IMG/VR virus record: IMGVR_UViG_3300030106_002282
Span: 1 to 59,683 of that record
DNA from: a virus
Strand: one strand, 5' to 3'
Length of the DNA stretch: 59,683 bases
In this document: one piece after another, positions 1-59,683 of the stretch
Layout: every line of letters begins with the position of its first letter
Numbering within the stretch: the first letter of the stretch is position 1
Translations under genes and position numbers: made by a program
Notes under the pieces: generated by a model
Databases searched by the model: none
Told to the model about the DNA's origin: nothing
Seen by the model: only the letters and a program-made list of their open reading frames with translations

Positions 1-52
1 AGGGGTGTTCTTAGTGCGGGGAAACGATAGCTAAAAGGGGGGTCTTTCTAGG
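1..52. repeat. Terminal direct repeat, left copy
   Basis: Bases 1-52 are identical to 59631-59682. This shows that the sequence is a closed circle or a circularly permuted genome written with a short overlap. The base after the repeat differs (a at 53, g at 59683), so the last base of the window is probably an assembly-end error. The repeat ends at the stop codon of the small terminase gene. A genuine 52-bp physical terminal repeat is possible but less likely than an assembly overlap. Confidence 0.9.
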
Positions 53-539
53 AATTTGGTTCTTCCTTCTGCAATAGGCTCAATATCTTCTCCTCTATCT
101 CCTCCTGTATATCTTCACTTGGTCTGGTGTCTTTTATCTCTACTGTGTCAGTGAATAGGTTTACTGTTTTACCTAATAGAGACAGTGCCGATATCCTAGC
201 GGAGTCTGAGTCTGCTTCTTGGCTCTCCTTCATAAGTCGTTCTAAGACATAACTCCTTGTTCGCACAGAAGAAGCTACTGTTGAGGTTTCTTTCCTCTCT
301 AATCCCTTCCTAATTGCTAGGGCAACACTAGGGTTGCTTACAAGTCTACTGCAGTCCACGTGAGCGTGTTTCGGGATTGCTCCTGTCTTTGTTCTAGCTA
401 CGTCATAAACTTCCATATAGCAGTCGATATGAGTGTCCAACTTGCCCTTCACTATTTCATTAACAAAGGCTCTTTGTTTGGCGGTTAGATTACGTTCTTT
501 TTTTACGATTTTTAAGTCAGGCGTTTTTGATTGCGTCAT
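48..539 (-). CDS. Terminase small subunit
   Basis: 163 aa. It should bind the packaging site and hand DNA to the large terminase. The signature NLTAKQRAFVNEIVKG (about residues 17-32) is the typical opening of the Terminase_2 family (LT-KQ--FV-E). It is followed by a helical DNA-binding-like part and an acidic C-terminus rich in Glu (DIQEEIEEK) of the kind that contacts the motor. Length is normal for the family. On the circular map it is followed, in the same direction, by a small membrane protein and TerL. No clear Shine-Dalgarno precedes the ATG. A copy of the dispersed TCACTAGTGA palindrome lies 16 bases before the start. Confidence 0.85.
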   Translation of the reverse strand: MTQSKTPDLKIVKKERNLTAKQRAFVNEIVKGKLDTHIDCYMEVYDVARTKTGAIPKHAHVDCSRLVSNPSVALAIRKGLERKETSTVASSVRTRSYVLERLMKESQEADSDSARISALSLLGKTVNLFTDTVEIKDTRPSEDIQEEIEEKILSLLQKEEPNS

Positions 540-547
540 GCAATATA

Positions 548-745
548 TTATCTGTCACTAGTGAAATAAATACTATGCTCACAAAGTGCTATCAAATAAT
601 ATGTTCTTGATGTTGCGTTCTGGTGTGTCTTGTGTTTATAATTACTGCATGGACAGACAACAGCGACTTTTGACACTCCCTTCTTTAAGGGTCTTTCGTC
701 ATGCAATATGCGGATTAAAGTGTCATTTGTTGCAGGTCGGCTCAC
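548..745 (-). CDS. Possible small protein upstream of TerS
   Basis: 65 aa if a GTG start is used; there is no in-frame ATG and no clear ribosome binding site. The middle contains CPC and a later Cys/His pair (KHKTH, LCEH), which could bind a metal. Its stop lies 8 bases before the TerS start in the same direction, which is the only contextual support. The last codons overlap a copy of the dispersed palindromic motif. I do not recognise it. It may be a chance reading frame. Confidence 0.25.
   Translation of the reverse strand: MSRPATNDTLIRILHDERPLKKGVSKVAVVCPCSNYKHKTHQNATSRTYYLIALCEHSIYFTSDR
555..573 (+). repeat. Dispersed palindromic motif, imperfect copy
   Basis: TCACTAGTGA core followed by AATAAATAC; the core matches the family exactly but the AT-rich tail is diverged. 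It lies just upstream of the minus-strand TerS start. Confidence 0.5.
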
Positions 746-978
746 AGCGATTGTCCTAAAACAGTGAGGGTTCTCTAGGTCTGCAACGAGCAGGGTACGA
801 TGAACGATACAGGTCGAGCAAAAGCCATGACACCTGTAATCCCTTTTGCGGTTTAGTAGTGACGTTTGGAATAATTACTGCGATAGGGAGACTCCCTCCA
901 GAGTCCACGAATTAACGTGCCGAAGAGAATCCTAATTATGGGGTTCAAGAAACTCTAACTAATGGAGGTTAGAAAATT
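746..978 (+). ncRNA. Structured leader of the first plus-strand gene
   Basis: A 233-base stretch without a credible gene. Several local hairpins can be read: ACAGGT (809-814) with ACCTGT (832-837), GACTC (890-894) with GAGTC (901-905), and CACG (906-909) with CGTG (916-919). It ends in the Shine-Dalgarno hairpin before the gene at 979. It probably also holds the promoter of the early plus-strand unit, but I could not pick a convincing -35/-10 pair. It does not contain the CUGANGA hammerhead core that the next leaders have. Its RNA class is unknown. Confidence 0.4.
955..972 (+). promoter_or_regulatory. Shine-Dalgarno presented in a hairpin loop
   Basis: CTAAC (955-959) pairs with GTTAG (968-972), leaving TAATGGAG in the loop; the start codon is at 979. 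Confidence 0.55.
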
Positions 979-1119
979 ATGACAAAGCAAGAAGTAGAAA
1001 ACTTAATTTCTAAAAAGAAACAAGAACGAAAAGAAATTAATGCGGAACTTATAAGACTGCAGAAAATTAAAAATGACCTTTTTCAAGAAGAATTAATCAA
1101 TTCTTACATGAAATGGTAA
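979..1119 (+). CDS. Small coiled-coil protein
   Basis: 46 aa, starting MTKQEVENLISKKKQE. It is almost entirely charged helix with heptad-like hydrophobic spacing (L, I, L, I), so a short coiled coil is likely. It is supported by a strong Shine-Dalgarno (TGGAGG at 963-968) and by its place as the first gene of the early plus-strand series. I do not recognise a family. The hammerhead-like leader of the next gene begins 3 bases after its stop codon. Confidence 0.6.
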   Translation: MTKQEVENLISKKKQERKEINAELIRLQKIKNDLFQEELINSYMKW

Positions 1120-1121
1120 TA

Positions 1122-1202
1122 GCCTACTGACGTGCTAGTGAAATTCTAGCGAAACGCATTAAATAGATTTAAGTCTAGCCTGTAAAAAGGTTGCTTCTAG
1201 GT
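1122..1202 (+). ncRNA. Hammerhead-like RNA, type I, degenerate
   Basis: Stem I GCCTA (1122-1126) pairs with TAGGT (1198-1202). The core reads CTGACGT (1127-1133), then stem II GCTAG/CTAGC (1134-1138, 1146-1150) with loop TGAAATT, then GAAAC (1151-1155). Two hairpins follow (TAGAT/GTCTA at 1164-1177; CCT/AGG at 1179-1190) and then TTC (1195-1197), the predicted cleavage triplet. The layout matches the element at 1667-1748 with different stem sequences, that is, with covariation. The essential core A9 is a T here and the predicted stem III has mismatches, so this copy may be weak or inactive. Confidence 0.4.
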
Positions 1203-1203
1203 G

Positions 1204-1221
1204 GTTGGCAATAATGCCAAC
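1204..1221 (+). other. Hairpin after the ribozyme-like element
   Basis: GTTGGCA (1204-1210) pairs with TGCCAAC (1215-1221). An equivalent 7-bp hairpin with changed base pairs follows the next element (1749-1766), so the hairpin is a conserved part of these leaders. It lacks a T-tract and is not a terminator. Confidence 0.6.
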
Positions 1222-1232
1222 TATTTTAATAA

Positions 1233-1250
1233 CTAACTAATGGAGGTTAG
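1233..1250 (+). promoter_or_regulatory. Shine-Dalgarno presented in a hairpin loop
   Basis: CTAAC (1233-1237) pairs with GTTAG (1246-1250) around TAATGGAG, two bases before the start codon at 1253. Confidence 0.55.
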
Positions 1251-1252
1251 AA

Positions 1253-1666
1253 ATGAAAATAAATTTTATAGAAATAGCAGGATATGAAAGTATTGATGCC
1301 AATATAGATTTCATTAACAATGAAATAACTCCTGTTGATTACGTGAAAAACTTTTCATGTAATGCAGTTCCTGTTGAAGGTGGCGGTCTTTGGTATTCCT
1401 ATACATTTAATAATTTGCTCGTGACTGTTATCTGTCACCCAGGTTCTATTGGTGGTCTTAGCGGTAAATGGGAAATAGGTATCAGAAATAAAGATACAGG
1501 TGAATGGTTAAATGTTCCTAATGGATATATTTCCACAAGTCAGGGAGGTGTCGAGGGTTGGAAATCTTGGAATGAAATCCAGATAATCCTTAAAAAAATT
1601 CTTGCTGACGCTATGGAAGAAATTCGTTTAGAGAGTAAAGAGCCACTTACCTTAGAAGATTTATAA
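1253..1666 (+). CDS. Hypothetical early phage protein
   Basis: 137 aa. I do not recognise a family. The N-terminal two thirds is mixed alpha/beta with a Gly-rich stretch (PVEGGGLWYSY at about residues 41-51, PGSIGGLSGKWEIGI at about 64-78) and many aromatic residues. The last 30 residues form a charged helix. It is soluble with no signal peptide. A strong Shine-Dalgarno in a hairpin loop precedes it, and hammerhead-like leaders lie on both sides, so it was probably expressed as part of the same early series as the downstream AAA+ ATPase. Confidence 0.75.
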   Translation: MKINFIEIAGYESIDANIDFINNEITPVDYVKNFSCNAVPVEGGGLWYSYTFNNLLVTVICHPGSIGGLSGKWEIGIRNKDTGEWLNVPNGYISTSQGGVEGWKSWNEIQIILKKILADAMEEIRLESKEPLTLEDL

Positions 1667-1748
1667 ATCAACTGACGAGCCTGTGAAATTCAGGCGAAAC
1701 ATTAAACTAGTATCCAGTAATGGACTAACCCTATACGGGTGTCTTGGT
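1667..1748 (+). ncRNA. Hammerhead ribozyme candidate, type I
   Basis: Stem I ATCAA (1667-1671) pairs with TTGGT (1744-1748, two wobble-tolerant positions). The core CTGACGA (1672-1678) is intact. Stem II is GCCTG/CAGGC (1679-1683, 1691-1695) with loop TGAAATT, identical to the loop in the 1122-1202 element although the stem differs. GAAAC is at 1696-1700. Stem III begins ACATT and ends before GTC (1741-1743), the predicted cleavage triplet. Inside stem III are two hairpins (TCCA/TGGA at 1713-1724; ACCC/GGGT at 1728-1740), which is unusual for this family. It sits in the leader of the AAA+ ATPase gene. Confidence 0.55.
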
Positions 1749-1766
1749 GTTAGCAATTTTGCTAAC
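1749..1766 (+). other. Hairpin after the ribozyme-like element
   Basis: GTTAGCA (1749-1755) pairs with TGCTAAC (1760-1766). It corresponds in position to the hairpin at 1204-1221 with compensating base changes. Confidence 0.6.
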
Positions 1767-1788
1767 GAATTCTAACTTGGGAAAAAAA

Positions 1789-1802
1789 AAGATGGAGGTC
1801 TT
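1789..1802 (+). promoter_or_regulatory. Shine-Dalgarno presented in a hairpin loop
   Basis: AAGA (1789-1792) pairs with TCTT (1799-1802); the hexaloop is TGGAGG. The start codon is at 1805. Confidence 0.6.
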
Positions 1803-1804
1803 AT

Positions 1805-2854
1805 ATGAAACCAAGTCAAGCGATACTATCGATGAAATCGATATTAAAGGGTTCTAATACTCCTTACCTTCAAGGTAAGCCAGGTATTGGAAAAAGTGCA
1901 ATTGTTAGGAAACTAGCCGAAGAATTTGCAGAAGATAGAGAGATTGTAAATTCAATTAATCCAACTAAAAAACAGTTTGGGTTTATTGATTTCAGATTGT
2001 CTCTTTATGAGACTGTTGATTTAGGCGGGTTGCCTTACATAGACGAAGATAACCAACAGAAGAGAGCCTTTTTAGGAAATCTTCCTGTAGGTGGCGAGGG
2101 CATATTATTCTTTGATGAATTTGCTCAGGCTCATTCGTCTGTGATGTGTGTCTGCGGACAATTACTCTATGAAAGAAAAATCGGAGAGTATGTTCTGCCT
2201 GAAGGGTGGAAGATTGTCTGTGCGGGAAACAGGGCAACTGACAGAGCAGGAGCAAATAAAATTCCTACTCAAGTTAATGACAGGTGTACGATGTTAAATG
2301 TAGATGAAAACATCAACGACTGGATTGCATGGGCAACTGAGAATGATGTAAGTCCTGACGTATTGGGATTCATTAGTTATGAACCTCAGTACCTTTGCGA
2401 CTTTGACCCAAAAATAACGACTCCACAGCCGAGTCCTCGTTCTTGGGTTCGTCTTTCTGATACATTGAAAACGAATCCGCCAAAAGAAATTTTGCAATTA
2501 GTTTGTGAAGGGGATATTGGCGAGACTGCTTCGATTGAATTTCTTACCTTTTTGTCTTTGAAAAATGACTTGCCGAATGTTCAAGACATTTGCGAAGGCA
2601 AAGACGTAGAAATGATTGACGAGGGCGGTAAATCTTATGCTCTAGTTTGTGCATTAGTTTCGATTCTTAAATCGGAAATAGATAATCCAAACGTAGCTAA
2701 TTATTTTCAAAATAGTCTTAACTATGTTGAGAAATTACCTACTCCAGAATTTGCGATTTTCTATGTTCGTTCTTTGATTGGAGCAATACCAGACTTAGCA
2801 GAAACTTCTACTTATTCTGATTTCAAAATTAGAAATCAAGATTTAGAAGTCTAG
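1805..2854 (+). CDS. MoxR-like AAA+ ATPase
   Basis: 349 aa. The Walker A motif is GKPGIGKS (residues 24-31) and the Walker B motif is ILFFDEFAQA (about residues 101-110). This fits the AAA_5/MoxR branch, whose members act as chaperone-like ATPases that load or remodel a VWA-domain partner. The partner candidate is encoded two genes downstream (3990-5339), with a DUF3150-like protein between them. This three-gene set recurs in phages and prophages, but its role there is unproven. The long leader with a hammerhead candidate and a hairpin-borne Shine-Dalgarno suggests post-transcriptional control. There is no membrane segment. Confidence 0.85.
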   Translation: MKPSQAILSMKSILKGSNTPYLQGKPGIGKSAIVRKLAEEFAEDREIVNSINPTKKQFGFIDFRLSLYETVDLGGLPYIDEDNQQKRAFLGNLPVGGEGILFFDEFAQAHSSVMCVCGQLLYERKIGEYVLPEGWKIVCAGNRATDRAGANKIPTQVNDRCTMLNVDENINDWIAWATENDVSPDVLGFISYEPQYLCDFDPKITTPQPSPRSWVRLSDTLKTNPPKEILQLVCEGDIGETASIEFLTFLSLKNDLPNVQDICEGKDVEMIDEGGKSYALVCALVSILKSEIDNPNVANYFQNSLNYVEKLPTPEFAIFYVRSLIGAIPDLAETSTYSDFKIRNQDLEV

Positions 2855-2880
2855 GTTGAAAAATGAATTGGGCGAGATGT

Positions 2881-2904
2881 AAAAAAATATTATTCGCTAG
2901 TGAA
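2881..2904 (-). repeat. Dispersed palindromic motif
   Basis: Read on the minus strand: TTCACTAGCGAA followed by TAATATTTTTTT. One core base differs (GCGA instead of GTGA). It lies between the ATPase stop codon and the hammerhead ribozyme at 2930. Confidence 0.75.
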
Positions 2905-2929
2905 TAAAATTACATCTTGCTCACTTCAA

Positions 2930-2986
2930 TATCTGATATTGGAATGTGTATTCCAACTGACGAGCAGGAAACTGCGAAATCAGATA
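2930..2986 (+). ncRNA. Hammerhead ribozyme, type III
   Basis: All elements of a hammerhead are present. Stem III is TATCTGAT (2930-2937) with ATCAGATA (2979-2986), 8 perfect pairs. The cleavage nucleotide is A2938 (triplet ATA). Stem I is TTGGAAT (2939-2945) with ATTCCAA (2950-2956), 7 perfect pairs with loop GTGT. The core CTGACGA is at 2957-2963. Stem II is GCAG/CTGC (2964-2967, 2972-2975) with a GAAA tetraloop, and GAA is at 2976-2978 next to A15.1 (2979). The order makes it type III, with cleavage predicted between 2938 and 2939. It lies in the leader of the gene at 3017, so cleavage would leave the downstream message with a 5' hydroxyl and a defined structured 5' end. Confidence 0.85.
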
Positions 2987-2999
2987 ACTTTTATCTAAC

Positions 3000-3013
3000 A
3001 GAATGGAGGTTCT
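3000..3013 (+). promoter_or_regulatory. Shine-Dalgarno presented in a hairpin loop
   Basis: AGAA (3000-3003) pairs with TTCT (3010-3013); the loop is TGGAGG. The start codon is at 3017. Confidence 0.6.
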
Positions 3014-3016
3014 AAA

Positions 3017-4003
3017 ATGGATAAAAAATTAACTAATACCTTATCGGAAAACTGTATGTTGGTACGTCTTACTGCAAGACATCCTTCAGGCATTAAGGTC
3101 GATAAGAAGTTAAGAAGCGATTTAGCGGTTGATACGAAAGTATCTGACGATAAATTGTTAGGTGTTTCTAAACATATCTTTGGTCGAAATATCAATAAAG
3201 AGTTTCGCCAAATTTTAGATAAGTTTAGAAATGACTTTTATAAACCTTTAACTTTACCCTGGGACGATTCTTCTTCCCTTGACGAAGAGGGAAAAGTTTT
3301 ATCGGAATGGCGACTTTGCCCTAACACGAATCTTGAGCGACTTCAGTATGAAGTAGACCAAGCGACTCTTGTCTGGGATAAAGAAGTTCAAGGGTTTCTC
3401 AGAACCTATCCTAAACAAATGGAAATGGCGAAGAGAAATTTGGGCGATGCTTTCAGAGAAAGTGATTACATGGATTTTGACAAATTAAGACAAAAGTTTT
3501 TGTTTCAATTTGAAATGACTCCTGTTCCTACTTTCGGAAACGATATCAGACTTAACGTCTCAGAAAAGTTAAGGCAGAGAATAGAAGCGGATGCGATTAA
3601 TCGCCAAAGTAAAAACATCAATAACGTAATGACAATTACTGTTGATGCTTTGCTAGAGCAGGTTAATCACGTTGCAACTAAACTCAAAGAGTATGACCCT
3701 GACAATAAGCAGAAAGGCGGATTCTTTAACAAGTCTAGTTTCGAGAAATTGAGACAAGCGGTTGAAGTGCTACCTTCTATTAATCAGGACGTACTAGGCA
3801 ATAATCAAAATATTGCTGACGCTCATCAAAGTCTTTGTTCTGTTCTTGCAACAATAAATTCTGTTGATTCTCTTAGAGATGAAACAGATTTAGGGAAGCA
3901 AAAACGTGGACAGGTTGCTGAAGGTCTTGAGCGGTCTGTTGATGGACTGAAAGGCAATTTGTTCGACAAAATTTATGGAGGTAAGAAAGATGAAAACTCT
4001 TGA
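3017..4003 (+). CDS. DUF3150-like protein of the MoxR/VWA module
   Basis: 328 aa, soluble and mostly helical. The N-terminus (NCMLVRLTARHPSGIKVDKK) and the following conserved-looking block resemble DUF3150 proteins, which are usually encoded between a MoxR-like ATPase and a VWA protein in phage genomes. Position supports this better than sequence recall alone. It starts 30 bases after the hammerhead ribozyme. Its end overlaps the start of the next gene by 14 bases, and the Shine-Dalgarno of that gene lies inside its final codons, so the two are translationally coupled. Biochemical function is unknown. Confidence 0.65.
   Translation: MDKKLTNTLSENCMLVRLTARHPSGIKVDKKLRSDLAVDTKVSDDKLLGVSKHIFGRNINKEFRQILDKFRNDFYKPLTLPWDDSSSLDEEGKVLSEWRLCPNTNLERLQYEVDQATLVWDKEVQGFLRTYPKQMEMAKRNLGDAFRESDYMDFDKLRQKFLFQFEMTPVPTFGNDIRLNVSEKLRQRIEADAINRQSKNINNVMTITVDALLEQVNHVATKLKEYDPDNKQKGGFFNKSSFEKLRQAVEVLPSINQDVLGNNQNIADAHQSLCSVLATINSVDSLRDETDLGKQKRGQVAEGLERSVDGLKGNLFDKIYGGKKDENS
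3973..3984 (+). promoter_or_regulatory. Shine-Dalgarno in a short hairpin, inside the upstream gene
   Basis: TTA (3973-3975) and TAA (3982-3984) flank TGGAGG. This decides the start of the next gene: the ATG at 3975 overlaps the Shine-Dalgarno itself, so 3990 is the real start. Confidence 0.45.
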
Positions 4004-5339
4004 TTCCATAATTAAGGCTAGAGCAAAATTGATGAAAGGGCATATTGGCATGGCTAGTATGCTCCTTAATCTTGACTTGGTTGAATGTGAAGAATCAAAG
4101 TGCAATACGATGGCAACAGATGGTAAAAACATTTTTTACTATCCGCCTTTCGTGGATAAATTAACTGAAGCAGAATTGCGAGGTGTACTTGTTCACGAAG
4201 CGTTGCACGTTGTTTATGAGCATCCACTAAGACGTGGTAAACGTCATCCTAAAGTATGGAATATTGCTTGTGATTACGTTATCAATGCTTACTTGTATTG
4301 GGATTTAGGTTTTGAATTGCCTTTTGGCGGTTTACTTGACCATAAATACAAGGGTTGGTCTGCGGAAAAGGTCTATCAACATTTAATTAAAAATGAAAAT
4401 GACCTGCAAGAAGCAATTGAGCAAGTCAAACAGCAGAATCAAGATGCGGACATGGAGGACGATTCGCAAGATTCTGAAATACCAGACACTAGTGAAGAAA
4501 ATATTTCTGAAGAAGCTGACGAAGATAGCGAAGCCGATGGCGGAGAATCTGAGTCAATTGATTTAGATGCTATTCCTTCAACTATTGGCGAGGTATTAGA
4601 TGCAACTGACGATGAAGGAAAGCCTTTGAGTGATGCTGAGATTCAAGAAATTTCAACTGAGATTCAAAGAGCAGTAGCCTTATCTGACAAGTTAGAAATA
4701 GCTGTTGGAAGCGGTACTAATTCATCTTGCGGTGGCAGAATGGAAGAATTGAAAGAAACTTCAATTGACTGGAAAGAGCAATTGAATGACCTCTTACGTT
4801 CTTCTTTTGCTAACGATTATTCGTGGTCGAGACTGAATAAAAGGTTTGCTTGGCAGGGTTTAAATTTGCCGAGTAAAACTAGGTCTCCGCAAGGTGGCGA
4901 ATTAGCGGTTGCAATTGATACTTCAGGTTCTGTATCTCAATACGAATTGAATAAATTTGCTACTGAGATACAAGCTATGGCGGAGGACTGCGGTCTTGAA
5001 AAAATCAGAGTTTGCTACTGTGATACAACTGTTCGTAAAAATGAGCAGGGGGAATGGTGGGATTACTTTGATTTATCTTCTGGCGATGAATTGGAATTAG
5101 CAGTTCGTGGCGGTGGCGGTACAGAGTTTGACCCTGTATTTAATCTGCTGAATGACTACACTGATGATGCCGAAGATATTCAGGCGATGGTCTATTTTAC
5201 AGATGGTTGGGGAGACGTTTCTGAAGACGTTGAACCTGATGTTCCTGTGTTTTGGTGTTGTACTGAAAAAAGCAGTTATTCGGAACGTCTTGCCTTTGGC
5301 GAGGTGGTCTATGTAGATACTGCTAGATTCTACGACTAA
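3990..5339 (+). CDS. Metallopeptidase-like and VWA domain protein
   Basis: 449 aa from the ATG at 3990. The N-terminal half carries VHEALHVVYEH with a zinc-type HExxH (HEALH, about residues 69-73), as in DUF2201/VWA-like putative metallopeptidases. A very acidic linker follows (about residues 150-220). The C-terminal third is a von Willebrand A-like domain with a MIDAS motif (DTSGSVS, near residue 310) and YFTDGWGD near the end. With the MoxR-like ATPase it forms a recognisable ATPase/VWA pair. In known cases the ATPase remodels a target bound by the VWA protein; the target here is unknown. Confidence 0.8.
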   Translation: MKTLDSIIKARAKLMKGHIGMASMLLNLDLVECEESKCNTMATDGKNIFYYPPFVDKLTEAELRGVLVHEALHVVYEHPLRRGKRHPKVWNIACDYVINAYLYWDLGFELPFGGLLDHKYKGWSAEKVYQHLIKNENDLQEAIEQVKQQNQDADMEDDSQDSEIPDTSEENISEEADEDSEADGGESESIDLDAIPSTIGEVLDATDDEGKPLSDAEIQEISTEIQRAVALSDKLEIAVGSGTNSSCGGRMEELKETSIDWKEQLNDLLRSSFANDYSWSRLNKRFAWQGLNLPSKTRSPQGGELAVAIDTSGSVSQYELNKFATEIQAMAEDCGLEKIRVCYCDTTVRKNEQGEWWDYFDLSSGDELELAVRGGGGTEFDPVFNLLNDYTDDAEDIQAMVYFTDGWGDVSEDVEPDVPVFWCCTEKSSYSERLAFGEVVYVDTARFYD

Positions 5340-5350
5340 AAACTTTCTAT

Positions 5351-5400
5351 TAGCGAGTGATATTTGAGGGGTACTCAGATATCACTTGCTATTAGTTTTG
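5351..5400 (+). terminator. Terminator-like hairpin after the VWA gene
   Basis: Bases 5351-5368 pair with 5374-5391 over 18 consecutive positions (two G-T pairs), with loop GGGTA, followed by TTAGTTTTG. The stem is long and AT-rich and the T-tract is weak, so it may be a partial terminator or a processing/stability structure rather than a full stop. Confidence 0.55.
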
Positions 5401-5434
5401 CCCTCTATGAGCCTGTATGGAGGTCTAATTTTAA

Positions 5435-5521
5435 AAACTGATAGCAAAATGTGTGTTTTGCCTGATGAACGCGAAAGCGTACCCTTCTAGGAGGGTGGCT
5501 CAAAAGAGCCGAAATCAGTTT
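5435..5521 (+). ncRNA. Hammerhead ribozyme with expanded stem II region
   Basis: Stem III AAACTGAT (5435-5442) pairs perfectly with ATCAGTTT (5514-5521). A5443 is the predicted cleavage nucleotide. Stem I is GCAAAA (5444-5449) with TTTTGC (5456-5461). The core CTGATGA is at 5462-5468 and GAA at 5511-5513. Between the two core strands are three hairpins instead of one: ACGC/GCGT (5469-5480, GAAA loop), ACCCT/AGGGT (5481-5496) and GGCTC/GAGCC (5497-5510, AAAA loop). The order is the same type III order as at 2930-2986. Whether the core tolerates this insertion is the main uncertainty. Confidence 0.6.
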
Positions 5522-5532
5522 AACTAACTTTT

Positions 5533-5550
5533 ATAAGATGGAGGTCTTAT
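5533..5550 (+). promoter_or_regulatory. Shine-Dalgarno presented in a hairpin loop
   Basis: ATAAGA (5533-5538) pairs with TCTTAT (5545-5550), loop TGGAGG. The 3' strand runs into the ATG at 5549. Confidence 0.65.
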
Positions 5551-5821
5551 GAATGATTTAAATATGAAGGTATTCTATAAAAATGTTTATGGTAATGACC
5601 TTTGCTATCCTTTTTGCAACACTGCAAAGAAATTCGCAAAGTTAATTGACCAAAAAACTTTTAATAAATACCACTTGGAAACAATAAAAACTTTGAAATA
5701 TAAAATTGATATTGTTGCTTATAATCCTAAACAAAAAGATGCTTGGGACACTTCTGCTAAATGGATTAAAGAGGATATGAAAGAAAATCCTCAGAGATAC
5801 CAAAACAAGGAGGAGTTATGA
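5549..5821 (+). CDS. Hypothetical early protein
   Basis: 90 aa, basic and Lys-rich, no membrane segment. I do not recognise a family. Its N-terminal part has the pattern FYKNVYGNDLCYPFCNTAKK. It starts a short co-directional unit whose genes overlap by 4 bases (5818, 6015, 6722, 6850), which is typical of coupled phage early genes. It is preceded by the expanded hammerhead and a 6-bp Shine-Dalgarno hairpin. Confidence 0.75.
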   Translation: MNDLNMKVFYKNVYGNDLCYPFCNTAKKFAKLIDQKTFNKYHLETIKTLKYKIDIVAYNPKQKDAWDTSAKWIKEDMKENPQRYQNKEEL

Positions 5822-6018
5822 CTGAGAAAATCATTTTAATTTTAGGTTCTATTTGTATATGTGTTTTCACTACAATTGCTTATTCTCAAGCAGATTATGT
5901 GTTTGAGAATGGTTATCCATCACAAGCAAATTTGCTGATTATTTTTTCGGCAGGTTTGTTCGTGGGTATTTCAATTGCAACTGTTTTTTCCAGATTATTT
6001 TATGGAGATAAAACATGA
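5818..6018 (+). CDS. Small two-TM membrane protein
   Basis: 66 aa. Two hydrophobic segments are visible, about residues 4-24 (IILILGSICICVFTTIAY) and about 41-59 (LLIIFSAGLFVGISIATVF). A short soluble loop joins them and the C-terminus is charged. The start overlaps the previous stop (ATGA) and has a good GGAGG. It is an early-region membrane protein of unknown function. A holin role is possible from topology but the position in the early unit argues against it. Confidence 0.75.
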   Translation: MTEKIILILGSICICVFTTIAYSQADYVFENGYPSQANLLIIFSAGLFVGISIATVFSRLFYGDKT

Positions 6019-6725
6019 ATAGACTGCGAGAAATACAAGAACAACTTGGTAATCTCTTTTCTTTGGAAGGCATGACTAATTTTAACTTCGATAAGAAGGT
6101 TGAATTAAATGCTGACCTGAAAGAGAGAATCGAGGAAGCTTCTTTTGGAAAAATGATTCATCACCCTTTATTGGTTGTTGTGCCTATGACAGATAATCCT
6201 ATATTGATAACTCAATACAACTTGCAATATGAAGCTAAGGTTCTTCAAGTGCAAGAAGCTATTGAACAAAATAATATTCATGGGTTTATCTATTTGCACG
6301 AAAGACCTTACAGGCATGATGCTTTGATAAATGCTTATGCTGAATGGTGGATTCCAGATTCCGATTTAGAATATTGGGACGTTATTGTTTCTGCTTGGAT
6401 AGACTCCGAGAATATATATGCAAATTTATCTTCTTGGAAAAGTTTATTAACAGAACAATATGCAAATCCTCATCTAATGATGGACGAAGAAGAGAAAGCC
6501 TTCTTTGATTCTTTGCCTGACGAGATAACAATATTTCGTGGTGGCATCGATGATAAAGGGTTTTCTTGGACTCTAGATAAGGATAAAGCAAATTGGTTCG
6601 CTAATAGGTTGAATCAAAACGAAGAAGTCTTTGAGAAAACAATCAATAAGAATAATGCTTTGGCATATCTTAATGGTCGTGGAGAATCAGAGATAATTTA
6701 TATTCCAGAAAAGGAGGAAGCATGA
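6015..6725 (+). CDS. Possible ADP-ribosyltransferase-like protein
   Basis: 236 aa. The C-terminal part contains, in order, ITIFRGG (about residues 174-180), GFSWTLDKDKANWFANR (about 185-201), and GRGESEIIYIP (about 222-232). Arg, then Ser-x-Thr-like, then Glu-x-Glu is the arrangement of R-S-E type ADP-ribosyltransferases, and several phages use such enzymes to modify host RNA polymerase early in infection. I infer this from the pattern only. The N-terminal 170 residues are not recognised. No signal peptide or membrane segment. Confidence 0.45.
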   Translation: MNRLREIQEQLGNLFSLEGMTNFNFDKKVELNADLKERIEEASFGKMIHHPLLVVVPMTDNPILITQYNLQYEAKVLQVQEAIEQNNIHGFIYLHERPYRHDALINAYAEWWIPDSDLEYWDVIVSAWIDSENIYANLSSWKSLLTEQYANPHLMMDEEEKAFFDSLPDEITIFRGGIDDKGFSWTLDKDKANWFANRLNQNEEVFEKTINKNNALAYLNGRGESEIIYIPEKEEA

Positions 6726-6853
6726 AACTTACTAAATCACAAAAAGAAATGCTTATATTTGCTTTGAATATTGTGCTAAAAAATTATTGTTCAACACAAC
6801 AAGACGAGCAAAGATACGCAGATTTAATTAAACATATTAAGGAGGAAGCATGA
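6722..6853 (+). CDS. Small hypothetical protein
   Basis: 43 aa starting MKLTKSQKEMLIFALN. It overlaps the previous stop by ATGA and has the Shine-Dalgarno AAGGAGGAAGC. Predicted helical, with no known family. The identical Shine-Dalgarno context is reused for the next gene. Confidence 0.6.
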   Translation: MKLTKSQKEMLIFALNIVLKNYCSTQQDEQRYADLIKHIKEEA

Positions 6854-7008
6854 AACTTGGAGATTATGATTTTTCTTTATCTTTCAGAATAGAAGTTCGC
6901 AATAACGACAAGGAGGAAACTCTTCTTCATGTTGAAGATAGCAGACATTTATCTGATAAAACACTTCTAGCAATTATGGAGGATATTGCAGAAATAAAAA
7001 CAAAATAA
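6850..7008 (+). CDS. Small hypothetical protein
   Basis: 52 aa, acidic, starting MKLGDYDFSLSFRIE. It overlaps the previous stop by 4 bases and is the last gene before a strong intrinsic terminator, so it closes the early plus-strand unit. No family is recognised. Confidence 0.6.
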   Translation: MKLGDYDFSLSFRIEVRNNDKEETLLHVEDSRHLSDKTLLAIMEDIAEIKTK

Positions 7009-7014
7009 AATTAA

Positions 7015-7055
7015 GGCGGTAGCTACTTTAACGAGTAGCTACCGCCTTTTTTTTT
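7015..7055 (+). terminator. Strong intrinsic terminator
   Basis: GGCGGTAGCTACT (7015-7027) pairs perfectly with AGTAGCTACCGCC (7034-7046), 13 bp, loop TTAACG, followed by nine T residues (7047-7055). It ends the early plus-strand unit 6 bases after the last stop codon. Confidence 0.95.
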
Positions 7056-7108
7056 GGTCTGAATATTGTGAATAACTCTTGTATCTTGCTTCCTGGGTTG
7101 CATCCTGG

Positions 7109-7129
7109 AAAAAAAATATTCACTAGTGA
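7109..7129 (-). repeat. Dispersed palindromic motif
   Basis: Minus-strand reading TCACTAGTGAATATTTTTTTT; perfect core, with three bases missing from the tail compared with the commonest form. Confidence 0.75.
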
Positions 7130-7204
7130 TATATATTTACTGCGTTCTAGCGTGGGTGTTTTTTTACAGCTAAAAACACAACAAAATTAATTTTAGTTCC
7201 TGCG

Positions 7205-7220
7205 TGAATAATATTTTTTT
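7205..7220 (+). repeat. Half copy of the dispersed motif
   Basis: GTGAATAATATTTTTT without the left half of the palindrome, directly next to the DnaA boxes. Confidence 0.5.
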
Positions 7221-7224
7221 TACC

Positions 7225-7257
7225 TGTGGATAAACCTGTGGACAAACCTGTGTATAA
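7225..7257 (-). other. Three tandem DnaA boxes
   Basis: On the minus strand the sites read TTATCCACA (7225-7233, a perfect match to the E. coli box), TTGTCCACA (7237-7245, one mismatch) and TTATACACA (7249-7257, fits TTWTNCACA). They repeat with a 12-bp period, which puts all three on nearly the same face of the helix. This is a typical origin feature. Confidence 0.75.
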
Positions 7258-7549
7258 ACTGTTAATAACTCTTGCAATTTGCTATCATTTGGTGATAGAG
7301 TGGTGAATCTCTTAACAGAGACCTCCATATCTAAAAGTTAGATATTAAGAAGGGATAGTCTTTTAAGTTTCGATTTAGGATTATCCCTTCTACCAAACCC
7401 ACTAGTTTTTTCGCCTAAGAATGATAGTCGATTATAGAAATATGATAGTCGATTGTCTGTACCAAAACCTACTGCTGTGTTATTACTCCCGAACACGAAG
7501 CTCCAAACCACCAATTTTTTGTCTAAAAGGCTCTGAAAGGTAATTCTCA

Positions 7550-7570
7550 TCACCAGTGAATAATATTTTA
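7550..7570 (+). repeat. Dispersed palindromic motif
   Basis: TCACCAGTGAATAATATTTTA; one of the best matches to the consensus. Confidence 0.85.
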
Positions 7571-7615
7571 CAGATTCCGTTTGGAGCTGTGGAAATCAAC
7601 TAATCTGTGGTGTTG

Positions 7616-7629
7616 GTTTCACATGAAAC
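7616..7629. other. parS-like palindrome
   Basis: GTTTCACATGAAAC is a perfect 14-bp palindrome except for the central A/T step and differs from the core of bacterial parS (GTTTCACGTGAAAC) at one base. No parB or parA gene is visible, so any binder would be host ParB/Noc-like or the nearby ribbon-helix-helix protein. Confidence 0.4.
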
Positions 7630-7634
7630 ATAGC

Positions 7635-7663
7635 TTTCAATGTGATAGCTTTTTGCTTATAAT
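7635..7663 (+). promoter_or_regulatory. Promoter candidate giving a leaderless message
   Basis: TATAAT at 7658-7663 with a poor -35 (TTTCAA, 7635-7640) at 17-bp spacing. Transcription would start at or next to the ATG at 7670, which fits the absence of a Shine-Dalgarno there. Confidence 0.45.
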
Positions 7664-7669
7664 AATTAG

Positions 7670-7996
7670 ATGTTTGCAGTAGTAAGACACACTTATAAGA
7701 TAGATATCCCTGAACCAAACAATCCCAATTCAACTAAAAGCAAAGCTAATTGGGTACACTTGGTTTGGGTTTTTGAAAATGAAATAGATGCCATAACCTT
7801 TGCTATATCGTTGTTAGACGACCCTCTAATTAAAGCCAATGAATATATGTTGGACTCGGCTATCAATCAACTAGAAAAGGATAGGTATTATCAATTGGGT
7901 AGAGAGTCAGTAGCTATTGCGGAAGTACAGGAATCTCCTGTAATTATATATAAAGATTTAGAAGAGGTAATTGAAGATGAAGAATCTATTCATTAG
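7670..7996 (+). CDS. Hypothetical protein, probably leaderless
   Basis: 108 aa. No family is recognised. It has an aromatic stretch (NWVHLVWVFENEIDAITF, about residues 28-45) and an acidic C-terminus. No ribosome binding site is present and a perfect TATAAT lies 7 bases before the ATG, so the mRNA probably begins at the start codon. Its end overlaps the next gene by 26 bases. The position right beside the origin-like region and upstream of a DNA-binding protein suggests an early regulatory unit. Confidence 0.7.
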   Translation: MFAVVRHTYKIDIPEPNNPNSTKSKANWVHLVWVFENEIDAITFAISLLDDPLIKANEYMLDSAINQLEKDRYYQLGRESVAIAEVQESPVIIYKDLEEVIEDEESIH

Positions 7997-8228
7997 GTGT
8001 TCGCAAGAGACTTATGAACTTGCTCATGCACTTGCAAAGAAAGAAAGTCGTTCCCTAAACAAACAAATAATCCACATGATACACAACGAAGCCGATGTAA
8101 AGGGTGTTGAACTTGAAGAAGATACTGCTGAAGAAGAAGGTAAAATGATTTATTCTGGCAGTTTACCTGAACCTGCTAAAGGTTTGTCAAGGCTTGTTGA
8201 AACAAAGACACAGGACTTTCCTGATTAA
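7971..8228 (+). CDS. Arc-like ribbon-helix-helix DNA-binding protein
   Basis: 85 aa. The first 45 residues (IRCSQETYELAHALAKKE, then SRSLNKQIIHMIHNEAD) have the beta-strand, helix, turn, helix pattern of Arc/MetJ-type repressors: a short basic strand, then LAKKESRSLNKQI as in Arc. A possible alternative start is the second Met (residue 3). The C-terminal half is acidic and flexible. It may bind the palindromic repeats clustered in the origin region. Its 3' end overlaps the convergent gene at 8176 by 53 bases. Confidence 0.6.
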   Translation: MKMKNLFIRCSQETYELAHALAKKESRSLNKQIIHMIHNEADVKGVELEEDTAEEEGKMIYSGSLPEPAKGLSRLVETKTQDFPD

Positions 8229-8715
8229 CATACCAAAAATCTAGCAAAGCGTTAGCACACTCAGAAGTAGTAGCTATCTGGGAAGCGTTTACTCGGTTGG
8301 GGTTATCCGACATGATTCTCCAAAAAACTTTTTCTTTTTCGCCACCGCAGACATCCTTAATCAATCTTTGAACTCCTATCAAGATACAGGCTTTTGGGAC
8401 AGGCTTGGTGTAATTACTTTCACCAGTGAATAATATTTTTTCTAACCCTGGTGCACTCGCAAAACATCCCGATTGGGAAATAATACCTAGATATTTGTTG
8501 CAGACGTTGTGTTGTTTTGCATCCAGATAATCTTCATGGAACATTACGTCTATGATGTGTTGGTCAAGGACAATGGCTCTGCCTAGTTTTGTTTCATCTA
8601 TTGACCGCACACAGACTTTGTGACGTTCATGCAGGTTTGGACTGCCGACATCGTTTAGATGCAGGGTTTCAGTCGAAATCCCAATCGTAGTCGTCTTGGA
8701 CTTCTTCGGCTTCAT
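8176..8715 (-). CDS. Hypothetical protein downstream of the primase-helicase
   Basis: 179 aa from the ATG at 8715, chosen because GGGAGG lies just before it; an upstream ATG at 8727 overlaps the Shine-Dalgarno. It contains several Cys and His residues (QHNVCNKYLGIISQSGCF, DVCGGEKEKVF, TSECAN) that could bind metal. It is encoded in the same direction as the primase-helicase and starts inside its last 47 bases, so the two are co-expressed. A perfect copy of the dispersed motif (8420-8440) lies inside the gene. Function is unknown. Confidence 0.7.
   Translation of the reverse strand: MKPKKSKTTTIGISTETLHLNDVGSPNLHERHKVCVRSIDETKLGRAIVLDQHIIDVMFHEDYLDAKQHNVCNKYLGIISQSGCFASAPGLEKILFTGESNYTKPVPKACILIGVQRLIKDVCGGEKEKVFWRIMSDNPNRVNASQIATTSECANALLDFWYVNQESPVSLFQQALTNL
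8420..8440 (+). repeat. Dispersed palindromic motif
   Basis: TCACCAGTGAATAATATTTTT, a full-length copy inside the coding region at 8176-8715. Its presence in coding sequence argues for selection at the DNA level. Confidence 0.85.
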
Positions 8716-10429
8716 CGTACCTCCCATTTACAGGGTTGAAAGTAAGGTCTGTCGTACCACATTTAGCACTCCATCCCCACCTAGCTTTCCATACATTAAT
8801 ACTAACATTATCTTTTCCTCTGAAAACTGTCAATCCCATATCTGCTTTACTAAACCAAGCCATAGATTTAGCTATATCAACTCCTGTCACTAGCTGTTTT
8901 TTGCCTCTGTCCGCAGGTTTTGTTGGGTGTGAAACAAAGAAGCAACATACGTCATGTTGTTTGCAAAATAATTGTACTTTCGTGAGCATATCGCTAACCA
9001 TATCCGTTTCTAAACCTTTGTAGTCGGTCTGAATAAAGTTAAAAGGGTCTATGACTAGTATTCTTATGCCATATCTCATTACTGCACTTGCTCCCTTCTC
9101 TAATATGCTTTCAATCGTTGGCAATCCTCCATCTTGATAATCTTGAAATAGTATATGTTCAGTAATCCAATTTTCCGCAAAGTCTTTTTCCTCTTGAGTC
9201 ATGCGTTGATTCTGTCCTTCAAAGAAAGGTTTACCCACCAGACATTGTGCTATTTGCACACTATGAAGCGTTGGCGGTTTTTCAAACGAACAGAAACAAG
9301 TTTTCCATCCGTGAGTTTTGGCTACGTTTACTACTATTTGGTCTATAAATGCTGACTTTCCATCTCCTGGATAGCCTGTGACTACGTTTAAATAGCCTGT
9401 CTGTAAGGTAAATAATTCATCAACTGAAGCAATTCCTGTGCTAACTCCTCTAGGTTTACCCTGCTCATAAAGGTTTTGAAATTCATCTGAGTAATGGTCA
9501 ATACTATTTAGACCATGTAAAGGTACAGGTTCAGCGTTCAATACTTGTTCTCTGACTGTTTTTGCATCTGTTTCAGTCAATAATTCATTAGCATCTTTAC
9601 AACCTTTGTAATCTACTAAATAACATCTAGCTTTGTTGAGCCTACGAGACAACTCATCTGCTAGTATCTGCCCGTTTTCATCTGAATCTGTTGCTAAAAT
9701 TATCCTTTCTACGTCTCTAAATTTGTCTCTCTCTTCCCATACATACTTGAATCTGCCATCTTCACTAGGGTCTATCTTACTATCAGTAATTTTATTAGGT
9801 GCTCCATTAGGAACTGAGTAAACATCTATATTGGAATGTTCACGAAAAGCTTCTTTGATACTTAATTGGTCTATCTCGCCTTCAGTTATCACTATAGTTT
9901 TCTCTATTGTCGGCAAATTATCGTTGTGTATCTGCCTTCCCCACAGCTTAGTAGCGTTATTGTCCCACCAGAAATCCTTTTTCCCATTTGCGGTTCGCCA
10001 TTTGACTGCAATCGTGTTTCCAGAGTCCTGAAACGAAAAACCTATCACTGGTGAATTATTTTTTTCAGTCAATATACAACCGCAATTCTCTGCCGTTTCG
10101 ATACTAATTCCTCTGTTTTTTAACCATTCTGCTGATTTGCCGTCTGTATTATTTTTGGGTGTGGTAATAGTTTTGGGTTCTGGTTTTTTTACTACTGACA
10201 TTTGGACTCCTGTTGTTCTTGGTATTGCTCCGTTAATACCACAATGATGACAATGATATACGATAGTCTCAGCGTTTATATTTACTGATAATGGAGTATC
10301 GGTTCGGTGTTTTTTGCGGTCTTTTTGACATGATGGACAAGTTATTTTGTACTGACCATGCCCTAAATTATTTGTTTTTGGATTGATGCTGATGTGATTT
10401 TTTATTTCACTCTGCTCTTGACTTTGCAT
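8669..10429 (-). CDS. T7-type DNA primase-helicase
   Basis: 586 aa bifunctional replication protein. A zinc-binding primase head has CPSC (31-34) and CHHC (60-63). A TOPRIM domain follows with ITEGEIDQLS (about residue 180) and ATDSDENGQ (about 246). The C-terminal half is a DnaB-family helicase with Walker A GYPGDGKSAF (near 351) and LVIDPFNF downstream. The order is the same as in T7 gp4 and mitochondrial Twinkle. It should unwind and prime at the phage fork. No phage DNA polymerase is encoded, so it must work with the host polymerase. The start lies in a hairpin that exposes the Shine-Dalgarno (10426-10446). Confidence 0.95.
   Translation of the reverse strand: MQSQEQSEIKNHISINPKTNNLGHGQYKITCPSCQKDRKKHRTDTPLSVNINAETIVYHCHHCGINGAIPRTTGVQMSVVKKPEPKTITTPKNNTDGKSAEWLKNRGISIETAENCGCILTEKNNSPVIGFSFQDSGNTIAVKWRTANGKKDFWWDNNATKLWGRQIHNDNLPTIEKTIVITEGEIDQLSIKEAFREHSNIDVYSVPNGAPNKITDSKIDPSEDGRFKYVWEERDKFRDVERIILATDSDENGQILADELSRRLNKARCYLVDYKGCKDANELLTETDAKTVREQVLNAEPVPLHGLNSIDHYSDEFQNLYEQGKPRGVSTGIASVDELFTLQTGYLNVVTGYPGDGKSAFIDQIVVNVAKTHGWKTCFCSFEKPPTLHSVQIAQCLVGKPFFEGQNQRMTQEEKDFAENWITEHILFQDYQDGGLPTIESILEKGASAVMRYGIRILVIDPFNFIQTDYKGLETDMVSDMLTKVQLFCKQHDVCCFFVSHPTKPADRGKKQLVTGVDIAKSMAWFSKADMGLTVFRGKDNVSINVWKARWGWSAKCGTTDLTFNPVNGRYDEAEEVQDDYDWDFD
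10045..10065 (+). repeat. Dispersed palindromic motif
   Basis: TCACTGGTGAATTATTTTTTT inside the primase-helicase gene. Confidence 0.75.
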
Positions 10430-10446
10430 AAGACCTCCGTTTATGC
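10426..10446 (-). promoter_or_regulatory. Shine-Dalgarno hairpin at the primase start
   Basis: On the minus strand GCATAA and TTATGC (6 bp) enclose ACGGAGGTC; the ATG (10429-10427) is in the 3' strand. The design is the same as in the plus-strand early leaders. Confidence 0.6.
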
Positions 10447-10506
10447 TGTATATACTTACTACTTAGTAGATACTTATTATTAAAACTTAGTAAGTATATA
10501 TACCTA
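10440..10506. promoter_or_regulatory. Operator-like boxes upstream of the primase
   Basis: A 67-base AT-rich gap containing repeated TACTTAGTA/CTTAGTAAG/CCTACTAAG boxes, at about 10455-10463, 10482-10492 and 10501-10510. Closely similar ACTAAGTA and ACTAGGTA boxes occur before the terminase unit (59281-59400), so a common regulator is likely. Confidence 0.5.
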
Positions 10507-10797
10507 CTAAGCACTCTCTTTAATTAAACTTTTATCAATAATATTAGCAATTTGATTTACTAATTTTTTTCTTGATAGTAAAGGATAATCTAATAATTCT
10601 TTTATACTTTTTTTTAACTCTTTTGTGTTAAGATTGTTTCTGGCACAAAGGTTTTTAAAATCTTTAGAATTAAAGTAGGAAATAGCTTTATCACAAATAG
10701 TTTTTTCTTTACTTGCGATATCTCTTATTGCTTGTTTAAGAATTGCGTAATCTAACTCTTGACTCTCCATTCCTAAATAGTAAATCATTACTTGCAC
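10507..10797 (-). CDS. Hypothetical helical protein
   Basis: 96 aa with the first ATG; shorter starts exist at the MIYYLG and MESQEL methionines and no clear Shine-Dalgarno decides between them. It is Lys-rich and helical throughout with one Cys pair. It lies upstream of the primase in the same direction and shares the divergent regulatory gap 10798-10885 with the plus-strand recombination unit. I do not recognise a family. Confidence 0.6.
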   Translation of the reverse strand: MQVMIYYLGMESQELDYAILKQAIRDIASKEKTICDKAISYFNSKDFKNLCARNNLNTKELKKSIKELLDYPLLSRKKLVNQIANIIDKSLIKESA

Positions 10798-10885
10798 ATT
10801 TGCAAGACATCAAGTAAACTCATTATCAACATCATAAAAGTTGGAGCTTATATGTTTAATTTAAATTTAATAATGGAGAATAAAA

Positions 10886-11341
10886 ATGCCTAATTGGTGT
10901 ATGAATAGAGTTGTAATATCTGGCTCAGAAGAAGATATAAAAAAACTAAAAGAGCAAGTTTCCTCAGAAGATTCTGCTTTAGATTTTAACAAGATAGTAC
11001 CTAGTCCTGATTGGAAGAATATTCCTAATGAAAAAGGACAATTACCCAAACCTGAAGAGTTAAAAAATGGAAATGGAGAAGTAATAGCTATTACTCATAA
11101 CTTTCCTGATGGCACTAATGATACTCGTTCGTACGATTGGCAAATTAAAAATTGGGGTACTAAATGGAATGTTAGTAATGTGGATGTAGTAGCAGAAGAT
11201 TCAGACTCTATAGAGTTTGAGTTTGATACTGCATGGTCTCCACCTGAACCAATTATTTTAAAACTAAGAGAACTTTATCCTGATGTATCTATATCAGCTT
11301 TCTTTGATGAACCTGGTATGCAAATAGGAGGATATTACTAA
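10886..11341 (+). CDS. YubB/Api92 ferredoxin-like domain protein
   Basis: 151 aa. The opening MPNWCMNRVVISGSEEDI and the central WQIKNWGTKWN are hallmarks of the YubB/DUF1281 ferredoxin-like family found on plasmids and phages. The rest has the alternating strand pattern SIEFEFDTAWSPPEPI. No molecular function is established for the family. It is the first gene of the plus-strand recombination unit, with Shine-Dalgarno ATGGAGA before the start and a structured spacer after its stop. Confidence 0.75.
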   Translation: MPNWCMNRVVISGSEEDIKKLKEQVSSEDSALDFNKIVPSPDWKNIPNEKGQLPKPEELKNGNGEVIAITHNFPDGTNDTRSYDWQIKNWGTKWNVSNVDVVAEDSDSIEFEFDTAWSPPEPIILKLRELYPDVSISAFFDEPGMQIGGYY

Positions 11342-11355
11342 TACAATTATAAAGT

Positions 11356-11426
11356 CCTACGCTGTTATAAGCACCTGCAGGACGCTGGTTGATGCGATAT
11401 GATGCTAAACAACACCTCAGCGTAGG
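11356..11426 (+). ncRNA. Structured intergenic RNA with alternative stems
   Basis: CCTACGCTG (11356-11364) pairs perfectly with CAGCGTAGG (11418-11426). A second ACGCTG (11382-11387) can pair with the same CAGCGT, extended by GTTG (11388-11391) with CAAC (11410-11413). The two folds exclude each other, as in a regulatory switch. It lies 25 bases before the next start codon. No T-tract follows. No known class is recognised. Confidence 0.5.
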
Positions 11427-11450
11427 CATATAATTAAAAAAGGAGCATAA

Positions 11451-11693
11451 ATGAAATTTGAAATTAAAGAAGGTGTACCTCTACCAATCGGTAGGGGAAA
11501 GCCTAGAAAATATGACATACCTTTAGAGACTATGAAAGTTGGCGACCATATCTTAATTGAAATGGCAAAAACAAAAATACCTCAAGAGGTAAAAATAATT
11601 AGGAACTTTGTTTTGAGATATAGGCACAAGAACCCTAATACTAAATTCACAGTAAGACAATTAGAAGAAGGAGTTGGAATATGGAGAATGTAA
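11451..11693 (+). CDS. Conserved phage hypothetical protein
   Basis: 80 aa, starting MKFEIKEGVPLPIGRGKPRK. Short basic proteins with this opening (MKFEI-x-x-GVPLP, then a KVGD block at residues 29-32) are common in phages of Gram-negative bacteria and no function is known. The Shine-Dalgarno AAGGAG is good. It has no membrane segment. Confidence 0.75.
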   Translation: MKFEIKEGVPLPIGRGKPRKYDIPLETMKVGDHILIEMAKTKIPQEVKIIRNFVLRYRHKNPNTKFTVRQLEEGVGIWRM

Positions 11694-11845
11694 AAAAAGA
11701 AAGAATATCAATACCGCCAAACAATGAGAAGCTTTGGAGATATCTAACAGAAGGATTATCAGGTAGAGCAAAAGCAAATACTTTGCCTTCTTATCCTAAA
11801 AGTGAAAGTGAAAGAAAAAAAATTCAGGAGGGGAAAGATGTTTAA
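11681..11845 (+). CDS. Small basic hypothetical protein
   Basis: 54 aa, starting MENVKKERISIPPNNEKLW. It overlaps the previous gene by 13 bases and the next by 8. The Shine-Dalgarno AAGGAG is placed 7 bases before the ATG. It contains SGRAKANTLPSYPKSESERK and is probably a short nucleic-acid or protein-binding peptide; no family is recognised. Confidence 0.6.
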   Translation: MENVKKERISIPPNNEKLWRYLTEGLSGRAKANTLPSYPKSESERKKIQEGKDV

Positions 11846-12122
11846 ATATCTAATTATAGACACAGACGGAGAGGAAACTCACGTTGAGTCAAAAGAAAAA
11901 CCTGACCTCAAAGAAATGCAAGAGATGGTAGGAGGCTATATAGAGATTGTTAAGTGTAAATACAATGATGAATGGAAAACGATGATTCTTAACGAAGAAG
12001 GCAAGTTAAGAAATTTAGACTTAAACACGAAGGCTACCGAAATGTACTCTAATAATGGTATCGGAATACCTGATGTTATTGTTGGCACAGCAATTTTATT
12101 CAAGAACTTTGACTTAGATTAA
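11838..12122 (+). CDS. Hypothetical protein
   Basis: 94 aa from the ATG at 11838, chosen because AGGAGGGG lies 7 bases before it. The N-terminus MFKYLIIDTDGEETHVESKE and the following YIEIVKCKYNDEWKTMIL suggest a compact alpha/beta domain of the DUF3846 kind, seen in many phages, but I am not certain. The next gene starts directly after its stop codon with GTG. Confidence 0.65.
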   Translation: MFKYLIIDTDGEETHVESKEKPDLKEMQEMVGGYIEIVKCKYNDEWKTMILNEEGKLRNLDLNTKATEMYSNNGIGIPDVIVGTAILFKNFDLD

Positions 12123-13019
12123 GTGAAATATACCAACGTCAATAACATACCTAAAGAAGTTGTAAGAGCCTTGCATAATGATAGCTATACCAAAGGCGAA
12201 TCTACTATTTCTGTGACAGGTTTGTTGCAACCACCACAAATAAGAATACTTAGAGAGGAGCATGACGAGAACCTAGTTTTAGACGTTTCTGACGAGATTT
12301 GGAAGTTATTAGGGCAAAGTGTTCATTCCATACTAGAACGAGCCAATATGGACTCTACAGACACTATTACAGAGGAACGTATGTATGCCACAGTAAACGG
12401 ATGGACAGTTAGTGGACAGACCGATTCTATTGCTATCGATGAAAAGATTTTAAAAGACTACAAAGTGACTAGTAGTTGGACAGTTGTAAACGCTATGACC
12501 GAAGGCAAGAAAGAATGGGAACAACAGTTGAATTGTTATGATTGGTTATACCGCCAGAACTATCCAGAAAATACTATTCACCAGTTAAATATTATTACAA
12601 TCAACAGAGACTGGAGCAAAAATCAATATCAACGTAGTGGCGGGAACTATCCGTCTGCTCCTGTATCTGTAATCCAAATTCCTAAATGGAGTGATAAACA
12701 GCAAGAAAGGTTTATCCAAGAAAGAGTTTCAATCCACCAAAACGCTGAAGCTGATTATCTAGTCAGCAAGGAATTACCACCTTGTACTGAAGTGGAACAA
12801 TGGAGAAGAAAAGATACTTATCGAGTTATGAAAAAAGGTCGGAAGTCTGCCCTGCGTGTATTGGAGACACAGGAATTAGCCGATGAGTATATAGATGGAC
12901 ACGATGATAAGAATTTAACTATCGAGTTTCTGCAAGGAGAAGCGATACGTTGTAAGGATTATTGTGATGTGTCTGAATTTTGTAATCAATATCAACAGGA
13001 GAAACTTGATGTCAGATGA
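12123..13019 (+). CDS. PD-(D/E)XK nuclease, RecB-like
   Basis: 298 aa, start GTG. The pattern LLGQSVHSILERAN (about residues 73-86), VSGQTDSIAIDEK (about 100-112) and LKDYKVTSSWTV (about 114-125) gives the nuclease core: a helix with a conserved H, the D of GQTD, and the D-x-K of KDYKVT. Members of this RecB/Cas4-like group act as exonucleases that make single strands for annealing. Three Cys near the C-terminus (CKDYCDVSEFCNQ) plus an earlier one may hold an iron-sulfur cluster. The next gene encodes an annealing protein, so together they form a recombination pair. Confidence 0.75.
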   Translation: MKYTNVNNIPKEVVRALHNDSYTKGESTISVTGLLQPPQIRILREEHDENLVLDVSDEIWKLLGQSVHSILERANMDSTDTITEERMYATVNGWTVSGQTDSIAIDEKILKDYKVTSSWTVVNAMTEGKKEWEQQLNCYDWLYRQNYPENTIHQLNIITINRDWSKNQYQRSGGNYPSAPVSVIQIPKWSDKQQERFIQERVSIHQNAEADYLVSKELPPCTEVEQWRRKDTYRVMKKGRKSALRVLETQELADEYIDGHDDKNLTIEFLQGEAIRCKDYCDVSEFCNQYQQEKLDVR

Positions 13020-13716
13020 ACTAACTTATGGGGAGGTTTGGGATAACCTTTCTAAAATGGATGTGTCAGAGTACACAGAAGAGAAGATGAAGCTTACTTA
13101 CTTATCTTGGAGCAGAATGTGGATGCTTTTAATGAGCCAATATCCACAAGCACAATATGAATTTGTAGAGTTTGACGGAGTACCTTTTAAGACCCTACCA
13201 GATGGTAGTACGGAAGTTGCTACCAAAATTACTATTGATAACCTAGTCAGAGAAATGCGGTTGCCTGTAATGGATTATAAGAATAATCCTGTAGTCAATC
13301 CTCACGCTAGACAGGTATCAGATAATGCGATGCGATGTTTGGTTAAAAACGTAGCTATGTTTGGTTTAGGCATTTCTGTTTTTGCAGGTATGTCGGATGA
13401 TACTTTGCCTGATGCCGAAAAAGACAAGCAACCAAAGGGCAAAAAAGAAGCAAAACCTAAAGCCGAGTTAGAGCCAGAAACTGTCATTGACAGAGCCACA
13501 GAACAAGACAAAGACGAAGCATGGGCGAAGGTCTTTGTTGAAGGCACAACAAAAGTGATACAAGCTTTCAAAACTAGAGAAGATGTAGTTGATATGTATA
13601 AAGCTAATAGCGAATCTATTGGCATACTCAAAGACAAGTTTCCAGACTACAAAAATTTACTAGATGCGAACATACAAAACCACGTTAATAAACTACCACC
13701 AAAGGAGGATGAATAA
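13009..13716 (+). CDS. Single-strand annealing protein, DUF1071/Sak3-like
   Basis: 235 aa from the ATG at 13009, chosen for the Shine-Dalgarno CAGGAG. The block LTYLSWSRMWMLLMSQYPQA, then LPVMDYKNN, and then MRCLVKNVAMFGLGISVFAG matches the DUF1071 (Sak3) phage annealing proteins. These coat single-stranded DNA and promote homologous annealing. The C-terminal third is Lys/Glu-rich and likely flexible. It overlaps the nuclease gene by 11 bases, and the SSB-like gene follows directly (TAATG overlap). Confidence 0.8.
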   Translation: MSDELTYGEVWDNLSKMDVSEYTEEKMKLTYLSWSRMWMLLMSQYPQAQYEFVEFDGVPFKTLPDGSTEVATKITIDNLVREMRLPVMDYKNNPVVNPHARQVSDNAMRCLVKNVAMFGLGISVFAGMSDDTLPDAEKDKQPKGKKEAKPKAELEPETVIDRATEQDKDEAWAKVFVEGTTKVIQAFKTREDVVDMYKANSESIGILKDKFPDYKNLLDANIQNHVNKLPPKEDE

Positions 13717-14018
13717 TGGAAGAACGTATGCAAAGTGATGGAGCAATCTACACTAATAACTATAAACAAAACGACAAACAACCTGATTGGACAGGTAAAG
13801 TTGCTTTGGACAAGGAACTACTAAAAGCTTTAGTAGAGAAGGTAAAGAATGGCGAAGAAGCAGAAATGCGAGTAGCTTTATGGGACAGAAGAAGTAAAAA
13901 TGGCAACGATTATAAGTATGCTCGTTTGGATATCCCACAACCACAAAAGAAAGTAGAACCTACTCAACCTGTAGTTGAAACTAAACCTGAAATTTCTGAT
14001 GATGATATCCCCTTTTAA
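13716..14018 (+). CDS. Single-stranded DNA-binding protein-like
   Basis: 100 aa. The last six residues are DDDIPF, the same acidic tip by which bacterial SSB recruits partner proteins. A Pro/Gln/Lys-rich linker precedes it, as in SSB. The body (WTGKVALDKELLKALVEKV, then EEAEMRVALWDRRSKNG) is short and beta-rich. It does not look like a full OB-fold SSB, so it may be a compact phage version that either binds DNA or mimics the SSB tail. It overlaps the annealing protein gene, which supports a role in recombination or replication. Confidence 0.65.
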   Translation: MEERMQSDGAIYTNNYKQNDKQPDWTGKVALDKELLKALVEKVKNGEEAEMRVALWDRRSKNGNDYKYARLDIPQPQKKVEPTQPVVETKPEISDDDIPF

Positions 14019-14214
14019 AGACAAAAATCAAAAGTCGGACACTACTAAGTGTCCGCAAAGGGAGGGTTTAGAAAAAATACACAATCATATAGAGCATTGT
14101 ATAACTCACTTTGAGTCAGCAAATGACAACAATCAGGAGATACCTATACACAGTTATAAGATGGTGTTGTATGAACTCAGCGAAATGACAAAAAAACTAT
14201 TAGCTAGTGAATAA
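13999..14214 (+). CDS. Hypothetical protein
   Basis: 71 aa from the ATG at 13999 (next Met at 14002). It overlaps the SSB-like gene by 20 bases and has no own Shine-Dalgarno, so it depends on coupling. It has two Cys/His pairs (KCPQREGLEKIHNHIEHC) and a helical C-terminus. Its stop codon is inside a copy of the dispersed motif (14201-14221). Function is unknown. Confidence 0.55.
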   Translation: MMISPFKDKNQKSDTTKCPQREGLEKIHNHIEHCITHFESANDNNQEIPIHSYKMVLYELSEMTKKLLASE

Positions 14215-14221
14215 TATTTTT
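14201..14221 (+). repeat. Dispersed palindromic motif
   Basis: TAGCTAGTGAATAATATTTTT. The motif supplies the stop codon of one gene and ends just before the Shine-Dalgarno of the next. Confidence 0.8.
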
Positions 14222-14231
14222 GGAGGCACAG

Positions 14232-14459
14232 ATGCAGTTTGAATTTGACGAAAATCAGTCATACGAAACTAATTTTAATAAATGGTTTTCTATGAATACT
14301 GAAGAAAAACTAGGACACAACGAAGAACCATACTCAACAAACATGGCTAAACAAGTGTTTAACGAAATGTACGGCAGTAAAAAGGTAAAATCTACTGAAC
14401 ATGATTTAGTTGAGAGATTAAAGAATGTGAAGCATGACATAAAGAAGGAAAAAACATAA
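14232..14459 (+). CDS. Hypothetical protein
   Basis: 75 aa from the ATG at 14232 with the Shine-Dalgarno TGGAGG. Acidic N-terminus (MQFEFDENQSYETNFNKWF), then a basic helix. It overlaps the next gene by one base (TAATG). No family is recognised. Confidence 0.65.
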   Translation: MQFEFDENQSYETNFNKWFSMNTEEKLGHNEEPYSTNMAKQVFNEMYGSKKVKSTEHDLVERLKNVKHDIKKEKT

Positions 14460-14662
14460 TGGAAATACCTAAAATAAACCAAGAACTAAGCAATACTCTT
14501 TACCAATATATGAAGAAGGAACACTTAGACACGCACAATAAAATAACCGATGATGAATGGGAAGATTTTATTGATGAATATCAAGATTGTTTTGCCGAAC
14601 AATGTGGCGAACTTGCTCGTGTATTATTTACAGAGTTTTTAATTGATAAGGAGAAAGCATGA
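14459..14662 (+). CDS. Hypothetical acidic protein
   Basis: 67 aa, strongly acidic (ITDDEWEDFIDEYQDCF in the centre) and helical. It belongs to a run of short genes joined by ATGA or TAATG overlaps from 14232 to 15520. No family is recognised. Confidence 0.65.
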   Translation: MEIPKINQELSNTLYQYMKKEHLDTHNKITDDEWEDFIDEYQDCFAEQCGELARVLFTEFLIDKEKA

Positions 14663-14889
14663 CCATAACAGAAAAAGAATCAATCATTTGGGCTAGTGGA
14701 CATTACTTAACGGAACATTTACCAGAAGAATATGATGAATGGACAGATAAAGAACTTGACAGTCATTTATTAGAACTTGTTTGGCAACCTTTTGAATATC
14801 ATTCAGCAGAGCAAATTTGGGAATATATAGAAAATTTAGCTTATGATTTTAAAGAAACCATAAAACATAAATTAGAGGAGGAAGCATGA
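14659..14889 (+). CDS. Hypothetical acidic protein
   Basis: 76 aa, starting MTITEKESIIWASGHYLTEH. It is acidic with many Trp and Tyr, predicted helical, and resembles its upstream neighbour in composition. ATGA overlaps lie at both ends, with GGAG Shine-Dalgarno sequences. No family is recognised. Confidence 0.65.
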   Translation: MTITEKESIIWASGHYLTEHLPEEYDEWTDKELDSHLLELVWQPFEYHSAEQIWEYIENLAYDFKETIKHKLEEEA

Positions 14890-15221
14890 TTGAAGTAGAA
14901 AACTGGATGCAAAAGATTAGGGAACTTGCAGTTTTGATAGAAAAGACTGAATACAATGCTCTCAAATCCGAAGCTGAAGTAAAGAAACTACAAGCCATAC
15001 TAAAAGTAAAAGCATTAGGCGAAGGCATTAAAACTTCATCTGCACAAGACACTTATGCTGAGTCTAAAGAAGAACTGTTTGAAGCTAGACTAAAGATAGC
15101 ACGTTTTAAAAGTGGTCTAAGTGCCTTAAAGGTGCAATTGAAGGCTTTAGAAGTTGGCTTTGAACAATGGCGAACAGAACAAGTATCAGCAAGGAAAGAA
15201 CAAGCTAGATATGGAGCATGA
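14886..15221 (+). CDS. Coiled-coil protein
   Basis: 111 aa, almost wholly helical with regular hydrophobic spacing (residues 5-90), so a coiled coil is very likely. It starts MIEVENWMQKIRELAVLIEK. No membrane segment. It overlaps the HNH nuclease gene by 4 bases. No family is recognised. Confidence 0.7.
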   Translation: MIEVENWMQKIRELAVLIEKTEYNALKSEAEVKKLQAILKVKALGEGIKTSSAQDTYAESKEELFEARLKIARFKSGLSALKVQLKALEVGFEQWRTEQVSARKEQARYGA

Positions 15222-15520
15222 AAGGTAGAACTCCTACCAAGAAAGAACTTGCTCACATGAACAAGGTTAGAGAGTTGGGATGTATTGTCTGTCGTAATAA
15301 TGGCTATCTCTTCTCTCCTGCCGAAATACACCACATCGAAGGTAAAACCAAAGAAGAAGCACACTTCAAAGTGCTACCGCTTTGCTTTGCCCATCATCGC
15401 AGAGGGGGTAAAGAACAACCAATCAGCAGACATCCGTATAAAAAAAGGTTTGAAAAGGCTTATGGCACGGAAGCAGAGTTGTTAAAACAAGTAGAAGATT
15501 TATTACAGAGATTTATTTAG
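15218..15520 (+). CDS. Ref-like HNH nuclease
   Basis: 100 aa. CIVC (residues 22-25), EIHHIEG (about 35-41), LPLCFAHHRRGG (about 53-64) and HPYKKRFEKAYG (about 72-83) match the RecA-dependent Ref family and related phage HNH proteins. The HH and the following H give the metal site. In phage P1, Ref cuts DNA at RecA-made loops. The neighbours (annealing protein, SSB-like, RusA) fit a recombination role. The start overlaps the previous stop. Confidence 0.75.
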   Translation: MKGRTPTKKELAHMNKVRELGCIVCRNNGYLFSPAEIHHIEGKTKEEAHFKVLPLCFAHHRRGGKEQPISRHPYKKRFEKAYGTEAELLKQVEDLLQRFI

Positions 15521-15526
15521 TAAACG

Positions 15527-16084
15527 ATGATTGCTTTTCCAAATAAGAAATACAATATTATTTATGCAGACCCGCCCTGGAAATATAAAGAAAGTTGGGG
15601 TAATGGTAGTAATGAACATACTTATCCCACAATGACTAACGATGATATAAAAAATATGCCTGTAAAAGACATCGCAGAAGATAAAGCACATCTATATTTA
15701 TGGGTGACTAATCCATTTATAAAAGAAGGTTTAGAAGCGTGTGAGTCATGGGGATTTGAATATAAAACTTTATTGACATGGATAAAGACCTATAAAGATG
15801 GAACACCTGAAATGGGTATGGGTTATTACTTTAGAGGTTGCACTGAACATATCATTTTTGGTGTGAAAGGCAAAATGAAATGTATCAACAAAACTACTAA
15901 AAATATGTTTATGGAAGTCAATCCTAGATTGCATAGCCAAAAACCAAGTAGCACTAGAGATTTAATAGTTAGTTCAAGTGGCGATTTACCTCGAATAGAA
16001 TTGTTTGCTAGACCTAATTATGATTTGTTAAGTGAACAAGAATTTGATGGTTGGGATGTTTGGGGGAATGAGGTCAATAATTAA
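15527..16084 (+). CDS. MT-A70 family adenine methyltransferase
   Basis: 185 aa. The catalytic DPPW lies at residues 15-18 within NIIYADPPWKYKES, and the C-terminal region has PRIELFARP, typical of MT-A70-type N6-adenine methyltransferases. The enzyme would methylate adenine in DNA, probably to protect the phage genome. A second, unrelated methyltransferase and a Mom-like protein follow within 2 kb, making a DNA modification island. Confidence 0.85.
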   Translation: MIAFPNKKYNIIYADPPWKYKESWGNGSNEHTYPTMTNDDIKNMPVKDIAEDKAHLYLWVTNPFIKEGLEACESWGFEYKTLLTWIKTYKDGTPEMGMGYYFRGCTEHIIFGVKGKMKCINKTTKNMFMEVNPRLHSQKPSSTRDLIVSSSGDLPRIELFARPNYDLLSEQEFDGWDVWGNEVNN

Positions 16085-16105
16085 TTTATAAAAAAGGAGA
16101 AGAAG

Positions 16106-16192
16106 ATGAAAACTAAAATTAAATATGCAGGAAAACTTACTGCCAAAACTTTAAAAGATTTAAATAGAAACCTAAACAGGAGAAAAAAATGA
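16106..16192 (+). CDS. Very small basic peptide
   Basis: 28 aa, Lys/Arg-rich, starting MKTKIKYAGKLTAKTLKDLN, with a good Shine-Dalgarno (AAGGAGAAG). It overlaps the next small gene by 4 bases. No family is recognised. Confidence 0.45.
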   Translation: MKTKIKYAGKLTAKTLKDLNRNLNRRKK

Positions 16193-16287
16193 AAGATTAT
16201 AAGAATTACATAATTATTGGTTTGCTGTTATTTATTATAGTTTGCTTTTGTTATGTGGCATATAGTGTCGAAATTGTTTTAATATGA
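16189..16287 (+). CDS. Single-TM micro-protein
   Basis: 32 aa, almost all membrane segment (NYIIIGLLLFIIVCFCYVAY, residues 6-25) with a charged N-terminus. The Shine-Dalgarno ACAGGAG is well placed. It could be a membrane regulator of a larger protein; nothing more can be said. Confidence 0.5.
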   Translation: MKDYKNYIIIGLLLFIIVCFCYVAYSVEIVLI

Positions 16288-16344
16288 TTTACCATTTTGA
16301 CCTACTGCTGTATTTTACTAACCTCTGGTTTTTGCCAGGCTGCG

Positions 16345-16363
16345 AAATAATATTCACCAGTGA
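16345..16363 (-). repeat. Dispersed palindromic motif
   Basis: Minus-strand reading TCACTGGTGAATATTATTT, in the gap before the second methyltransferase. Confidence 0.7.
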
Positions 16364-16394
16364 CTGTAAAATCAATCTATCAGAGCCATGAAAA

Positions 16395-17240
16395 ATGAAG
16401 TTGATTAAAATTTTGCAAGGTAATTGTTTAGATAAGTTAAAAGAATTACCAGACCAATCAATCAATACTTGTATCACAAGTCCGCCTTATTGGGGTTTAA
16501 GAGATTATGGCGAGGGCGAACAGTTAGGTTTAGAAGATACACCAGAAGAATTTGTTAATAACTTGGTAGAAGTATTCAGAGAAGTTAAACGAGTGTTGCG
16601 AGACGATGGTACTGTTTGGCTTAATTTAGGTGATAGTTATTCAAGTGGTGGCAGAACGACAACGACCAATCAATCTTTACGAGGAGATAAAGATTATGGA
16701 GTGACAAGACCAAAACCAAGTAAAGGCATAAAGCCAAAGGATTTAATCGGTATTCCCTGGCGAGTAGCGTTTGCTTTACAACAAGATGGTTGGTATTTGC
16801 GACAAGATATTATCTGGCACAAGCCAAATCCTATGCCAGAGAGCGTAAGAGATAGATGTACAAAAGCACATGAGTACATATTTTTATTGAGTAAGAGTCC
16901 TAAGTATTATTTTGATAACGAAGCAATCAAAGAACCAACGAAATCCCACGATAAGAGAAACAAACGCTCAGTCTGGACTGTGACTACCAAGCCTTTTAAG
17001 GGGGGGTCACACTTCGCAACATTTCCAATGGATTTAATCGAGCCATGTGTCTTAGCTGGTTGTCCTGAAAATGGCACAGTTTTAGACCCTTTCGGTGGTA
17101 GTGGTACGACAGGTATTGTTGCTAATAGTCATAATCGTAAGGCAGTTTTAATCGAATTGAATACAGAATATATTGAAATAGCAAGAAAAAGGATAGAAGA
17201 ACAAGGCGGATTATTTGCTAATTTGGAGATAATAAAATAG
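16395..17240 (+). CDS. DNA methyltransferase with SPPY motif
   Basis: 281 aa. TSPPYWGLRDYG holds the catalytic SPPY (residues 29-32) and DPFGGSGTTG (about 232-241) is the S-adenosylmethionine site; the order makes it a beta-class amino-methyltransferase. SPPY is commonest in N4-cytosine enzymes, though adenine enzymes cannot be excluded. The central part (about 85-130) is the likely target-recognition region. No restriction enzyme partner is visible. The Shine-Dalgarno is weak. Confidence 0.85.
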   Translation: MKLIKILQGNCLDKLKELPDQSINTCITSPPYWGLRDYGEGEQLGLEDTPEEFVNNLVEVFREVKRVLRDDGTVWLNLGDSYSSGGRTTTTNQSLRGDKDYGVTRPKPSKGIKPKDLIGIPWRVAFALQQDGWYLRQDIIWHKPNPMPESVRDRCTKAHEYIFLLSKSPKYYFDNEAIKEPTKSHDKRNKRSVWTVTTKPFKGGSHFATFPMDLIEPCVLAGCPENGTVLDPFGGSGTTGIVANSHNRKAVLIELNTEYIEIARKRIEEQGGLFANLEIIK

Positions 17241-17253
17241 TAGAAGATAAAGT

Positions 17254-17826
17254 ATGATTGACATAAGAATTGCAGAAAAAGACGAAGATAAAAATATTGC
17301 AAACAAAATTGTTGTAGATTTTCATTCTTATGTTAATACACCAAAAGTTGTAGGAAGATGTATAAAATATGTTATCTCATATGATAATAAAGATATTGCA
17401 ACTTTTTGGTTAGGAAGTGGATTTAAACCAACACCCAAAGCAATATTAAATTATTTTAAAGTTTCACAAAAAGAATATGATAAAATTTTTAACGAAGTTG
17501 CAGACAACAAAAGATTTTGTATTAAAGAAAATCCTATATCTAATTTAGGTAGTCAAATATTATCTCGTATTCGTAAAAGAGCAAAAGCAGATTGGTTTAA
17601 TAAATATGGAAATAATTTAAAAGCTATTCTTACTACAGTTGGTAATGATAAAAATGGTTCTGTTTATCTTGCCGATAATTGGAAGGTAATTGGAGAAACA
17701 GCAGGACTACCTAAACGAAATAAAAGCGTTTCTATGAAATGGAATAATAAAGATGAAATTACAGAAAGATATGTTAAACCCACAGGCGAAAATAAAAAAT
17801 TAATATTAATAACCAATATAAAATAG
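17254..17826 (+). CDS. DUF4338/Mom-like protein
   Basis: 190 aa. The second half (NKRFCIKENPISNLGSQIL, then ADWFNKYGNN, LTTVGNDKNGSVYLADNW and KVIGETAG) has the pattern of DUF4338 (DruA-like) proteins, and the order also resembles phage Mu Mom, a GNAT-fold enzyme that adds a carbamoylmethyl group to adenine. The N-terminus has a D-F-H-S-Y motif near residue 25, comparable to the HHY of Mom. It follows two methyltransferases, which fits DNA modification. The codons look more AT-rich than in its neighbours. The family call is tentative. Confidence 0.45.
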   Translation: MIDIRIAEKDEDKNIANKIVVDFHSYVNTPKVVGRCIKYVISYDNKDIATFWLGSGFKPTPKAILNYFKVSQKEYDKIFNEVADNKRFCIKENPISNLGSQILSRIRKRAKADWFNKYGNNLKAILTTVGNDKNGSVYLADNWKVIGETAGLPKRNKSVSMKWNNKDEITERYVKPTGENKKLILITNIK

Positions 17827-17827
17827 A

Positions 17828-18262
17828 ATGATGCAGATTAAATTACCGCTAGAAGTTTATTATTCAAAGAATAAAAAGTTTATCTTGAACTTGAATAACT
17901 ATCGCAACGCACACTACAGGGTGTTAGCCAATGCCAAAAAGTTATACTCCGAGAACCTACAAGCTAGTTTTAAAGACTTAGAGCCTTTTACTGAGCCTGT
18001 TGTCTTGGAATACACTTACTATGCAAGGAGCAAAAGACGTATAGATGTGAGCAATCCTTGTTCTATTATTGATAAGTTTACCTGTGATGCTTTGGTAAAA
18101 GCAGGTGTGTTAGCAGATGATAGCTATGACGAGATAGATAAAGTTGTCTATAAATTTGGGGGTGTGGATAAAGCTGACGCTAGATGTGAGCTAGTTATTA
18201 CGCCAAAAAAATATTATTCACTGGTGACAGGAAATGACGCAATAGGAGATGCTGATTTATGA
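17828..18262 (+). CDS. RusA-like Holliday junction resolvase
   Basis: 144 aa. RRIDVSNPCSIIDKF (residues 70-84) and LADDSYDEI (about 95-103) carry the acidic residues of RusA (D73, D82, D97/D98), which coordinate magnesium and cut Holliday junctions. Length is close to RusA (about 120 aa). It would resolve recombination intermediates before packaging. Two adjacent ATGs are possible starts. It overlaps the next gene by 4 bases, and a full copy of the dispersed motif lies near its 3' end. Confidence 0.85.
   Translation: MMQIKLPLEVYYSKNKKFILNLNNYRNAHYRVLANAKKLYSENLQASFKDLEPFTEPVVLEYTYYARSKRRIDVSNPCSIIDKFTCDALVKAGVLADDSYDEIDKVVYKFGGVDKADARCELVITPKKYYSLVTGNDAIGDADL
18205..18227 (-). repeat. Dispersed palindromic motif
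   Basis: Minus-strand reading TCACCAGTGAATAATATTTT plus further T residues. It is a full-length copy inside the RusA gene, opposite in orientation to the copies at 8420 and 14201. Confidence 0.85.
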
Positions 18263-18630
18263 GTATGTTAGTTGAACAGTTGCAAGAGGATTTGCAAGAA
18301 AGGAAGGCGGATTGGTGGAAATGGCACAAAGCCAATCCTAAAGTTTGGGATAAGTTTGAGGAGTACACCTTAGAAGCTATTGCTTCTGGTCGAAAACACT
18401 ATTCACAATGGGCGATTATCAACAGAATACGTTGGCATAGTGAGATAGAAACTAAAAGTGGCGAGTTTAAAATCAGTAATAACTACATTAGCTTTTATGC
18501 TAGGTTGTTTCATGCCCGTTATCCCGAACACTCTGATTTCTTTAGATTAAAACCATTTAAGGAAGAAAAGATGATAGCTGACTTAGAAAGGGTTGATATT
18601 AATAACAGGGAGTTCGGCTCTTTTTCTTAA
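18259..18630 (+). CDS. Conserved phage hypothetical protein
   Basis: 123 aa. Contains WDKFEEYTLEAIASGRKHYS, then IRWHSEI and FKISNNYISFYARLFHARYP, a pattern found in many phage and prophage proteins next to RusA; no function is known. Soluble and helical. It ends the plus-strand unit and its last 48 bases overlap the end of the convergent giant gene (18583-26877). No terminator lies between the two, so opposing transcription probably meets here. Confidence 0.75.
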   Translation: MSMLVEQLQEDLQERKADWWKWHKANPKVWDKFEEYTLEAIASGRKHYSQWAIINRIRWHSEIETKSGEFKISNNYISFYARLFHARYPEHSDFFRLKPFKEEKMIADLERVDINNREFGSFS

Positions 18631-21600
18631 CTCTGGTACGAAAGCTAGTCGTTTATCACGTTCTATTTCCATCTGTCTTAGTCGTTCTGATTTTTCTGCA
18701 ACGGATATATTCTCGTTTCTTAATAAACTATTACGTCTTTCTCTGAAGTTAGCTAAATATCTTTCTAAGGCTCTAACTTGACCTTTGATATCTAACACAC
18801 CTTTTCTATTACTTCTATAAGCTGATAGTTCATCAAATCTTTTTTCTTTTTTTAATGAGTTGATAGTTGCTACTGCTCTATCTACTTCGCCTCGTAATTC
18901 ATAAAATTGTTGTTGCAAACCACCTGATTTATCGTAATCTAAAAACAATCTTCTAAATGGAGTATTCTGTAAAAAACTAGCATTTTTAGGCATTAAAGGT
19001 TCGCCTGTGACTAATCTAGTAATAGTGTCAGATAAAGCTACTGCATAGCCTCCTAAAGTGCCTGTGTACCCTCTAAAAATGTGTTCTATTTTAGCAGGAG
19101 AAATATTTAGTTGTTTTCCTATTTCTTTTGATAGTTGGCTAGTGCCTTCTCTATATTGCAACGCAGGTTCTTTTTGTAGTTGATAGTAAGGTACGATGTC
19201 TTGTTTGGTAAATGAATTTTTATTTATTAATGCTTCTACTATTGGTTTTAATACTTGAACACCACCTGCATCAAAAAAAGGTATTGCAAGAGAAGTACCT
19301 AAACCTCTAGATATAGAAGTTCCTGCTTCTTTAACTGAGCTTCTACTAAAAGCTTCATCTCCTAAAGTCATATCAAATAATCTTTCTGGTATTACTTTAA
19401 ATAAAAATCCAACCTCAAAAGGTATGGGTATTTTTAAAGCATAATTAAAAGCCAATGGTACTATCCAATTATCATCTCTTACTTCTCGTTTAAGGTTTTT
19501 ATATTCATCGCTATCATGTACTAATAAATAATATGCAAGAGTTAGACCTCCTAAAATACTAGCCTTTAAAAGCACATTTTTAAGAATACGACCTTGCATA
19601 TCTTTTAAGTTTTCGCCTTGTTGCAGTTTTTCTGTAGCAGAATATGTTCTTGCAATACCAGAACGATAAAGAATATCTAGACCTTGTATTCTGGCATTAA
19701 AAAAAGGTATTGCAGCAGTAATTATTTTAAATATTGGACTTAATCCTCTACGACCAAAGTTAATTATTTCTAGTGCTTGATAAGCTGCTTCTGATTGTGC
19801 CTGTGCTTCGTTATAACCTTCTTTAATTAATTTTTTATAAACTCCATCATAAACTGCTTGTCTTGTTGCACCATCTGACCTTGTAGTTAGTTCGCCTAAA
19901 CCATCCCAAAGTTTAAAAAATAATTTTTGTGCTGACATTGCGTTATCTGGTGTTAGTCCTTCTCTACGCATAGTTCGAGTAATATATTGTTTAACACTAC
20001 CTTCATCGTTAGAAAAGTCATAGCCACCTAACACACCAAACTTTTTAAGGTTTTCCATATCGCCTATCATATTTTTAAATGAATCTATAACAGGTATAAA
20101 GTCTGCACCTGAAGTAACCATAGTAGAAAAAGTATCTCTTAAAATGTTTACCACAATAAAACCTGGGTCTCTAGTAACAGTTTCTCTTAAAAATCCTGCA
20201 GGCATAGCTAATACTTTTTCTATCATGCCTCTTTGTGTACCACCTACAGCTTGCAAAGCATTTACTAACTCTACATCTACTTCGTAGTGTCTTTTAATGC
20301 CTTCATCAAAAACAAATATAGTATTTAACTTAGCAGATTCTTTTGGTGTTACTTCTCTAGCTTCTCCCATAAGTTCTAAGTCTCTTATAAGTTTTGCTAA
20401 TCCATCATTTTTTAATGATGCAGTAAGTATCGATAAAGAGTTTCTAGATATAGCTTCTAAAGGATTTATATCTAAAGGTTTTTCAGAACCTTCTAAAGAA
20501 ATACTTAATGGATTATTGGGCAAAGAACCACCAGCCACAGTAGGAGCAGTAATATTTGTATCATCTATCATGTCTCGATAAAAAGGATAATAACTAGAAT
20601 GTGCTCGCCAAAGGTCTGCTTGTCCTCTGATATCTATATTATTTTGTACAGCAAACTCTCTAATTTCTTCAACACTTCTGCCACCATTTGCTTTTGATAG
20701 TTGAGTAAATCTTTCTATAGTACCTTCATCTATACCTTTTTCTTTTAATTCTTCTATTATTTTATTGTTAGATTTATATTTGCTTATTAATCCTTTATTT
20801 TCTGCAAAGGTAATTAAAGTATTATTCCAACGCTGATAAGCTTCAAAAACATTTTTTACATCAGGATATTGAACTTCTATTTTTTGTATTAAAGCTAAAT
20901 CTTCTTCTTTAATAGGAGATTTGACTACACGACCATCTTCTAAAAATTGTTCAGTACGTTTTAAACTAGCATAAAATTTAAATATAGCTTCTTGGTCTAC
21001 TTCTGGTCTGCTATAAAGTGGTGCTAATATTTGTATTAATCCACCATCTTCACTTTTAATTACATTTGCTAAAGCAGCTACACCATCTATTTTGTCTGAA
21101 ATAGTGCCAGTTGTAAGTAAACCTTGAAATAAACCTCTAGCTCTATCAGCCAAACGTAAAGCTGCCATTGTAGCTGTATCTGCAGTATTGTTAAAAGCTC
21201 TTACTTGTTCATTTGTTTGCTGACCTTTTAAAATTTTCTTATCTGTTTTATCTAGCTTATCAACGTAATTTTCACGAAAGTTTCTAAAATAAAAACCAAT
21301 ATTAGTCACAGGGTTTTTAAATGTTTCTATTAATCTAGCACCAAAAGATTTTTCTGGAGCTTTTTGTCCACCTGTACGATTAATTCCTGCACGAATATCA
21401 TTATCAACACCATCTAAAGTAGGTTTAGACCAATTAGGTATGTCATCAGGTACAGACATATTAGGGTCGTTTTCAAAGTCTATAGCTACTTTTAAAGCTA
21501 TATCAGAGGCATTTGTATTGTATCTAGGTATACCCCCTCTAGGTTGTGATTTCGCCTGTTCTTCAGCCTTTGTGACAGCTTCTCGTAGCTGTATGCTTTC

Positions 21601-24600
21601 TGATGAATTATTATTTTTGTTATATCTAGTGCCTTTAGAAAACAAAGGTATGTTTCCAGAAGGTGCAAGTGTGTCTGGTCGAGTAGCAACCTCTACTGCA
21701 TAATCTAATTTTTCTTCAGTTTGACCACTATCTCTATGTAAAGGTGCTATTGGTCCTAATTTATTTATAGGAAGAATAAAATTATTAAACTCATTTTCTA
21801 CTAATCCTTGATATTGATTTTTTAAAGAAGTAATACCTTGTTCTTGTAAAGTTTGACCATTAGGATTAGGTATACCTTGTTCCATTCTGCCTTGAGGAAA
21901 ATGTATAAATACAGGAATAGTTCTACCACCTCCTTGTCCTATTAATGCAGCTCTATGCCTACCTTCATGTGCAATTACTTGACCATCTCCTTCAATCAAT
22001 AAATTTGGCAATGAAGAAGTTGAAGCAGTATTTATAGAATCTGCTATTTCTGGGTCAAATACAGCACCTCCTAAAAAATCTCTAAAATTTCTTTCAGAGT
22101 CTGCGGGTGCTGTTGGACCTTTTTCTACAATTTCATCAATTTGATTTTTGCCAGTTGTTGTAAGTTTTAAAAAATCATCAACTTGCATTCTTGCAACATG
22201 AGTTAAAGGTATTTCTACTCCATTTTTAAAACCCACCTTAAAACTACTAAATCTTCTTATCTGTCTACGATTAAAGTCCATATATGGAGGTTGTGTTTCT
22301 GTAGCTGCTCTACTAAATAAAGGTATATCTTGAGATACTTGTGGCAGTCTATACATAGTATCTCTATAAGAAAAATCTTTATTTCTACCTTTATTTTCTA
22401 CAAAACCAAATCTTTTATAAAAAGTTTTTAATCTATTTACAGAAGTTGCACCAAAACCTTTGCTAGGAGTTAAGGTAATAATTTTATTATTAACATCTGC
22501 ATAGTTTGTTAAGTCATTCATTACAGAAGTTCCTACTCCAATATTTTTTTCAGGGACTATTATTTTAGATAATGTAATATCATTTTCTGTTTCAGATATA
22601 TCAAGTTCAATATTTTCATTTATATATTTATTTTTTATATCAGAAACTCTACTAAATAAAGGCACATCATCAGGTGGTGCTCTTAATTTTTCTTGCGTTA
22701 CTTCAGGGTTATAAAATATATCTGCTGCATTATTTAAAAAAGCTGCAAACTCTGTATCTAATCTAGCTGGTAAATTTAAAATATCTCTAATGGCTTCAAC
22801 AAATTTATTCCAAACAGTTTTTTTACCTTTATCATCATATGGTATGTTTTCTAAAAAGTTTTGAAATGGTCTATGTGTTAAACCAAATGTAATAAATTCA
22901 GAAGAATCATCAGATTTATCTTTTGCTGATTGTTTGCCCTTAAGAAAATAATTTATAATTGACCCATTCCATTTTTTTAGGTCATCATCTTTCCCAGTAA
23001 TTTCTTTATTAGCAATAGCCATTGCTAGTGACCGCAAAATAACATTATTATCTAAATCTTCACGATTATATTTGTCGCCTGGTTTTCTGGTTTTCTTATA
23101 ATTTTTGTAATCTTGAAGAAGAACAACTTTTTGATTTTCAATATAATTTAAAACTCTTTGTCTTTGTTCATCTAAATTTTCAAATGCTTTGATAGTTTTA
23201 GCAGAAAGTATTTTTTTTGGAACTTTAGAATTTTGTTTTTTTTGTGCTTCAAATAATTTTAATTGTAAAAGACTGGAAGAATGTAAAGTTTCATGCAAAA
23301 TAGTTTCAAAATCCAAACCAGTTTTTGAATTAATAACCATTTTCATAATTTTAGGTGAATCTTCAAAAAAAAGAAAATTGTCTGTTATACGATGACTAAA
23401 TCGAAACTCAACTCGACCCGCAGCTTTAACTGAAGATATAGTAAAAGGTAGTTCAACTCCATATTTTTTTAACTTATTTAATGTTTCTAAAGACTTAGTA
23501 GCTAAAATTCTATAATCTTCACTAGGAGAATTTTTAATAAACCATTTTAGCATTTCTATAGTATCACCACTAGTTCTTACATCTTTACCTTCGCCTATTC
23601 TGTCAGCTTGGTTTACAGTAATTACTCCTGCAGCAGCTAATCCATATGCAATATGAGCCTCTTCCATAATTTTTTCTTCTTGCGTTCTTTTTGTAGAATC
23701 ATAAATAGTATTAGGAATAGATGTAGTTTCTATAGCTGGCTCTTCAGGTTTTACAGGAGGTCTAGCATCTGGAACTTCAGGTTTTACTTCTGGCTCAATA
23801 GTCGGTTCGTCAACTACAGGTGGAGGTGGTGGAGGCGGAGGTGGAGGTGTTGGTCTTATAGGTGCTAAAGGTTCTAATCTGCTAAGTTCTTTTGGTGTTA
23901 ATACAGTATCTATTAAAGCACCTTGTTCTGTTTCTTCAACAGGTTGTTCTGCTTGTGCAGCAGCTCTTGCAGCATCTCTATCTCTTCGGTCTTTTTCTGC
24001 TTGTAAGTCAGCAGGTAACTGACTTATAGCTGCTCCTCTATCTAGCTCTCTAGTAGTTCTTAATTCACCTCTAGCTCTACGACCAACACGACCTTGTTCT
24101 ATTTCAGCAAATACATTGGCTACATCTTTGTAACCAGATAGACGCATGGCTTGTCCTATGCCTTTAAAAAATTCTATAAATTTGTTAAAGATGCCATTAA
24201 CTTTGTTTGGCATGGTTGGACCAATATCTTTAGCACGATACATTTCTGCTATAGCTTCTTCAATGTATAGTTCTTCTGCTCTTTCATCGCTTATACTTAA
24301 ACCTGCTTGTCTACGAGCCTCTATTGTTTCTCTATTTATATCAACTGCTCGGTCATAAAAAGTTTGATTAGCAAATCTTTCATCAAAATCTTTAGGAACT
24401 TTTCTTTTTTTAACTAATCTTCGTAAATAGTTATATTCAGGTTCTGTTAATAAATCTTTAGCTCTTAGTGCATGAATAATTTCGTGGTTAACTACACTCC
24501 TTAAATTTTGTTCTATTTCTGCATCAGTTGCATTGCCATCAGGATTAACAGCATTTAAAGATAAAAAGATGATGTCAGTGTTTCTATCATATTCTCCTTC

Positions 24601-26877
24601 CACAGCTGCTTCTCTGACTTCTCTAGGGTCAAAAGCTACACCTTCTGTTGTTTGTCTGAGAGTTGTAGTTGATAAAATATCATCACTAACTACTACTCCT
24701 GTGTCTGATAAACCAAACTTATCTAATTGTTTTCTTACTTCTTTAGCAAATTTGTTAGTTCTGCCTTCTTCAACAGCTTCAGCAAAGTTAATTAACTTTG
24801 GTTCTATTTCTGCTGGCGGTAAAACTTTTTCTTGTCTTACAGTTTCTTCTTCTATTAATTTAGCTATAACATCCTCAGATAAAGTGCCTTGTTCTCTAAG
24901 ACTTGCACCAAACTCTTCTGGTGTTTGGTCAAAAGCTTCTGCTCGTCTAGCTATTTCAAACTCAAAATTATCTTTTATTTGATAAGCACCTTTATCTTTT
25001 AAGTATTCTGCTCGACCACTAGTTTTTAAATCATTAATAAATCTAGCAGCTTTTTGTTTGTCACCATCAAAAAAAGTTTCTGTATCATTTAAAGTAAATG
25101 GAGTTTTTTCTATTCTAGAAACAAAGTCTGCCATATCTTTTGCAGAATATTCTCTAGGTCTAAAATCAGGAAAATCTTGTTTTTGATTAAATTTAGGAAG
25201 GGCGTGTAATCTAGAAACTAATAATTCTTTTTGACCTTTACTCATACTTTTTAGGTCATTAGAACCTGTATAAATTTTAAGGGCATGAGCTACAGCTGGT
25301 GTATTAAAACTAAAGTTATCTATATTTTTAGATGCAGCTAATTCTTTAATATATTTAGGAGTGGTATTAACGCTATCTTTACCTGCAGTTACTGATGGTT
25401 GTCCATTCTTTTCATTAACAACAAATTGTGCTCTAGCTAAAGCACTAGTTAAATCATTAAATTCTTTTTTAGTTAAATTATTTTTAGCTTCTTCTAAAGA
25501 TAAAGGCTTGGGATTATTATCTAAAAACTTTTGTTTAGCTTTATCAGATATTTTAGTTTTAAAAGCAATAATATTATTAGGCGTAACAGTAGTGGCAATA
25601 GGGTCTAGTAACGATTGCCCTATTTCAAAAGCAGTACCGCTATTTATATTGCCTTGTAAATATAATTGTTTGTTTAGTTCTTGGGTAAGTTGTTGATTGC
25701 TGTAGTCTGTAAATAACTCTTCTTTTTTAGTCAAAGCATCAGCTTCGCTAGTAAAAGTTTCAACTATTGGTTGTGTCGTATTGTTGTTATCAACAATAGA
25801 AAAGGTGTTGTTAGGCAAACTAACAACTTGTAAATCAGGTTCTGGTAAGGTTGCTTCAGGTATTACAAGTTCTGGTTTAACAACTTGTGGTATATCTTGT
25901 ACTTCTGCAAGTGTTCCTTGTTCCTGTGCTTGTTGGAATTTTTTTGCTCGTAATAATTGTGCTTTATTTTCTTGTTCACGTTTTATTTTTTCTTCTGCAT
26001 ATTCATTTTTAATGCCTTGCCTTTTTCGACCAAGACTATTTATTACAGCTTTAGCAGTACCACCAACAATACCTCCTATAGTTAGTTCGTCAAAAAAACT
26101 TTCTCCTATAGGCAAGGTATCACTATATAAACCTCTAGCAGTTAAGTCTTGAGCAAGACTTGCTAAAGATTCTTGTGCTCCCTCTGCAGCAAAACCTGTT
26201 GTAAAGTCTTTAGCTATTTGAGTTATACGAGCATTTATTTCAGGATTACGAGCAGCAGACTTAGGCACTTTTTTAAGAAAAGAAGCTATTGGTACAATTT
26301 CAGATAAACCAATAGCACCACCAATAAGCTCAGATAATATTTCTTGACCAGCATTGGCTTCTTCACCCATGTTTCTAGCTATTTCTAATCGGTCTACTTG
26401 TTCCGAAATACCTGTTGGAACAGCTAATGCAGCTGGTAGTCCAAATGTACCTACACTTGGACTTACTACACCTTTCCTAGCTAAAGCACGACCTGCTAAA
26501 CCTGCACCCAAAAATGGTCCAAATGAACCAAAACCTTCAGCTAATTTAGTAGTATATTTATTTCTTATTGATGGGTCAGAAGCAAATATAGAATCTTCTC
26601 TTATATAATCTCTTGCACCTTGTAAACCTTTTACTAAACTACTGTCATTGCCAATATCAAATAGAGCTGCTAAACCCAATGGTGCACCAACAAGTGTAGA
26701 TAAACCACCTCTTACTATTGATTTAGGTGAATCTGCAACTCTATCTAATATAGATACTTTATCTATATCTAAATCATATTGTCTTTTTATTGCACTAGCT
26801 AGCTCAGACCTTTTTACTGGGTCTATATTATCTGGTATATTTACTACCTTTCCATCAGGTAGATTTATTTTTTGCAT
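18583..26877 (-). CDS. Giant polyvalent virion protein, probably ejected
   Basis: 2764 aa, a modular protein of the large polyvalent type that podoviruses package and inject. Visible modules: a zincin-like motif NHEIIHAL (about residue 796); a Pro-rich spacer (about 1006-1018); a second metal-site motif LHETLHS (about 1196); a GNAT-like segment with GVGTSVMNDL and RLKTFYKRFGFVE (about 1427-1512); a ParB/sulfiredoxin-like piece GQVIAHEGRHRAAL (about 1631); and a helical C-terminal part from about 1880 to the end with hydrophobic stretches (near 2240 and 2440). The motif PLFSR or PLFSK occurs three times (about 1409, 1520, 1745), always between modules. It probably enters the cell with the DNA. 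Confidence 0.8.
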   Translation of the reverse strand: MQKINLPDGKVVNIPDNIDPVKRSELASAIKRQYDLDIDKVSILDRVADSPKSIVRGGLSTLVGAPLGLAALFDIGNDSSLVKGLQGARDYIREDSIFASDPSIRNKYTTKLAEGFGSFGPFLGAGLAGRALARKGVVSPSVGTFGLPAALAVPTGISEQVDRLEIARNMGEEANAGQEILSELIGGAIGLSEIVPIASFLKKVPKSAARNPEINARITQIAKDFTTGFAAEGAQESLASLAQDLTARGLYSDTLPIGESFFDELTIGGIVGGTAKAVINSLGRKRQGIKNEYAEEKIKREQENKAQLLRAKKFQQAQEQGTLAEVQDIPQVVKPELVIPEATLPEPDLQVVSLPNNTFSIVDNNNTTQPIVETFTSEADALTKKEELFTDYSNQQLTQELNKQLYLQGNINSGTAFEIGQSLLDPIATTVTPNNIIAFKTKISDKAKQKFLDNNPKPLSLEEAKNNLTKKEFNDLTSALARAQFVVNEKNGQPSVTAGKDSVNTTPKYIKELAASKNIDNFSFNTPAVAHALKIYTGSNDLKSMSKGQKELLVSRLHALPKFNQKQDFPDFRPREYSAKDMADFVSRIEKTPFTLNDTETFFDGDKQKAARFINDLKTSGRAEYLKDKGAYQIKDNFEFEIARRAEAFDQTPEEFGASLREQGTLSEDVIAKLIEEETVRQEKVLPPAEIEPKLINFAEAVEEGRTNKFAKEVRKQLDKFGLSDTGVVVSDDILSTTTLRQTTEGVAFDPREVREAAVEGEYDRNTDIIFLSLNAVNPDGNATDAEIEQNLRSVVNHEIIHALRAKDLLTEPEYNYLRRLVKKRKVPKDFDERFANQTFYDRAVDINRETIEARRQAGLSISDERAEELYIEEAIAEMYRAKDIGPTMPNKVNGIFNKFIEFFKGIGQAMRLSGYKDVANVFAEIEQGRVGRRARGELRTTRELDRGAAISQLPADLQAEKDRRDRDAARAAAQAEQPVEETEQGALIDTVLTPKELSRLEPLAPIRPTPPPPPPPPPPVVDEPTIEPEVKPEVPDARPPVKPEEPAIETTSIPNTIYDSTKRTQEEKIMEEAHIAYGLAAAGVITVNQADRIGEGKDVRTSGDTIEMLKWFIKNSPSEDYRILATKSLETLNKLKKYGVELPFTISSVKAAGRVEFRFSHRITDNFLFFEDSPKIMKMVINSKTGLDFETILHETLHSSSLLQLKLFEAQKKQNSKVPKKILSAKTIKAFENLDEQRQRVLNYIENQKVVLLQDYKNYKKTRKPGDKYNREDLDNNVILRSLAMAIANKEITGKDDDLKKWNGSIINYFLKGKQSAKDKSDDSSEFITFGLTHRPFQNFLENIPYDDKGKKTVWNKFVEAIRDILNLPARLDTEFAAFLNNAADIFYNPEVTQEKLRAPPDDVPLFSRVSDIKNKYINENIELDISETENDITLSKIIVPEKNIGVGTSVMNDLTNYADVNNKIITLTPSKGFGATSVNRLKTFYKRFGFVENKGRNKDFSYRDTMYRLPQVSQDIPLFSRAATETQPPYMDFNRRQIRRFSSFKVGFKNGVEIPLTHVARMQVDDFLKLTTTGKNQIDEIVEKGPTAPADSERNFRDFLGGAVFDPEIADSINTASTSSLPNLLIEGDGQVIAHEGRHRAALIGQGGGRTIPVFIHFPQGRMEQGIPNPNGQTLQEQGITSLKNQYQGLVENEFNNFILPINKLGPIAPLHRDSGQTEEKLDYAVEVATRPDTLAPSGNIPLFSKGTRYNKNNNSSESIQLREAVTKAEEQAKSQPRGGIPRYNTNASDIALKVAIDFENDPNMSVPDDIPNWSKPTLDGVDNDIRAGINRTGGQKAPEKSFGARLIETFKNPVTNIGFYFRNFRENYVDKLDKTDKKILKGQQTNEQVRAFNNTADTATMAALRLADRARGLFQGLLTTGTISDKIDGVAALANVIKSEDGGLIQILAPLYSRPEVDQEAIFKFYASLKRTEQFLEDGRVVKSPIKEEDLALIQKIEVQYPDVKNVFEAYQRWNNTLITFAENKGLISKYKSNNKIIEELKEKGIDEGTIERFTQLSKANGGRSVEEIREFAVQNNIDIRGQADLWRAHSSYYPFYRDMIDDTNITAPTVAGGSLPNNPLSISLEGSEKPLDINPLEAISRNSLSILTASLKNDGLAKLIRDLELMGEAREVTPKESAKLNTIFVFDEGIKRHYEVDVELVNALQAVGGTQRGMIEKVLAMPAGFLRETVTRDPGFIVVNILRDTFSTMVTSGADFIPVIDSFKNMIGDMENLKKFGVLGGYDFSNDEGSVKQYITRTMRREGLTPDNAMSAQKLFFKLWDGLGELTTRSDGATRQAVYDGVYKKLIKEGYNEAQAQSEAAYQALEIINFGRRGLSPIFKIITAAIPFFNARIQGLDILYRSGIARTYSATEKLQQGENLKDMQGRILKNVLLKASILGGLTLAYYLLVHDSDEYKNLKREVRDDNWIVPLAFNYALKIPIPFEVGFLFKVIPERLFDMTLGDEAFSRSSVKEAGTSISRGLGTSLAIPFFDAGGVQVLKPIVEALINKNSFTKQDIVPYYQLQKEPALQYREGTSQLSKEIGKQLNISPAKIEHIFRGYTGTLGGYAVALSDTITRLVTGEPLMPKNASFLQNTPFRRLFLDYDKSGGLQQQFYELRGEVDRAVATINSLKKEKRFDELSAYRSNRKGVLDIKGQVRALERYLANFRERRNSLLRNENISVAEKSERLRQMEIERDKRLAFVPELRKRAELPVININPF

Positions 26878-26880
26878 AAA

Positions 26881-28875
26881 TTACCCAAAAGATTCAATTA
26901 AATTTTTATCATAGCTAGCTTGTGTTTGCACATCTATGCCTTGTAATTCTAAAGCTCTTTGATTAAGAATTTGTAGTTGCAATCCAAGTGATGTTGCTGT
27001 TTCTATATCATTATTTTCTAAAGCTGCTTCTTGTTGTTTAGTTATAGCTTCAATACTAGTAATAACTCTATCAAGTGGCATATTTTCAATTTCTGCCTGA
27101 GCTTTAGCTGCACTAGCTGCATAATAAGATTGTTGTGCTTCATCAGCTTTAGCTGCTTGTTTAGCAGTTACAAAACCAGATAAACCTTGACCTAATTCAG
27201 ATATATTACGAGACCCCATAATTGTGCCACCTAAATTTATTAAATCTAAAGCTTGGTCATCTAAACCTTTACGTTTTGTTTTTGTTTCTGCCATAGCTGC
27301 ATCGTATTGTAGACGTAAAAGTTCTTTTTCTTCTGGGGTAAGCTCTCTTTCTTGAGGTAAAGTTTCAGTAGTAGCACTATTTTCTCCAGAAGCTCCACCT
27401 ATCATTGCTAATGGCACACCTGACAAAGCTGCAGTACCTAAAACTCTGTTGTAATTAAGTTTTCTACCAGCATCTAAACCTTTAGATAAAGCTTCACCAG
27501 TTAATCTACCTTTTGCATCAACTAAACCTAACTGTTGAGCAGCTGAACCTTGAGTATTTCTTGGGTCTAATATTCTAGGTCCTCCCTCTGTTCTAGAACG
27601 TACTCTAGGTGCATAAAAATCTTTTATTTTTTTACCGCTTTTAGATAATAAACCTTGTTTTTGTAATGCTTTTCTTTCAGCAAGTTTTCTTAAACCAGCT
27701 CTACCTAAAACAAATGCTCCTCTACCTAAACCTCCAAGTATACCTGCACCTGGTATAAGCAATGAAGCATCAAGTAAAGCTGTGCCAACATTAAATCTAC
27801 CATCATCTCCATAGTATCTATCCTGTACAAAACCTGTTAAACCACCTTTTTGTTTTCCTTGTATTAATGAAAGCATTTCAGAAGGTTTTCTTTTTTCTCC
27901 ATAAAACTGTGATGTATTTATTATGTTTTCGCCTTCTTTTACTTGGAATGGAGCCAACATATCGTATTTTCTATATAAACTACTTATTTGTAAATCTACA
28001 TATTCTGGAGGTAAATTTTTATCTACAGCATTTTTTCTTATGTTAGCAAGTTCTTGTTTGAATTTTTCTGACTTTAACCTTCTATTTGCAAAAGCTTCAT
28101 CTCTTTCATCAAAAAAGTATTTCCTCTTTCTTTGTCTATCCTCTCTAATCTCATCAAACATATCTTGTCTTTCTTTTATTTTTTGAGTTCGCCTTGCATC
28201 TAATTTTTCAAATTGGTCTGTATCAGTAATATTTGCTTTAGCTTCATTTGCAAAAGGATTAAACATAATATTTCCTGCGTCAACCAATCCTTCTAACATA
28301 ACTTCGGGTAAAGTGCCTGTTTGTTTTTTACCTTTTCTTATTACTCCTTCTGGCTCACCCTTAACATTCATTAGATATTCATAAGCTGTGCCTCCTGCAA
28401 ATTCAGGCTTCTTGTATTTGTATTCATTTGGACTTATAAAAAGTTCACCTTTTTCCATAGCTTCAATGTAGGCTGGATTAGCATAATACCCACCAGGTAC
28501 TACATAAGTAGGAGTAAATTTAGTTTTATTTCCTTCAGCATAACCTGTTAAACCACCACTAGCTGCTGTCTGCATTAATACTGGAGCAGGCATATCTTTT
28601 GACTCTTGGGAGAATCTATCAGTTGGAGCTGATACTGTCATAGATGATATACCTGCATTGGGATTTGTCATAGTAAATTCATTTACCACTTCTTCTGCCA
28701 CTGTAGTTTTGGGTCTTGGTTGTGCTGCTGCATACATTTTTTCCATCTGTGTACGTCTTTGTATTTCAGCTAATACTAAATAAGGAGGATACATAGAATT
28801 AGGGTCCTGTGCCATTTGAGCTAATTTGTCTTTTGGCAAATATTCTAATTCATTTGATAATTGTACTAGATTCAT
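26881..28875 (-). CDS. Large virion-associated protein
   Basis: 664 aa. No enzyme motif is recognised. It has a glycine/alanine-rich hydrophobic segment (LLIPGAGILGGLGRGAFVLG, about residues 380-400), a long charged helical part (about 210-300) and two related loops, GGLTGYAEGNK and GGLTGFVQDRY. The same GG-x-T-x-F/Y pattern occurs in the 1034-aa protein at 30451. Its position, 3 bases upstream of the giant polyvalent gene, and the size suggest another internal or ejected virion protein. Confidence 0.65.
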   Translation of the reverse strand: MNLVQLSNELEYLPKDKLAQMAQDPNSMYPPYLVLAEIQRRTQMEKMYAAAQPRPKTTVAEEVVNEFTMTNPNAGISSMTVSAPTDRFSQESKDMPAPVLMQTAASGGLTGYAEGNKTKFTPTYVVPGGYYANPAYIEAMEKGELFISPNEYKYKKPEFAGGTAYEYLMNVKGEPEGVIRKGKKQTGTLPEVMLEGLVDAGNIMFNPFANEAKANITDTDQFEKLDARRTQKIKERQDMFDEIREDRQRKRKYFFDERDEAFANRRLKSEKFKQELANIRKNAVDKNLPPEYVDLQISSLYRKYDMLAPFQVKEGENIINTSQFYGEKRKPSEMLSLIQGKQKGGLTGFVQDRYYGDDGRFNVGTALLDASLLIPGAGILGGLGRGAFVLGRAGLRKLAERKALQKQGLLSKSGKKIKDFYAPRVRSRTEGGPRILDPRNTQGSAAQQLGLVDAKGRLTGEALSKGLDAGRKLNYNRVLGTAALSGVPLAMIGGASGENSATTETLPQERELTPEEKELLRLQYDAAMAETKTKRKGLDDQALDLINLGGTIMGSRNISELGQGLSGFVTAKQAAKADEAQQSYYAASAAKAQAEIENMPLDRVITSIEAITKQQEAALENNDIETATSLGLQLQILNQRALELQGIDVQTQASYDKNLIESFG

Positions 28876-28877
28876 AA

Positions 28878-29984
28878 TTATCCTCCATAACCTCTATATA
28901 AACCTAAGCCTGTTAGACCTGCACCTATTGCAGTTTGAAACAAACCTGGTTGCTGTTGAAAAGTGCTTACAGTTTGTTCTGGTCGAACTGGGACACCTCT
29001 TAATAAACCACTTAAATCTCCTAACTGGCTTGTTGCATAATTTTGTTGTCTTAAAAAATCTTGATAACCCATATCTAAACCAGCTTGTTGTAATGCTCTT
29101 TGTTGCGAGCCTATGCCTTGTAAAGCATTTATTCTAGCTAAAGCATCTTCTTGTGTAGCTTGACCTATATCTTGTAAACCTTGAGCTGCTTGCAGATTAT
29201 AACGACTAGACAAATCATAAGCAGATTGACCAAACTTTTCTTGTTGTTGACGAGCTGCTTCATTCTGTCTTGCAGCAGTTAAACCTAATTGAGCTTCTCT
29301 TTGTCTTGCTAATTCTTGTTGTTGAAATCTTTTTAAATCTAATTGTGAAGCACCAAGACCTGCAGCTCTTTCTCTAGCAAGTTGTTGTTGTGCTGACTCA
29401 AAAGCTCTTTGTGACCCTAAAGCTTGTATATCGCCTAACTGTTGCCCTAAATTACGTTGACGTTCTGCTTGTAAAATTGCTTCTCGATAACCACCTAAAC
29501 TACCAGCAGATGTGGCTTGGTCTTGTATACCTTTGCCCATAATGTCAGAGGCTCTAGTAGCTTCTCTTTTTTGAATATCAATTACATTTTGTTGATAAGG
29601 AGACATGAATCTACTTATATTTTGTTCATAATCAATAGGCATATATGATGGACTAGCCATACCTGCTTGATAATTAGGTTGTGTAGTTTCTGCTGTATAA
29701 CCAGAACCTATTGTGCCTTGCATACCATATCTATCAGCAGCATCAGTAAACTGTTGCGGTGTACCTGATTGAGCAAAGCCTCTAGTCATAGCCTGTGAAG
29801 TCAATTCATCAGGAGAAAAATAAGCTAGCCTTTGACCGCCATAAGGGTCATAGCCTTGTAAACTTTCTGCTTCACCTCTTTGTAAAAGTCTTTTAAAATA
29901 AGGTTCTACATATTCTGGTAAATCAGTTTGCGTAACTGTAGTTTCTGTAGGTGCTGAACTACCTCCGCCTTTATATCTTCTCAT
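28878..29984 (-). CDS. Gln-rich virion-associated protein
   Basis: 368 aa. The N-terminus is Gly/Ser/Thr-rich, then a segment LPEYVEPYFKRLLQRGEAES, and from about residue 150 onwards a Gln/Ala/Arg-rich helix (many QQ, RQ and LG pairs). This composition is usual for internal core or ejection proteins of podoviruses. No catalytic motif. It overlaps the next upstream gene by 4 bases. Confidence 0.6.
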   Translation of the reverse strand: MRRYKGGGSSAPTETTVTQTDLPEYVEPYFKRLLQRGEAESLQGYDPYGGQRLAYFSPDELTSQAMTRGFAQSGTPQQFTDAADRYGMQGTIGSGYTAETTQPNYQAGMASPSYMPIDYEQNISRFMSPYQQNVIDIQKREATRASDIMGKGIQDQATSAGSLGGYREAILQAERQRNLGQQLGDIQALGSQRAFESAQQQLARERAAGLGASQLDLKRFQQQELARQREAQLGLTAARQNEAARQQQEKFGQSAYDLSSRYNLQAAQGLQDIGQATQEDALARINALQGIGSQQRALQQAGLDMGYQDFLRQQNYATSQLGDLSGLLRGVPVRPEQTVSTFQQQPGLFQTAIGAGLTGLGLYRGYGG

Positions 29985-30454
29985 ACGTCATCCTCAAAAT
30001 TATATTCATAAAATGTAGCTGGTTTTTTCCAACCTTTTTTATTTTTGACCCAATTCCATTGTCCATGTCTGCCCATACCCTCCAAACCATCGCAACCAGT
30101 TTCTTTGGCATATTTTGTAATTACATCTAAACCTTTTTCTATCCAATCTTGCATTTTTTTTCCTGATGTATGTTCTAGATTTAACATTTTTTTACCAGTT
30201 GGATAAAAGTTAAATATTGTTATTTGTATACCAATAATTTCAAAACTACCTGTATCAAAGATTATCCAAAGTTGTGAATCGTTATTTAATAAATCATTTA
30301 AAACATCTTGCGGTCTAGTTCTGCCACCAGAACGATTAGCTGATTTTTGTATTAACTTTTCAACACCATCCCAAATTAAAATTACTTGATTTTGCGGAAC
30401 AAGAGAAATTTCATATTCTTCAGTTGCTTCTTCTTTTAATAATGATTGATTCAT
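29981..30454 (-). CDS. GNAT-like phage protein
   Basis: 157 aa. The order of strands and helices, with FEIIGIQITIFNFYPTGKK, then LNLEHTSGKKMQDWIEKGL, then KETGCDGLEGMGRHGQWNW, looks like the acetyltransferase-fold proteins often encoded among podovirus internal virion genes. No clear acetyl-CoA loop can be pointed out, so catalysis is uncertain. It overlaps its neighbours by 4 bases on both sides. Confidence 0.5.
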   Translation of the reverse strand: MNQSLLKEEATEEYEISLVPQNQVILIWDGVEKLIQKSANRSGGRTRPQDVLNDLLNNDSQLWIIFDTGSFEIIGIQITIFNFYPTGKKMLNLEHTSGKKMQDWIEKGLDVITKYAKETGCDGLEGMGRHGQWNWVKNKKGWKKPATFYEYNFEDDV

Positions 30455-33400
30455 GCAGGTAATACTTTTTGTGTGTTTATCATAGGTGCTTGTTTTGTTT
30501 TACCTGTTTTTTCATTTCTAACTCTATCCATCATTTCGTATAATTTTTTTGAACCAGCATCAGAACTGCCATCACCCAACATAGATACTACATCTGCAGG
30601 TACAATAAATTCATCTTGTGATACAGCTATTTTTTCTTTATTACCAATCATGCCTCTAAGGTCATCATCCATACCGCCATTACCCATGCCTTCTATAAGA
30701 CCTTCCGTTTGTGCACCTGGCACAATACTTTCTAAAATTTGTTGTCTTAGTTTCATAAATTCTTCATTGCCATATTTAGCTATATAGGCATTTAAAGCTT
30801 CATTGTTATCAGACTCGCCTAATATAAATTTAGTAACTTCAGTAATTAATGGGTCTATTCCTGTATCTCCACCTTCTTGCATATAACCCATTTCATTTCT
30901 GACACTTTCAGGTAATTTAGGCAGACCTTTATTATCAGCTGGTACAGGTTTCAAATCACCTCCACTAGAATAACTTTCTGGTGCAAAACCATCTAGAGGA
31001 ATAGTACCTAGCATATTAGAATATTGTATAGGTGCTGATTCAAAAATTTGTGGAATAGCTGTTGTTGTATCTCTATAGTCATCATAAGCTTCATTAAAAT
31101 CTGATTCATATTCTGTTCTTAATCTTGCTCCTACAGCTTTACCACCTCTAGGTGGTTCAGGATTATCTTTCACATATTGTGCTCTAAAATCATCTTTACT
31201 TAAAAATTCTGTAGGCGTAGGACTAGTAGGAAGATTATTTGTATTAGACATTATAGATGGCTGAGGTTGATTCATAGCCATTGGTATAGGTGCTTCATTA
31301 AACTGTAAACCTTCAGGAGCTGTGCCTGTATAAGCTTGAAAAGGGTCGATAACAGTTTGTGGTGCTATAGAAGCTTGTCTCCCGCCAAAACCACCTTTAG
31401 AACCTGTATAAGTATCTGTAATCATGGGGGGAACTAAACCTGCTTGCGATAAACTAGATGCTGGTGCACTTATAGTTGATGGATTGAAATACATTGTTTC
31501 TGGCGAAAATCCTGGCATAAAATTAGGATTAACTTGATAAGGTGTTCTATCAGGTGCAAAAATTTGTGGTAGTTCAGTATAATCACCTTCTTCTGGATAA
31601 CTAATATTACCGCCTTCTTGAAACTGTGTTAACCCACCAGCTGCACTATAAAGAATTGGCTCAGGAGTATTTCTAAACATTTCTGCTCTACCTTCTCGTC
31701 TAGCTCTTTCTGCATCTGCTAATTGTTCTTCAAACAATTCTTGTGAATCCATTATAGATGTACTACCCATACCTATACCTGCAGGTATGTATGCTCCTGG
31801 CTTCATTAATCCTGATGCAAGGTTGCCTACACCTTCTTTAAATCCTCCTGAAAAAGCATCTTTACCAGATTGTAATATACTGTCAGGAGGGTTAGCTAAA
31901 TAATCTGCTGAACCAATAACATCTTGAAAACCTGAAGTTCCTGCTTGATTTATAGCAGGTTGTAAAGCATTTGCTGTTTGACTAGACTGTAAAGCAACTT
32001 GGTCTACACCAGCTGGATTTAATAAATTTGTTGGGTCACCTGGATAAGCACCAGTAGCTAAACCTTCAGGTAATGCAACTCCTGCTTTAGTTAAACTTGG
32101 GTCAGCTAATGCTGTTGTTAAAGCATCAGTATTAGCAAGATTTGTAGCAGCATCTGTAGCTGCTTGTGTTGCTTGTGTTGCTTGTGCTGCAGCTCCTGCA
32201 CCTTGTAGTGCTGTTCCTATGCCATATCCTGTTAAACCAGCTAATAAACCTTTTTTTAAATCGCCTGTTACAGCGTATTGTGCTAAACCTGAACCCAAAG
32301 CAGAGGCTCCTAATGCTCCTAAAGCTGTACCACCTAATAGACTACCACCTATTAATGAACCTGCTATAGGTGCTAAAGCTAAAGGTAAAAAAGCTTCTGG
32401 CTGTCCTGTTTCTGGATTTATTGTCAAAGGCACTTGTTGTGCCATGGCATTTACTTCTATAGGATTAACGTGCATCAACATAGAATCGCCATAACGACCT
32501 TTTGAGGCTATATTTTTTACTTGTTTTTGTACTTCATTCATACTTCCACCTTGATTAAAATTGTGTATCTGACCACCACTTGCTAAAGCAATGTTGAATT
32601 TACCACCTTCCCCTGTGCCTTCTTGAGGTCCGTAATAACCCATATAATTTCTTAATTGACTGTAAGGATTCAATCCATAACTTGGGATGCTACTATAATA
32701 ATCAACTAATTTTCCTAAACCTGTTGCTTGTGTTTTAGATGGAAAATCAAAAACATCTCTTACAACATACCCACCATCATCTTGAGGAATTACTGTAGCT
32801 TGTCCTAAAACTGTTTTTAAATTATATCTTGGGTCTTGTATTTTTTTAGCCAAACCAAAAAGACTCATAGGACCACCTACATCAGCATATTGTGCTCCTT
32901 GTGCAGTAGTTTCATAATCTTTATATTCTATGACATTAGGATTTATACCTGTTGCAATTTTTTCAGCTATTCTTTCAGGACTTTGACTATAAGCAATTAC
33001 TTCTTTTAAGGCAGTTTTTTCTGCTGTTGATAAATCTGCTTCGGTTCTATCTTGTTCAGGATTAAAAAATTGTCTTACATTTATAGGTAATAAACTTTCA
33101 GAGTCTTTAGACTTTCTGCTTGTTGACCTATCTTTAGCAGGTGCTATTGTTCCTGTGTCTATAGTAGTTGAGTCATCAATTACTCTGCTATCTTTAGTTC
33201 TAGGCTTACCTTTTTTTACAATATTTTTTCTTTTAAAATAATCTAATATTTTTGGGTGTAATTTATAAGGGTCATTAGGGTCAGACAAAGCTGCTAATCC
33301 AATACCAAAACCAGGCTCTGCATCTATTGTTGCTCTAGGTGATTTTACATCTTTATTAACTTGTTCTTTATTTGGAGTTATATCAAAAGTTGTTTTAGTC

Positions 33401-33555
33401 TTAGGAAGTTTTAAAGTATCTCCTGCTTTAATAAAATCTACATCTTTAATATTATTTAATTTGGCTAATTCTGAAACAGAAGTATCAAACATTTGAGCTA
33501 TTTCGCTCAAAGTATCTCCTTTTCTAATTTTTATTTCTGTAGGCATAAATGGCAT
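30451..33555 (-). CDS. LysM-domain virion protein
   Basis: 1034 aa. Residues 7-50 form a LysM domain (IRKGDTLSEIAQMFDTSVSE, then LAKLNNIK and AGDTLKLP), which binds peptidoglycan. The middle (about 395-480) is Ala/Gly-rich and hydrophobic. Loops of the type GGLTQFQEGGN and YMQEGGDTG recur in the second half. Probably a structural or ejected protein that touches the cell wall during entry. It overlaps the neighbouring genes at both ends. Confidence 0.7.
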   Translation of the reverse strand: MPFMPTEIKIRKGDTLSEIAQMFDTSVSELAKLNNIKDVDFIKAGDTLKLPKTKTTFDITPNKEQVNKDVKSPRATIDAEPGFGIGLAALSDPNDPYKLHPKILDYFKRKNIVKKGKPRTKDSRVIDDSTTIDTGTIAPAKDRSTSRKSKDSESLLPINVRQFFNPEQDRTEADLSTAEKTALKEVIAYSQSPERIAEKIATGINPNVIEYKDYETTAQGAQYADVGGPMSLFGLAKKIQDPRYNLKTVLGQATVIPQDDGGYVVRDVFDFPSKTQATGLGKLVDYYSSIPSYGLNPYSQLRNYMGYYGPQEGTGEGGKFNIALASGGQIHNFNQGGSMNEVQKQVKNIASKGRYGDSMLMHVNPIEVNAMAQQVPLTINPETGQPEAFLPLALAPIAGSLIGGSLLGGTALGALGASALGSGLAQYAVTGDLKKGLLAGLTGYGIGTALQGAGAAAQATQATQAATDAATNLANTDALTTALADPSLTKAGVALPEGLATGAYPGDPTNLLNPAGVDQVALQSSQTANALQPAINQAGTSGFQDVIGSADYLANPPDSILQSGKDAFSGGFKEGVGNLASGLMKPGAYIPAGIGMGSTSIMDSQELFEEQLADAERARREGRAEMFRNTPEPILYSAAGGLTQFQEGGNISYPEEGDYTELPQIFAPDRTPYQVNPNFMPGFSPETMYFNPSTISAPASSLSQAGLVPPMITDTYTGSKGGFGGRQASIAPQTVIDPFQAYTGTAPEGLQFNEAPIPMAMNQPQPSIMSNTNNLPTSPTPTEFLSKDDFRAQYVKDNPEPPRGGKAVGARLRTEYESDFNEAYDDYRDTTTAIPQIFESAPIQYSNMLGTIPLDGFAPESYSSGGDLKPVPADNKGLPKLPESVRNEMGYMQEGGDTGIDPLITEVTKFILGESDNNEALNAYIAKYGNEEFMKLRQQILESIVPGAQTEGLIEGMGNGGMDDDLRGMIGNKEKIAVSQDEFIVPADVVSMLGDGSSDAGSKKLYEMMDRVRNEKTGKTKQAPMINTQKVLPA

Positions 33556-33893
33556 TATCTTTCCTCTTTAGTTTCGCAGCCAAATACATTAAAACTCATA
33601 TCAACTGCACTGGTATAAACTTTTAATACATCTGTTTGATTTAATGTAATCCCTAACACTATGGCAAATGAATCGTTAGCTGCTACTGATTTGTCATAAA
33701 AAATAAATTGTTTATCATCTGCACCTGCACCACCTACATGAACACTTAGTCTAAATGTTATTGCAGAACCTGTTCTATTGGCTGCAACTATTGAACTGAC
33801 TGTAGTTTGAGTCATATCTGGCACAGTATATAAAACTGTTGTGGTAGTAGCTGCTGGGTCTAATTGACCTAATACTTTTAAATCATCAGCCAT
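33555..33893 (-). CDS. Small beta-rich structural protein
   Basis: 112 aa, predicted beta-rich (VSSIVAANRTGSAITFRLSV in the centre). Proteins of this shape accompany stabilisation or fibre genes in marine podoviruses and are thought to be virion components. No specific family is assigned. It overlaps the next upstream gene by 8 bases. Confidence 0.6.
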   Translation of the reverse strand: MADDLKVLGQLDPAATTTTVLYTVPDMTQTTVSSIVAANRTGSAITFRLSVHVGGAGADDKQFIFYDKSVAANDSFAIVLGITLNQTDVLKVYTSAVDMSFNVFGCETKEER

Positions 33894-34089
33894 GTTTCAT
33901 ACCCATTAATAAAAACTGGTGTTTTTTAGATGCTTTACTAGTCACTGGTGACTGCATTTTTTGTACAGTTATTATTTTATTATTTAAATCAGCAATTGCC
34001 TGTTCTAAAACTCTTCTAGTAATTGCCTCATTATCTGTGTCGTATTCTCTAGTTGGTAAAGGTAGAGCTATAGTTTTTATATCAGCCAT
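33886..34089 (-). CDS. Small hypothetical virion-region protein
   Basis: 67 aa, helical in the middle (NEAITRRVLEQAIADLNNKI), possibly a coiled coil. It starts at the stop of the stabilisation protein gene (1-base overlap). A partial copy of the dispersed motif lies inside. Confidence 0.6.
   Translation of the reverse strand: MADIKTIALPLPTREYDTDNEAITRRVLEQAIADLNNKIITVQKMQSPVTSKASKKHQFLLMGMKHG
33942..33962 (+). repeat. Dispersed palindromic motif, imperfect tail
   Basis: TCACTGGTGACTGCATTTTTT: perfect palindromic core, diverged centre of the tail, T-run kept. Confidence 0.55.
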
Positions 34090-35954
34090 TAGCGTTTTCC
34101 ATCAGGTCTTATTTCTAATCTTAAATCTCCAAGTCGCCAACCAAAGTCGTTTGAACTATTTGATATTCTCAATGCTGCTTGCCTACTTCTAGTTCTTGTA
34201 TTTGCAAAAGTAGAACTTGGAGTTACATCAACAGTTTGTAAAGTTCCTAAACTTTCTAAAGGATAGTTTCTGCCTTTTATTGTAAAAGTAACTGTATCCG
34301 CAGTTGATTGTTGGTCTCTAAATTCTATATCTGGTATTAATTTTGAAATAAAAGTAAATTTTTCGCCATCTGGTGTAAGGTCAAAATCACTAGATTCTAT
34401 GAAAGCAGAAAAATTATTACCATCATTACCATGTCCACTTTCGTGATTATATAAATAATTTAAATTAGTAGTATCATTTTTACTAGCTGCTAAAGGTAAA
34501 TTTAATGTTGGTGCATCATGCCAAGCAGTTCTAACAAAATCATCTGCAGTTGTACCTATAGACCAAACACCTTCTAAATAGTTATATAAAACATATCGGT
34601 CTATTTCTGTACTAGAACTAGAAGGATAAAACCATATAATTTCATTTACATTTTCATTTGAACCTGCAAAAATTTTATACGCTTGGGTTAAGTTTATATC
34701 CGATAAAACATAATCTAACACTGTACAAGGCAATCTTTCTGCAGTTCCAGAGTAAACATAAAAACCATTTCGGTCCATAAAAAATACTCTGTTGTTGGCA
34801 TTAACCATAGCATTAGGTGATATTATAGATGGACCTGTTGCAACTTCAGTGAAAGAAAAAACAAAAGGTTCACCAACAAAACGCATTGAAACAATACCTG
34901 CATCTGTCCAAATAATTATTTCTTGTCTTGTTCTGAGAGCACCAATAATTGTTGAGCCTAAAGATAATTGAACTCCACCCGCTTGATTTGTTGCTGTAGG
35001 TGTCCAGTCAGCTGCGTTTTCAGTATCAGAAAATCTTACTAATAAGGGGTCAATTGTGCTTGAACCTATTGGGTTACAACCAAAAGCTATAACGTGCTTA
35101 TCTATATCTGACATCATTATTTGTAATACAGCTGTTGGCACATTACTAGCACCACTCAAACTTGTTACATTAACTGCTCTATTACTTGTACCAGAAGATT
35201 CATCCCAATAGTAAACTCCACCAGCTCTTACTGCAGCTATTGTGTCATCACCAAAATTATCTATTGACCACAAACGCAATTGATTTATAGATGATAAATC
35301 AGATGATGAGCCAAAAGTACCAGCACCCCAAGTATCTATACCCCAACCTGTGCTAGGCACATATACATCTAAACCTGTATTAATTTGATAAGACCCATCT
35401 ACTCCAGAACCACCATTACCACTATCACTAGAATTAGCTGTAACTTCGCTACCTGAAGTATCTTTAGCTGTAAAAGTATAGGTATTTGTACCTGTTACAG
35501 TATCTATTTGATATTCTTGATTTAAAACAGCTGCAGTTATAAGTCCACCTAAAGAAACTGCACCAGATAAAGTTACAAAGTCTCCATTGACTGCACCATG
35601 ATTTGAGTCAGTTGCTGTTATTGTGCTTGAGCCATTAGTTGCAGCAAAAGTTATACTATTCGTACTAGTTTTTCTTATAGGGGTAACATCATGCATAACA
35701 TTACCTTCTTTAACATAAAGTTTTTGATGTGTGCCTAAAATTGTGTAATTAGAACCACTTGATGCTTTATAATTGTATAGCTTTCTACAAGTGCCTATAA
35801 AACTATTTATTGTATTTTTAACCCAACCGCCTATACGTTCAGGTCTGCCTTTTCTAAATCTAACTTTATCAGCATCAAACCAGCCACCTTCATTACTATA
35901 ATTAGTACCTTCTTTATTTATACCTGGTTTGAAAACATATTTAGCTAATGGCAT
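34089..35954 (-). CDS. Packaged DNA stabilisation protein, P22 gp10-like
   Basis: 621 aa. The N-terminus FKPGINKEGTNYSNEGGWFD, followed by ADKVRFRKGRPERIGGW, is the hallmark of tail stabilisation (P22 gp10-type) proteins in podoviruses. The rest is beta-rich with many Thr, Ser and Asn. In P22, gp10 sits below the gp4 adaptor and closes the head-tail channel. A gp4-like adaptor is encoded at 48591-49286. It follows the lysis gene by 3 bases. Confidence 0.75.
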   Translation of the reverse strand: MPLAKYVFKPGINKEGTNYSNEGGWFDADKVRFRKGRPERIGGWVKNTINSFIGTCRKLYNYKASSGSNYTILGTHQKLYVKEGNVMHDVTPIRKTSTNSITFAATNGSSTITATDSNHGAVNGDFVTLSGAVSLGGLITAAVLNQEYQIDTVTGTNTYTFTAKDTSGSEVTANSSDSGNGGSGVDGSYQINTGLDVYVPSTGWGIDTWGAGTFGSSSDLSSINQLRLWSIDNFGDDTIAAVRAGGVYYWDESSGTSNRAVNVTSLSGASNVPTAVLQIMMSDIDKHVIAFGCNPIGSSTIDPLLVRFSDTENAADWTPTATNQAGGVQLSLGSTIIGALRTRQEIIIWTDAGIVSMRFVGEPFVFSFTEVATGPSIISPNAMVNANNRVFFMDRNGFYVYSGTAERLPCTVLDYVLSDINLTQAYKIFAGSNENVNEIIWFYPSSSSTEIDRYVLYNYLEGVWSIGTTADDFVRTAWHDAPTLNLPLAASKNDTTNLNYLYNHESGHGNDGNNFSAFIESSDFDLTPDGEKFTFISKLIPDIEFRDQQSTADTVTFTIKGRNYPLESLGTLQTVDVTPSSTFANTRTRSRQAALRISNSSNDFGWRLGDLRLEIRPDGKR

Positions 35955-35957
35955 AGA

Positions 35958-36401
35958 CTAAACCTCATGCCAATCTTGACCTTGAAATAACATAGCTTCT
36001 GCTTCTCTTCTTCTAATAAGACCATCTAAAACTTCACCGCCTGCTTTGTTCCATCTTTTTATTTCAAAAGGTACTTTTTCAAATTCTGCTTTATTCAAAC
36101 ATTTCAACATAGTAGATGAAGATAAATTAGAAGGACCTAAGTTATAAGTCCAAGCTACTAAAGCATCAAACTGACATTGAGATAAAGGCACTTCTACTAG
36201 TTTTTCTACATACTCTTCATATTCTACTAACTCTTCATTAAGCCATTCTTCAGCTTGTTCTTGTGTGCAAGTATCACCTTCTTTTACATTTTTAATTTTG
36301 CCGTAAGCTATTGTCCACCTTTCTGCAGGACATAAGTATGCTTCTAATTTACAACCTTCAAATTTTTTTATAAGAGATTTGCCTTCTTCAGATATTTTCA
36401 T
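35958..36401 (-). CDS. Endolysin, GH24 lysozyme
   Basis: 147 aa from the ATG at 36401, chosen for the Shine-Dalgarno GGGGAG. KKFEGCKLEAYLCPAERWT gives the E-8aa-C-5aa-T catalytic spacing (E15, C24, T30) of P22/P21-type lysozymes; RWTIAYG replaces the usual TIGYG. It cleaves the glycan strands of peptidoglycan. No signal-arrest-release segment is visible from this start, so export needs a holin. It lies directly downstream of the spanin pair. Confidence 0.9.
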   Translation of the reverse strand: MKISEEGKSLIKKFEGCKLEAYLCPAERWTIAYGKIKNVKEGDTCTQEQAEEWLNEELVEYEEYVEKLVEVPLSQCQFDALVAWTYNLGPSNLSSSTMLKCLNKAEFEKVPFEIKRWNKAGGEVLDGLIRRREAEAMLFQGQDWHEV

Positions 36402-36402
36402 A

Positions 36403-36774
36403 TTACTCCCCTTTATTACTTGTAGTAACTTTTCTATAGTAGACCACAACTTCTTTAAGTTCATTTATATACCTCTTTAACTCTTGTGTATTGTAAGCCA
36501 TTAACTCATAGTCAGGTACAGACATAGCTAAAAACACTACTTTGCCTTGCTCTTTTTCTATAGTAGCTAAAAACTCTTCAAGGTTTTTAGTTGAAACTAC
36601 ATACCAATAAGGTTCTTTTAAATCTATTTCTCTAGGTAATATTGGTTGAACAATAGTTCTTTCTAATGGCTTGCTTATAACTTCTACTTGTTTAGTCGGT
36701 ATTAGACTGCAACTGTAGACCATCATCAAGCAAGTCAATATTACGACTGATTTCTTCAATGTTCTCAAATACAT
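36403..36774 (-). CDS. Outer-membrane lipoprotein, o-spanin-like
   Basis: 123 aa. A signal peptide (KKSVVILTCLMMVYSC) ends in a lipobox with Cys at residue 22, followed by a Pro/Val-rich stretch. The gene overlaps the i-spanin-like gene by 83 bases, the classic layout of Rz/Rz1 pairs. It is longer than most Rz1 proteins and its C-terminal half is helical and charged, so an added function is possible. Together the pair would fuse inner and outer membranes at lysis. Confidence 0.65.
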   Translation of the reverse strand: MYLRTLKKSVVILTCLMMVYSCSLIPTKQVEVISKPLERTIVQPILPREIDLKEPYWYVVSTKNLEEFLATIEKEQGKVVFLAMSVPDYELMAYNTQELKRYINELKEVVVYYRKVTTSNKGE

Positions 36775-37087
36775 TTTTAGTTCCTTTATTTACTCTAGGT
36801 TCAATTAAACCTGGTTTAGCAAAAGCAAGTTTGCTTAAATCATGCCTTTTAAATACGTCTAAATAGCGTTGCATTTCTGCTTCATACTGTTGAGTTTTAG
36901 ATTGTAATTCTAATAACCCTTCAGTTTGCAATTTAAAATCATTTTGCAAGCTTTCTATAGCTGCTTTTTGTTCTTTATCTCGCAGTTCAAAAGCTTGATT
37001 TATTTCAGCTAATCTAGAATTTTGCCAATACAAAAAACTACAAGCTAGTAACAATATCCCAACTACGCCTAATAATATTTTACTCAT
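36692..37087 (-). CDS. Inner-membrane spanin, Rz-like
   Basis: 131 aa. One N-terminal membrane segment (ILLGVVGILLLACSFLYW, residues 4-21) and then a long periplasmic coiled coil (about 25-85). The part FKRHDLSKLAFAKPGLIE followed by an ENIEEISR helix is typical of the i-spanins of marine and T4-like phages. It overlaps both the o-spanin gene and, by 8 bases, the end of the cyclase gene upstream, so the curli/cyclase module is transcriptionally joined to lysis. Confidence 0.75.
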   Translation of the reverse strand: MSKILLGVVGILLLACSFLYWQNSRLAEINQAFELRDKEQKAAIESLQNDFKLQTEGLLELQSKTQQYEAEMQRYLDVFKRHDLSKLAFAKPGLIEPRVNKGTKNVFENIEEISRNIDLLDDGLQLQSNTD

Positions 37088-38846
37088 ATGTATAAATTTT
37101 TAATGGACTAATTTTACCTTTGACTAGTATAGGCTCTAAAGATTTTAAATGATAACCACATAAACTTTCTGTTGATTCACTAATTAGTAAATCTACTTTT
37201 CTTTCTTTAGTAGCACTTTCTAATCGTGCTGCAACATTTACTGCATCTCCTATAGCTGTGTAATCAAATCTAGTAGCAGAACCCATATTTCCTATTGCTG
37301 CAGGACCAGTATTGATTCCTATACCTATAGCTATTTCTGGTAATCTTTCTTCTTGTAATTCAACAGCTAAATCATTTATATTTTTAATTATTTCTAAAGC
37401 ACAATCTACTGCTGCTTTTGCGTGGTCTTGCAAATCTAAAGGTGCATTAAATATTGCCATCATTGCATCGCCTATATATTTATCTACCATACCGCCATAA
37501 TTTTGTACTGCTATTTGTTGAGCAGTAAGAACTTTATTCATAATATAAGTAACATCTTCAGGTTTTAATTTTTCTGACATAGCAGTAAAACCTCTAACAT
37601 CAGTAAATAAAAAAGTAGCTGTTTTAGTTTCGCCACCTAATTTTAATAACTCAGGATTGTCTTGTAAGCGTTTTACCTGTTTAGGGTCTAAATAATGTTC
37701 AAATTGTTTTTTTATCTGTAAACGTAATTTAAATTGTTCTCTAAATCTTAAATAAAATGCAATAGTTGCTACTACAAACTGTGATATTAAAGTCCATGTG
37801 ACATCAAGTAATATACCTTTTTGTATTAAATAATATCCAATACCTGCTGTTAGAAAAAATAATACACTAGTGAATAATATTCCAGCAGTTATTCCAAAAT
37901 AAAATAAAGCAAACCAAATAGCAGTTATTGATGTTATTAATATTAATATTTCTGCAATCCAACTCCAATCAGGTATATAAGGACTGTCTTGTATTAACAA
38001 AGATTCTGATAACGCTGCTTGTATTTTATGTGGTTCTAATAAACCTATTGGAGTAGCTACTTGTGGCATTACACCATTTGCCGTAACTCCAACAAAAACA
38101 AATTTACCAAATACTTCCATATTGTCTAAATCTGTTTCTGGAGTATTTACCCAACTAATCCATTTTCTACCTAACGTATCTGTTTTTACTGGCGGTATAC
38201 CTTGTACTGTTATTTCTTCTATACCTGCTGTAGATGTTTTTATTATGTAAGTTTTACTATTAGTTAAAGTTTTTAAAACTTCTGTGCCAAAAGCACTTAC
38301 AAAACCATCAGGTGTTTCTAACAATAAAGGTATTCTTCTAACTAGATTATCTATGTCTACAGGTGCTGTTGCTATGCCTTGTGTTGCAGATTTTTTTAAG
38401 ACTTCAATATTTTCTACAACACCTTGAGTTTTTATTCCATTAGGTTTGCCTTCTCCTAAATAAACTGTACCTGAAGTTTTTGGATAATTACCACTAACAT
38501 TTTCAAACATAGCTAAAATAGAGGGAGACAAAGCTAAAGCTGATGCAAATGTTTCATCACCTTTAAATCTGTCTTTTTCACTAAATGCAATAACCCAACC
38601 AACACCTAATGCACCTTTATTTAATAACTCAACATGAATATCTGCATAATCTTGTCGGGGAAAAGGAAAACCGCCTCTATCAGTAACATTTTTTTCGGTA
38701 ATATTTAAAATAACAAAATTACCTGAAGGTTCTTGTTTTTTTATTAAAGCATCAAAAGTTTTTAATTTTAGAATTTCTATAAAACTAACATTAAAAACAA
38801 ATGGCAAAAGTAAAATTAATATTAATGGTAAAATTATTTTTTTCAT
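37080..38846 (-). CDS. CHASE2-domain class III adenylate cyclase
   Basis: 588 aa membrane signalling enzyme. An N-terminal membrane segment (about residues 3-22) is followed by a periplasmic CHASE2 sensor domain (about 25-290, with FPFPRQDYADIHVELL and ISWVNTPETD), then three membrane segments (about 296-366) and a cytoplasmic cyclase domain (about 405-585). Catalytic features are complete: FTDVRGF (D for metal, near 416), DKYIGDAMMAIF (K for adenine, second metal D, near 455), FDYTAIGDAVNVAARLE (D for adenine, N and R for transition state, near 532). Lys/Asp at the base-selecting positions predicts ATP to cAMP. It lies directly downstream of the FecR gene. Confidence 0.9.
   Translation of the reverse strand: MKKIILPLILILLLPFVFNVSFIEILKLKTFDALIKKQEPSGNFVILNITEKNVTDRGGFPFPRQDYADIHVELLNKGALGVGWVIAFSEKDRFKGDETFASALALSPSILAMFENVSGNYPKTSGTVYLGEGKPNGIKTQGVVENIEVLKKSATQGIATAPVDIDNLVRRIPLLLETPDGFVSAFGTEVLKTLTNSKTYIIKTSTAGIEEITVQGIPPVKTDTLGRKWISWVNTPETDLDNMEVFGKFVFVGVTANGVMPQVATPIGLLEPHKIQAALSESLLIQDSPYIPDWSWIAEILILITSITAIWFALFYFGITAGILFTSVLFFLTAGIGYYLIQKGILLDVTWTLISQFVVATIAFYLRFREQFKLRLQIKKQFEHYLDPKQVKRLQDNPELLKLGGETKTATFLFTDVRGFTAMSEKLKPEDVTYIMNKVLTAQQIAVQNYGGMVDKYIGDAMMAIFNAPLDLQDHAKAAVDCALEIIKNINDLAVELQEERLPEIAIGIGINTGPAAIGNMGSATRFDYTAIGDAVNVAARLESATKERKVDLLISESTESLCGYHLKSLEPILVKGKISPLKIYTYE
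37863..37884 (+). repeat. Dispersed palindromic motif
   Basis: ACACTAGTGAATAATATT inside the membrane segment region of the cyclase gene; the first core base is changed (A for T). Confidence 0.65.
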
Positions 38847-38848
38847 TT

Positions 38849-39961
38849 TTATTGCTGACTCAATGTGATAGTAGAGTCACCACCTCCATTAACTTTAATT
38901 ACTTTACTTACTCCATCTTGTACTAAAATAATTGTATAAGCATTGCTACCATCCACATCTAGTCTTACATTTTGGTTTACATTTCTTCTAAAACTAATAA
39001 TTTGACCTGTAACTAAAGTTGTAATTTGTGTGTCTTTATCTTGTCCTAAGTCTGTACCAACTATATTTATACCTGTAGCTTGGCTGAGTTTATCTTCTTC
39101 TTCTTCTATTGCTAGTGCATCTACAATATCTAACAAATCTTCAAGGAAATTAACATCCAAAAAATTTATATCTAATTCAGTAAACTCTAATTCTTCTTTA
39201 CTATCTAAAAAATCTTCATCTAAATAATCAATATCAAGGTCATTAAAATCTAAGACTGTATCTTTTTTTGTTTGTACTTCTTCAACAAGTTGTTTGTTTT
39301 GTTTAGGAGGAGAAACAATCAACATATTATCAATTGTGTCTAATGTTAAATCTAAAGTTATTGGTTTTGTTGGTGCAGATTCAAATACAGACACAGTAGT
39401 AGCTTGAAAAGGTTTATTTAATAAAACGCTGCCTGTAGCTGTAACTACCTCTATTTCGCCACTAGATAAACCTAATCTATCAGGCAATAATATTATTAAA
39501 CTTCTACCTAATTCATCAACTGTTGCAGTAAAGTCAGTACCCCTTATTGCTATATTAGCTGTTGGTGTCGATAACTTAATATTTTTTTTATCTATTTTGT
39601 TAAAGCCACCTGTAATAAATCTAGCTGTGCCCAAAGTAAATTTAAGAGCCATTTTTGATTTACTTGGGTCAGAATCAAATACATATTCATTTATAACTAA
39701 TTCTGAATATTCTGTAAGTTTAACCTGCGAATCGTCTAAAAACTTTATGGCTAACCTGCCATTTTTAGTTATAGCTTCATCGTTTTGTTGTATAGCAAAC
39801 TTTAGTTGAGCATCGTAAGACTTATCTCTAACTATTTGTGCATTGCCATTTAATTCTGATATATCGCCTATACTACTGACATCCAGTGGCTGTGCCTTGG
39901 TCGTTTTGATTGATACAGAAAGTACCATTAGAACCAGCAGAAGTGATTTTAAGCCAATCAT
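38849..39961 (-). CDS. Secreted FecR-domain protein
   Basis: 370 aa. A signal peptide (residues 1-24, cleavage after TKA) is followed by a FecR domain (about 30-190) with GNAQIVRDKSYD, FLDDSQVKLTEYSELVINEY, FTLGTARFITGG and STPTANIAIRGTDFTATV, the usual core. A very acidic segment of about 80 residues follows, with repeated DIDYLDEDFLD and DINFLDVNFLED phrases, and then a small beta-rich end. In bacteria, secreted FecR proteins are often encoded next to CHASE2 cyclases and are thought to act in the periplasm. It starts inside the end of the curlin gene (89-base overlap). Confidence 0.85.
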   Translation of the reverse strand: MIGLKSLLLVLMVLSVSIKTTKAQPLDVSSIGDISELNGNAQIVRDKSYDAQLKFAIQQNDEAITKNGRLAIKFLDDSQVKLTEYSELVINEYVFDSDPSKSKMALKFTLGTARFITGGFNKIDKKNIKLSTPTANIAIRGTDFTATVDELGRSLIILLPDRLGLSSGEIEVVTATGSVLLNKPFQATTVSVFESAPTKPITLDLTLDTIDNMLIVSPPKQNKQLVEEVQTKKDTVLDFNDLDIDYLDEDFLDSKEELEFTELDINFLDVNFLEDLLDIVDALAIEEEEDKLSQATGINIVGTDLGQDKDTQITTLVTGQIISFRRNVNQNVRLDVDGSNAYTIILVQDGVSKVIKVNGGGDSTITLSQQ

Positions 39962-40595
39962 TATTTAATGTGCTTTGTTGCGTTATATTAAAAGTTCTTT
40001 GATTTCCGCCACTATGCGTTAAATGAAAATATCCATTAGAACTAGCATTTGTGCCATCGCCATCATAAGTAATCGTATTGTCACTACCATCTATGTTCAT
40101 GTAGTTGATAGCACCATCAATATCTATTGCTGCAGTTATATTATTACCACCGCCTTGAATAATCCAATCCAAATCAAGTCCTGAAGCCAATGCTGTAGTA
40201 GCTTGGTTGAGTGTCAAGTTGTTGGTATTACCAGTAACCTGTACATTCACGTTGGAATTGTCTGCTCCAAAAGTATTGGATGGGTCGGTTTGCATATTAA
40301 AAACATTACTGTCTCCTGCAAAATTAAAAAATCCCGTATAACTATCTGACCAAATGTCTCCTAAAAATTTATTAGAAGAACCAATTTGATTTATGTCTAG
40401 CGTCATAGATGCACCATCTAAATCAAGTGCTGTCATAGACCCAGCTTGTGCACTTGCACCACCTACAATATTAGAACCTCCTTGTTGTTCTATATCTAGG
40501 TTTGCAGTAGCACCTGACTGGTCTATATATATTTCATTATCTGCAAAGATTGTTATTGCAAATAATAAAAAAAATATTTTGTAAAAGTTATTCAT
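39873..40595 (-). CDS. Curlin-repeat (CsgA/CsgB-like) protein
   Basis: 240 aa from the ATG at 40595, preceded by AAAGGAGG. A signal peptide (about residues 1-18) is followed by imperfect curlin-type repeats with the Gln/Asn spacing of the amyloid core: IYIDQSGATANLDIEQQGGS, ALDLDGASMTLDINQIGSSN, NVNVQVTGNTNNLTLNQ, WIIQGGGNNITAAIDIDG and FNITQQSTLNNDWLKI. Repeats alternate hydrophobic residues with Q and N and contain G-x-x-N turns. Two Cys near the end (FCINQNDQG, TGC) are unusual for curlins. It overlaps the CsgG gene by 8 bases, so it is the natural substrate of the adjacent pore. Confidence 0.8.
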   Translation of the reverse strand: MNNFYKIFFLLFAITIFADNEIYIDQSGATANLDIEQQGGSNIVGGASAQAGSMTALDLDGASMTLDINQIGSSNKFLGDIWSDSYTGFFNFAGDSNVFNMQTDPSNTFGADNSNVNVQVTGNTNNLTLNQATTALASGLDLDWIIQGGGNNITAAIDIDGAINYMNIDGSDNTITYDGDGTNASSNGYFHLTHSGGNQRTFNITQQSTLNNDWLKITSAGSNGTFCINQNDQGTATGCQ

Positions 40596-41388
40596 AAGTC
40601 CAAAACCTCCTTTCATATCCTATGTTAACTATTTCTAAAATAGCACCTTCTATTGCTTTTTGTAGTGCTATTGTAGGACTTTCATTAGCAGCATTACCAA
40701 ATTCTAATTCAAGTAATTCCGTGTTTAATTCGTAAAATTTAAATACATCTTGCGTTTGACCATAACTATATATAGTTTTTTCTGATAAAACTTCTACTAA
40801 TATTTCGCCTGTCAAAACTGAAACTAATCTCAAACTTACAGTTACTGCATCTTGTCGGTATTCTATGCTAGAGCCTATACCTAAATATCTAGCACCAATA
40901 CCACCTGTTTTTAAATTACTATCATAAGCTAAAACTGCACCTTCTATGATAATTCCTGCAAACAATAAAGGTTTTAATTTTTTTTCGTTTTCGATTTCTC
41001 TGGTTGACCTAATTAATTGTCTTTCTTTAGTAAGATTATCTAAACCAACTCTTTCTACAACAATAAAAAAATTACCTTTTGCAGTATGTTTCAAAGCTCT
41101 TATTAGTAAAGATTGTGGAGCTTGTGTTAAAGCTGTAGAAAATAAAGCAAATTCACTATTACTTTTTCTTTGACCAGTCTGGTCTGTAAAACTATTTGGA
41201 TAAACAGCTATAACAGGTTTGTTTTTTGGAGCTTTAACATTTAATAACTCTTCAGAAAATAACCCTAAAATACTGGCATCTTCTTTTGCTTTTAACCTTT
41301 GATTTTCAGTATCTTCGATTACTTTAAATATACTACAACTAGAAAGTAAAAGAGCCGACAGGAATAGTAATAGTTGTCGTAGTTCCAT
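40588..41388 (-). CDS. csgG: CsgG-like curli secretion channel
   Basis: 266 aa, very close in length to bacterial CsgG (277 aa). A lipoprotein signal peptide ends at C18 (LLLSSC). PVIAVYPNSFTDQTGQRKSN, then ATGN-type spacing replaced by HTAKGNFFIVVERVGLDNL, and especially GGIGARYLGIGSSIEYRQD and LRLVSVLTGEILVEV, follow CsgG throughout (E. coli has GGVGARYFGIG and LRVVNVSTGEIL). It should form the nonameric outer-membrane pore through which curlin subunits are exported. It overlaps CsgF-like upstream by 50 bases and the curlin gene downstream by 8. Confidence 0.95.
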   Translation of the reverse strand: MELRQLLLFLSALLLSSCSIFKVIEDTENQRLKAKEDASILGLFSEELLNVKAPKNKPVIAVYPNSFTDQTGQRKSNSEFALFSTALTQAPQSLLIRALKHTAKGNFFIVVERVGLDNLTKERQLIRSTREIENEKKLKPLLFAGIIIEGAVLAYDSNLKTGGIGARYLGIGSSIEYRQDAVTVSLRLVSVLTGEILVEVLSEKTIYSYGQTQDVFKFYELNTELLELEFGNAANESPTIALQKAIEGAILEIVNIGYERRFWTYE

Positions 41389-41782
41389 CTTGGTCTAATA
41401 CAGTTAAAGTTATAGTTGTGCCATCACTTACATAAGAAATAGTGCTTCCTTCTAATGCAAATGTACCTTCTGTCATTGGGGTTTCGCCAAACAAATTATC
41501 AACAAGTTGTCTTGATAATTGTGCATATATTCTAGATTCTAAATTTCTTACGAATCTAGCTAAAGTTGTATTCTCTGCATCTCTTTCAATTTCATCTTGC
41601 AAAGCTTGCAACTCTTCTTTAATAGTCATTTTTCTACTAAATTCTTGATTTTCTATAGTTAGATAATGACTAGAAGTACCATTACCACTAAAACTAGGAG
41701 ATTTAAATTTATGAGTAATTTGGTCTGCAAAAATATTATCTGCAAAAACAAAAATACAAGTTATTAAAAATCCATAAATCAT
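41339..41782 (-). CDS. csgF: CsgF-like curli assembly factor
   Basis: 147 aa from the ATG at 41782, chosen because it begins a clean signal peptide (MIYGFLITCIFVFADNIFA); an upstream ATG at 41821 overlaps the preceding gene. After cleavage the protein starts with THKFKSPSFSGNGTSSHYL, matching the CsgF pattern TFQFRNPNFGG at the mature N-terminus, the part that plugs into CsgG. The C-terminus (GTTTTITIPVGSFTF) parallels the CsgF end (STIQVSGL). CsgF with CsgG forms a double-constriction pore. The gene is the first of the curli module. Confidence 0.85.
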   Translation of the reverse strand: MIYGFLITCIFVFADNIFADQITHKFKSPSFSGNGTSSHYLTIENQEFSRKMTIKEELQALQDEIERDAENTTLARFVRNLESRIYAQLSRQLVDNLFGETPMTEGTFALEGSTISYVSDGTTITLTVLDQDGTTTTITIPVGSFTF

Positions 41783-41801
41783 AACTTTACCTAAAATATC
41801 T

Positions 41802-42152
41802 TTAGTCTTTTCTCTGGTCATCTCTTTCTGCTTTTGCAATTTTATCGTTTTGAACTAGTTGTGGCACACCTAACATTGTTTTTAACAATGTATCTTGCCT
41901 AATTATTTCATTATCTACACTTCTAACTCTATCTATCAAAGCAACTAAAATGCCTTGTTGTGCATCTAATTTAGTTTGTAATCTATTTTCCATAGCTTTT
42001 AGCTGTTCGTTTACCTTATCATCAACTACATCTATTTTAGATTCCATGCCATCTATAATTCTATTTATTAACTTCCAAACAAATATACCGAGACCTAAAG
42101 CTGCAGCTATTGGAAATCCCAGTTCTGTTATTAATTGTACTGCCTCACTCAT
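41802..42152 (-). CDS. Single-TM coiled-coil protein, holin-like
   Basis: 116 aa from the ATG at 42152. An N-terminal amphipathic part and a membrane segment (FPIAAALGLGIFVWKLI, about residues 13-29) are followed by a long coiled coil (about 30-95) and a charged tail. This topology is shared by BhlA-like and other small phage holins. Its position between a nuclease gene and the curli/lysis module supports a holin role. The start overlaps the nuclease stop by 8 bases. Confidence 0.5.
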   Translation of the reverse strand: MSEAVQLITELGFPIAAALGLGIFVWKLINRIIDGMESKIDVVDDKVNEQLKAMENRLQTKLDAQQGILVALIDRVRSVDNEIIRQDTLLKTMLGVPQLVQNDKIAKAERDDQRKD

Positions 42153-42573
42153 TTGTCGTAGGAACAAACATTCCTAATTCTATTAATTTTGTTCTATTAG
42201 CCATATGTACTGCTTCTATAGCTGATTTGCTTTGTCCAAAGTATTTTGCTGCCATAAAATTTTCTATCATAGCTTCATTAATATCTTTGCCATCACACAC
42301 TACAATTCCAAGTACACGACCAAATTTACCTCTTGAATCTTTGAGTTTTGTTCTTATTACAACTTGTTCTGCTGTATTAATTGCATCTTGTAAAAACTTA
42401 GCAGATAACTTTCCTCTAGCTTTTTCATCTTTGTTTCTAGTTCTAGATTCAGGAGTATCTATGCCATAAAGACGAACTCTAGTTTTAAATAAGATATCAA
42501 AACCTAAATCTAAAATTACATCAATAGTATCACCATCAACTACTCTATCTACTTCGCAACTATATTCATACAT
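42145..42573 (-). CDS. Thermonuclease (SNase family)
   Basis: 142 aa, the nuclease core only, without signal peptide. VDRVVDGDTIDVILDLGF (about residues 8-25), VRLYGIDTPESR (about 33-44), and later GKFGRVLGIVV give the OB-fold and the catalytic Arg/Glu/Arg set of staphylococcal nuclease. A cytoplasmic enzyme of this kind may degrade host DNA or RNA. Overlap with its neighbours is 1 and 8 bases. Confidence 0.9.
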   Translation of the reverse strand: MYEYSCEVDRVVDGDTIDVILDLGFDILFKTRVRLYGIDTPESRTRNKDEKARGKLSAKFLQDAINTAEQVVIRTKLKDSRGKFGRVLGIVVCDGKDINEAMIENFMAAKYFGQSKSAIEAVHMANRTKLIELGMFVPTTNE

Positions 42574-42815
42574 TATCTGCTCTTACCTTTATGCAAGCCG
42601 TGTCTTGCGTGTTGTTTACCTTTTCTTGTAGCTTCTCTTTTCTTTTTATTAGCTGCTGCAAGTTTTCTTCTACCTTTAGGGGTAGACTTTAATCTATTAA
42701 TTTGTGCTTTAGGTGCATATACCTCACCAGTTTCTGAGGATTTTTTACCACTTGCTGTTGTCCATTTTTGTCCAGTCCACTTTTTTAAGCTTCTTTGGGA
42801 TTTTTTTAGTGGCAT
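42573..42815 (-). CDS. Small Lys/Arg-rich phage protein
   Basis: 80 aa, extremely basic. MPLKKSQRSLKKWTGQKWTT followed by SGKKSSETGEVYAPKAQI is a known opening of short proteins in marine phages; function is unknown, with binding of packaged DNA the simplest guess. It overlaps neighbouring genes by one base on each side. Confidence 0.7.
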   Translation of the reverse strand: MPLKKSQRSLKKWTGQKWTTASGKKSSETGEVYAPKAQINRLKSTPKGRRKLAAANKKKREATRKGKQHARHGLHKGKSR

Positions 42816-43513
42816 TAATCTTCTCCTTTATCTTCTGTGAAACCCTCACTATATAGATTATTAAAAGTTATTAGTGGGTCAAGGTAGCTTTCGTGTCCTT
42901 CAGCAGAATGTAAATGTTGAGAGGGCATAAAGTCTGGAGCACCTTCACCAGTACGCCATAAAGCAGGACTAGTTGCTCTAACTCTATTATTAGGCAGAGC
43001 CACTATATTTCCTTTCCACTCACAATCTTCTGTTATATACATAACATGAGATTGTTTATGTTGAGCAGGGTCATCAGCTATAGAATGGTCAGTGTAATCA
43101 ACTGTAAATAAATATTTAGCTTGATAAAACTGATTATTTATTTTTGCTATCCAAGGACTAGAACTTACTCGGTCCATAGTAATTACAGAATGATGTCTTG
43201 ACTCACAATCCCAAGGTTGAGCTAAATGGTCCTCCATCGGTAGTGCCCATTCTTCTACAGGTATGTCAGCAACTAATGCTTGAATAGGCATCCTTGCCCA
43301 CATCGCACCACCATGAACATTTGGCATATCTTCGTGGTTATCTATCTCACAACCTGTAAAGACTACTTGAAAACTTAATGACCTATCAGGGATTGTATTT
43401 ACTGCTATAGCAATAGCATGAATAAATTCACCATGATATTTTTGATGATTAGCTGTAAATTCTTTTCTTACCCAACATTTAAATTGAGGTATGTTGCTTA
43501 TTAAATAAGGCAT
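42815..43513 (-). CDS. Conserved virion-region protein of marine phages
   Basis: 232 aa. Opens MPYLISNIPQFKCWVRKEFT and contains HGEFIHAIAIAVNTIPDR and HGGAMWARMPIQALV. Proteins of this type occur in T4-like cyanophages and other marine phages near structural genes; no function is established. Rich in His and Trp (several HH or DH pairs), so metal binding is possible. Soluble. Confidence 0.6.
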   Translation of the reverse strand: MPYLISNIPQFKCWVRKEFTANHQKYHGEFIHAIAIAVNTIPDRSLSFQVVFTGCEIDNHEDMPNVHGGAMWARMPIQALVADIPVEEWALPMEDHLAQPWDCESRHHSVITMDRVSSSPWIAKINNQFYQAKYLFTVDYTDHSIADDPAQHKQSHVMYITEDCEWKGNIVALPNNRVRATSPALWRTGEGAPDFMPSQHLHSAEGHESYLDPLITFNNLYSEGFTEDKGED

Positions 43514-43698
43514 TAACTCTTATAGCCACCGCCTTTTGCTTTATATTGTTTAGCTAACATCTGTGCTTTTCTTGCAGACCATTGACCTGGCTTTCCGCCT
43601 TTGCCTCCTGCTTTTATTCTATTGAATAAATTTTTACGCATAGTAGGTTTAGTATAATTCCCTGCTTTATTAACTGTAGATTTTTTTGCTCGACTCAT
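43513..43698 (-). CDS. DUF5872-like basic protein
   Basis: 61 aa from the ATG at 43698, which overlaps the previous stop (ATGA). KPTMRKNLFNRIKAGGKGGK and then PGQWSARKAQMLAKQYKAKG are the typical DUF5872 signature of short basic phage proteins. Function is unknown. A longer frame starts at 43752 but overlaps the upstream gene. Confidence 0.7.
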   Translation of the reverse strand: MSRAKKSTVNKAGNYTKPTMRKNLFNRIKAGGKGGKPGQWSARKAQMLAKQYKAKGGGYKS

Positions 43699-43880
43699 CC
43701 TATAAATTTTGATGTTATGACTGTAGCTAGTATAAACGGATATACTGCCCATATCATTGTTTCTATTTTATCAAATCTTTTAGAACCTGACTCCAATCTT
43801 GTATCAATACTTTTATATAGTGCTTTGCACTCTTTTTCATGTGACTCAATTGCATTTAAAGCATCTTTAATAGTAGCCAT
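43695..43880 (-). CDS. Small C-terminal TM protein
   Basis: 61 aa. A charged coiled-coil N-terminus (about residues 1-40) is followed by one membrane segment (MIWAVYPFILATVITSKFIG, about 42-61) at the very end. The topology resembles small holins or antiholins, but there is no direct evidence. It starts at the stop of the next upstream gene (1-base overlap). Confidence 0.65.
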   Translation of the reverse strand: MATIKDALNAIESHEKECKALYKSIDTRLESGSKRFDKIETMIWAVYPFILATVITSKFIG

Positions 43881-44065
43881 TATTTACTCCTAGAATGTTT
43901 TCTGTTTCCTTTATTATTTCCTGAATCGTATTGCCTTAATTCTTTGTAATAGTTTTTTGTTATAACATTAACTTTATACCAAAAAATGTTCATACCTCTG
44001 GGATTAGAAAGTTCTCCTATCATAATCACTATACAAGCTATCAAAGGTATAAATATAAGTTCCAT
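43880..44065 (-). CDS. Small N-terminal TM protein
   Basis: 61 aa. One membrane segment (LIFIPLIACIVIMIG, residues 3-17) then a basic Lys/Arg/Asn-rich tail. It follows the tail fibre gene by 17 bases. Together with its downstream neighbour it forms a pair of opposite-topology membrane peptides that could act in lysis timing. No family is recognised. Confidence 0.6.
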   Translation of the reverse strand: MELIFIPLIACIVIMIGELSNPRGMNIFWYKVNVITKNYYKELRQYDSGNNKGNRKHSRSK

Positions 44066-44082
44066 TTTATTCTTCTATTGGT

Positions 44083-46170
44083 TTAACCTTTTTCTAATTC
44101 TTCTACTTTTGCAGATAATTCTTTAATACTATTTATTAGTATTGGAATGATGTTTGTGTAATTTATACCATACCTAGTTTCATCTTCAGTTAAATTGACC
44201 AAAAGACTATTATCATTATTAGCACCATAACCATTATCTTTTTCTATATCTAAAACATCTTGTGCTATAAGTCCTATTTCAATTTTAGAAGATTTTTTAG
44301 AACCATCTGGAGTTGCTGCTAATATATCTTTTGGTTCAGGTTTATCACCTGCATACCAAGACCTTCTATCCCATTGATAAGTGACAGGATTCATTTTATT
44401 AATCCAAGCTAAACCACCTGTAAAATTAGTAACATCAGCTTTATCTCTTGAATCTGAAGTGTTTATGCTACTTTGTGCACAAAACAAAGTTTGCATATTA
44501 TCATCACCTAAACACATAATATTGCTTGAAGTTGTTATTGCACCAGAAGGACTTCCTGCAATACCAGAACCTTCTCCAAGACAAGTGTTTCTGCCGCCTG
44601 TTGTAATCCCACTACCTGCAAGATAACCAACACCTACATTATTAGTTGAATCTGTGACAGCTTGTAAAGCATCAACTCCTATTGCTGTGTTATTACTACC
44701 TGAAGTGCAACTGTCTAAAGTATCATTTCCTATAGCAGTATTATTTGCACCTGTTTCATTAACTGATAAAGAATAAGTACCAACCGCTGTGTTGTTAGAA
44801 GCTGTGGTGTTAGCATCTAAAGCAAAATCACCTATAGCAACATTATTATTACCTGTGGTTATAGCTGCACCTGCATCATTTCCAACAGCTACATTATTAC
44901 TTGCTGTTGTGACAGCAGTTAATGCTTTATGTCCAACACCTGTATTATTTCCGCCTGTTGTGACAGCATCACCTGCTCGTTCTCCGACAAAAACATTTTC
45001 TGAACCTGTGGTTATAGCTGCACCTGCAGATTTACCAATAAGTGTATTACTATGTCCTGATGTTATTTTTGTTCCTGCTTGATAACCAACAGCAGTATTA
45101 TCATCACCACTCGTTAGGTCATCAAAAACTTCGTAACCGAAACCTGTATTGTTTGAAGCAGCATCTAATGTACCTGTTCCTGCATCATTACTAATTAGTA
45201 TGCTGTTTGCAAAGTTTGTTATATTAGATGATATACCTACGCCATTGATTGTGCTTGAACCTGTAATAGCTCCATCTACTTGTAGTGTAGAAGCCATATC
45301 AACAGCTCCGTCTATATCTACTACGTCTAGGTTAGTAGTGCCGTCTACATCTATATCGCCTGAGATGTCAAGACTAGCAAAAACAGAAGTTCCAGTAGCG
45401 GTAACTGTTCCCGATACATCTGCATTACCATTTATATCAATAGTAGTAGCATTAATTTCTATTTCAGTATCGGAAACTAGGTCTAGTACTCCATCTGCTG
45501 ATTGGTGTATATATGTGCCAGAATCACCAAACTGTAATTGTCTAGTGCTGTTAAGTAATATACCTGTATCTGCAACGTGCGTAAGGGTAGTATCTTGGTC
45601 ATCACCTAAATTAATAACGGCTGCATCTGCTAAAAATAAATCAGACCATTCTAAAGAAGCAGAGCCTAACGCTGCTCCATCAGAAGCACTTGGAACTATT
45701 GCACCACTACTAGATATACCTGCTACTGTTGTAGTTCCTGCTAGGTTTAAATCAGTAAATGCATCTACCATAGCTGCACCTGAGCCAGCACCATCTGAAT
45801 AAATAGCTTTTACATGACCATTAGGTATTGTGATACTTGCACCACTACCTTGAGAAATAATTATATTTTGTGAGCCTGAAGTAGCATTTTCTATAAACCA
45901 AAGTTTAGAAATAGTATTAGGACCAATAGTAATTGTACAAGCAGAATCTAACGTACCTGTGTATTTAAGAAACATTGACCTGCCTGGGTCAGTAGACCCA
46001 TCAGCTATAGTTGTAGTATGAGTGTCTGCATTAGTAGTAATAGCTTCTGTGCCAAAACTAAATGCTTCGGCAATTAATTCAAGATTAGTGTTGGTAGACG
46101 TTCCCCAAGTACCCGACTCATCTCCAGTCGCTATTTCTTTAAGTCTTAAATCATTTACATATGTTGCCAT
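44083..46170 (-). CDS. Tail fibre with S74 chaperone domain
   Basis: 695 aa. The N-terminal part is a Thr/Ala/Gly-rich fibre shaft. The centre (about residues 340-560) consists of head-like repeats with the phrase NNTAVG or NNTAIG about every 14-22 residues, as in trimeric adhesins. The C-terminus has SDSRDKADVTNFTGGLAWI and NPVTYQWDRRSW, the Peptidase_S74 intramolecular chaperone, which cuts itself off after trimerisation. Host receptor binding is the expected role. Confidence 0.9.
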   Translation of the reverse strand: MATYVNDLRLKEIATGDESGTWGTSTNTNLELIAEAFSFGTEAITTNADTHTTTIADGSTDPGRSMFLKYTGTLDSACTITIGPNTISKLWFIENATSGSQNIIISQGSGASITIPNGHVKAIYSDGAGSGAAMVDAFTDLNLAGTTTVAGISSSGAIVPSASDGAALGSASLEWSDLFLADAAVINLGDDQDTTLTHVADTGILLNSTRQLQFGDSGTYIHQSADGVLDLVSDTEIEINATTIDINGNADVSGTVTATGTSVFASLDISGDIDVDGTTNLDVVDIDGAVDMASTLQVDGAITGSSTINGVGISSNITNFANSILISNDAGTGTLDAASNNTGFGYEVFDDLTSGDDNTAVGYQAGTKITSGHSNTLIGKSAGAAITTGSENVFVGERAGDAVTTGGNNTGVGHKALTAVTTASNNVAVGNDAGAAITTGNNNVAIGDFALDANTTASNNTAVGTYSLSVNETGANNTAIGNDTLDSCTSGSNNTAIGVDALQAVTDSTNNVGVGYLAGSGITTGGRNTCLGEGSGIAGSPSGAITTSSNIMCLGDDNMQTLFCAQSSINTSDSRDKADVTNFTGGLAWINKMNPVTYQWDRRSWYAGDKPEPKDILAATPDGSKKSSKIEIGLIAQDVLDIEKDNGYGANNDNSLLVNLTEDETRYGINYTNIIPILINSIKELSAKVEELEKG

Positions 46171-46193
46171 ATCTTTTCCTCATTAAATTTTAA

Positions 46194-46889
46194 TTAAGCT
46201 ACTTCTTTCCAATTAGGAGTTTGTGAAGTAGAAACTTCTGAATAATTTGCATTTTGCGTAGTAGATACTTCGTTATAGTTTGGTGTTTGACTTGTATCTA
46301 CCAATCCCCAAACATTAACAGAAGGTTCACCAAATGTTCCTACATTACCTGTGGGTAAAATAATAGATTTAGCTATAACAGTTTCATCGCCTAAACTAGT
46401 TGTGCCAACTAATCCTGTTATGGATAAATTATTTACAGTGGTTAAACTTATAGTTCCTAAAGCAGAAGTTGCACTTGTTCCTGTTGCAACTATTACCGCA
46501 CCAGCTGTTACTGTTTCATCTCCTAAAGAAGAAGTAGAAGCAACTGCAGATACACCCGTGACTGCTGCTCCAGCAGTTATAGCGTTACCTAATGCAGTAG
46601 TTCCCGCTACTCCTGTTTCAGCAATTAATGCTGCTGCAGTAATTGTTTCATCACCTAAAGCAGAAGTTCCTAAGTTTCCTGTAACTGTTTGTACAGCTTC
46701 AGCAACTACAGTTTCACTACCTAAAGCAGAAGTTCCTGCTAAACCAGTAACTGCAACAGTGTTTGAAGTTCTTTGTACTACTGTGCCTACAGCAGAAGTA
46801 GCACTGACTCCTGTAACTACAACTGGTGCTTCTTCACTCCAAGCACCTTCACCCCAAGTGCCTCTACCCCAGCCAGTTACATTAGCCAT
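46194..46889 (-). CDS. Repeat-containing tail fibre-associated protein
   Basis: 231 aa. Six to eight imperfect repeats of about 25 residues carry the phrase TSALGDE or TTALG, each beginning with TG-x-x-(A/G)T (for example GNLGTSALGDETITAAALI). The start MANVTGWGRGTWGEGAWSEE and the end with repeated SQTPNYNEVS / SQTPNWKEVA are typical of short fibre or tail proteins. Repeat number may vary between related phages. It lies 24 bases upstream of the tail fibre gene. Confidence 0.7.
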   Translation of the reverse strand: MANVTGWGRGTWGEGAWSEEAPVVVTGVSATSAVGTVVQRTSNTVAVTGLAGTSALGSETVVAEAVQTVTGNLGTSALGDETITAAALIAETGVAGTTALGNAITAGAAVTGVSAVASTSSLGDETVTAGAVIVATGTSATSALGTISLTTVNNLSITGLVGTTSLGDETVIAKSIILPTGNVGTFGEPSVNVWGLVDTSQTPNYNEVSTTQNANYSEVSTSQTPNWKEVA

Positions 46890-46894
46890 TTAAA

Positions 46895-47326
46895 TTAAGC
46901 TATTCTTATAATTGCATTACTTGCATCAGCAGTTGGAAACTGTATTGTAAAATCTCCGTTTGTAGAAGTTTTATCACCACCAAAAGCTAGTACACATACT
47001 GCTGGGTCGCCTGAAGCTGTGTCGTTAAAAATTAATGCACCATTAGCAGTAACTGTGGCACTACTAAAAGTTAAATCAGCAAAATCAGTAAATGCTGTTG
47101 TGCTAGATGTCGTTGGGTCAACTCTAGTTAAACTTGCACCTTTAGCGGAATAATTTGTGCCACTAGCTTCGTTAGAAGTAGTATACGCTGTTGTGCCTGC
47201 ACCTAAAGAGGCAGAACTGGTATATAACGCTAATTTGAAATCATTACCGCCTGAGTTTTTAAAATTATGCACACCTTCCAAAATTTCTTGTTTGAAAGAA
47301 GTGCACATTGCTTGAGATATAGCCAT
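46895..47326 (-). CDS. Virion protein near tail genes
   Basis: 143 aa, beta-rich. Opens MAISQAMCTSFKQEILEGVH and contains FKLALYTSSASLGAGTTAYT and SNEASGTNYSAKGASL, a pattern common to phage structural proteins encoded beside tail fibres. No specific function can be assigned. It overlaps the next upstream gene by one base. Confidence 0.7.
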   Translation of the reverse strand: MAISQAMCTSFKQEILEGVHNFKNSGGNDFKLALYTSSASLGAGTTAYTTSNEASGTNYSAKGASLTRVDPTTSSTTAFTDFADLTFSSATVTANGALIFNDTASGDPAVCVLAFGGDKTSTNGDFTIQFPTADASNAIIRIA

Positions 47327-47616
47327 TACAGCCTCCTTATAATTTCAGCCATTTTACAATGACCTTGTTTTTCTAAAAGACCTGCTACTGTACTTCTATC
47401 ACTAGCTATAGCTTGTCTCATATATAATAAAATAACTTTTTCTATATTGTCTTTAAATGCTCTTGCTTGAGCTTGTACTAAAGGGTCAGCATTGTCGCTA
47501 ACTTGCACTAATCTTTCCATAATGCGTTCTGTCCAATACTCAGGAGTTAAACCTGTATTTTGTGTTGTTTTAACACCAACTTGTCCTATTGTACTTTTTA
47601 TATCGATATTAAGCAT
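47326..47616 (-). CDS. Hypothetical protein in tail module
   Basis: 96 aa, soluble and helical. It carries a distinctive WTERIMERLVQVSDNADPLV block (about residues 28-47), common to short proteins in the head-tail junction regions of marine podoviruses. Function is unknown. It overlaps its neighbours by 1 and 8 bases. Confidence 0.65.
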   Translation of the reverse strand: MLNIDIKSTIGQVGVKTTQNTGLTPEYWTERIMERLVQVSDNADPLVQAQARAFKDNIEKVILLYMRQAIASDRSTVAGLLEKQGHCKMAEIIRRL

Positions 47617-48253
47617 CTACTTTTCTTTGTCCATCTCTAAAAGCATCTTTGCGATTATATCCATCAGATTCTAATGTTAACTTGCCTAAAGCTTCTTTAA
47701 ATCTATTTTCATAACCAGCTAAAATATCTGGTTCACCTTTCATAAAAGTATAGGCTTCAACTAATGACCCGTATAACAAAGCTTCTGTTGCGTTTGTACC
47801 TAGCCAAGTTGTGCCATCTGTTGATTCAGTTATTGAAGTAGGTTTGTAAAAATAATGCAACTCAACTGTTAAGGCTGAACTTGGTGAAGGAGCTACAATA
47901 AAAGTATCATCATCAAATTGGGCATAAAATTTTGGTGTACCTGTTGTACTTGCAGAGGGATACGCTTCTCTTATAAAACTTACGTCTTTGTTTAATAAAT
48001 AACTGTAATTACTATCGCTATCTAGCACAGCTAAAGAAAATGGATACAAATAATCTGTAGGTGCTGATAAATAAGGATTAGTTGAAGTTAAAGTACCTGT
48101 TACATTTTTTCTAAAGTTTGGTAGCTCTACAGATTTAACTATTCTATTTTCAGCTTGTACTATTAAAGTTGGTAAATTAGAAACAAAAGTAGACTCAGTG
48201 TTTTGAGTATAATCTTGTATTGCTGATTTTAATGTTGTAAAAGTCCAACTCAT
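47609..48253 (-). CDS. Head-tail connector-type protein
   Basis: 214 aa. Opens MSWTFTTLKSAIQDYTQNTE and contains LPTLIVQAENRIVKSVELPN and YLSAPTDYLYPFSLAV, a pattern found in phage adaptor/connector proteins. The C-terminus is helical (ALLYGSLVEAYTFMKGEPD). It would sit at the portal exit. It overlaps its neighbours by 4 and 8 bases. Confidence 0.65.
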   Translation of the reverse strand: MSWTFTTLKSAIQDYTQNTESTFVSNLPTLIVQAENRIVKSVELPNFRKNVTGTLTSTNPYLSAPTDYLYPFSLAVLDSDSNYSYLLNKDVSFIREAYPSASTTGTPKFYAQFDDDTFIVAPSPSSALTVELHYFYKPTSITESTDGTTWLGTNATEALLYGSLVEAYTFMKGEPDILAGYENRFKEALGKLTLESDGYNRKDAFRDGQRKVDA

Positions 48254-48591
48254 GTTATTACTACCTTAACTTTTCCTAACTCTGCTGTAATGTCTAGACC
48301 CATTGTACTAGAACCAAATTCTGTTACACCACCCCCTACAGGATTAAATGCTACATAAGTAGTGGATTCTTTTTCACCTGTATCTACTCTAGGATTATAT
48401 AAGTTTTGTGGGTCAACTATATTAAGTTCTCCTAATTTTAATTGTGGATTATCTTCATCTAAACAATCGTAGCAAACTCTCAAGCCATTTCTTTTGCTAT
48501 CAAATATTTCATATTTAAGTTCGGCAAGTTTATAAGTAAAACCACATCTATCACATTGACCTAGTGCTTTTTTGCCTCTTGCGTATGCCAT
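48250..48591 (-). CDS. Zinc-ribbon phage protein
   Basis: 113 aa. CDRC (residues 13-16) and CYDC (about 40-43) make a four-Cys zinc ribbon in the first half (QCDRCGFTYKLAELKYEIFD). The second half is beta-rich. Such proteins occur between adaptor genes in marine podoviruses; the role is unknown. It overlaps neighbouring genes by 1 and 4 bases. Confidence 0.7.
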   Translation of the reverse strand: MAYARGKKALGQCDRCGFTYKLAELKYEIFDSKRNGLRVCYDCLDEDNPQLKLGELNIVDPQNLYNPRVDTGEKESTTYVAFNPVGGGVTEFGSSTMGLDITAELGKVKVVIT

Positions 48592-49286
48592 TATCTATAA
48601 GTTGCTATATCTGGCACAAATCTTACTGATGCTCTTTCTCTATCAGCATCACTTACTTCATTCCATAGTTCATCGTATCTTTGTTTAATCATTGGTACTC
48701 TTTGTTGAGTTTCAGGATATTTACAAGCTAAATTATATGCTAGAGCATAAGTCAAACAAGGTAAATATCTAGCAGGTACATCTGCATTATTACTGGCTAC
48801 AGTGCCAGCATCTTCAATTTTTTGAATGTAATCATAAATCAAAGTATAAGTATCAGCGTCATCTGGAGTAGACCACAAAGTTATTTGTATTGTGCCTGTG
48901 TTTTTATCTATAAAAAATTGGGTAGGTTTGGCTTGATTTAATTTATTAGCTTGATGATTATACTCAGTTCTAGATATTCTATTTAATCTTTGGTCAAACT
49001 GCTTATCAACGTCACTGGCATTAGTTCTTATGAAAGCATCTACAACTTCTATAGCAGAGCTATCTAAACTATATGTATTTGTACCTGCTGTTAAACTAAC
49101 TGTGCCTTGTTCTATAGTCCAAAGATTTAAACCTTTATTTTGCCATTCTAAAAAAATTAAATTTAAAGCACGTTTAGCACCCATATAACTATAACCTGAA
49201 CGTAACTCAACGCCAGCTAAGTCATAAGCTTCTTCCATAATATCGCTTAAATCTAAATTAAATGTATGCGTACCGCTTGTTGCCAT
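48591..49286 (-). CDS. Head-tail adaptor, P22 gp4-like
   Basis: 231 aa. The sequence LDLSDIMEEAYDLAGVELRS, then GYSYMGAKRALNLIFLEWQN, KGLNLWTIE and VPARYLPCLTYALAYNLA is typical of gp4-like tail accessory factors, which bind the portal and receive the gp10-type protein. The N-terminus is helical and a beta-rich middle follows. A gp10-like partner is encoded at 34089. Confidence 0.75.
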   Translation of the reverse strand: MATSGTHTFNLDLSDIMEEAYDLAGVELRSGYSYMGAKRALNLIFLEWQNKGLNLWTIEQGTVSLTAGTNTYSLDSSAIEVVDAFIRTNASDVDKQFDQRLNRISRTEYNHQANKLNQAKPTQFFIDKNTGTIQITLWSTPDDADTYTLIYDYIQKIEDAGTVASNNADVPARYLPCLTYALAYNLACKYPETQQRVPMIKQRYDELWNEVSDADRERASVRFVPDIATYR

Positions 49287-49289
49287 AAA

Positions 49290-49406
49290 TTATATTTTTT
49301 TTATTCTTGTTATTTTAATACCTGAAGGGGTTGTTTTAATATTTTTCTTTTTTGATGCAGGAGCTTTTGTAATTTGATTTTGCATCGTTGCTCTAGACAT
49401 TACCAT
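49290..49406 (-). CDS. Very small basic protein
   Basis: 38 aa, starting MVMSRATMQNQITKAPASKK, Lys-rich. Its ATG directly follows the stop of the gene at 49407 with no spacer and it ends 3 bases before the adaptor gene. No Shine-Dalgarno is visible, so it would depend on translational restart. Confidence 0.4.
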   Translation of the reverse strand: MVMSRATMQNQITKAPASKKKNIKTTPSGIKITRIKKI

Positions 49407-49709
49407 TTAACACTTCCATCTTCTGCGAGCTTGTCTAATTCTAGAATTTGGGTCATTTCTAGTTTTAGCCGAACTCTTTTTTAATTGACCCAAGGAACGA
49501 GCACAGAAAGACTTTCTGCGTTTTGCAGCTTTACTGCCTTTTTTTACTTTACCTGTAACTGCTGTTTGTAATTTAGACCCAGGATTTGCTTTTCGATATG
49601 CAGCAACTCCTTTTTTGGTCATTCCAGCACCAGATTTAGTAGGTCTGTAGTTTGCACTTTTACCTTTAGTAGTTCTAGGTATCGGTGTTTCTCGTTTCCT
49701 TTTGGTCAC
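49407..49709 (-). CDS. DUF6321-like basic protein
   Basis: 100 aa, very basic (over a quarter Lys/Arg). SGAGMTKKGVAAYRKANPGS and AKRRKSFCARSLGQLKKSSA match a family of short phage proteins (DUF6321-like). It may bind DNA or be packaged. One of several basic proteins between the adaptor and capsid genes. Confidence 0.7.
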   Translation of the reverse strand: MTKRKRETPIPRTTKGKSANYRPTKSGAGMTKKGVAAYRKANPGSKLQTAVTGKVKKGSKAAKRRKSFCARSLGQLKKSSAKTRNDPNSRIRQARRRWKC

Positions 49710-49732
49710 AAAAAATATTTAGCAAATACTAT

Positions 49733-49754
49733 TCACTAGTTATTTATTTTTTTT
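49733..49754 (+). repeat. Dispersed palindromic motif, imperfect copy
   Basis: TCACTAGTTATTTATTTTTTTT: left half and T-run kept, right half of the palindrome degenerate. It sits between two small late genes. Confidence 0.45.
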
Positions 49755-49949
49755 CATAGCTGGACCACCGCCCATAGACTTGCCTTTGGTCATTCCACCA
49801 CCAAACATCTTTTGAACGTAGTCTTTGTACATTTCTACTTTAGGAGTTTTTCCTCCACCAGCCATATATTTAGTAGACTTGCCGCCACCTGCCATATACT
49901 TAGTAGATTTACCACCACCTGCCATGTATTTAGTTTTTTTTCCTGCCAT
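49740..49949 (-). CDS. Tandem-repeat KYMAGGGK protein
   Basis: 69 aa from the ATG at 49949 (a GTG three codons upstream is the alternative). Three nearly exact copies of the ten-residue unit KYMAGGGKST make up the first half, and Gly/Lys/Met-rich sequence continues to the end. The unit is also a DNA tandem repeat of 30 bp. Short proteins with such MAGGG repeats occur in marine phages; function is unknown. Confidence 0.7.
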   Translation of the reverse strand: MAGKKTKYMAGGGKSTKYMAGGGKSTKYMAGGGKTPKVEMYKDYVQKMFGGGMTKGKSMGGGPAMKKNK

Positions 49950-49960
49950 TTTATTCACCT

Positions 49961-50275
49961 TTATTTAGATGCAACTTTTTTAGGTTTAGCCTTTTTTTTA
50001 GCTGCTGGTTTTTTTGTTTTTTTCTTTGTCGGTTTTTTACCACCAACATAAGCTTCATTTATATCTGGAGTCGAAGGGTCGTCAGCTACAAGTTGTCCTT
50101 TAGCATTTCTTGCTCTTTCTCCGTTCATTTCTCCACACTTACGTTCAGCATCTTGTAGGTCAGGGTCTGGACCAAAAACTGGTCTCCAAATACCATCTTC
50201 TTCACGATGTAATACTTTATATTGTGGCGGAAATTCACCTGTTTCAGATATTATGTAATCTTTTATTTTTGCCAT
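49961..50275 (-). CDS. Hypothetical protein with Lys-rich tail
   Basis: 104 aa. The first 65 residues are a mixed acidic/basic domain (IKDYIISETGEFPPQYKVLH near the start); the last 25 residues are almost all Lys, Ala and Pro. It likely contacts DNA. It lies 14 bases after its upstream neighbour. No family is recognised. Confidence 0.65.
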   Translation of the reverse strand: MAKIKDYIISETGEFPPQYKVLHREEDGIWRPVFGPDPDLQDAERKCGEMNGERARNAKGQLVADDPSTPDINEAYVGGKKPTKKKTKKPAAKKKAKPKKVASK

Positions 50276-50289
50276 AATTTTTCTCGTTA

Positions 50290-50697
50290 TTAGTCAGAGT
50301 AGACTTTTACCATCTCTAAAACAATAGAGTAGGTGTCACCTGAACTGTGTCCTTTTGTAGTAAAAAGGATATCACCATTTTTACCACTCCCTGCGTTATT
50401 TGGCATACCGCCAAAAGATTTAAAATCCATATGTCCGTTACTACTTTCTGCTAACTCCATTGCTATAACATTAGTTGTAGCATTGAAAAATATTTGCACA
50501 GACATACCAACAATAGCATGACTAACTCGCATTATTCTAACTTCTGAACAAGCTGTGCCTGCAGAATTAGAAGCCAAGGCAGATACATCTACCTTAGCTA
50601 CTGCGGATTCGCCAGTACCATCACTGACATTTGTAAATTTCATAACGCAATTTCTCTCACCATCTATGATGGTTTGTGAAGTTACTGCATCAGCCAT
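50290..50697 (-). CDS. Small beta-rich virion protein
   Basis: 135 aa. Opens MADAVTSQTIIDGERNCVMK and has VRIMRVSHAIVGMSVQIFFN in the middle, a beta-rich pattern typical of minor structural proteins encoded near capsid genes. No specific family. Confidence 0.6.
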   Translation of the reverse strand: MADAVTSQTIIDGERNCVMKFTNVSDGTGESAVAKVDVSALASNSAGTACSEVRIMRVSHAIVGMSVQIFFNATTNVIAMELAESSNGHMDFKSFGGMPNNAGSGKNGDILFTTKGHSSGDTYSIVLEMVKVYSD

Positions 50698-50707
50698 AGT
50701 TTACTCC

Positions 50708-51256
50708 TTACGCTATTTGAACGTATTCAATAATGAACGTAAATGACCCTGCTGTTGTAGCATCTACTGTATTAGTAATGTTGCAGTAAATAGTTCTTGC
50801 AGTATCTGTATATTGAACAGAAGCTGGAGCTGTTGTTCCATCTTGAGTTTGTAAAACTAAACTAGTCACAGTTACATTATGAGCAACAACAGTAGTACCA
50901 CCATCTAGTATTTCATCAGTTTGAGCTGCAACAATTTGTGCACCTGAACTGCTTGTGCCTACTTCATAACCTATATCACCTGTTCCAATAACTGGAGAAG
51001 TATCACAAAATATTTTTATATCAGTAATAATTGTATTAGCAGGTTGAGTAAATTCACCTATAGAAGGAGAATCTCCTGCTGTAGTGTTTACTGTTACGCC
51101 TGTGGCAAAGCCAACGTGCTTTTGGTATTTGTTAGTAACGATTCCAGTTGAAGCTATAGTAGCTACATCTGAAACTGCTCCTGTAGTTGAATTTTTTGAA
51201 ATGACCTTAAAACCACCTTCGGCTCTAACTGGTCCATTAAAAGTTGTGTTAGCCAT
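50708..51256 (-). CDS. Beta-rich structural protein
   Basis: 182 aa. MANTTFNGPVRAEGGFKVIS is a typical opening of phage virion proteins of the GPVR-GGF type found next to major capsid genes in marine phages. The rest is Thr/Val/Ser-rich. It is the first gene after the terminator that follows the capsid gene and has its own leader and Shine-Dalgarno (AAAGGAGG). Confidence 0.7.
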   Translation of the reverse strand: MANTTFNGPVRAEGGFKVISKNSTTGAVSDVATIASTGIVTNKYQKHVGFATGVTVNTTAGDSPSIGEFTQPANTIITDIKIFCDTSPVIGTGDIGYEVGTSSSGAQIVAAQTDEILDGGTTVVAHNVTVTSLVLQTQDGTTAPASVQYTDTARTIYCNITNTVDATTAGSFTFIIEYVQIA

Positions 51257-51343
51257 AATTTCCTCCTTTAGGAAAAAAATCTATCATCTTGGCAATTGTC
51301 TGCTAGGGCAGTTGATAGACAAGTATAAGAATCCCTAGATGTT
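51257..51343 (-). promoter_or_regulatory. Leader and possible promoter of the tail module
   Basis: On the minus strand CTAGGG and CCCTAG flank about 28 bases that include TTCTTATACTTG, a possible -10. It lies between the terminator after the capsid gene and the next gene, so an independent start of transcription here is plausible. Confidence 0.35.
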
Positions 51344-51371
51344 AAAAAAGGAGACTCCCGAAGGAGTCTCC
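51344..51371 (-). terminator. UUCG-loop terminator after the capsid gene
   Basis: On the minus strand GGAGACTCC and GGAGTCTCC form a 9-bp perfect stem (51350-51358 with 51363-51371), loop TTCG, then six T residues. It follows the capsid stop codon by 10 bases. Confidence 0.95.
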
Positions 51372-51381
51372 TTAATTAAAT

Positions 51382-52296
51382 TTACGAGCTACCTGGTGAA
51401 CCAAATATTCCTAGAGGGTCAGAAACTCCAAATGAGTATCTTTCTCTAGCTTTATATCTGACATTACCAGTGTCAAAGTCTCCATCCATAGATGTAGTCA
51501 TAGGACTTCTGACAAAATGTTTCATACCATCAGGAACATCTGTAGTGATAAAGAAGGCATTAGTATCAGTTAAATAATGATTAACTGTGTATCCTTCAGG
51601 AATCACACCATTTGTTTTGATAGCATTAACATCGTTATCAGCAGTTCCAACTCTGTAGTCGCTTTGTAAAAGTCTAGTAGCAACAAACTGTAAATCAGAA
51701 GGTACTATTAGTTTTACAGGTCTAGCAGCAATTTTAAGACCTCTTTCATCAGTGTATTTACCGATTTGAATAATTGCATCTTCTAAAGATGTTTCATTCA
51801 AGTCAGCACCTGAAGAAGGTCTGTTACTGTTAGTGCCTCCGTTTACTAACGGGTGAGCTGTACTGAATAAAGCTACGCCATCACCACTTGAAAAAGTAGT
51901 GCTGAATCCATTGTTTAATGGATAAGCAGCTTTGACTTGCTTTGTGTAAGACATAGCACGAGCCAATGCTTTAGTATATCTACCTGATAAAGATACATAG
52001 AGGTTATCCTCCATAGCTTCTTCAGTTATAGAATATCCCATCGCAATAGTTTCGTGAGTATAACGTGCTACAAAAGATTCTTGAGCAGTATCATAACTGA
52101 TAGCTGACCCTTCATCTTTGACTGGAGCAGCTCCGAAACCAGATAACTTTAACTCTTCCTCGAAACTTCTTTCAGAGTTTTCAGTTACATAAATTTCTTC
52201 ATGCTCATTTTCGTATGTAGCGTATTCTTCGCCAAACAACGCATTTAATCCTGGAAGGAGCTGTTTAAGCTCTTGTGCTCTTGATATAGCAGCCAT
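51382..52296 (-). CDS. Major capsid protein
   Basis: 304 aa. The sequence MAAISRAQELKQLLPGLNAL, then GEEYATYENEHEEIYVTENS, VARYTHETIAMGYSITEEAM and LFSTAHPLVNGG follows HK97-fold capsid proteins of the Mu-F-like and marine podovirus type. Its place behind portal, scaffold and head genes and before a strong terminator agrees. The length fits an HK97-fold shell protein without a long insertion. Confidence 0.85.
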   Translation of the reverse strand: MAAISRAQELKQLLPGLNALFGEEYATYENEHEEIYVTENSERSFEEELKLSGFGAAPVKDEGSAISYDTAQESFVARYTHETIAMGYSITEEAMEDNLYVSLSGRYTKALARAMSYTKQVKAAYPLNNGFSTTFSSGDGVALFSTAHPLVNGGTNSNRPSSGADLNETSLEDAIIQIGKYTDERGLKIAARPVKLIVPSDLQFVATRLLQSDYRVGTADNDVNAIKTNGVIPEGYTVNHYLTDTNAFFITTDVPDGMKHFVRSPMTTSMDGDFDTGNVRYKARERYSFGVSDPLGIFGSPGSS

Positions 52297-52307
52297 AATT
52301 AGTCTCC

Positions 52308-52895
52308 TTAACCTATACCAGTTGTGTTTAGCAACTGATGTCCAACATTAAACATAACTAGCACGTCTGTATAACTATCACCTACAGCACTATCTGGTCC
52401 GTCAACAAAGTCAACGAGTTTTAAAGGTAGTGTGTTTGTGGTAGCAGCCGTGCTCCCATCGACAGCATTTTTGCTGGTTCCTATTGTTGTACTTCCTGCA
52501 GTTTGAACCACCGCAAAATTCTTACCAAGGTCGTCTTGAGTAAGAGCTTCGTCTGATTGCATTTGCATTAGTATGAAAGGGTCGCTAGCAACATATGCGA
52601 CAATATCATCTGCAGCTGTAGAAGCTGGAAAATATTGATTTGTAGTGAATTGACCTGTAGTAGGGTCGGTGTAAGCACAACCAAGAAAAACACCAATAGG
52701 TGTACAAGCTGTAGTACCAGTATCCTTTTGGATAGTAGTATTAGGGTTGTCGTCACCCCATTTTACAAAATCACCAAAAAATATGGATGTACCATAAGCA
52801 TTTTTAATTTTGTAATGAGTAACTTTTCCTTGATAAGGACTTCCAACAATCGTACCAGTGGGTCTTGCTCCGTGAGGAGTAGCACTTGATGACAT
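52308..52895 (-). CDS. Head decoration-type protein
   Basis: 195 aa, beta-rich. GARPTGTIVGSPYQGKVTHY and IFFGDFVKWGDD, with repeated short Thr/Ala-rich loops, resemble decoration or head-stabilising proteins encoded beside capsid genes. No specific family can be claimed. It is expressed together with the capsid gene (12-base spacer). Confidence 0.6.
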   Translation of the reverse strand: MSSSATPHGARPTGTIVGSPYQGKVTHYKIKNAYGTSIFFGDFVKWGDDNPNTTIQKDTGTTACTPIGVFLGCAYTDPTTGQFTTNQYFPASTAADDIVAYVASDPFILMQMQSDEALTQDDLGKNFAVVQTAGSTTIGTSKNAVDGSTAATTNTLPLKLVDFVDGPDSAVGDSYTDVLVMFNVGHQLLNTTGIG

Positions 52896-52954
52896 AATTG
52901 TCTCCTTTTATACGTTGAGAATTAACTCAACATCAATTAATTTAAAAAAGATTC

Positions 52955-53476
52955 CTAAGAATCTTTACCAAAAGTAGTTTTCGATTTGCGTTCAAACACT
53001 TGTTTGGTCGCCATTCGACTATCTTGTTCTTTGAAATACACATTGTCTACAGATTCCATTTGAGACTGAGCTAGTTCAGCAAAGTGTTCGTCTCTTGCTT
53101 TCGCTTTTTCTGCAGGCATTTTGCATAACAATTGTCCGCCAATTTCTATGTTTCCTTTAGCTGCCCATTCAGAGGCATGGTCCATCATATGTATTTGTAA
53201 TTCTGGATGGTCCTCTAATCGACAAGGTTGCCACCCTTCCCTAAAACGTCTTGAGACATTTGGATTATCAGTTTGCCCTAATAAAGCAGTTCTAATATAT
53301 CTAAATACCCAGCCGTCTTGCGGATTAGGTGTTGGTAAATTAGCAGAATTTTCCCAGCTTTCTGTGTGCTGAGTAGTCTCTCGACTATCGTTCTCTCTAG
53401 GAGTACGCTCTTGGTTTTCAGGAGAAGAATCAGCAGAAACTTCCTCCACGTTTGTAGTGTTATTTTCTTCTGACAT
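52955..53476 (-). CDS. Head-region structural protein
   Basis: 173 aa. An acidic, disordered first 50 residues precede a domain with GWVFRYIRTALLGQTDNPN, RRFREGWQPCRLEDHPELQI and EIGGQLLCKMPAEKAKAR, typical of a conserved protein encoded next to the scaffold in marine podoviruses and myoviruses. No function is known. It starts 1 base after the scaffold stop. Confidence 0.65.
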   Translation of the reverse strand: MSEENNTTNVEEVSADSSPENQERTPRENDSRETTQHTESWENSANLPTPNPQDGWVFRYIRTALLGQTDNPNVSRRFREGWQPCRLEDHPELQIHMMDHASEWAAKGNIEIGGQLLCKMPAEKAKARDEHFAELAQSQMESVDNVYFKEQDSRMATKQVFERKSKTTFGKDS

Positions 53477-54502
53477 TTAAGTCTCCTTTAATAATTGATT
53501 TGCATACTGCTCAGGACTAATACCAAGTTGTCGAGCTACCTTAACTTGAGTCTGAGTCAGACGTATTTGCGTGGGTTTTTTGTTTCCGCTATCCCTCGTT
53601 GCGGATGCAACAACTGTTGATGGTTGTCGTTTCGTTGTTTCAACTTCTGCAACAATTTCTTGTTGAGAAGATGGCACACCAAAAAAAGATGGGAAGCGTT
53701 GACGCATTTCTTTGTCTACTTCCGAATAATATTCTTCTGATTTAGCTGTAGGGTCTATACCTCTTGCTTGTAAAGATTGGTCTACATACATAGCATATGA
53801 AGTCATTTCTTTGTGCACAGGTTCTGTACCCATAAACCAAGGGTTTTTCTGTGCCCAAGCTTGCACATCAGGGTCAATTTGAAGTTGTGGTTCATTTTGC
53901 TCTGGTGCAGGCATCTGTTTGACAATTTCTTGTTGTACAGATTCAGCAACTTGCGATGACTGTTGTTCTGCAAGAGTAGCTTTTGCAAGCATCTCTTGTG
54001 CTTTTGTCATTTCGTCAGCATTGCCTTCTTCATAGGCTCTTTTAAATGCTGCTTGAGCGTTCTGTTTTGCCCATAAAGCATTATTGTATGCTTGTTTATT
54101 AAGGACTTCACCGCCTTGGTCAATCATGGCTTGTAGCCTTTGATTTTCAGACATTAAAGATTGTAATCTTTTTACAGCTTCTTGAGATTCTCTCGTAGCA
54201 GCTTCTTTTGCTCTACGTTCCTCATGATATTCGTATTTAATTTTTGCAATTCTATCGCCAGCTCTTTTACTGTAATCAGCTATTTCCTTATCTAATGTTT
54301 CATCATCAACATCAGGTGTAGTATCTTCAGCTTTTTTTGGTCTGCGGTCTCCTTCTGGAGTATCGTCAACTACCTCTACTTCTAAGTTTTCTGGTATTTC
54401 ATTACTGATTTCAGTAGTTTGTCCAAAAAACTTATCTTCTTGAGACTGAGGTTGAGTCTCAGGAATGTTTGGTTCTTCATTAATAATTTGCGTTTCACTC
54501 AT
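53477..54502 (-). CDS. Scaffolding protein
   Basis: 341 aa. Acidic, disordered N-terminus (about residues 1-75), long coiled coil (about 85-190, with AKEAATRESQEAVKRLQSLM), then a Gln/Glu-rich part and a short basic C-terminal region (RLTQTQVKVARQLGISPEQY). This layout and its place between portal and capsid genes are those of a scaffold that guides capsid assembly. It overlaps the GroES-like gene by 4 bases. Confidence 0.75.
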   Translation of the reverse strand: MSETQIINEEPNIPETQPQSQEDKFFGQTTEISNEIPENLEVEVVDDTPEGDRRPKKAEDTTPDVDDETLDKEIADYSKRAGDRIAKIKYEYHEERRAKEAATRESQEAVKRLQSLMSENQRLQAMIDQGGEVLNKQAYNNALWAKQNAQAAFKRAYEEGNADEMTKAQEMLAKATLAEQQSSQVAESVQQEIVKQMPAPEQNEPQLQIDPDVQAWAQKNPWFMGTEPVHKEMTSYAMYVDQSLQARGIDPTAKSEEYYSEVDKEMRQRFPSFFGVPSSQQEIVAEVETTKRQPSTVVASATRDSGNKKPTQIRLTQTQVKVARQLGISPEQYANQLLKET

Positions 54503-54900
54503 GCTCTAACAACTCCTGTTGGGTCATCAACTACTGCTTCCACAGTATCGTCATTAATTAAACGAAACTCTTGTCCATACATTTTCATGCGAGTGCCAGA
54601 ATAAGCTCTGAACACAACCCAATCGCCTTCATTACACCAAGCTCCGTTAGGAAATCTTTTTGTATCGTTATAGCACTCAGGTCCTAGTTTTAAAACATAA
54701 CCACAGATATTACTTATTTCTTCATCTTGTACTGTCGATGTAGCTTTAATAATACCACCTTCAGTTTTTTCTTCTGCTTTTGGCATAGCTATTAAAATCT
54801 TCCAACCAGTCGGTGCTGGTAGCTGACTTTTAACTTCTTTGTCAATTTGAGGAGTTTTTACACTTTCAGGTTCTGGTATTTTTTTTGCTTCTTCACTCAT
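54499..54900 (-). CDS. GroES-like co-chaperonin
   Basis: 133 aa from the ATG at 54900 (a GTG at 54909 is possible). PTGWKILIAMPKAEEKTEGG (about residues 27-46), GYVLKLGPECYNDTKRFPNG, GDWVVFRAYSGTRM and RLINDDTVEAVV fit the GroES/Cpn10 beta-barrel with its mobile loop. Phage co-chaperonins such as T4 gp31 replace host GroES to fold large capsid proteins. Its position in the head operon agrees. Confidence 0.85.
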   Translation of the reverse strand: MSEEAKKIPEPESVKTPQIDKEVKSQLPAPTGWKILIAMPKAEEKTEGGIIKATSTVQDEEISNICGYVLKLGPECYNDTKRFPNGAWCNEGDWVVFRAYSGTRMKMYGQEFRLINDDTVEAVVDDPTGVVRA

Positions 54901-54928
54901 ATTTTGCACGACTTTAGGAGTCGAGTTC

Positions 54929-55132
54929 CTATGTCTCCAAGAACCTTTGCATATAATCTAAAAGTTCTCGTTCTGCGAGGTTTATACCCTCGATAATACC
55001 AACCATTTTTTGATATTCAGAAAAATCTCTACAACCTCCTGAACCTAAATGATTGTTATAATCTTTCTTGATTTCACTAAATTTAACTTTCAAATGTTCT
55101 GAAAGTGATAGCTCAGTGATTTCATTACTCAT
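54929..55132 (-). CDS. Small conserved protein after portal
   Basis: 67 aa. GGCRDFSEYQKMVGIIEGIN followed by LAERELLDYMQRF is a pattern I know from short proteins placed downstream of portals in many marine phages; function is unknown. Helical. It overlaps the portal gene by 8 bases. Confidence 0.7.
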   Translation of the reverse strand: MSNEITELSLSEHLKVKFSEIKKDYNNHLGSGGCRDFSEYQKMVGIIEGINLAERELLDYMQRFLET

Positions 55133-57605
55133 CTATGGTGCTATCTTTGACTATATCTTTAGCTATGTCAACACCTTTTATAAAATCTTCTACAGCTTTT
55201 TTGTCTTTTAGCTGTTCATTTTCTAGCAAATCGCTAGCAATTTGCTGTCCTATTTTAGCTCCTGCTATTTCTGTTTGAGTAGATATTCTTTCTTTTTCAA
55301 TAGCATCTCGATTAGCAGCTTTAGCTGAATCCAACTGTAATCTAGCTTCATCTTCTCTAGCTTTGCGTTGAACCTCGGCTTCTTTGACAGCAATTTCTCT
55401 TTCTTTAATTTGTATCAATGGGTCTTGTTGTTGAGCTTGTATTCTCTCTTGTTCTGCTCTTTGTTGTGATGTTCCTAAGACTCGTTTGGCTGCTTCAGCC
55501 ACTAGACTAGAAATACGTTTTTCAACATCTGCAGGTAGCGGTTCACCTTCTGGCGGTAACTCAACACCCATTTCAGTTTCGATTTCTTTTCTATACTTCA
55601 TAGTTAAATGCTCATTAACATAAGCTGAAGCTGCAGCTAGTATGCTTGGAGCATTTGGACTTTGTTGTAATGTAGCTGCAATTTCTGGATTTTCTTGAGC
55701 TGCTGCTATAGTTTCTATATGTGCTTCGTGGTCTTGTTGTATAAATGCTTTAACAGGAGTGCCATTGATTAAGTTTTGAACTGCAGTCACTGGGTCAACT
55801 GGTTTGATATCTTCATTATCTGGAATAATTTCATCAACATTATCAATACCTAAGACTTCTAGCATTTGTCTGTGTAATTCAGGCAAGTTATACATATCAG
55901 GTGATGCTTGTGCTAATTGCATAGCAGCTTGATACTGCATAATTCTTTGTGCCATTGTTGCAGCATTAGGGTCAGAAACAGGTATAACATCTACTCTTTC
56001 ATCAAAGTCATCCTTTTTAATAAATTCTTCTTCGTCTGTTTCATAAGGATAACTTGGGTCAGTAAAGTCTTTAACTATGCCAACCAATATATTTAATTCT
56101 TTTTTCATGGCTGCATGAAGCCTTGCTTGTACTGCAGACATTACTTTTTGATTTCTTTCTAACAAAGCTAAAGTAGTGCCTACTGGAGCTTGATTATTCA
56201 TATCAGATATCTTCATATCTGAAATACTAGCGAAACGTCTGCCTTCTTCTACTATGTTTTGTAATAGTTGATACAGGGTTCCTGACGGCTCTTTATAAGG
56301 TAAGAAAGTTATGTTGTCTCTTATAGCACCACCAGGTACATCAACATCTCGAAACTCACCAGGCATGATGGGGGTATCATCGCCTTTGATGCGTAAACCT
56401 CTTGCCTTCAAGCCGCCAGGAAGATTAGAAAGAGTTCCTGAATCAACTAATTGTCTAAGAATGGAAGTGGCAGATTTAGCTAAACCACCGACCATATGTA
56501 TTAAACCAAAACCATAAAAACCTAAACCAGGTAAATATTGGTAATGCACAAAATGCATACGTCTAATTTTTTTAGGGTCATCTTCGTAATAGTTTCTACG
56601 AATACTCAAAATATTACCGCTAGGATGGTCGATTGTGACCACATAAGGAATAGCAATACCTGTTTTTTGTCCTTTCGCATCAGTATCTTCAAAACCTTCT
56701 AGGTCTAAATCTACTTGCATTTCTAAAATTGTATGACTGCTATCGTAGTTGTAAGTGTCCTGTTCGCCTGTAATATCGTTGTATTTCTTCGTAATGTCAG
56801 AAATATTTTGTGCAGGCTCAGGTAATTCTATGTCTTTAAAAAAGCCATTTACTTGCATTTTTCTGACTTCATTAGATGATTTACGCATAACATGAGTGGC
56901 TCTTTGGCAAGTCTCTAAGTCACTAGCACCATAATTAACTACAACATCTTCAGCTGGTACAAAGATAGAACTAGGTCTATCTAAGCTTGGGTCAAAATAA
57001 ACTTTACGAAAAGCAGAACCTGCCAAAGGTAAAGAAAACAACATCTTTTCTGTCTCAGTGCGATACTCAGACATTTCATGTGTTAATAAATAATTTAAAT
57101 AATCTTGTACTCGCTGTGATTGTTTTTCTTTATCACTGGTCATTTTGCCAACTATTTTTGTTTTAACTGGACCTTGAGCAGGAAATATTTCAGTTATAGC
57201 CTGTGATTGAAATCGTATTACGGCTTCACTAAGCATGGGATGAAAAACACCACACGCTCCCGACCAAGGAGTTGTACGTTCTTCAATTTTTAATCCTAAT
57301 TGGTCTAAGCCTTTCGTATAGGTTTCTTCCCACTCTGAACGAGATTCTTTATCGCCATTGAATGAACTAATCAAGTCATTACCTAACTCTCTCAGTTTAT
57401 CCTCATCCATAAAGTCAGCTAGATTAGAATTAAAACCTTCATCGCCCATTGGCATAGCATCAGGGTCAAAATCTATAATCATACCTCCGTCATCGGTAGC
57501 AATAGCTACCGACTCAGGATTTTCAATGGAGATTGATAATTCTTCTTCAGTGTCTTGTTCTATAAGTCCGTCTACTGGGGTAGCTGGTCTGCGTTCTATT
57601 GCCAT
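55125..57605 (-). CDS. Portal protein
   Basis: 826 aa. The central part includes FNGDKESRSEWEETYTKGLD, LMSEAV-type clip residues (FHPMLSEAVIRFQSQAITEI) and VDSGTLSNLPGGLKARGLRI, typical of the long portal proteins of marine podoviruses and P22-like phages. The last 200 residues are a Gln/Glu/Ala-rich helical barrel, as in P22 gp1. It forms the dodecameric ring through which DNA is packed and ejected. It lies 7 bases after TerL. Confidence 0.85.
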   Translation of the reverse strand: MAIERRPATPVDGLIEQDTEEELSISIENPESVAIATDDGGMIIDFDPDAMPMGDEGFNSNLADFMDEDKLRELGNDLISSFNGDKESRSEWEETYTKGLDQLGLKIEERTTPWSGACGVFHPMLSEAVIRFQSQAITEIFPAQGPVKTKIVGKMTSDKEKQSQRVQDYLNYLLTHEMSEYRTETEKMLFSLPLAGSAFRKVYFDPSLDRPSSIFVPAEDVVVNYGASDLETCQRATHVMRKSSNEVRKMQVNGFFKDIELPEPAQNISDITKKYNDITGEQDTYNYDSSHTILEMQVDLDLEGFEDTDAKGQKTGIAIPYVVTIDHPSGNILSIRRNYYEDDPKKIRRMHFVHYQYLPGLGFYGFGLIHMVGGLAKSATSILRQLVDSGTLSNLPGGLKARGLRIKGDDTPIMPGEFRDVDVPGGAIRDNITFLPYKEPSGTLYQLLQNIVEEGRRFASISDMKISDMNNQAPVGTTLALLERNQKVMSAVQARLHAAMKKELNILVGIVKDFTDPSYPYETDEEEFIKKDDFDERVDVIPVSDPNAATMAQRIMQYQAAMQLAQASPDMYNLPELHRQMLEVLGIDNVDEIIPDNEDIKPVDPVTAVQNLINGTPVKAFIQQDHEAHIETIAAAQENPEIAATLQQSPNAPSILAAASAYVNEHLTMKYRKEIETEMGVELPPEGEPLPADVEKRISSLVAEAAKRVLGTSQQRAEQERIQAQQQDPLIQIKEREIAVKEAEVQRKAREDEARLQLDSAKAANRDAIEKERISTQTEIAGAKIGQQIASDLLENEQLKDKKAVEDFIKGVDIAKDIVKDSTIDE

Positions 57606-57611
57606 AATATA

Positions 57612-59108
57612 TTAGTAATAATTTGCGGTTCGGTTATGTTCCAAAGGCTCATCTTCTTCATCTGAGTGCAAAGGAATAAAACCTCCTTGTCTAAATCTTA
57701 ACAGAGCTTGCGTAGTGCTATCAACTAAATCGTCATGTTCCATATTAGGAAATCCCGCAAACTGTTCTATAACTTCTTCTGCCCAGCGAGTTTCAGGAGC
57801 ATGAACGATACCAGATGCAAATAAGTCGGATACTGCATTTACTCTAGATATCTTATCGTTGCCTCGACTGGGCGTATACTCTTGTACAGGAATACCCATA
57901 GCTCTCAATTCAAAGATTAAGGGCATACCTGCAGCTTTTGCTTCAACGATAAAAGCATCAGGAGAATAAGCTTTGTATTTTTCCATCGCCATTTTTTTTA
58001 AATCTGGAAACTCTAGACGTTCTTGATAGGCATCTAGCAGCATTACGTTGGGTACGACCATACCCTCATCATCTTCTTTGTAAAATACTCCCCAAGTGGT
58101 ACAAGCAGAGAAGTCAGCTCTTTGATTCTTCATAAAGGCTGTATCCCAAGATTGGATAACAAACTCGCATTGTGGGGGTTCTTTACCTTCCCAGACCTGC
58201 CACCAGTCTCGTTTAACCAATGCTCCTTCTTCAGAAGTAGGGTCTTGCTGGTATTGAGCCATCCATTTGCTGTTGGGTAATTCAGCTCGTAAAGCTTCGA
58301 GTTCATCCATTTTCCAGAACTCACCCCACAAAGGCTTACCCGAAGGCATTATTGCAGGTAGTTCTATGACTTCCCATTGGTCTGCACCACCACGTTTAAT
58401 GCTAGCATCAACCACTTGTCCTGTTAAATCTTTATTGTGCCATCTTGTCATCACGACTACGATTGCACCATTAGGCTGTAAACGCTGTCTAGGACCAGAG
58501 GTATACCACTCATAAGTCTTGTTAAAGACATTAATGTCGGCACTTGCACCTTCTTGTTCTGAATGGGGGTCATCGATTATCAATAAATCCGCACCTTTAC
58601 CAGTTACCGCACCACCAACACCTATCGCAAAGTAATCGCCACCTTGATTCGTATTCCAACGACCTGCTGCTTTGCTATCAGATTGCAAGCTAACATCTGG
58701 GAAAACTTGCTTAAAATCATTACTGTTTACTAGGTTTCTAACCTTTCGACCAAAACCGACAGCTAATTCTGCAGTATGAGCAGTCTGAATAATCTTCTTA
58801 TCTGGATATTTACCTAAGAACCACGCAGGGAGCAAATAAGAGGCGAACTCACTCTTGGTATGTCTAGGAGGCATATTAATAATTAAACGCTTTAAATCGC
58901 CTCTAGCGACCCTCTCGAAAGCCTCAGCCATTATTTCGTGATGATGACCATGAATAAAAGCGGACCACATCTCGCCAACAAAGTTTAAAAATTTTTTTTG
59001 GCAACTTTCTCTGGCTTTGGCTTGCTCTAATTCTTCTAACAAAGCTAATAATTCTTGTTGTTGGTCGCCAGATAAGTTCTTTACTTGGCTTAAAATAGAT
59101 TTATCCAT
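57612..59108 (-). CDS. Terminase large subunit
   Basis: 498 aa motor and nuclease for DNA packaging. A Walker A-like MPPRHTKSEF (residues 80-89) has Thr where most homologues have Gly. Walker B is LLIIDDPH (about 170). The nuclease half begins near residue 315 with VIQSWDTAFMKNQRADFSA and carries the catalytic Asp residues. Length is typical. Its start overlaps the stop of the 58-aa membrane protein gene by 8 bases. Confidence 0.95.
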   Translation of the reverse strand: MDKSILSQVKNLSGDQQQELLALLEELEQAKARESCQKKFLNFVGEMWSAFIHGHHHEIMAEAFERVARGDLKRLIINMPPRHTKSEFASYLLPAWFLGKYPDKKIIQTAHTAELAVGFGRKVRNLVNSNDFKQVFPDVSLQSDSKAAGRWNTNQGGDYFAIGVGGAVTGKGADLLIIDDPHSEQEGASADINVFNKTYEWYTSGPRQRLQPNGAIVVVMTRWHNKDLTGQVVDASIKRGGADQWEVIELPAIMPSGKPLWGEFWKMDELEALRAELPNSKWMAQYQQDPTSEEGALVKRDWWQVWEGKEPPQCEFVIQSWDTAFMKNQRADFSACTTWGVFYKEDDEGMVVPNVMLLDAYQERLEFPDLKKMAMEKYKAYSPDAFIVEAKAAGMPLIFELRAMGIPVQEYTPSRGNDKISRVNAVSDLFASGIVHAPETRWAEEVIEQFAGFPNMEHDDLVDSTTQALLRFRQGGFIPLHSDEEDEPLEHNRTANYY

Positions 59109-59277
59109 GTTTTTTTAAGGCTTTTCGCCATAAAACGAAAAAAAGCAAGATTAAAGTAGGCTGAATAACCACAAATATCACTAAATTCGCTAAGTTATAA
59201 CCCATACCTGTGAAATTCCCAATAACTTGTAAAATATAGACACAGATATTAAAAGTTAAATCAATAAATTCTTGCAT
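59101..59277 (-). CDS. Small membrane protein upstream of TerL
   Basis: 58 aa, starting MQEFIDLTFNICVYILQVIG. One long hydrophobic region (about residues 7-20) and a second, clear membrane segment (NLVIFVVIQPTLILLFFVLW, about 31-50) are followed by a basic tail RKALKKHG. Its stop overlaps the TerL start (ATGGATAA). Small membrane proteins just before terminase genes are often holins (T7 gp17.5 is the classic case), so this is a holin candidate; there is no further proof. Confidence 0.6.
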   Translation of the reverse strand: MQEFIDLTFNICVYILQVIGNFTGMGYNLANLVIFVVIQPTLILLFFVLWRKALKKHG

Positions 59278-59280
59278 AAA

Positions 59281-59400
59281 CTTAATATATACCTAATAAG
59301 TAGAAACCATATAAATTTAAAAACTTACTCAGTACCTAATGGTAGGCACTCACTAAGTATTTACTGGGTATTTGGTAGATACTAGGTATATATATCTACA
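59281..59400. promoter_or_regulatory. Operator-like boxes upstream of the terminase unit
   Basis: Several variants of one box occur in 110 bases: ACTCAGTA (59328-59335), ACTAAGTA (about 59352), ACTGGGTA (about 59363) and ACTAGGTA (about 59381), next to TATATATA. Similar boxes precede the primase gene (10440-10506). The region lies directly upstream of the long minus-strand late unit and probably holds its promoter. Confidence 0.5.
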
Positions 59401-59630
59401 GACTTTAACATAATGCACCCTCTTCACAAAAAAAGCAACAAAAAAATTGAAATATTATGGGGGGTACTAGGATTCCTACCCCTTTTCCTACAAAAAAACC
59501 TAAATAAAACCCTAAAATGCTAGCAAAATGCTATAAAAAAGGGGGGGTATTGAAAAAATAGGGGTTATAGTGAGCAAATCACTATGTATATATAGATAGT
59601 TAGGTAGTCGTACACATATAAGGGGGGTAC
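59401..59630. other. G-run-rich spacer between TerS and TerL, possible packaging site
   Basis: About 230 bases with no gene but with repeated runs of five to seven G (near 59459, 59543 and 59621), each followed by GTA or TAC-like sequence, and one small hairpin ATAGTGA/TCACTAT (about 59567-59585). G-run repeats continue into the terminal repeat. The position between the two terminase genes is a usual place for pac or cos sites. Confidence 0.4.
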
Positions 59631-59682
59631 AGGGGTGTTCTTAGTGCGGGGAAACGATAGCTAAAAGGGGGGTCTTTCTAGG
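59631..59682. repeat. Terminal direct repeat, right copy
   Basis: Second copy of the 52-base sequence at 1-52. Joining the ends places the small terminase gene upstream of the large terminase gene on the minus strand, separated by a G-run-rich spacer. Confidence 0.9.
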
Positions 59683-59683
59683 G

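Follow-up and report, generated by a model that had tools for sequence, protein, structure and literature searches.

Predicted type I hammerhead ribozymes with a branched stem III in the gene leaders of a marine phage group

The viral record IMGVR_UViG_3300030106_002282, from an uncultured marine phage and analysed over its whole length of 59,683 nucleotides (the window), contains several small genes in succession at positions 900-5550, with structured leaders between them. Phage hammerheads have been reported since 2011 and their role is not settled; the question raised by this locus is whether its leaders are hammerhead ribozymes and what a cut between the genes would serve. A sequence-only reading had singled out two leaders, at 1122-1202 (E1) and 1667-1748 (E2), as type I hammerheads with the shared order stem I, CUGACG, stem II, GAAAC, two hairpins, cleavage triplet, stem I and third hairpin, an identical UGAAAUU loop on stem II, and covarying stems. 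Direct reading confirmed the order and the loop in both elements, as well as the type I arrangement, with a complete core in E2 and the same order with U at position 9 in E1 (Table 1).

Table 1 Coordinates of the ribozyme-like elements, their parts and the neighbouring genes in the window
Feature	Position	Strand	Basis
Type III hammerhead-like element, CCGAAGA core box (C at U4), AA before GAAA	900-956	+	laxer scan
E1, hammerhead-like type I element, U9	1122-1202	+	sequence; alignment A3 with relatives; pair counts
E1 core box CUGACGU, A9 replaced by U	1127-1133	+	sequence; U9 common to L037, L101, L104, L165, L183, L326
E1 stem III, predicted three-way junction, ACGCA/UGCUU with one C.U mismatch	1154-1196	+	alignment; pair counts; energy model
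E1 stem III hairpins	1164-1177 and 1179-1190	+	sequence
E1 predicted cut	after C1197	+	cleavage triplet UUC 1195-1197
Third hairpin 3' of E1, 10 bp, starting 3 nt past predicted cut	1201-1224	+	
137 aa ORF between E1 and E2	1253-1666	+	
E2, type I hammerhead, complete core	1667-1748	+	sequence; motif scans; alignment A2; pair counts
E2 stem III, predicted three-way junction, ACA/UGU, UUAAA, two hairpins	1699-1742	+	15 distinct sequences with GNRA loops; paired changes
E2 stem III hairpin with UA bulge, GUAA loop	1708-1727	+	
E2 stem III second hairpin	1729-1739	+	
E2 predicted cut	after C1743	+	triplet GUC 1741-1743
Third hairpin 3' of E2, 8 bp, starting 4 nt past predicted cut	1748-1767	+	
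MoxR-like ATPase gene served by E2 leader	1805-2854	+	tblastn to annotated phage MoxR/AAA ATPases; alignment A1
Type III hammerhead, leader of gene 3017	2929-2986	+	strict and laxer scans
Type III hammerhead-like element, three hairpins replacing stem II, leader of gene 5549	5435-5521	+	laxer scan

Type I elements with a branched stem III

The E2 element begins directly after the stop codon of the preceding ORF (1664-1666) and reads AUCAA/UUGGU in stem I and GCCUG-UGAAAUU-CAGGC in stem II and its loop. The CUGANGA box of a type I hammerhead is present as CUGACGA at 1672-1678, between stems I and II, while GAAAC at 1696-1700 and the cleavage triplet supply GAAA, the A15.1-U16.1 pair and an H17 other than G. 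The three helices are open at stem I, and stems I, II and III all show two-sided changes among 15 distinct sequences. The E1 element starts three bases past the stop codon (1117-1119) of a short ORF, with GCCUA/UAGGU in stem I, GCUAG-UGAAAUU-CUAGC in stem II and its loop, and GAAAC at 1151-1155; GAAA, A15.1-U16.1 and an H17 other than G are likewise present, but its core box carries U at position 9, and for this reason E1 is termed hammerhead-like only. Each element takes up the space that separates a stop codon from the following ribosome-binding site, and in both leaders the third hairpin is followed by the ribosome-binding site and ATG. For the ORF separating them, neither a relative in viral contigs (tblastn) nor a PHROG family was found.

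A search of viral stretches with the E2 loop of stem II fixed and both stem strands left free gave 98 places in 95 stretches, and the five free bases per side pair 5/5 in all 98. Two kinds of element could be distinguished by what follows GAAA. The E2 kind, with 39 matches over loci that overlap and 15 distinct sequences among them, opens with A-C-N or A-U-N, which pairs with its complement, and continues with UUAAA, a first hairpin that carries a UA bulge and a GUAA, GAAA, GAGA or GUGA loop, and a second hairpin, CCC-GGG. In the alignment of this kind (A2), which shows conservation of loop II and of the AAA on the outer side of stem I, possible partners in a contact between stems I and II, 97.8 % of cells are paired and seven pairs show two-sided changes; the covariation score of 0.221, compared with 0.075 (sd 0.015) in shuffled alignments, was reached by none of 500 shuffles, and slid versions of the structure pair at less than 40 %. 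Stem II shows two-sided changes at four of its six pairs when parsed by script, the aligner having put this stem out of register. The E1 kind comprises ten distinct sequences in 31 matches, and each of its three stems shows two-sided changes. The covariation proposed in the sequence-only reading is therefore borne out among relatives of both elements. By this comparison, covariation is seen in all three stems and in the first hairpin of stem III, and the two hairpins after GAAA make stem III a predicted three-way junction, of which the E1 and E2 kinds are two subclasses. The junction-motif matches listed for either kind all lie in a hammerhead frame, as judged by eye; earlier matches to a shorter pattern in L096, L098 and L099 were excluded from the branched kind as coding-like sequence.

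As E1 was missed by both the strict and the laxer motif scans of the window, the case for it stands on its relatives. A covariance model, a check proposed in the sequence-only reading and here built from A2, recovered E1 in the window (E 0.0076); a further match at 14540-14628 (E 0.26) was rejected, as it falls in a gene-dense stretch without hammerhead boxes. The same reading had taken E1 to have lost A9 and to be decaying. A9 is indeed gone, but is replaced by U rather than missing, and decay on this account is not supported, given the relatives that share the U. A scan of viral contigs for U9 elements, with a pattern that fixed the other core letters and would miss copies with further core changes, returned ten stretches, and over all loci seven distinct U9 bodies were found (window E1, L037, L101, L104, L183, L165 and L326). 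All seven, from several phages, have the E1 kind of stem III, and by eye they show two-sided changes in stem I (U-A to A-U), stem III (C-G to A-U) and the first hairpin (U-A to A-U and A-U to C-G). The U9 form thus appears to have been maintained by selection on its structure. What sets E1 apart as weak is, on this comparison, not U9 but the C15.2.U16.2 mismatch in stem III of the window copy, where the other nine distinct sequences of the E1 kind pair.

Occurrence in the window and in related phages

Five ribozyme-like elements occur in about 4.6 kb of the window; the sequence-only reading had counted four in 4.5 kb, so that the clustering holds and the number is raised. The strict motif scan of the window returned E2 and the type III element near 2929, and the same scan gave 8 type I and no type III matches in total over 200 dinucleotide shuffles of the window. 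The laxer scan, whose background over 60 shuffles was 18 type I and 4 type III matches in all, returned 900-956, E2, 2930-2986, 5435-5521 and 4601-4731, the last of which lies inside a gene and is probably due to chance. The element at 5435-5521 is the minimum-energy fold (z -4.28), and in L091 (reverse strand, about 5314-5402) both bases of one of its hairpin pairs are changed. Long imperfect inverted repeats lie just upstream of both type III leaders (2860-2930 and 5340-5400), with window 2840-2960 folding at z -4.65; these are perhaps terminators or phage-polymerase promoters.

No DNA similarity to known phages was found for window 900-6000. The first MoxR matches pointed to an N4-like identity, which was dropped as the terminase points to pelagiphages. 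By large terminase, the closest cultured phages are HTVC023P and HTVC027P (52-54 % amino acid identity) and DSL-LC04 and 023Pt_psg01 (56-57 %). A scan of 106 kb of the genomes of four cultured relatives found no hammerhead, and the A2 covariance model had no match in the four isolate regions. No MoxR gene is annotated in the fetched parts of HTVC023P-type pelagiphages, and the words 'ribozyme', 'hammerhead' and 'MoxR' are absent from the main text of a report on these phages (PMC9599517).

To avoid selection by ribozyme, relatives were chosen by the MoxR protein alone (alignment A1), the best 80 of 217 viral relatives being taken; several of these loci are near-identical contigs, for which the distinct counts below allow. 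Within the 350 bases upstream of MoxR, taken as its leader, a hammerhead was found in 37/80 loci by the strict, 54/80 by the laxer and 76/80 by a relaxed scan, the last matching 12/2000 shuffled leaders and 0/80 reverse strands. Three leaders missed by the relaxed scan (L118, L119 and L052) contain, by eye, a hammerhead with an imperfect stem II, bringing the count to 79/80, while L170 seemingly has none. Over all loci, the 65 distinct MoxR leaders comprise 61 with type I, one with type III and three without a hammerhead. Distinct leaders of gene 3017 carry one in 25/57 cases (18 type III, 7 type I), those of gene 5549 in 4/14 and those of the VWA gene in 2/53, and none was found in distinct leaders of the small terminase subunit (0/65), the large terminase subunit (0/35) or the portal (0/23).

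Across the 80 loci (636,260 bp), 273 elements lie on the coding strand and four on the opposite strand, after a filter for matches inside genes that lowered the matches from 287 to 273 and the distinct elements from 160 to 150. The filter removed matches within genes whose apparent stem III held a long insert (L105, L122 2040, L141, L153 and L100 8787), judged to be chance. The 150 distinct coding-strand elements (83 type I and 67 type III, with one to seven elements per locus) still include L122 5880, L145 4468 and L148, in which position 9 is changed and the sequence is coding-like. A ribosome-binding site and start codon lie within 130 nt downstream of 147/150, compared with 1130/4000 random places, and this placement between stop codon and ribosome-binding site emerges from the comparison as a general feature of the elements.

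Several variants were observed alongside these counts. The CUGAUGAUUAGC form is common here. It fits the U10.1-U11.1 mismatch listed with natural core variants in section 8 of Perreault 2011 (PMC3088659), a section that does not mention U9. The MoxR leaders of L163, L165, L166, L168 and L111-L120 show further recurring core variants, one in which U4 is replaced by C (CCGATGA) and one in which A9 and stem II are separated by an additional base, and that of L159 resembles the 900-956 kind of the window, but with CUGAUGA. Type I hammerheads with a stem III of 148-241 bases occur in L150 (3321-3568), L081 (1995-2242), L154 (3060-3245), L169 (3111-3296) and L051 (3337-3615); the long inserts of L150 and its relatives have hairpins in common and an A-rich stretch, that of L150 matched no Rfam family except a weak hammerhead, and they are a candidate embedded RNA domain. 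In L034 (1884-2014) and L052 (1513-1643) a branched stem III of 93 bases is found, another L034 leader (1521-1583) having a plain one.

A predicted cut between genes

Hammerheads cleave 3' of H17, leaving a 2',3'-cyclic phosphate and a 5'-hydroxyl. We consider it probable that E2 is a type I hammerhead and E1 its U9 relative, both with a branched stem III, and that they are self-cutting RNAs placed between genes that yield mRNAs with a 5' hairpin. The nascent polycistronic message would cut itself after H17, between genes; the downstream mRNA would gain a 5'-hydroxyl end with three to five unpaired bases and then a stable hairpin, while the upstream message would end in the folded ribozyme. 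One long phage transcript may in this way be divided, with no host nuclease, into single-gene mRNAs that are each stabilised on their own. Good cutting would be expected of E2 and slow or poor cutting of E1, and E1 and other weak copies may leave some messages joined. In phage T7, RNase III, a host enzyme, cuts the long early transcript between genes into separate mRNAs; the likeness lies in the intergenic cutting of a long phage transcript, and the difference in that the RNA is here predicted to cut itself.

In 50 of the 53 distinct MoxR leaders the start codon follows the predicted cut at a distance of 50 to 86 bases; the remaining three were misparsed. A hairpin of at least 7 bp starts 3-8 nt past the cut in 26/36 distinct MoxR leaders (130/1800 shuffled) and in 18/39 other type I leaders (103/1950 shuffled). 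In E. coli, a 5' hairpin can stabilise an mRNA by slowing its decay, as described in the consulted portion of PMC3997798, and from the cut position, the downstream hairpin and this effect we infer that self-cutting may be coupled to protection of the new 5' end. The 5' hairpin is the weaker part of the model, since 9/36 MoxR leaders and 19/39 other leaders have no 6 bp hairpin just past the cut.

It is unlikely that the elements are instead non-cutting relics of hammerheads, or structural leaders that fold for translation, stability or protein binding, even though E1 has a changed core position 9 and an imperfect stem III and the hammerhead is not the minimum-energy fold. In a nearest-neighbour model the hammerhead fold reaches -12.3 kcal/mol against a minimum of -19.5 in E2 and -11.2 against -16.9 in E1, while in L037 (-15.1 and -16.9) it comes within 1.8 kcal/mol of the minimum. 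Unguided RNAalifold on A2 recovered stem I and both stem III hairpins, but paired core bases in place of stem III and missed stem II. As modelled, these results count against easy folding, an objection that the covariation does not remove. A purely structural role, however, would not call for the core letters that are kept, and a core-tolerant finder showed G12, A13, A14, A15.1 and U16.1 to be present in 53/53 distinct MoxR-leader elements while the stems vary freely, with H17 as C, A or T in 52/53 (this set includes the three misparsed leaders, L118/L119, L159 and L170). C at U4, which would agree with relics, occurs in 2/53, and N7 varies (C in 16, T in 29, A in 7 and G in 1).

Module exchange and relation to known hammerheads

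The sequence-only reading had also proposed that leaders duplicate and spread. Spread is seen in the form of exchange between phages: in the window E1 lies upstream of the 137 aa ORF, whereas in L091 and L060 a near relative of it lies upstream of MoxR, and in those loci the downstream hairpin and leader of the window E1 sit behind an ordinary A9 type I ribozyme; a nearly identical downstream leader trails a different ribozyme in L100. For a mosaic test, 105 type I elements were divided into the 200 bases upstream, the ribozyme body and the 60 bases downstream. The same body with both flanks different was found in 40 pairs, the same downstream part with upstream and body different in 90, and the same flanks with a different body in six, these pairs not being independent; in one case of like flanks (L122 2439 and L124 2475) a plain stem III is swapped for a branched one. 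The leader of gene 3017 holds a type III element in the window and a type I element with a long stem III insert in L150, L051 and others, so that even the permutation changes at one place. Duplication fared less well, as no type I pair with bodies at least 90 % alike was found on one contig, and recent duplication within a genome is thus not seen. On this comparison, ribozyme bodies are modules exchanged among the leaders of related phages.

That the ribozymes serve chiefly as recombination points for swapping small genes or leaders, with cleavage secondary, would agree with these mosaic pairs and with the unlike genes between the ribozymes of the window and L091. We regard this as quite unlikely, as it leaves the conservation of catalytic letters unexplained, any conserved intergenic module would be expected to undergo exchange, and the pairs are not independent observations. 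The branched stem III could also be a sensor of a ligand, a protein or the state of infection that switches cleavage, as a natural allosteric hammerhead, with the U9 subclass tuned to need the sensor; candidate parts are the constant UUAAA junction strand, the GNRA-capped hairpin with the UA bulge and the second hairpin, and we hold this to be improbable. A reading as chance, or as ordinary terminator hairpins mistaken for hammerheads, which the abundant inverted repeats of the region and the failure of both motif scans on E1 alone might suggest, is rejected as barely credible in view of the shuffles (76/80 leaders compared with 12/2000, and the A2 covariation score) and the strand bias.

The self-cutting elements proposed here share their core boxes with the Rfam families RF00163 (Hammerhead_1) and RF00008 (Hammerhead_3). 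Neither the window nor any of 11 related loci gave an Rfam match at gathering score, and RF00163 had no match at E 0.001 in the window record; E2 (20.3 bits) and the L150 element (22.4 bits) fall below the curated cut-off of RF00008 (48.5 bits). Canonical relatives among the 11 loci also fail the cut-off, and the failure thus speaks to the reach of the models.

In the sections consulted, Perreault 2011 (PMC3088659) describes three hammerhead clusters in bacterial DNA, with prophage examples, that cut in vitro, and several hammerhead types flanking single genes or short blocks in prophage DNA, for which processing of long phage RNAs into single-gene mRNAs was proposed. The present elements are similar to those clusters in that several hammerhead types lie near one another between phage genes. 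They differ from the clusters as described there in the three-way junction of stem III and the U9 subclass, and in numbering up to seven per locus and being near-fixed in one leader across a phage group. Compared with the rearranged hammerheads in the consulted part of PMC10085705, their order is that of ordinary type I. A wide hammerhead pattern also matches bacterial and archaeal genomes, with many Legionella among the matches listed, in agreement with the 2011 report. These matches and the clusters reported in 2011 show that the kind itself was already known. As far as the searched literature goes, in which only PMC3088659 and PMC10085705 were relevant (bioRxiv and most subscription papers lay outside it and may hold earlier reports), what is new is the branching of stem III, the U9 form as a maintained subclass, and the density of the elements.

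A whole marine phage group thus keeps a hammerhead upstream of one gene, in an almost constant position. The hammerhead is swapped for another with a different sequence, or with a different permutation in the case of a second gene, and the catalytic letters are kept. As read from these comparisons, this pattern would be difficult to account for without selection for cutting. The elements, many of which escape current Rfam models, provide a natural set for testing the purpose of the cut, and the U9 subclass offers a natural way to ask how strictly the hammerhead core is fixed. The occurrence of hammerheads before many of the same genes in relatives suggests that the phage cuts its messages into single-gene pieces.

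Follow-up and report, generated by a model that had tools for sequence, protein, structure and literature searches.

What does a hammerhead ribozyme do between the genes of a phage? The question is raised by a virus contig of 59,683 nt – the whole of this stretch is the window in what follows – that belongs to a caudovirus with a terminase 54% identical to that of Pelagibacter phage HTVC027P, and in which a self-cleaving RNA had been predicted downstream of a gene for a MoxR-like ATPase. A review from 2020 records all three hammerhead types in phage genomes (PMC7761336), and the accessible text of Perreault et al. (2011; PMC3088659) describes hammerheads of all three types flanking prophage genes, tandem sets that cleave in vitro (one set in E. 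coli) and copies with U10.1-U11.1 mismatches, and proposes that long phage transcripts are processed in this way. Because that text already sets out such clusters, the class itself is known. A review from 2017 treats the role of prokaryotic and phage hammerheads as an open question (PMC6155905), and a search of the literature outside subscription papers and preprints yielded no specific account of hammerhead operons in phages from the years after 2011. The operon analysed here, in which three or four successive gaps hold a ribozyme and stable hairpins lie upstream of the type III copies, offers an answer that can be tested.

A first issue is whether the RNA at 2930-2986, here termed HHR1, is real. 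The original prediction was of a type III hammerhead with a full core and stems of 8, 7 and 4 bp, cleaved between 2938 and 2939 and lying 78 nt from cleavage site to AUG (3017); sequence and minimum free energy (MFE) fold agree with it in every one of these particulars. The core elements stand in the order C3UGANGA9...G12AA-A15.1 (CUGACGA, then GAAA at 2976-2979), three helices are present of which I and II are closed by loops and III is open, and an NUH site (AUA) accompanies an A15.1-U16.1 pair. AUA is not the commonest site, GUC being used by most of the type III copies that we collected. The hammerhead emerges as MFE structure and as centroid alike (-18.1 kcal/mol, z -4.1, equalled by 0 of 200 shuffles), and the fold is also kept, beside a long hairpin, when the whole 166-nt gap is folded. 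The chance of such an arrangement had been put at very low, and a strict type III descriptor had a single match when both strands of 200 dinucleotide-shuffled windows were scanned, against two in the real window.

Chance is excluded by covariation. Relatives were picked solely by homology of the DUF3150-like protein encoded downstream, and the DNA ahead of that gene was read afterwards. In 15 of them a ribozyme with rewritten stems occupies the same gap as HHR1; all relatives with a DUF3150-like protein at least 59% identical have a hammerhead there, and one distant locus (L014, 25% identity) has none in that gap. Across the 16 distinct HHR1 orthologs, 296 of 308 helix cells are in standard pairs, whereas none of 1000 column-wise shuffles gave more than 226, a control uncorrected for the relatedness of the orthologs. 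These pairs were counted on a hand-made structural alignment verified against the DNA; a MAFFT alignment was dropped, having set stem III one column off between AUA and GUC forms. Double compensatory changes occur at 16 of the 20 base pairs and in all three stems – pair I-1 takes TA, AT, GC and CG – and the A15.1-U16.1 pair is invariant (16/16), as the core, the UGUGU of loop I and the A-rich loop II stay constant while the stems change. Given the number of independent pair types, there is no reasonable doubt, from sequence comparison, that this covariation is real despite relatedness. In one ortholog (L005, about 3920-3970) the core reads CUGAAUGA, with an extra A, and stem II has 2 bp; this copy is probably weak or dead, an A6a insertion as in CUGAAUGA being associated with low activity in the accessible text of PMC3088659. 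By every criterion of sequence and structure that could be applied HHR1 is thus confirmed as a type III hammerhead, and we regard the RNA as almost certainly genuine.

A covariance-model search against Rfam, suggested as a check on the original prediction, gave no such confirmation: HHR1 had no match in the window at the gathering threshold, nor up to E = 10. No window sequence reached the 48.5 bits demanded by RF00008, and a scan of eight relatives likewise gave no gathering-level match; the best relative reached 37.7 bits (E 1.8e-5) against RF00008 with its second hammerhead. For type I elements, the RF00163 cutoff was passed by one element in contig L124, and RF03152 matched the type I sites of contig L006 weakly (27-28 bits, cutoff 56.3). 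Weak matches to microRNA and snoRNA families near the upstream hairpin were rejected as chance matches to a long hairpin. Rfam is silent on the window because the phage copies lie far from its seed, and current models overlook nearly all such elements, so that annotation undercounts them. The likeness to Hammerhead_3 (RF00008) is nonetheless plain in element order, open stem III, core (CUGANGA...GAAA), NUH site and loops on stems I and II. The phage copies differ in falling below the cutoff or going unmatched, in being free-standing between phage genes rather than part of a circular RNA, and in the many cases of U.U or A.A at 10.1/11.1 or of extra sequence between A9 and stem II.

HHR1 had been assigned to the leader of an early gene. 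It does lie between the ATPase stop (2854) and the DUF3150-like/VWA pair (3017-5339), but the assignment understates the case: it is one of four such elements in an operon (Table 1). Each of the gaps at 1121-1252, 1667-1804, 2855-3016 and 5340-5548 contains, on the coding strand, one hammerhead or an element resembling one, and genes that overlap share one segment between ribozymes. In contig L097, with DUF3150 and ATPase proteins 53% and 56% identical to those of the window, the genes do not overlap and an extra hammerhead lies between DUF3150 and VWA; there each of the ATPase, DUF3150 and VWA genes is parted from the next by hammerheads.

Table 1. Coordinates of genes, ribozymes and hairpins in the ribozyme-bearing operon (positions in the window)
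Feature	Position	Strand	Remarks
Type I hammerhead-like element	1122-1202	+	before ORF 1253; A9U, C.U mismatch at 15.2/16.2 in stem III
ORF	1253-1666	+	
Type I hammerhead	1667-1748	+	gap before ATPase gene; predicted cut after C1743, GUC site
MoxR-like AAA ATPase gene	1805-2854	+	phrog_1297, E 8e-73
Stable hairpin	2864-2928	+	ends 1 nt before HHR1; same-place hairpins in relatives
HHR1, type III hammerhead ribozyme	2930-2986	+	core, fold, ortholog covariation, descriptor scan
HHR1 stem III	2930-2937/2979-2986	+	8 bp, open
HHR1 cleavage nucleotide	A2938	+	predicted cut between A2938 and U2939; AUA site 2936-2938
HHR1 stem I	2939-2945/2950-2956	+	7 bp, loop GUGU
HHR1 core CUGACGA	2957-2963	+	
HHR1 stem II	2964-2967/2972-2975	+	4 bp, loop GAAA
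HHR1 GAA	2976-2978	+	followed by A15.1 at 2979
DUF3150-like gene	3017-4003	+	53% identical to L097 protein matching PF11348; Shine-Dalgarno GGAGG at 3005
Metallopeptidase/VWA-like gene (DUF2201)	3975-5339	+	overlaps DUF3150-like gene
Long hairpin	5347-5396	+	after VWA gene stop, 5' of HHR2
Further hairpin	about 5402-5423	+	5' of HHR2
HHR2, type III hammerhead	5435-5521	+	predicted cleavage between 5443 and 5444; about 2.5 kb downstream of HHR1, after VWA gene
HHR2 extra hairpins between A9 and stem II	5469-5480, 5481-5496	+	ACGC-GAAA-GCGU, ACCCUU-CUAG-GAGGGU
HHR2 stem II	5497-5510	+	
ORF	5549-5821	+	overlaps its successors

Two of the four elements deviate from the standard form, HHR2 by two inserted helices and 1122-1202 by A9U. 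The MFE structure of the HHR2 gap is exactly the five-helix junction (z -7.5), 138 of 138 helix cells are paired among HHR2 orthologs, and in most relatives a further type III hammerhead follows the VWA gene; the type III model, scanned over the window, matched HHR2 in part (5444-5480). Other weak model matches in the window, among them 3839-3888 (15.5 bits, inside a gene) and 30398-30428 (15.4 bits), were rejected as chance.

A weak match of the type III model at 1658-1703 prompted a search for type I elements. The one at 1667-1748 has the full core, closed stems II and III, an open stem I and an NUH site 3' of the core, and a model made solely from relatives gives it 52.2 bits (E 1.4e-11). 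With such a model 1122-1202 scores 48.4 bits (E 1.5e-10); its core reads CUGACGU in place of the invariant CUGANGA, and its activity is, on sequence, doubtful. A9U recurs in the type I-like elements of four other contigs (L001 2656, L003 2654, L004 1226, L005 2664), an element thus conserved among relatives although the change is expected to harm activity. Copies with a consensus core stand at equivalent places in L006, L010, L011, L012, L033, L035 and L037. The elements before the ATPase gene share the type I order of RF00163 and of RAGATH-1 (RF03152); unlike these, the phage type I copies have a short open stem I (ACCAA/UUGGU), a conserved loop II (UGARAYU) and stem III loops that are often long and structured. 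Contig L124 carries a DNA-dependent RNA polymerase (PF00940) together with seven type I hammerheads and one of type III within about 8 kb.

Hammerhead cleavage leaves a 2',3'-cyclic phosphate on the upstream product and a 5'-hydroxyl on the downstream one, and the usual entry points for decay are 3' exonucleases and the 5'-monophosphate-dependent RNase E. We propose that the hammerheads divide the polycistronic mRNA of the phage into individual messages, HHR1 acting at the boundary that parts the ATPase gene from the DUF3150-like/VWA pair, and we consider this reading – activity and role taken together – to be probable. The working unit would be a two-part module in which a stable hairpin stands immediately 5' of the ribozyme. 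After the cut this hairpin, with the cyclic phosphate, would cap the 3' end of the upstream (ATPase) message; the downstream message would begin with a 5'-hydroxyl and the stem I hairpin, its Shine-Dalgarno sequence about 20 nt past the ribozyme, and both products would be guarded at their new ends. Repeated from gap to gap – the ATPase gene preceded by a type I ribozyme and followed by one of type III, the VWA gene followed by another of type III – the module would let one transcript yield separate messages with defined, nuclease-resistant ends, and from this we infer that these messages differ in stability or amount. The separation of ATPase and DUF3150/VWA messages originally suggested fits this arrangement: HHR2 bounds the gene pair 3', the ATPase gene has a type I element before it, and stable hairpins would cap each upstream message at its 3' end. 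The model predicts exact 5'-hydroxyl ends that could be found in marine metatranscriptomes.

Two hammerheads of like orientation border the DUF3150-like/VWA segment, as would also be expected if the pair excised it, to give a circular RNA or to join its flanks in the manner of retrozymes and viroid-like RNAs; in some relatives both ribozymes even have the same stem III, and a hybrid junction could form. We nevertheless think this unlikely. Pairing of at least five pairs between the 3' strand of a ribozyme and the 5' strand of its neighbour is only slightly above random expectation (37% versus 25%), other phages carry one or up to five ribozymes and not just flanking pairs, and spliced or circular products were sought and none found in the work reported in the accessible text of Perreault et al. 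(PMC3088659). Much the same holds, at a slightly lower probability, for a regulatory switch in which cleavage, or a ligand controlling it, turns downstream translation on or off. The ribozyme does lie just upstream of the Shine-Dalgarno site, and some copies have sequence or hairpins inserted beside stem II, where an aptamer could act; these hairpins vary in sequence between lineages, with no common conserved aptamer-like core, and the predicted accessibility of the Shine-Dalgarno sequence is unchanged by cleavage (0.79 before and 0.79 after for HHR1, 0.80 and 0.78 for HHR2), which argues against a switch. With this argument against a translation switch and little support for circularisation, the separation of messages is therefore favoured.

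The arrangement is not peculiar to this phage. A pattern scan of IMG/VR matched at least 120 stretches. The gene context of 138 distinct hammerheads among the matches listed was recorded: 95 are clear of called genes and 43 overlap them, many of these overlaps probably being artefacts of a simple ORF caller (early starts, spurious antisense ORFs). For the 95 among the matches listed, strand is shared with the following gene in 85 of 90 cases, at a median of 23 nt to its start, and with the preceding one in 87 of 93. There are 1-5 copies, mostly clustered within a few kb, in 21 of 22 other phage contigs, which were themselves selected for matching the hammerhead pattern. The hairpin is recurrent too: in a set of 175 (mostly viral, genome loci included) the 60 nt ahead of the ribozyme fold with a mean z of -2.56, versus -0.35 downstream and -0.52 further upstream, 59% fall below z -2 as against 11% and 9% of these controls, and the abutting hairpin usually stops 0-2 nt from stem III. 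As in the prophage clusters of Perreault et al. (PMC3088659), so far as their accessible text describes them, single genes or short blocks are bordered by several hammerheads, not all of one type, here on the coding strand; the present copies differ in lying mostly on metagenome virus contigs rather than in prophages, in the statistically supported 5' hairpin and in the helices inserted between A9 and stem II.

Applied to 84,980 genomes of prokaryotes, a stricter pattern matched 43 stretches; Patescibacteria MAGs account for many of these, and 38 pass the full descriptor. Type III hammerheads are found in Saccharibacteria, Paceibacterota and Nomurabacteria MAGs (L160-L202), some loci having 3-4 per 8 kb. 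A protein search of the prokaryote genome contigs found no DUF3150 relatives.

Among related phages presence is patchy. In a search for cultured phages with these ribozymes, neither the type III nor the type I model matched HTVC027P, HTVC023P, DSL-LC04, Pag-Yong1 or CRP-901, the type III model found nothing in Caulobacter phage RW, and 023Pt_psg01 gave two weak type III matches only. HTVC027P and HTVC023P are pelagiphages with a related terminase; since neither model matches them, phages of this group can evidently do without the system. Such patchiness, like the damaged core of 1122-1202, would suit inert or selfish remnants of no benefit to the phage, but we hold this to be very improbable: the stems have changed in compensatory fashion with core and loops fixed, and unrelated sequences do not differ in the position, the strand or the abutting hairpin. 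Taken together, these patterns of sequence indicate selection for cleavage at gene boundaries.

The inserted helices of HHR2 belong to a wider pattern. Double-hairpin insertions between A9 and stem II were found in 8 distinct sequences from about four unrelated sequence families, and a single extra U or A occupies this place in 33 of 193 distinct type III copies. Stem II has 5 bp in 23 of 27 copies with an insertion but in 5 of 98 without (Fisher p about 2e-16; counts taken after redundancy filtering, relatedness of copies uncorrected); as the scan that supplied most copies permitted 3-6 nt on the 3' side of loop II, it did not force the coupling. C17 is likewise present in just 1 of 33 copies with a 10.1/11.1 mismatch, versus 50 of 65 others (p about 5e-13). 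As regards a possible tertiary contact between the two loops, loop I is GUGU in 158 of the 193 copies and loop II mostly A-rich, features partly imposed by the search pattern. The recurrent insertion, tied as it is to a 5-bp stem II, appears from these alignments to be a new structural variant; we found neither it, nor the association of 10.1/11.1 with C17, nor a quantified abutting hairpin described in the open literature. It is tempting to suppose that many phages possess a genome-encoded RNA-processing layer, in which hairpin-hammerhead modules mark the gene boundaries and fall into subclasses of different speed, set by the insertion with its compensating fifth pair on the one hand and by the mismatch and loss of C17 on the other. 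We offer this tentatively, rating it somewhat short of an even prospect. If true, both subclasses would be new hammerhead architectures and message separation would be set by rate; the insertion class would also bear on how far the catalytic core tolerates extra helices.

Several further features of the window deserve mention. Between HHR1 and the Shine-Dalgarno sequence (2987-3000) is a ACUUUUAUCUAAC-like stretch, conserved among relatives and of no evident structure, and at about 7013-7055 a hairpin with a T run, resembling an intrinsic terminator by eye, apparently marks the end of the ribozyme-bearing operon. The apex of the hairpin before HHR1 is a palindromic motif, AATATTATTNACYRGT, which recurs in relatives and has 18 near-matches in the window against 1.7 expected; its sites, on both strands and in coding as well as non-coding DNA, include 2886, 7112, 7552, 8422, 12570, 16346, 18210, 37866 and 49725, and it is possibly a phage promoter or a protein-binding site. 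Finally, 37080-41388 on the minus strand encodes CsgG as well as a CHASE2 and adenylate/guanylate cyclase protein, and the ORFs between the two look by eye FecR-like and curlin-repeat-like: a signalling and curli-like cassette that is unusual for a phage.

Follow-up and report, generated by a model that had tools for sequence, protein, structure and literature searches.

Hammerheads are among the best-studied catalytic RNAs, and in them a metal ion bridges the phosphate of A9 and N7 of G10.1. In the alignments of known hammerheads, as described in the available text of Eckert et al. (2023, PMC10085705), no insertion of more than 1-2 nt occurs between A9 and stem II, and the permutation logic published there presumes that A9 and stem II are uninterrupted. 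The accessible sections of Perreault et al. (2011, PMC3088659) place pair 10.1-11.1 as the most conserved of the hammerhead consensus after 15.1-16.1 and describe both small core insertions (such as A6a and U13a) and tandem hammerheads in polycistronic RNAs. The same sections report that, for the HHphage element of haloviruses HF1 and HF2, a transcript 5' end was mapped near the cleavage site.

The DNA analysed here (the window) is an IMG/VR virus record of 59,683 bases that carries tailed-phage genes (terminase large subunit, portal and primase/helicase). Its first 25 kb had no megablast match among phage records. The VWA protein encoded upstream of the element described below matched 504 records, all with less than 60% identity, of which the best-ranked was Acinetobacter phage At2 (28.7%), and a 106-base query with the element itself matched only 27 bases of one known phage record (E-value: 4). 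A 328-aa protein with no Pfam or PHROG family is encoded before the VWA gene; the junction before this 328-aa gene is called site A and the junction after the VWA gene site B.

The element is located on the coding strand between the DUF2201/VWA-like gene and a 90-aa gene (Table 1). It has a type III hammerhead layout, in the order stem III, A5443, stem I, CUGAUGA, three abutting hairpins and GAAA, with the sequence AAACUGAU-A-GCAAAAUGUGUGUUUUGC-CUGAUGA-ACGCGAAAGCGU-ACCCUUCUAGGAGGGU-GGCUCAAAAGAGCC-GAA-AUCAGUUU, where hairpins 1-3 are ACGCGAAAGCGU, ACCCUUCUAGGAGGGU and GGCUCAAAAGAGCC, respectively. The original prediction had identified stems III and I and both core strands at bp 5435-5521, and both sequence and coordinates were found to be exact: the minimum free energy structure is the described structure (-34.1 kcal/mol, z -5.38), and none of 200 shuffles equalled it.

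Table 1. Positions of the hammerhead element, its parts and neighbouring features in the window.
Feature	Position (bp)	Strand	Basis or remark
Hammerhead-like element, core CCGAAGA	900..956	+	Core is CUGAUGA or CUGAAGA in relatives, whose stem II is almost the same
Hammerhead-like element, type I layout, core CUGACGU at 1127	1110..1215	+	Weak; folding does not favour it
Hammerhead-like element upstream of the ATPase gene, type I layout, core CUGACGA at 1672	1655..1765	+	Layout is the authors' reading of the sequence
AAA ATPase gene	1805-2854		Precedes the 328-aa gene
Ordinary type III hammerhead, site A, core CUGACGA at 2957-2963	2933..2984	+	Fold; covariance model
Upstream gene, DUF2201 metallopeptidase/VWA-like protein	3975..5339 (alternative start 3990)	+	Pfam
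Stem III, 5' strand AAACUGAU	5435..5442	+	Predicted pairing with 5514-5521
Predicted cleavage-site nucleotide H17 = A (NUH = AUA)	5443	+	Position by analogy to hammerheads
Stem I hairpin, GCAAAAU-GUGU-GUUUUGC	5444..5461 (5444-5450/5455-5461)	+	Fold; covariation among relatives
Core strand CUGAUGA (C3 to A9)	5462..5468	+	Sequence
Inserted hairpin 1, ACGC-GAAA-GCGU	5469..5480	+	Fold; compensatory change in relative L001
Inserted hairpin 2, ACCCUU-CUAG-GAGGGU	5481..5496	+	Fold; hairpin 2 of six relatives covaries (7/8 pairs)
Stem II (hairpin 3), GGCUC-AAAA-GAGCC, closing pair G10.1-C11.1	5497..5510	+	Identical hairpin is the only stem II of unexpanded L005
Core strand GAA (5511-5513) plus A15.1	5511..5514	+	Sequence
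Stem III, 3' strand AUCAGUUU	5514..5521	+	Fold
Ribosome-binding site GGAGG of the downstream gene	5540..5544	+	Sequence
Downstream gene, 90 aa, no Pfam family	5549..5821	+	ORF; family search

With type III hammerheads (RF00008; type SCG of Eckert et al. 2023), the element shares the order of its parts, the CUGANGA and GAAA strands, the U16.1-A15.1 pair, an NUH site, stems I, II and III and an intergenic RNA position. Stem III is open at its ends, stems I and II are closed, position 17 is an H and the base of stem II is a G10.1-C11.1 pair. It differs from them in that stem II does not directly follow CUGANGA: A9 of the core is separated from pair 10.1-11.1 by hairpins 1 and 2 (28 nt in the window and up to 40 nt in relatives), and the predicted fold has five helices rather than three and a five-way instead of a three-way junction. 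As stem II is not next to CUGANGA and the junction is not three-way, the element is assigned to a new hammerhead variant rather than to the class as currently modelled; judging from its sequence, it is a predicted ribozyme that should work like a type III hammerhead. No match to the Rfam hammerhead models (RF00008) was obtained for it at the gathering score or at E-values of 1 and 10, which is weak evidence because the ordinary hammerhead at 2957 was missed by the Rfam models too. The only hammerhead matches in the Rfam scans were below threshold and elsewhere (bp 1652-1705 of the window and bp 1631-1692 of L041, where L-numbers are labels of viral loci related to the window).

Other described systems share some of these features. 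The core variants of Perreault et al. (2011, PMC3088659) are also natural elements with a deviating core, and phages supply some of them; in the available text, however, their insertions are of 1-2 nt and no hairpin insertion is named at A9/10.1. The pseudoknot-containing hammerhead (PMC11300833), as far as its accessible description goes, is likewise natural and has extra structure around stems I and II; that structure is a pseudoknot, whereas here there are two separate hairpins and no pseudoknot is predicted. Like the window element, HHphage of HF1 and HF2 closely precedes a start codon and belongs to a polycistronic transcript of a phage, but the available account of it describes no hairpin module. 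Engineered aptazymes combine a hammerhead with an added RNA domain as well, although in the accounts available that domain is placed in stem II or III and not in the core backbone. Within the titles and opening lines of abstracts of the open-licence literature, we found no description of a hairpin or extra stem in a hammerhead core and, for hammerheads of phages or marine viruses, none of such an insert.

The three hairpins were present as originally predicted, but stem II has not been replaced: it is represented by hairpin 3, ahead of which hairpins 1 and 2 have been inserted. This assignment follows from L005, a locus with 91.6% nucleotide identity to the window in the VWA gene, which at the same junction has CUGAUGA-U-GGCUCAAAAGAGCC-GAA. 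Because L005 holds the identical hairpin as its sole stem II after one U, hairpin 3 corresponds to stem II, and hairpins 1 and 2 stand where L005 has that U, between A9 and G10.1. Hairpin 1 adjoins A9 without a gap and resembles the 4-bp, GAAA-capped stem II of the ordinary element at 2957, as would be expected if hairpin 1 were the working stem II and the insertion consisted of hairpins 2 and 3, placed on its other side between 11.1 and G12. We consider this arrangement improbable for two reasons. First, it is hairpin 3 and not hairpin 1 that is the only stem II in orthologous unexpanded elements (identical in L005; also L006/L013 and L017/L019). Second, the closing pair of hairpin 3 is G-C in all 14 distinct inserts, while that of hairpin 1 is C-G or A-U in all 14 and never G-C.

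A search for the same arrangement in other phages, as the original prediction had proposed, recovered 17 distinct whole elements with 14 distinct inserts from 25 viral records including the window (a hand count of contig names). Scanner hits with an X of 85-101 nt (type I elements, or hits that extended beyond the true GAAA as far as a later GAAA) and an X of 43 nt in L044, L052 and L057 (a single long stem II) were dropped before these counts. The minimum free energy fold contains every expected pair in 12 of the 17 whole elements and 97% of expected pairs in the other five, and there are zero unpaired bases between the three hairpins in any of the 14 inserts plus stem II. In hairpin 1, a stem of 3-4 bp is capped by a GNRA loop (GAAA in 12 of the distinct inserts, GAGA in one and GCAA in one). 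Of its four pairs, three occur in 2-4 pair types each; CGC/GCG in the window, for instance, is replaced by CGU/ACG in L001 (ACGU-GAAA-ACGU). Hairpin 2 has 6-11 bp, and its length and loop vary between subgroups. In one subgroup (L041/L044/L052/L057/L151/L154), the hairpin 2 loop is UUCAUUUA throughout and the stem below it differs. As an identical eight-base loop is found on stem II of other site A hammerheads (L233 to L245), hairpin 2 may be derived from a stem II of this type.

A MAFFT alignment of all 17 elements (A2) misaligned hairpin 1, so pair counts were taken from a six-sequence alignment (A3) and from base-anchored pairs. In A3, pairing holds in 99.4% of cells, compared with 83.1% in shuffles, and both partners change at 15 of the 28 pairs, compared with 7.6; neither value was reached by any of 500 shuffles. 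These two-sided changes involve 7/8 pairs of hairpin 2, 3/5 of stem II and 5/7 of stem I, while hairpin 1 and stem III are invariant within the set. A covariance model built from the same six relatives, with the window excluded, scored the window element at 61.8 bits (E-value: 1.2e-13). The core strands CUGANGA and GAAA, whose absence from relatives would have counted against the original prediction, are intact in 17/17 distinct elements, a conservation that is partly built in because the scanner required the core. BLAST searches of the fetched loci with the insert modules alone, for which no core was required, found no copy within a broken core. A single RNA fold is weak evidence when taken alone, and a chance fold or an assembly artefact might be suspected on that account. 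We give this explanation next to no weight: it is already refuted by the recurrence in 25 viral records and 17 distinct elements, the covariation, the independent model match and the rarity of the arrangement in dinucleotide shuffles of the 14 distinct inserts plus stem II, of which 5 of 7000 form three abutting hairpins. The suggestion of an architectural variant is thus borne out, as the plan recurs in relatives with compensatory changes and departs from what is printed for known alignments (PMC10085705). A natural set of predicted ribozymes breaks the rule of an uninterruptible A9/stem II core.

Viral loci numbered 62 in the search with the VWA protein and 80 in an alignment-based scan, with many contigs in common. 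Among records reaching these sites, type III hammerheads were found at site A in 78/80 and at site B in 64/65, those missing being L004, the remote homologue L062 and L238. In L004 a hammerhead is present (bp 4965-5015) with an extra core base, CUGAAUGA, that perhaps resembles the A6a insertion of Perreault et al. (2011). The first hammerhead scan of 63 sequences gave 151 hits compared with 21 in the reversed sequences, and with stricter stems 139/139 hits were on the coding strand. The presence of hammerheads at almost all of the gene junctions examined in this operon is relevant to the question of why phages have them.

The insert itself occurs at three junctions of the operon: site A, site B and before the ATPase gene (L151, L180). 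On a VWA tree (76 rows, quick method), the expanded state requires a minimum of 6 changes at site A (expanded in 11 of 79 states) and of 7 at site B (14/71, one state set by hand), counts in which gain and loss look alike and which recombination would inflate. The insert is present or absent between viruses that are more than 96% identical in the neighbouring gene. At site B, L016 is expanded and L210 is not (96.7% identity in the VWA gene), as is the case for L019 and L017 (97.9%), and at site A, L020 has a 40-nt insert and L019 has none (98.2%). Such near-identical relatives without the insert provide natural pairs that make the question directly testable. Related viruses appear to have gained, lost or swapped the insert several times, in a direction that the tree does not polarise. 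In L017, the site-B hammerhead is followed first by an extra gene with its own hammerhead after it and then by a gene similar to the neighbour of the site-B hammerhead in L019, as if gene plus hammerhead behaved like a cassette.

The patchy distribution across near-identical viruses and the occurrence at three junctions would also be expected if the two-hairpin insert were a mobile DNA element (REP- or MITE-like) that lands in hammerheads by happenstance. This is very unlikely: the insertion point in the ribozyme is always the same, the inserted sequences differ by compensatory changes, and recombination between viruses could account for the patchiness without a mobile element. Furthermore, no copy of useful length was found outside hammerheads in the fetched loci, where BLAST with the module gave 23 matches of at least 15 bases outside known elements, 12 of which represent one contig (L013/L075/L208) with the truncated end of a site-B hammerhead, the other 11 being short and weak. 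In the genome collection (80 loci with distant VWA relatives), a relaxed scan gave 7 hits in 6 loci, none with the three-hairpin form. Pattern scans for other lineages matched 19, at least 120, 8, 18 and 20 stretches; the three-hairpin elements among the matches listed were all within this operon group, and the other printed matches were rejected as look-alikes without a hammerhead. In L067, L069, L072 and L076, a ribosome-binding site is preceded by CUGAUGA with a flanking stem and GNRA hairpin, but the GAAA strand is absent.

GGAG or GAGG is found within 60 nt downstream in 105/105 distinct hammerheads, and GGAGG lies 12-24 nt (median 17) past stem III in 101/105. We consider it probable that the window element is a type III hammerhead with a two-hairpin accessory module between A9 and stem II that would cut polycistronic mRNA between genes of a phage operon. 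This reading is built on the sequence, the fold, the covariation, recurrence at homologous junctions, the intact core, the insertion point and the narrow spacing to the ribosome-binding site; cleavage, the five-way geometry and an effect on expression are predicted from them. By analogy to hammerheads, the scissile position would be between bp 5443 and 5444. The polycistronic mRNA would be cut after A5443, just upstream of the ribosome-binding site, and the 90-aa gene would thereby receive a short structured 5'-OH leader containing stem I, the two extra hairpins and stem II, followed by the ribosome-binding site. On the simplest reading, each hammerhead would give its downstream gene its own structured leader, and cutting of multigene phage mRNA directly upstream of the ribosome-binding site is the most likely function on sequence grounds.

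The insert lies exactly at the A9/G10.1 metal site, which would surprise specialists. Because this is the metal-bridging backbone position, catalysis could be impaired. It is conceivable, if unlikely, that the insert, by interrupting the core, abolished catalysis and that the structure was kept for another role, such as stabilising the 5' leader; the A6a core insertion lowers activity according to the available text of Perreault et al. (2011, PMC3088659). Decay would be expected of a dead core, however, and here the core is intact in 17/17 whole elements and stems I and II show compensatory changes, an argument that is weakened by the selection of elements on an intact core.

If, as we favour, the expanded element is a cleaving hammerhead, we think that the insert would tune folding, cleavage or leader stability rather than sense a ligand. 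Conservation of the GNRA loop of hairpin 1 and, in one subgroup, of the UUCAUUUA loop would agree with either a tertiary contact or a binding site, but hairpin 2 differs among subgroups in both length and loop. Loop I resembles UGUG in most elements and loop II is AAAA in 9/14, sequences that are compatible with a tertiary contact. The sensor or protein-binding role offered as an example in the original prediction is possible but unsupported. It is similarly doubtful that the module is an exchangeable control cassette at A9/10.1, in which a protein, ion or metabolite on hairpin 1 or 2 would set cleavage at chosen junctions and which viruses would swap by recombination; if true, this would amount to a hammerhead switch of natural origin and would open a new route into ribozyme engineering.

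A common translational switch, with an upstream anti-Shine-Dalgarno sequence paired to the ribosome-binding site, was rejected, as it applies to L031, L023 and some others only. For the 105 distinct hammerheads, the mean duplex energy was -9.21 for own pairs and -9.06 for swapped pairs, and concealment of the ribosome-binding site in the uncut RNA is not supported as a shared mechanism. In L031 (bp 571-657) and L023 (bp 2621-2708), an upstream AGUCCUCC can pair across the hammerhead with the ribosome-binding site, and cutting could free the ribosome-binding site from it.

The ribozyme near 2930 with which the window element had originally been compared proved to be real; its core, CUGACGA, is at 2957, its z is -3.34, and 1 of 200 shuffles equalled it. 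The element at bp 900-956 has two extra A before GAA, and a clearer type I element than those in the window is found near bp 1918 of L016. Long near-perfect hairpins are located upstream of the hammerheads at bp 5347-5397 (site B) and 2869-2925 (site A), and relatives carry an inverted repeat upstream of site A; the two window hairpins are possible RNase III sites or operators. Further along the window, bp 37083-38846 (- strand) encode a CHASE2 domain plus an adenylate/guanylate cyclase catalytic domain, an unusual signalling enzyme for a phage. Palindromes near TTCACYAGTGAA occur at bp 554, 2893, 7119, 7549, 8419, 10044, 16353, 18217 and others, with 34 strand-matches (at most 2 mismatches) compared with 13 expected, a number found in 0 of 100 shuffles. 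Several of these palindromes are seemingly intergenic and are perhaps operators.
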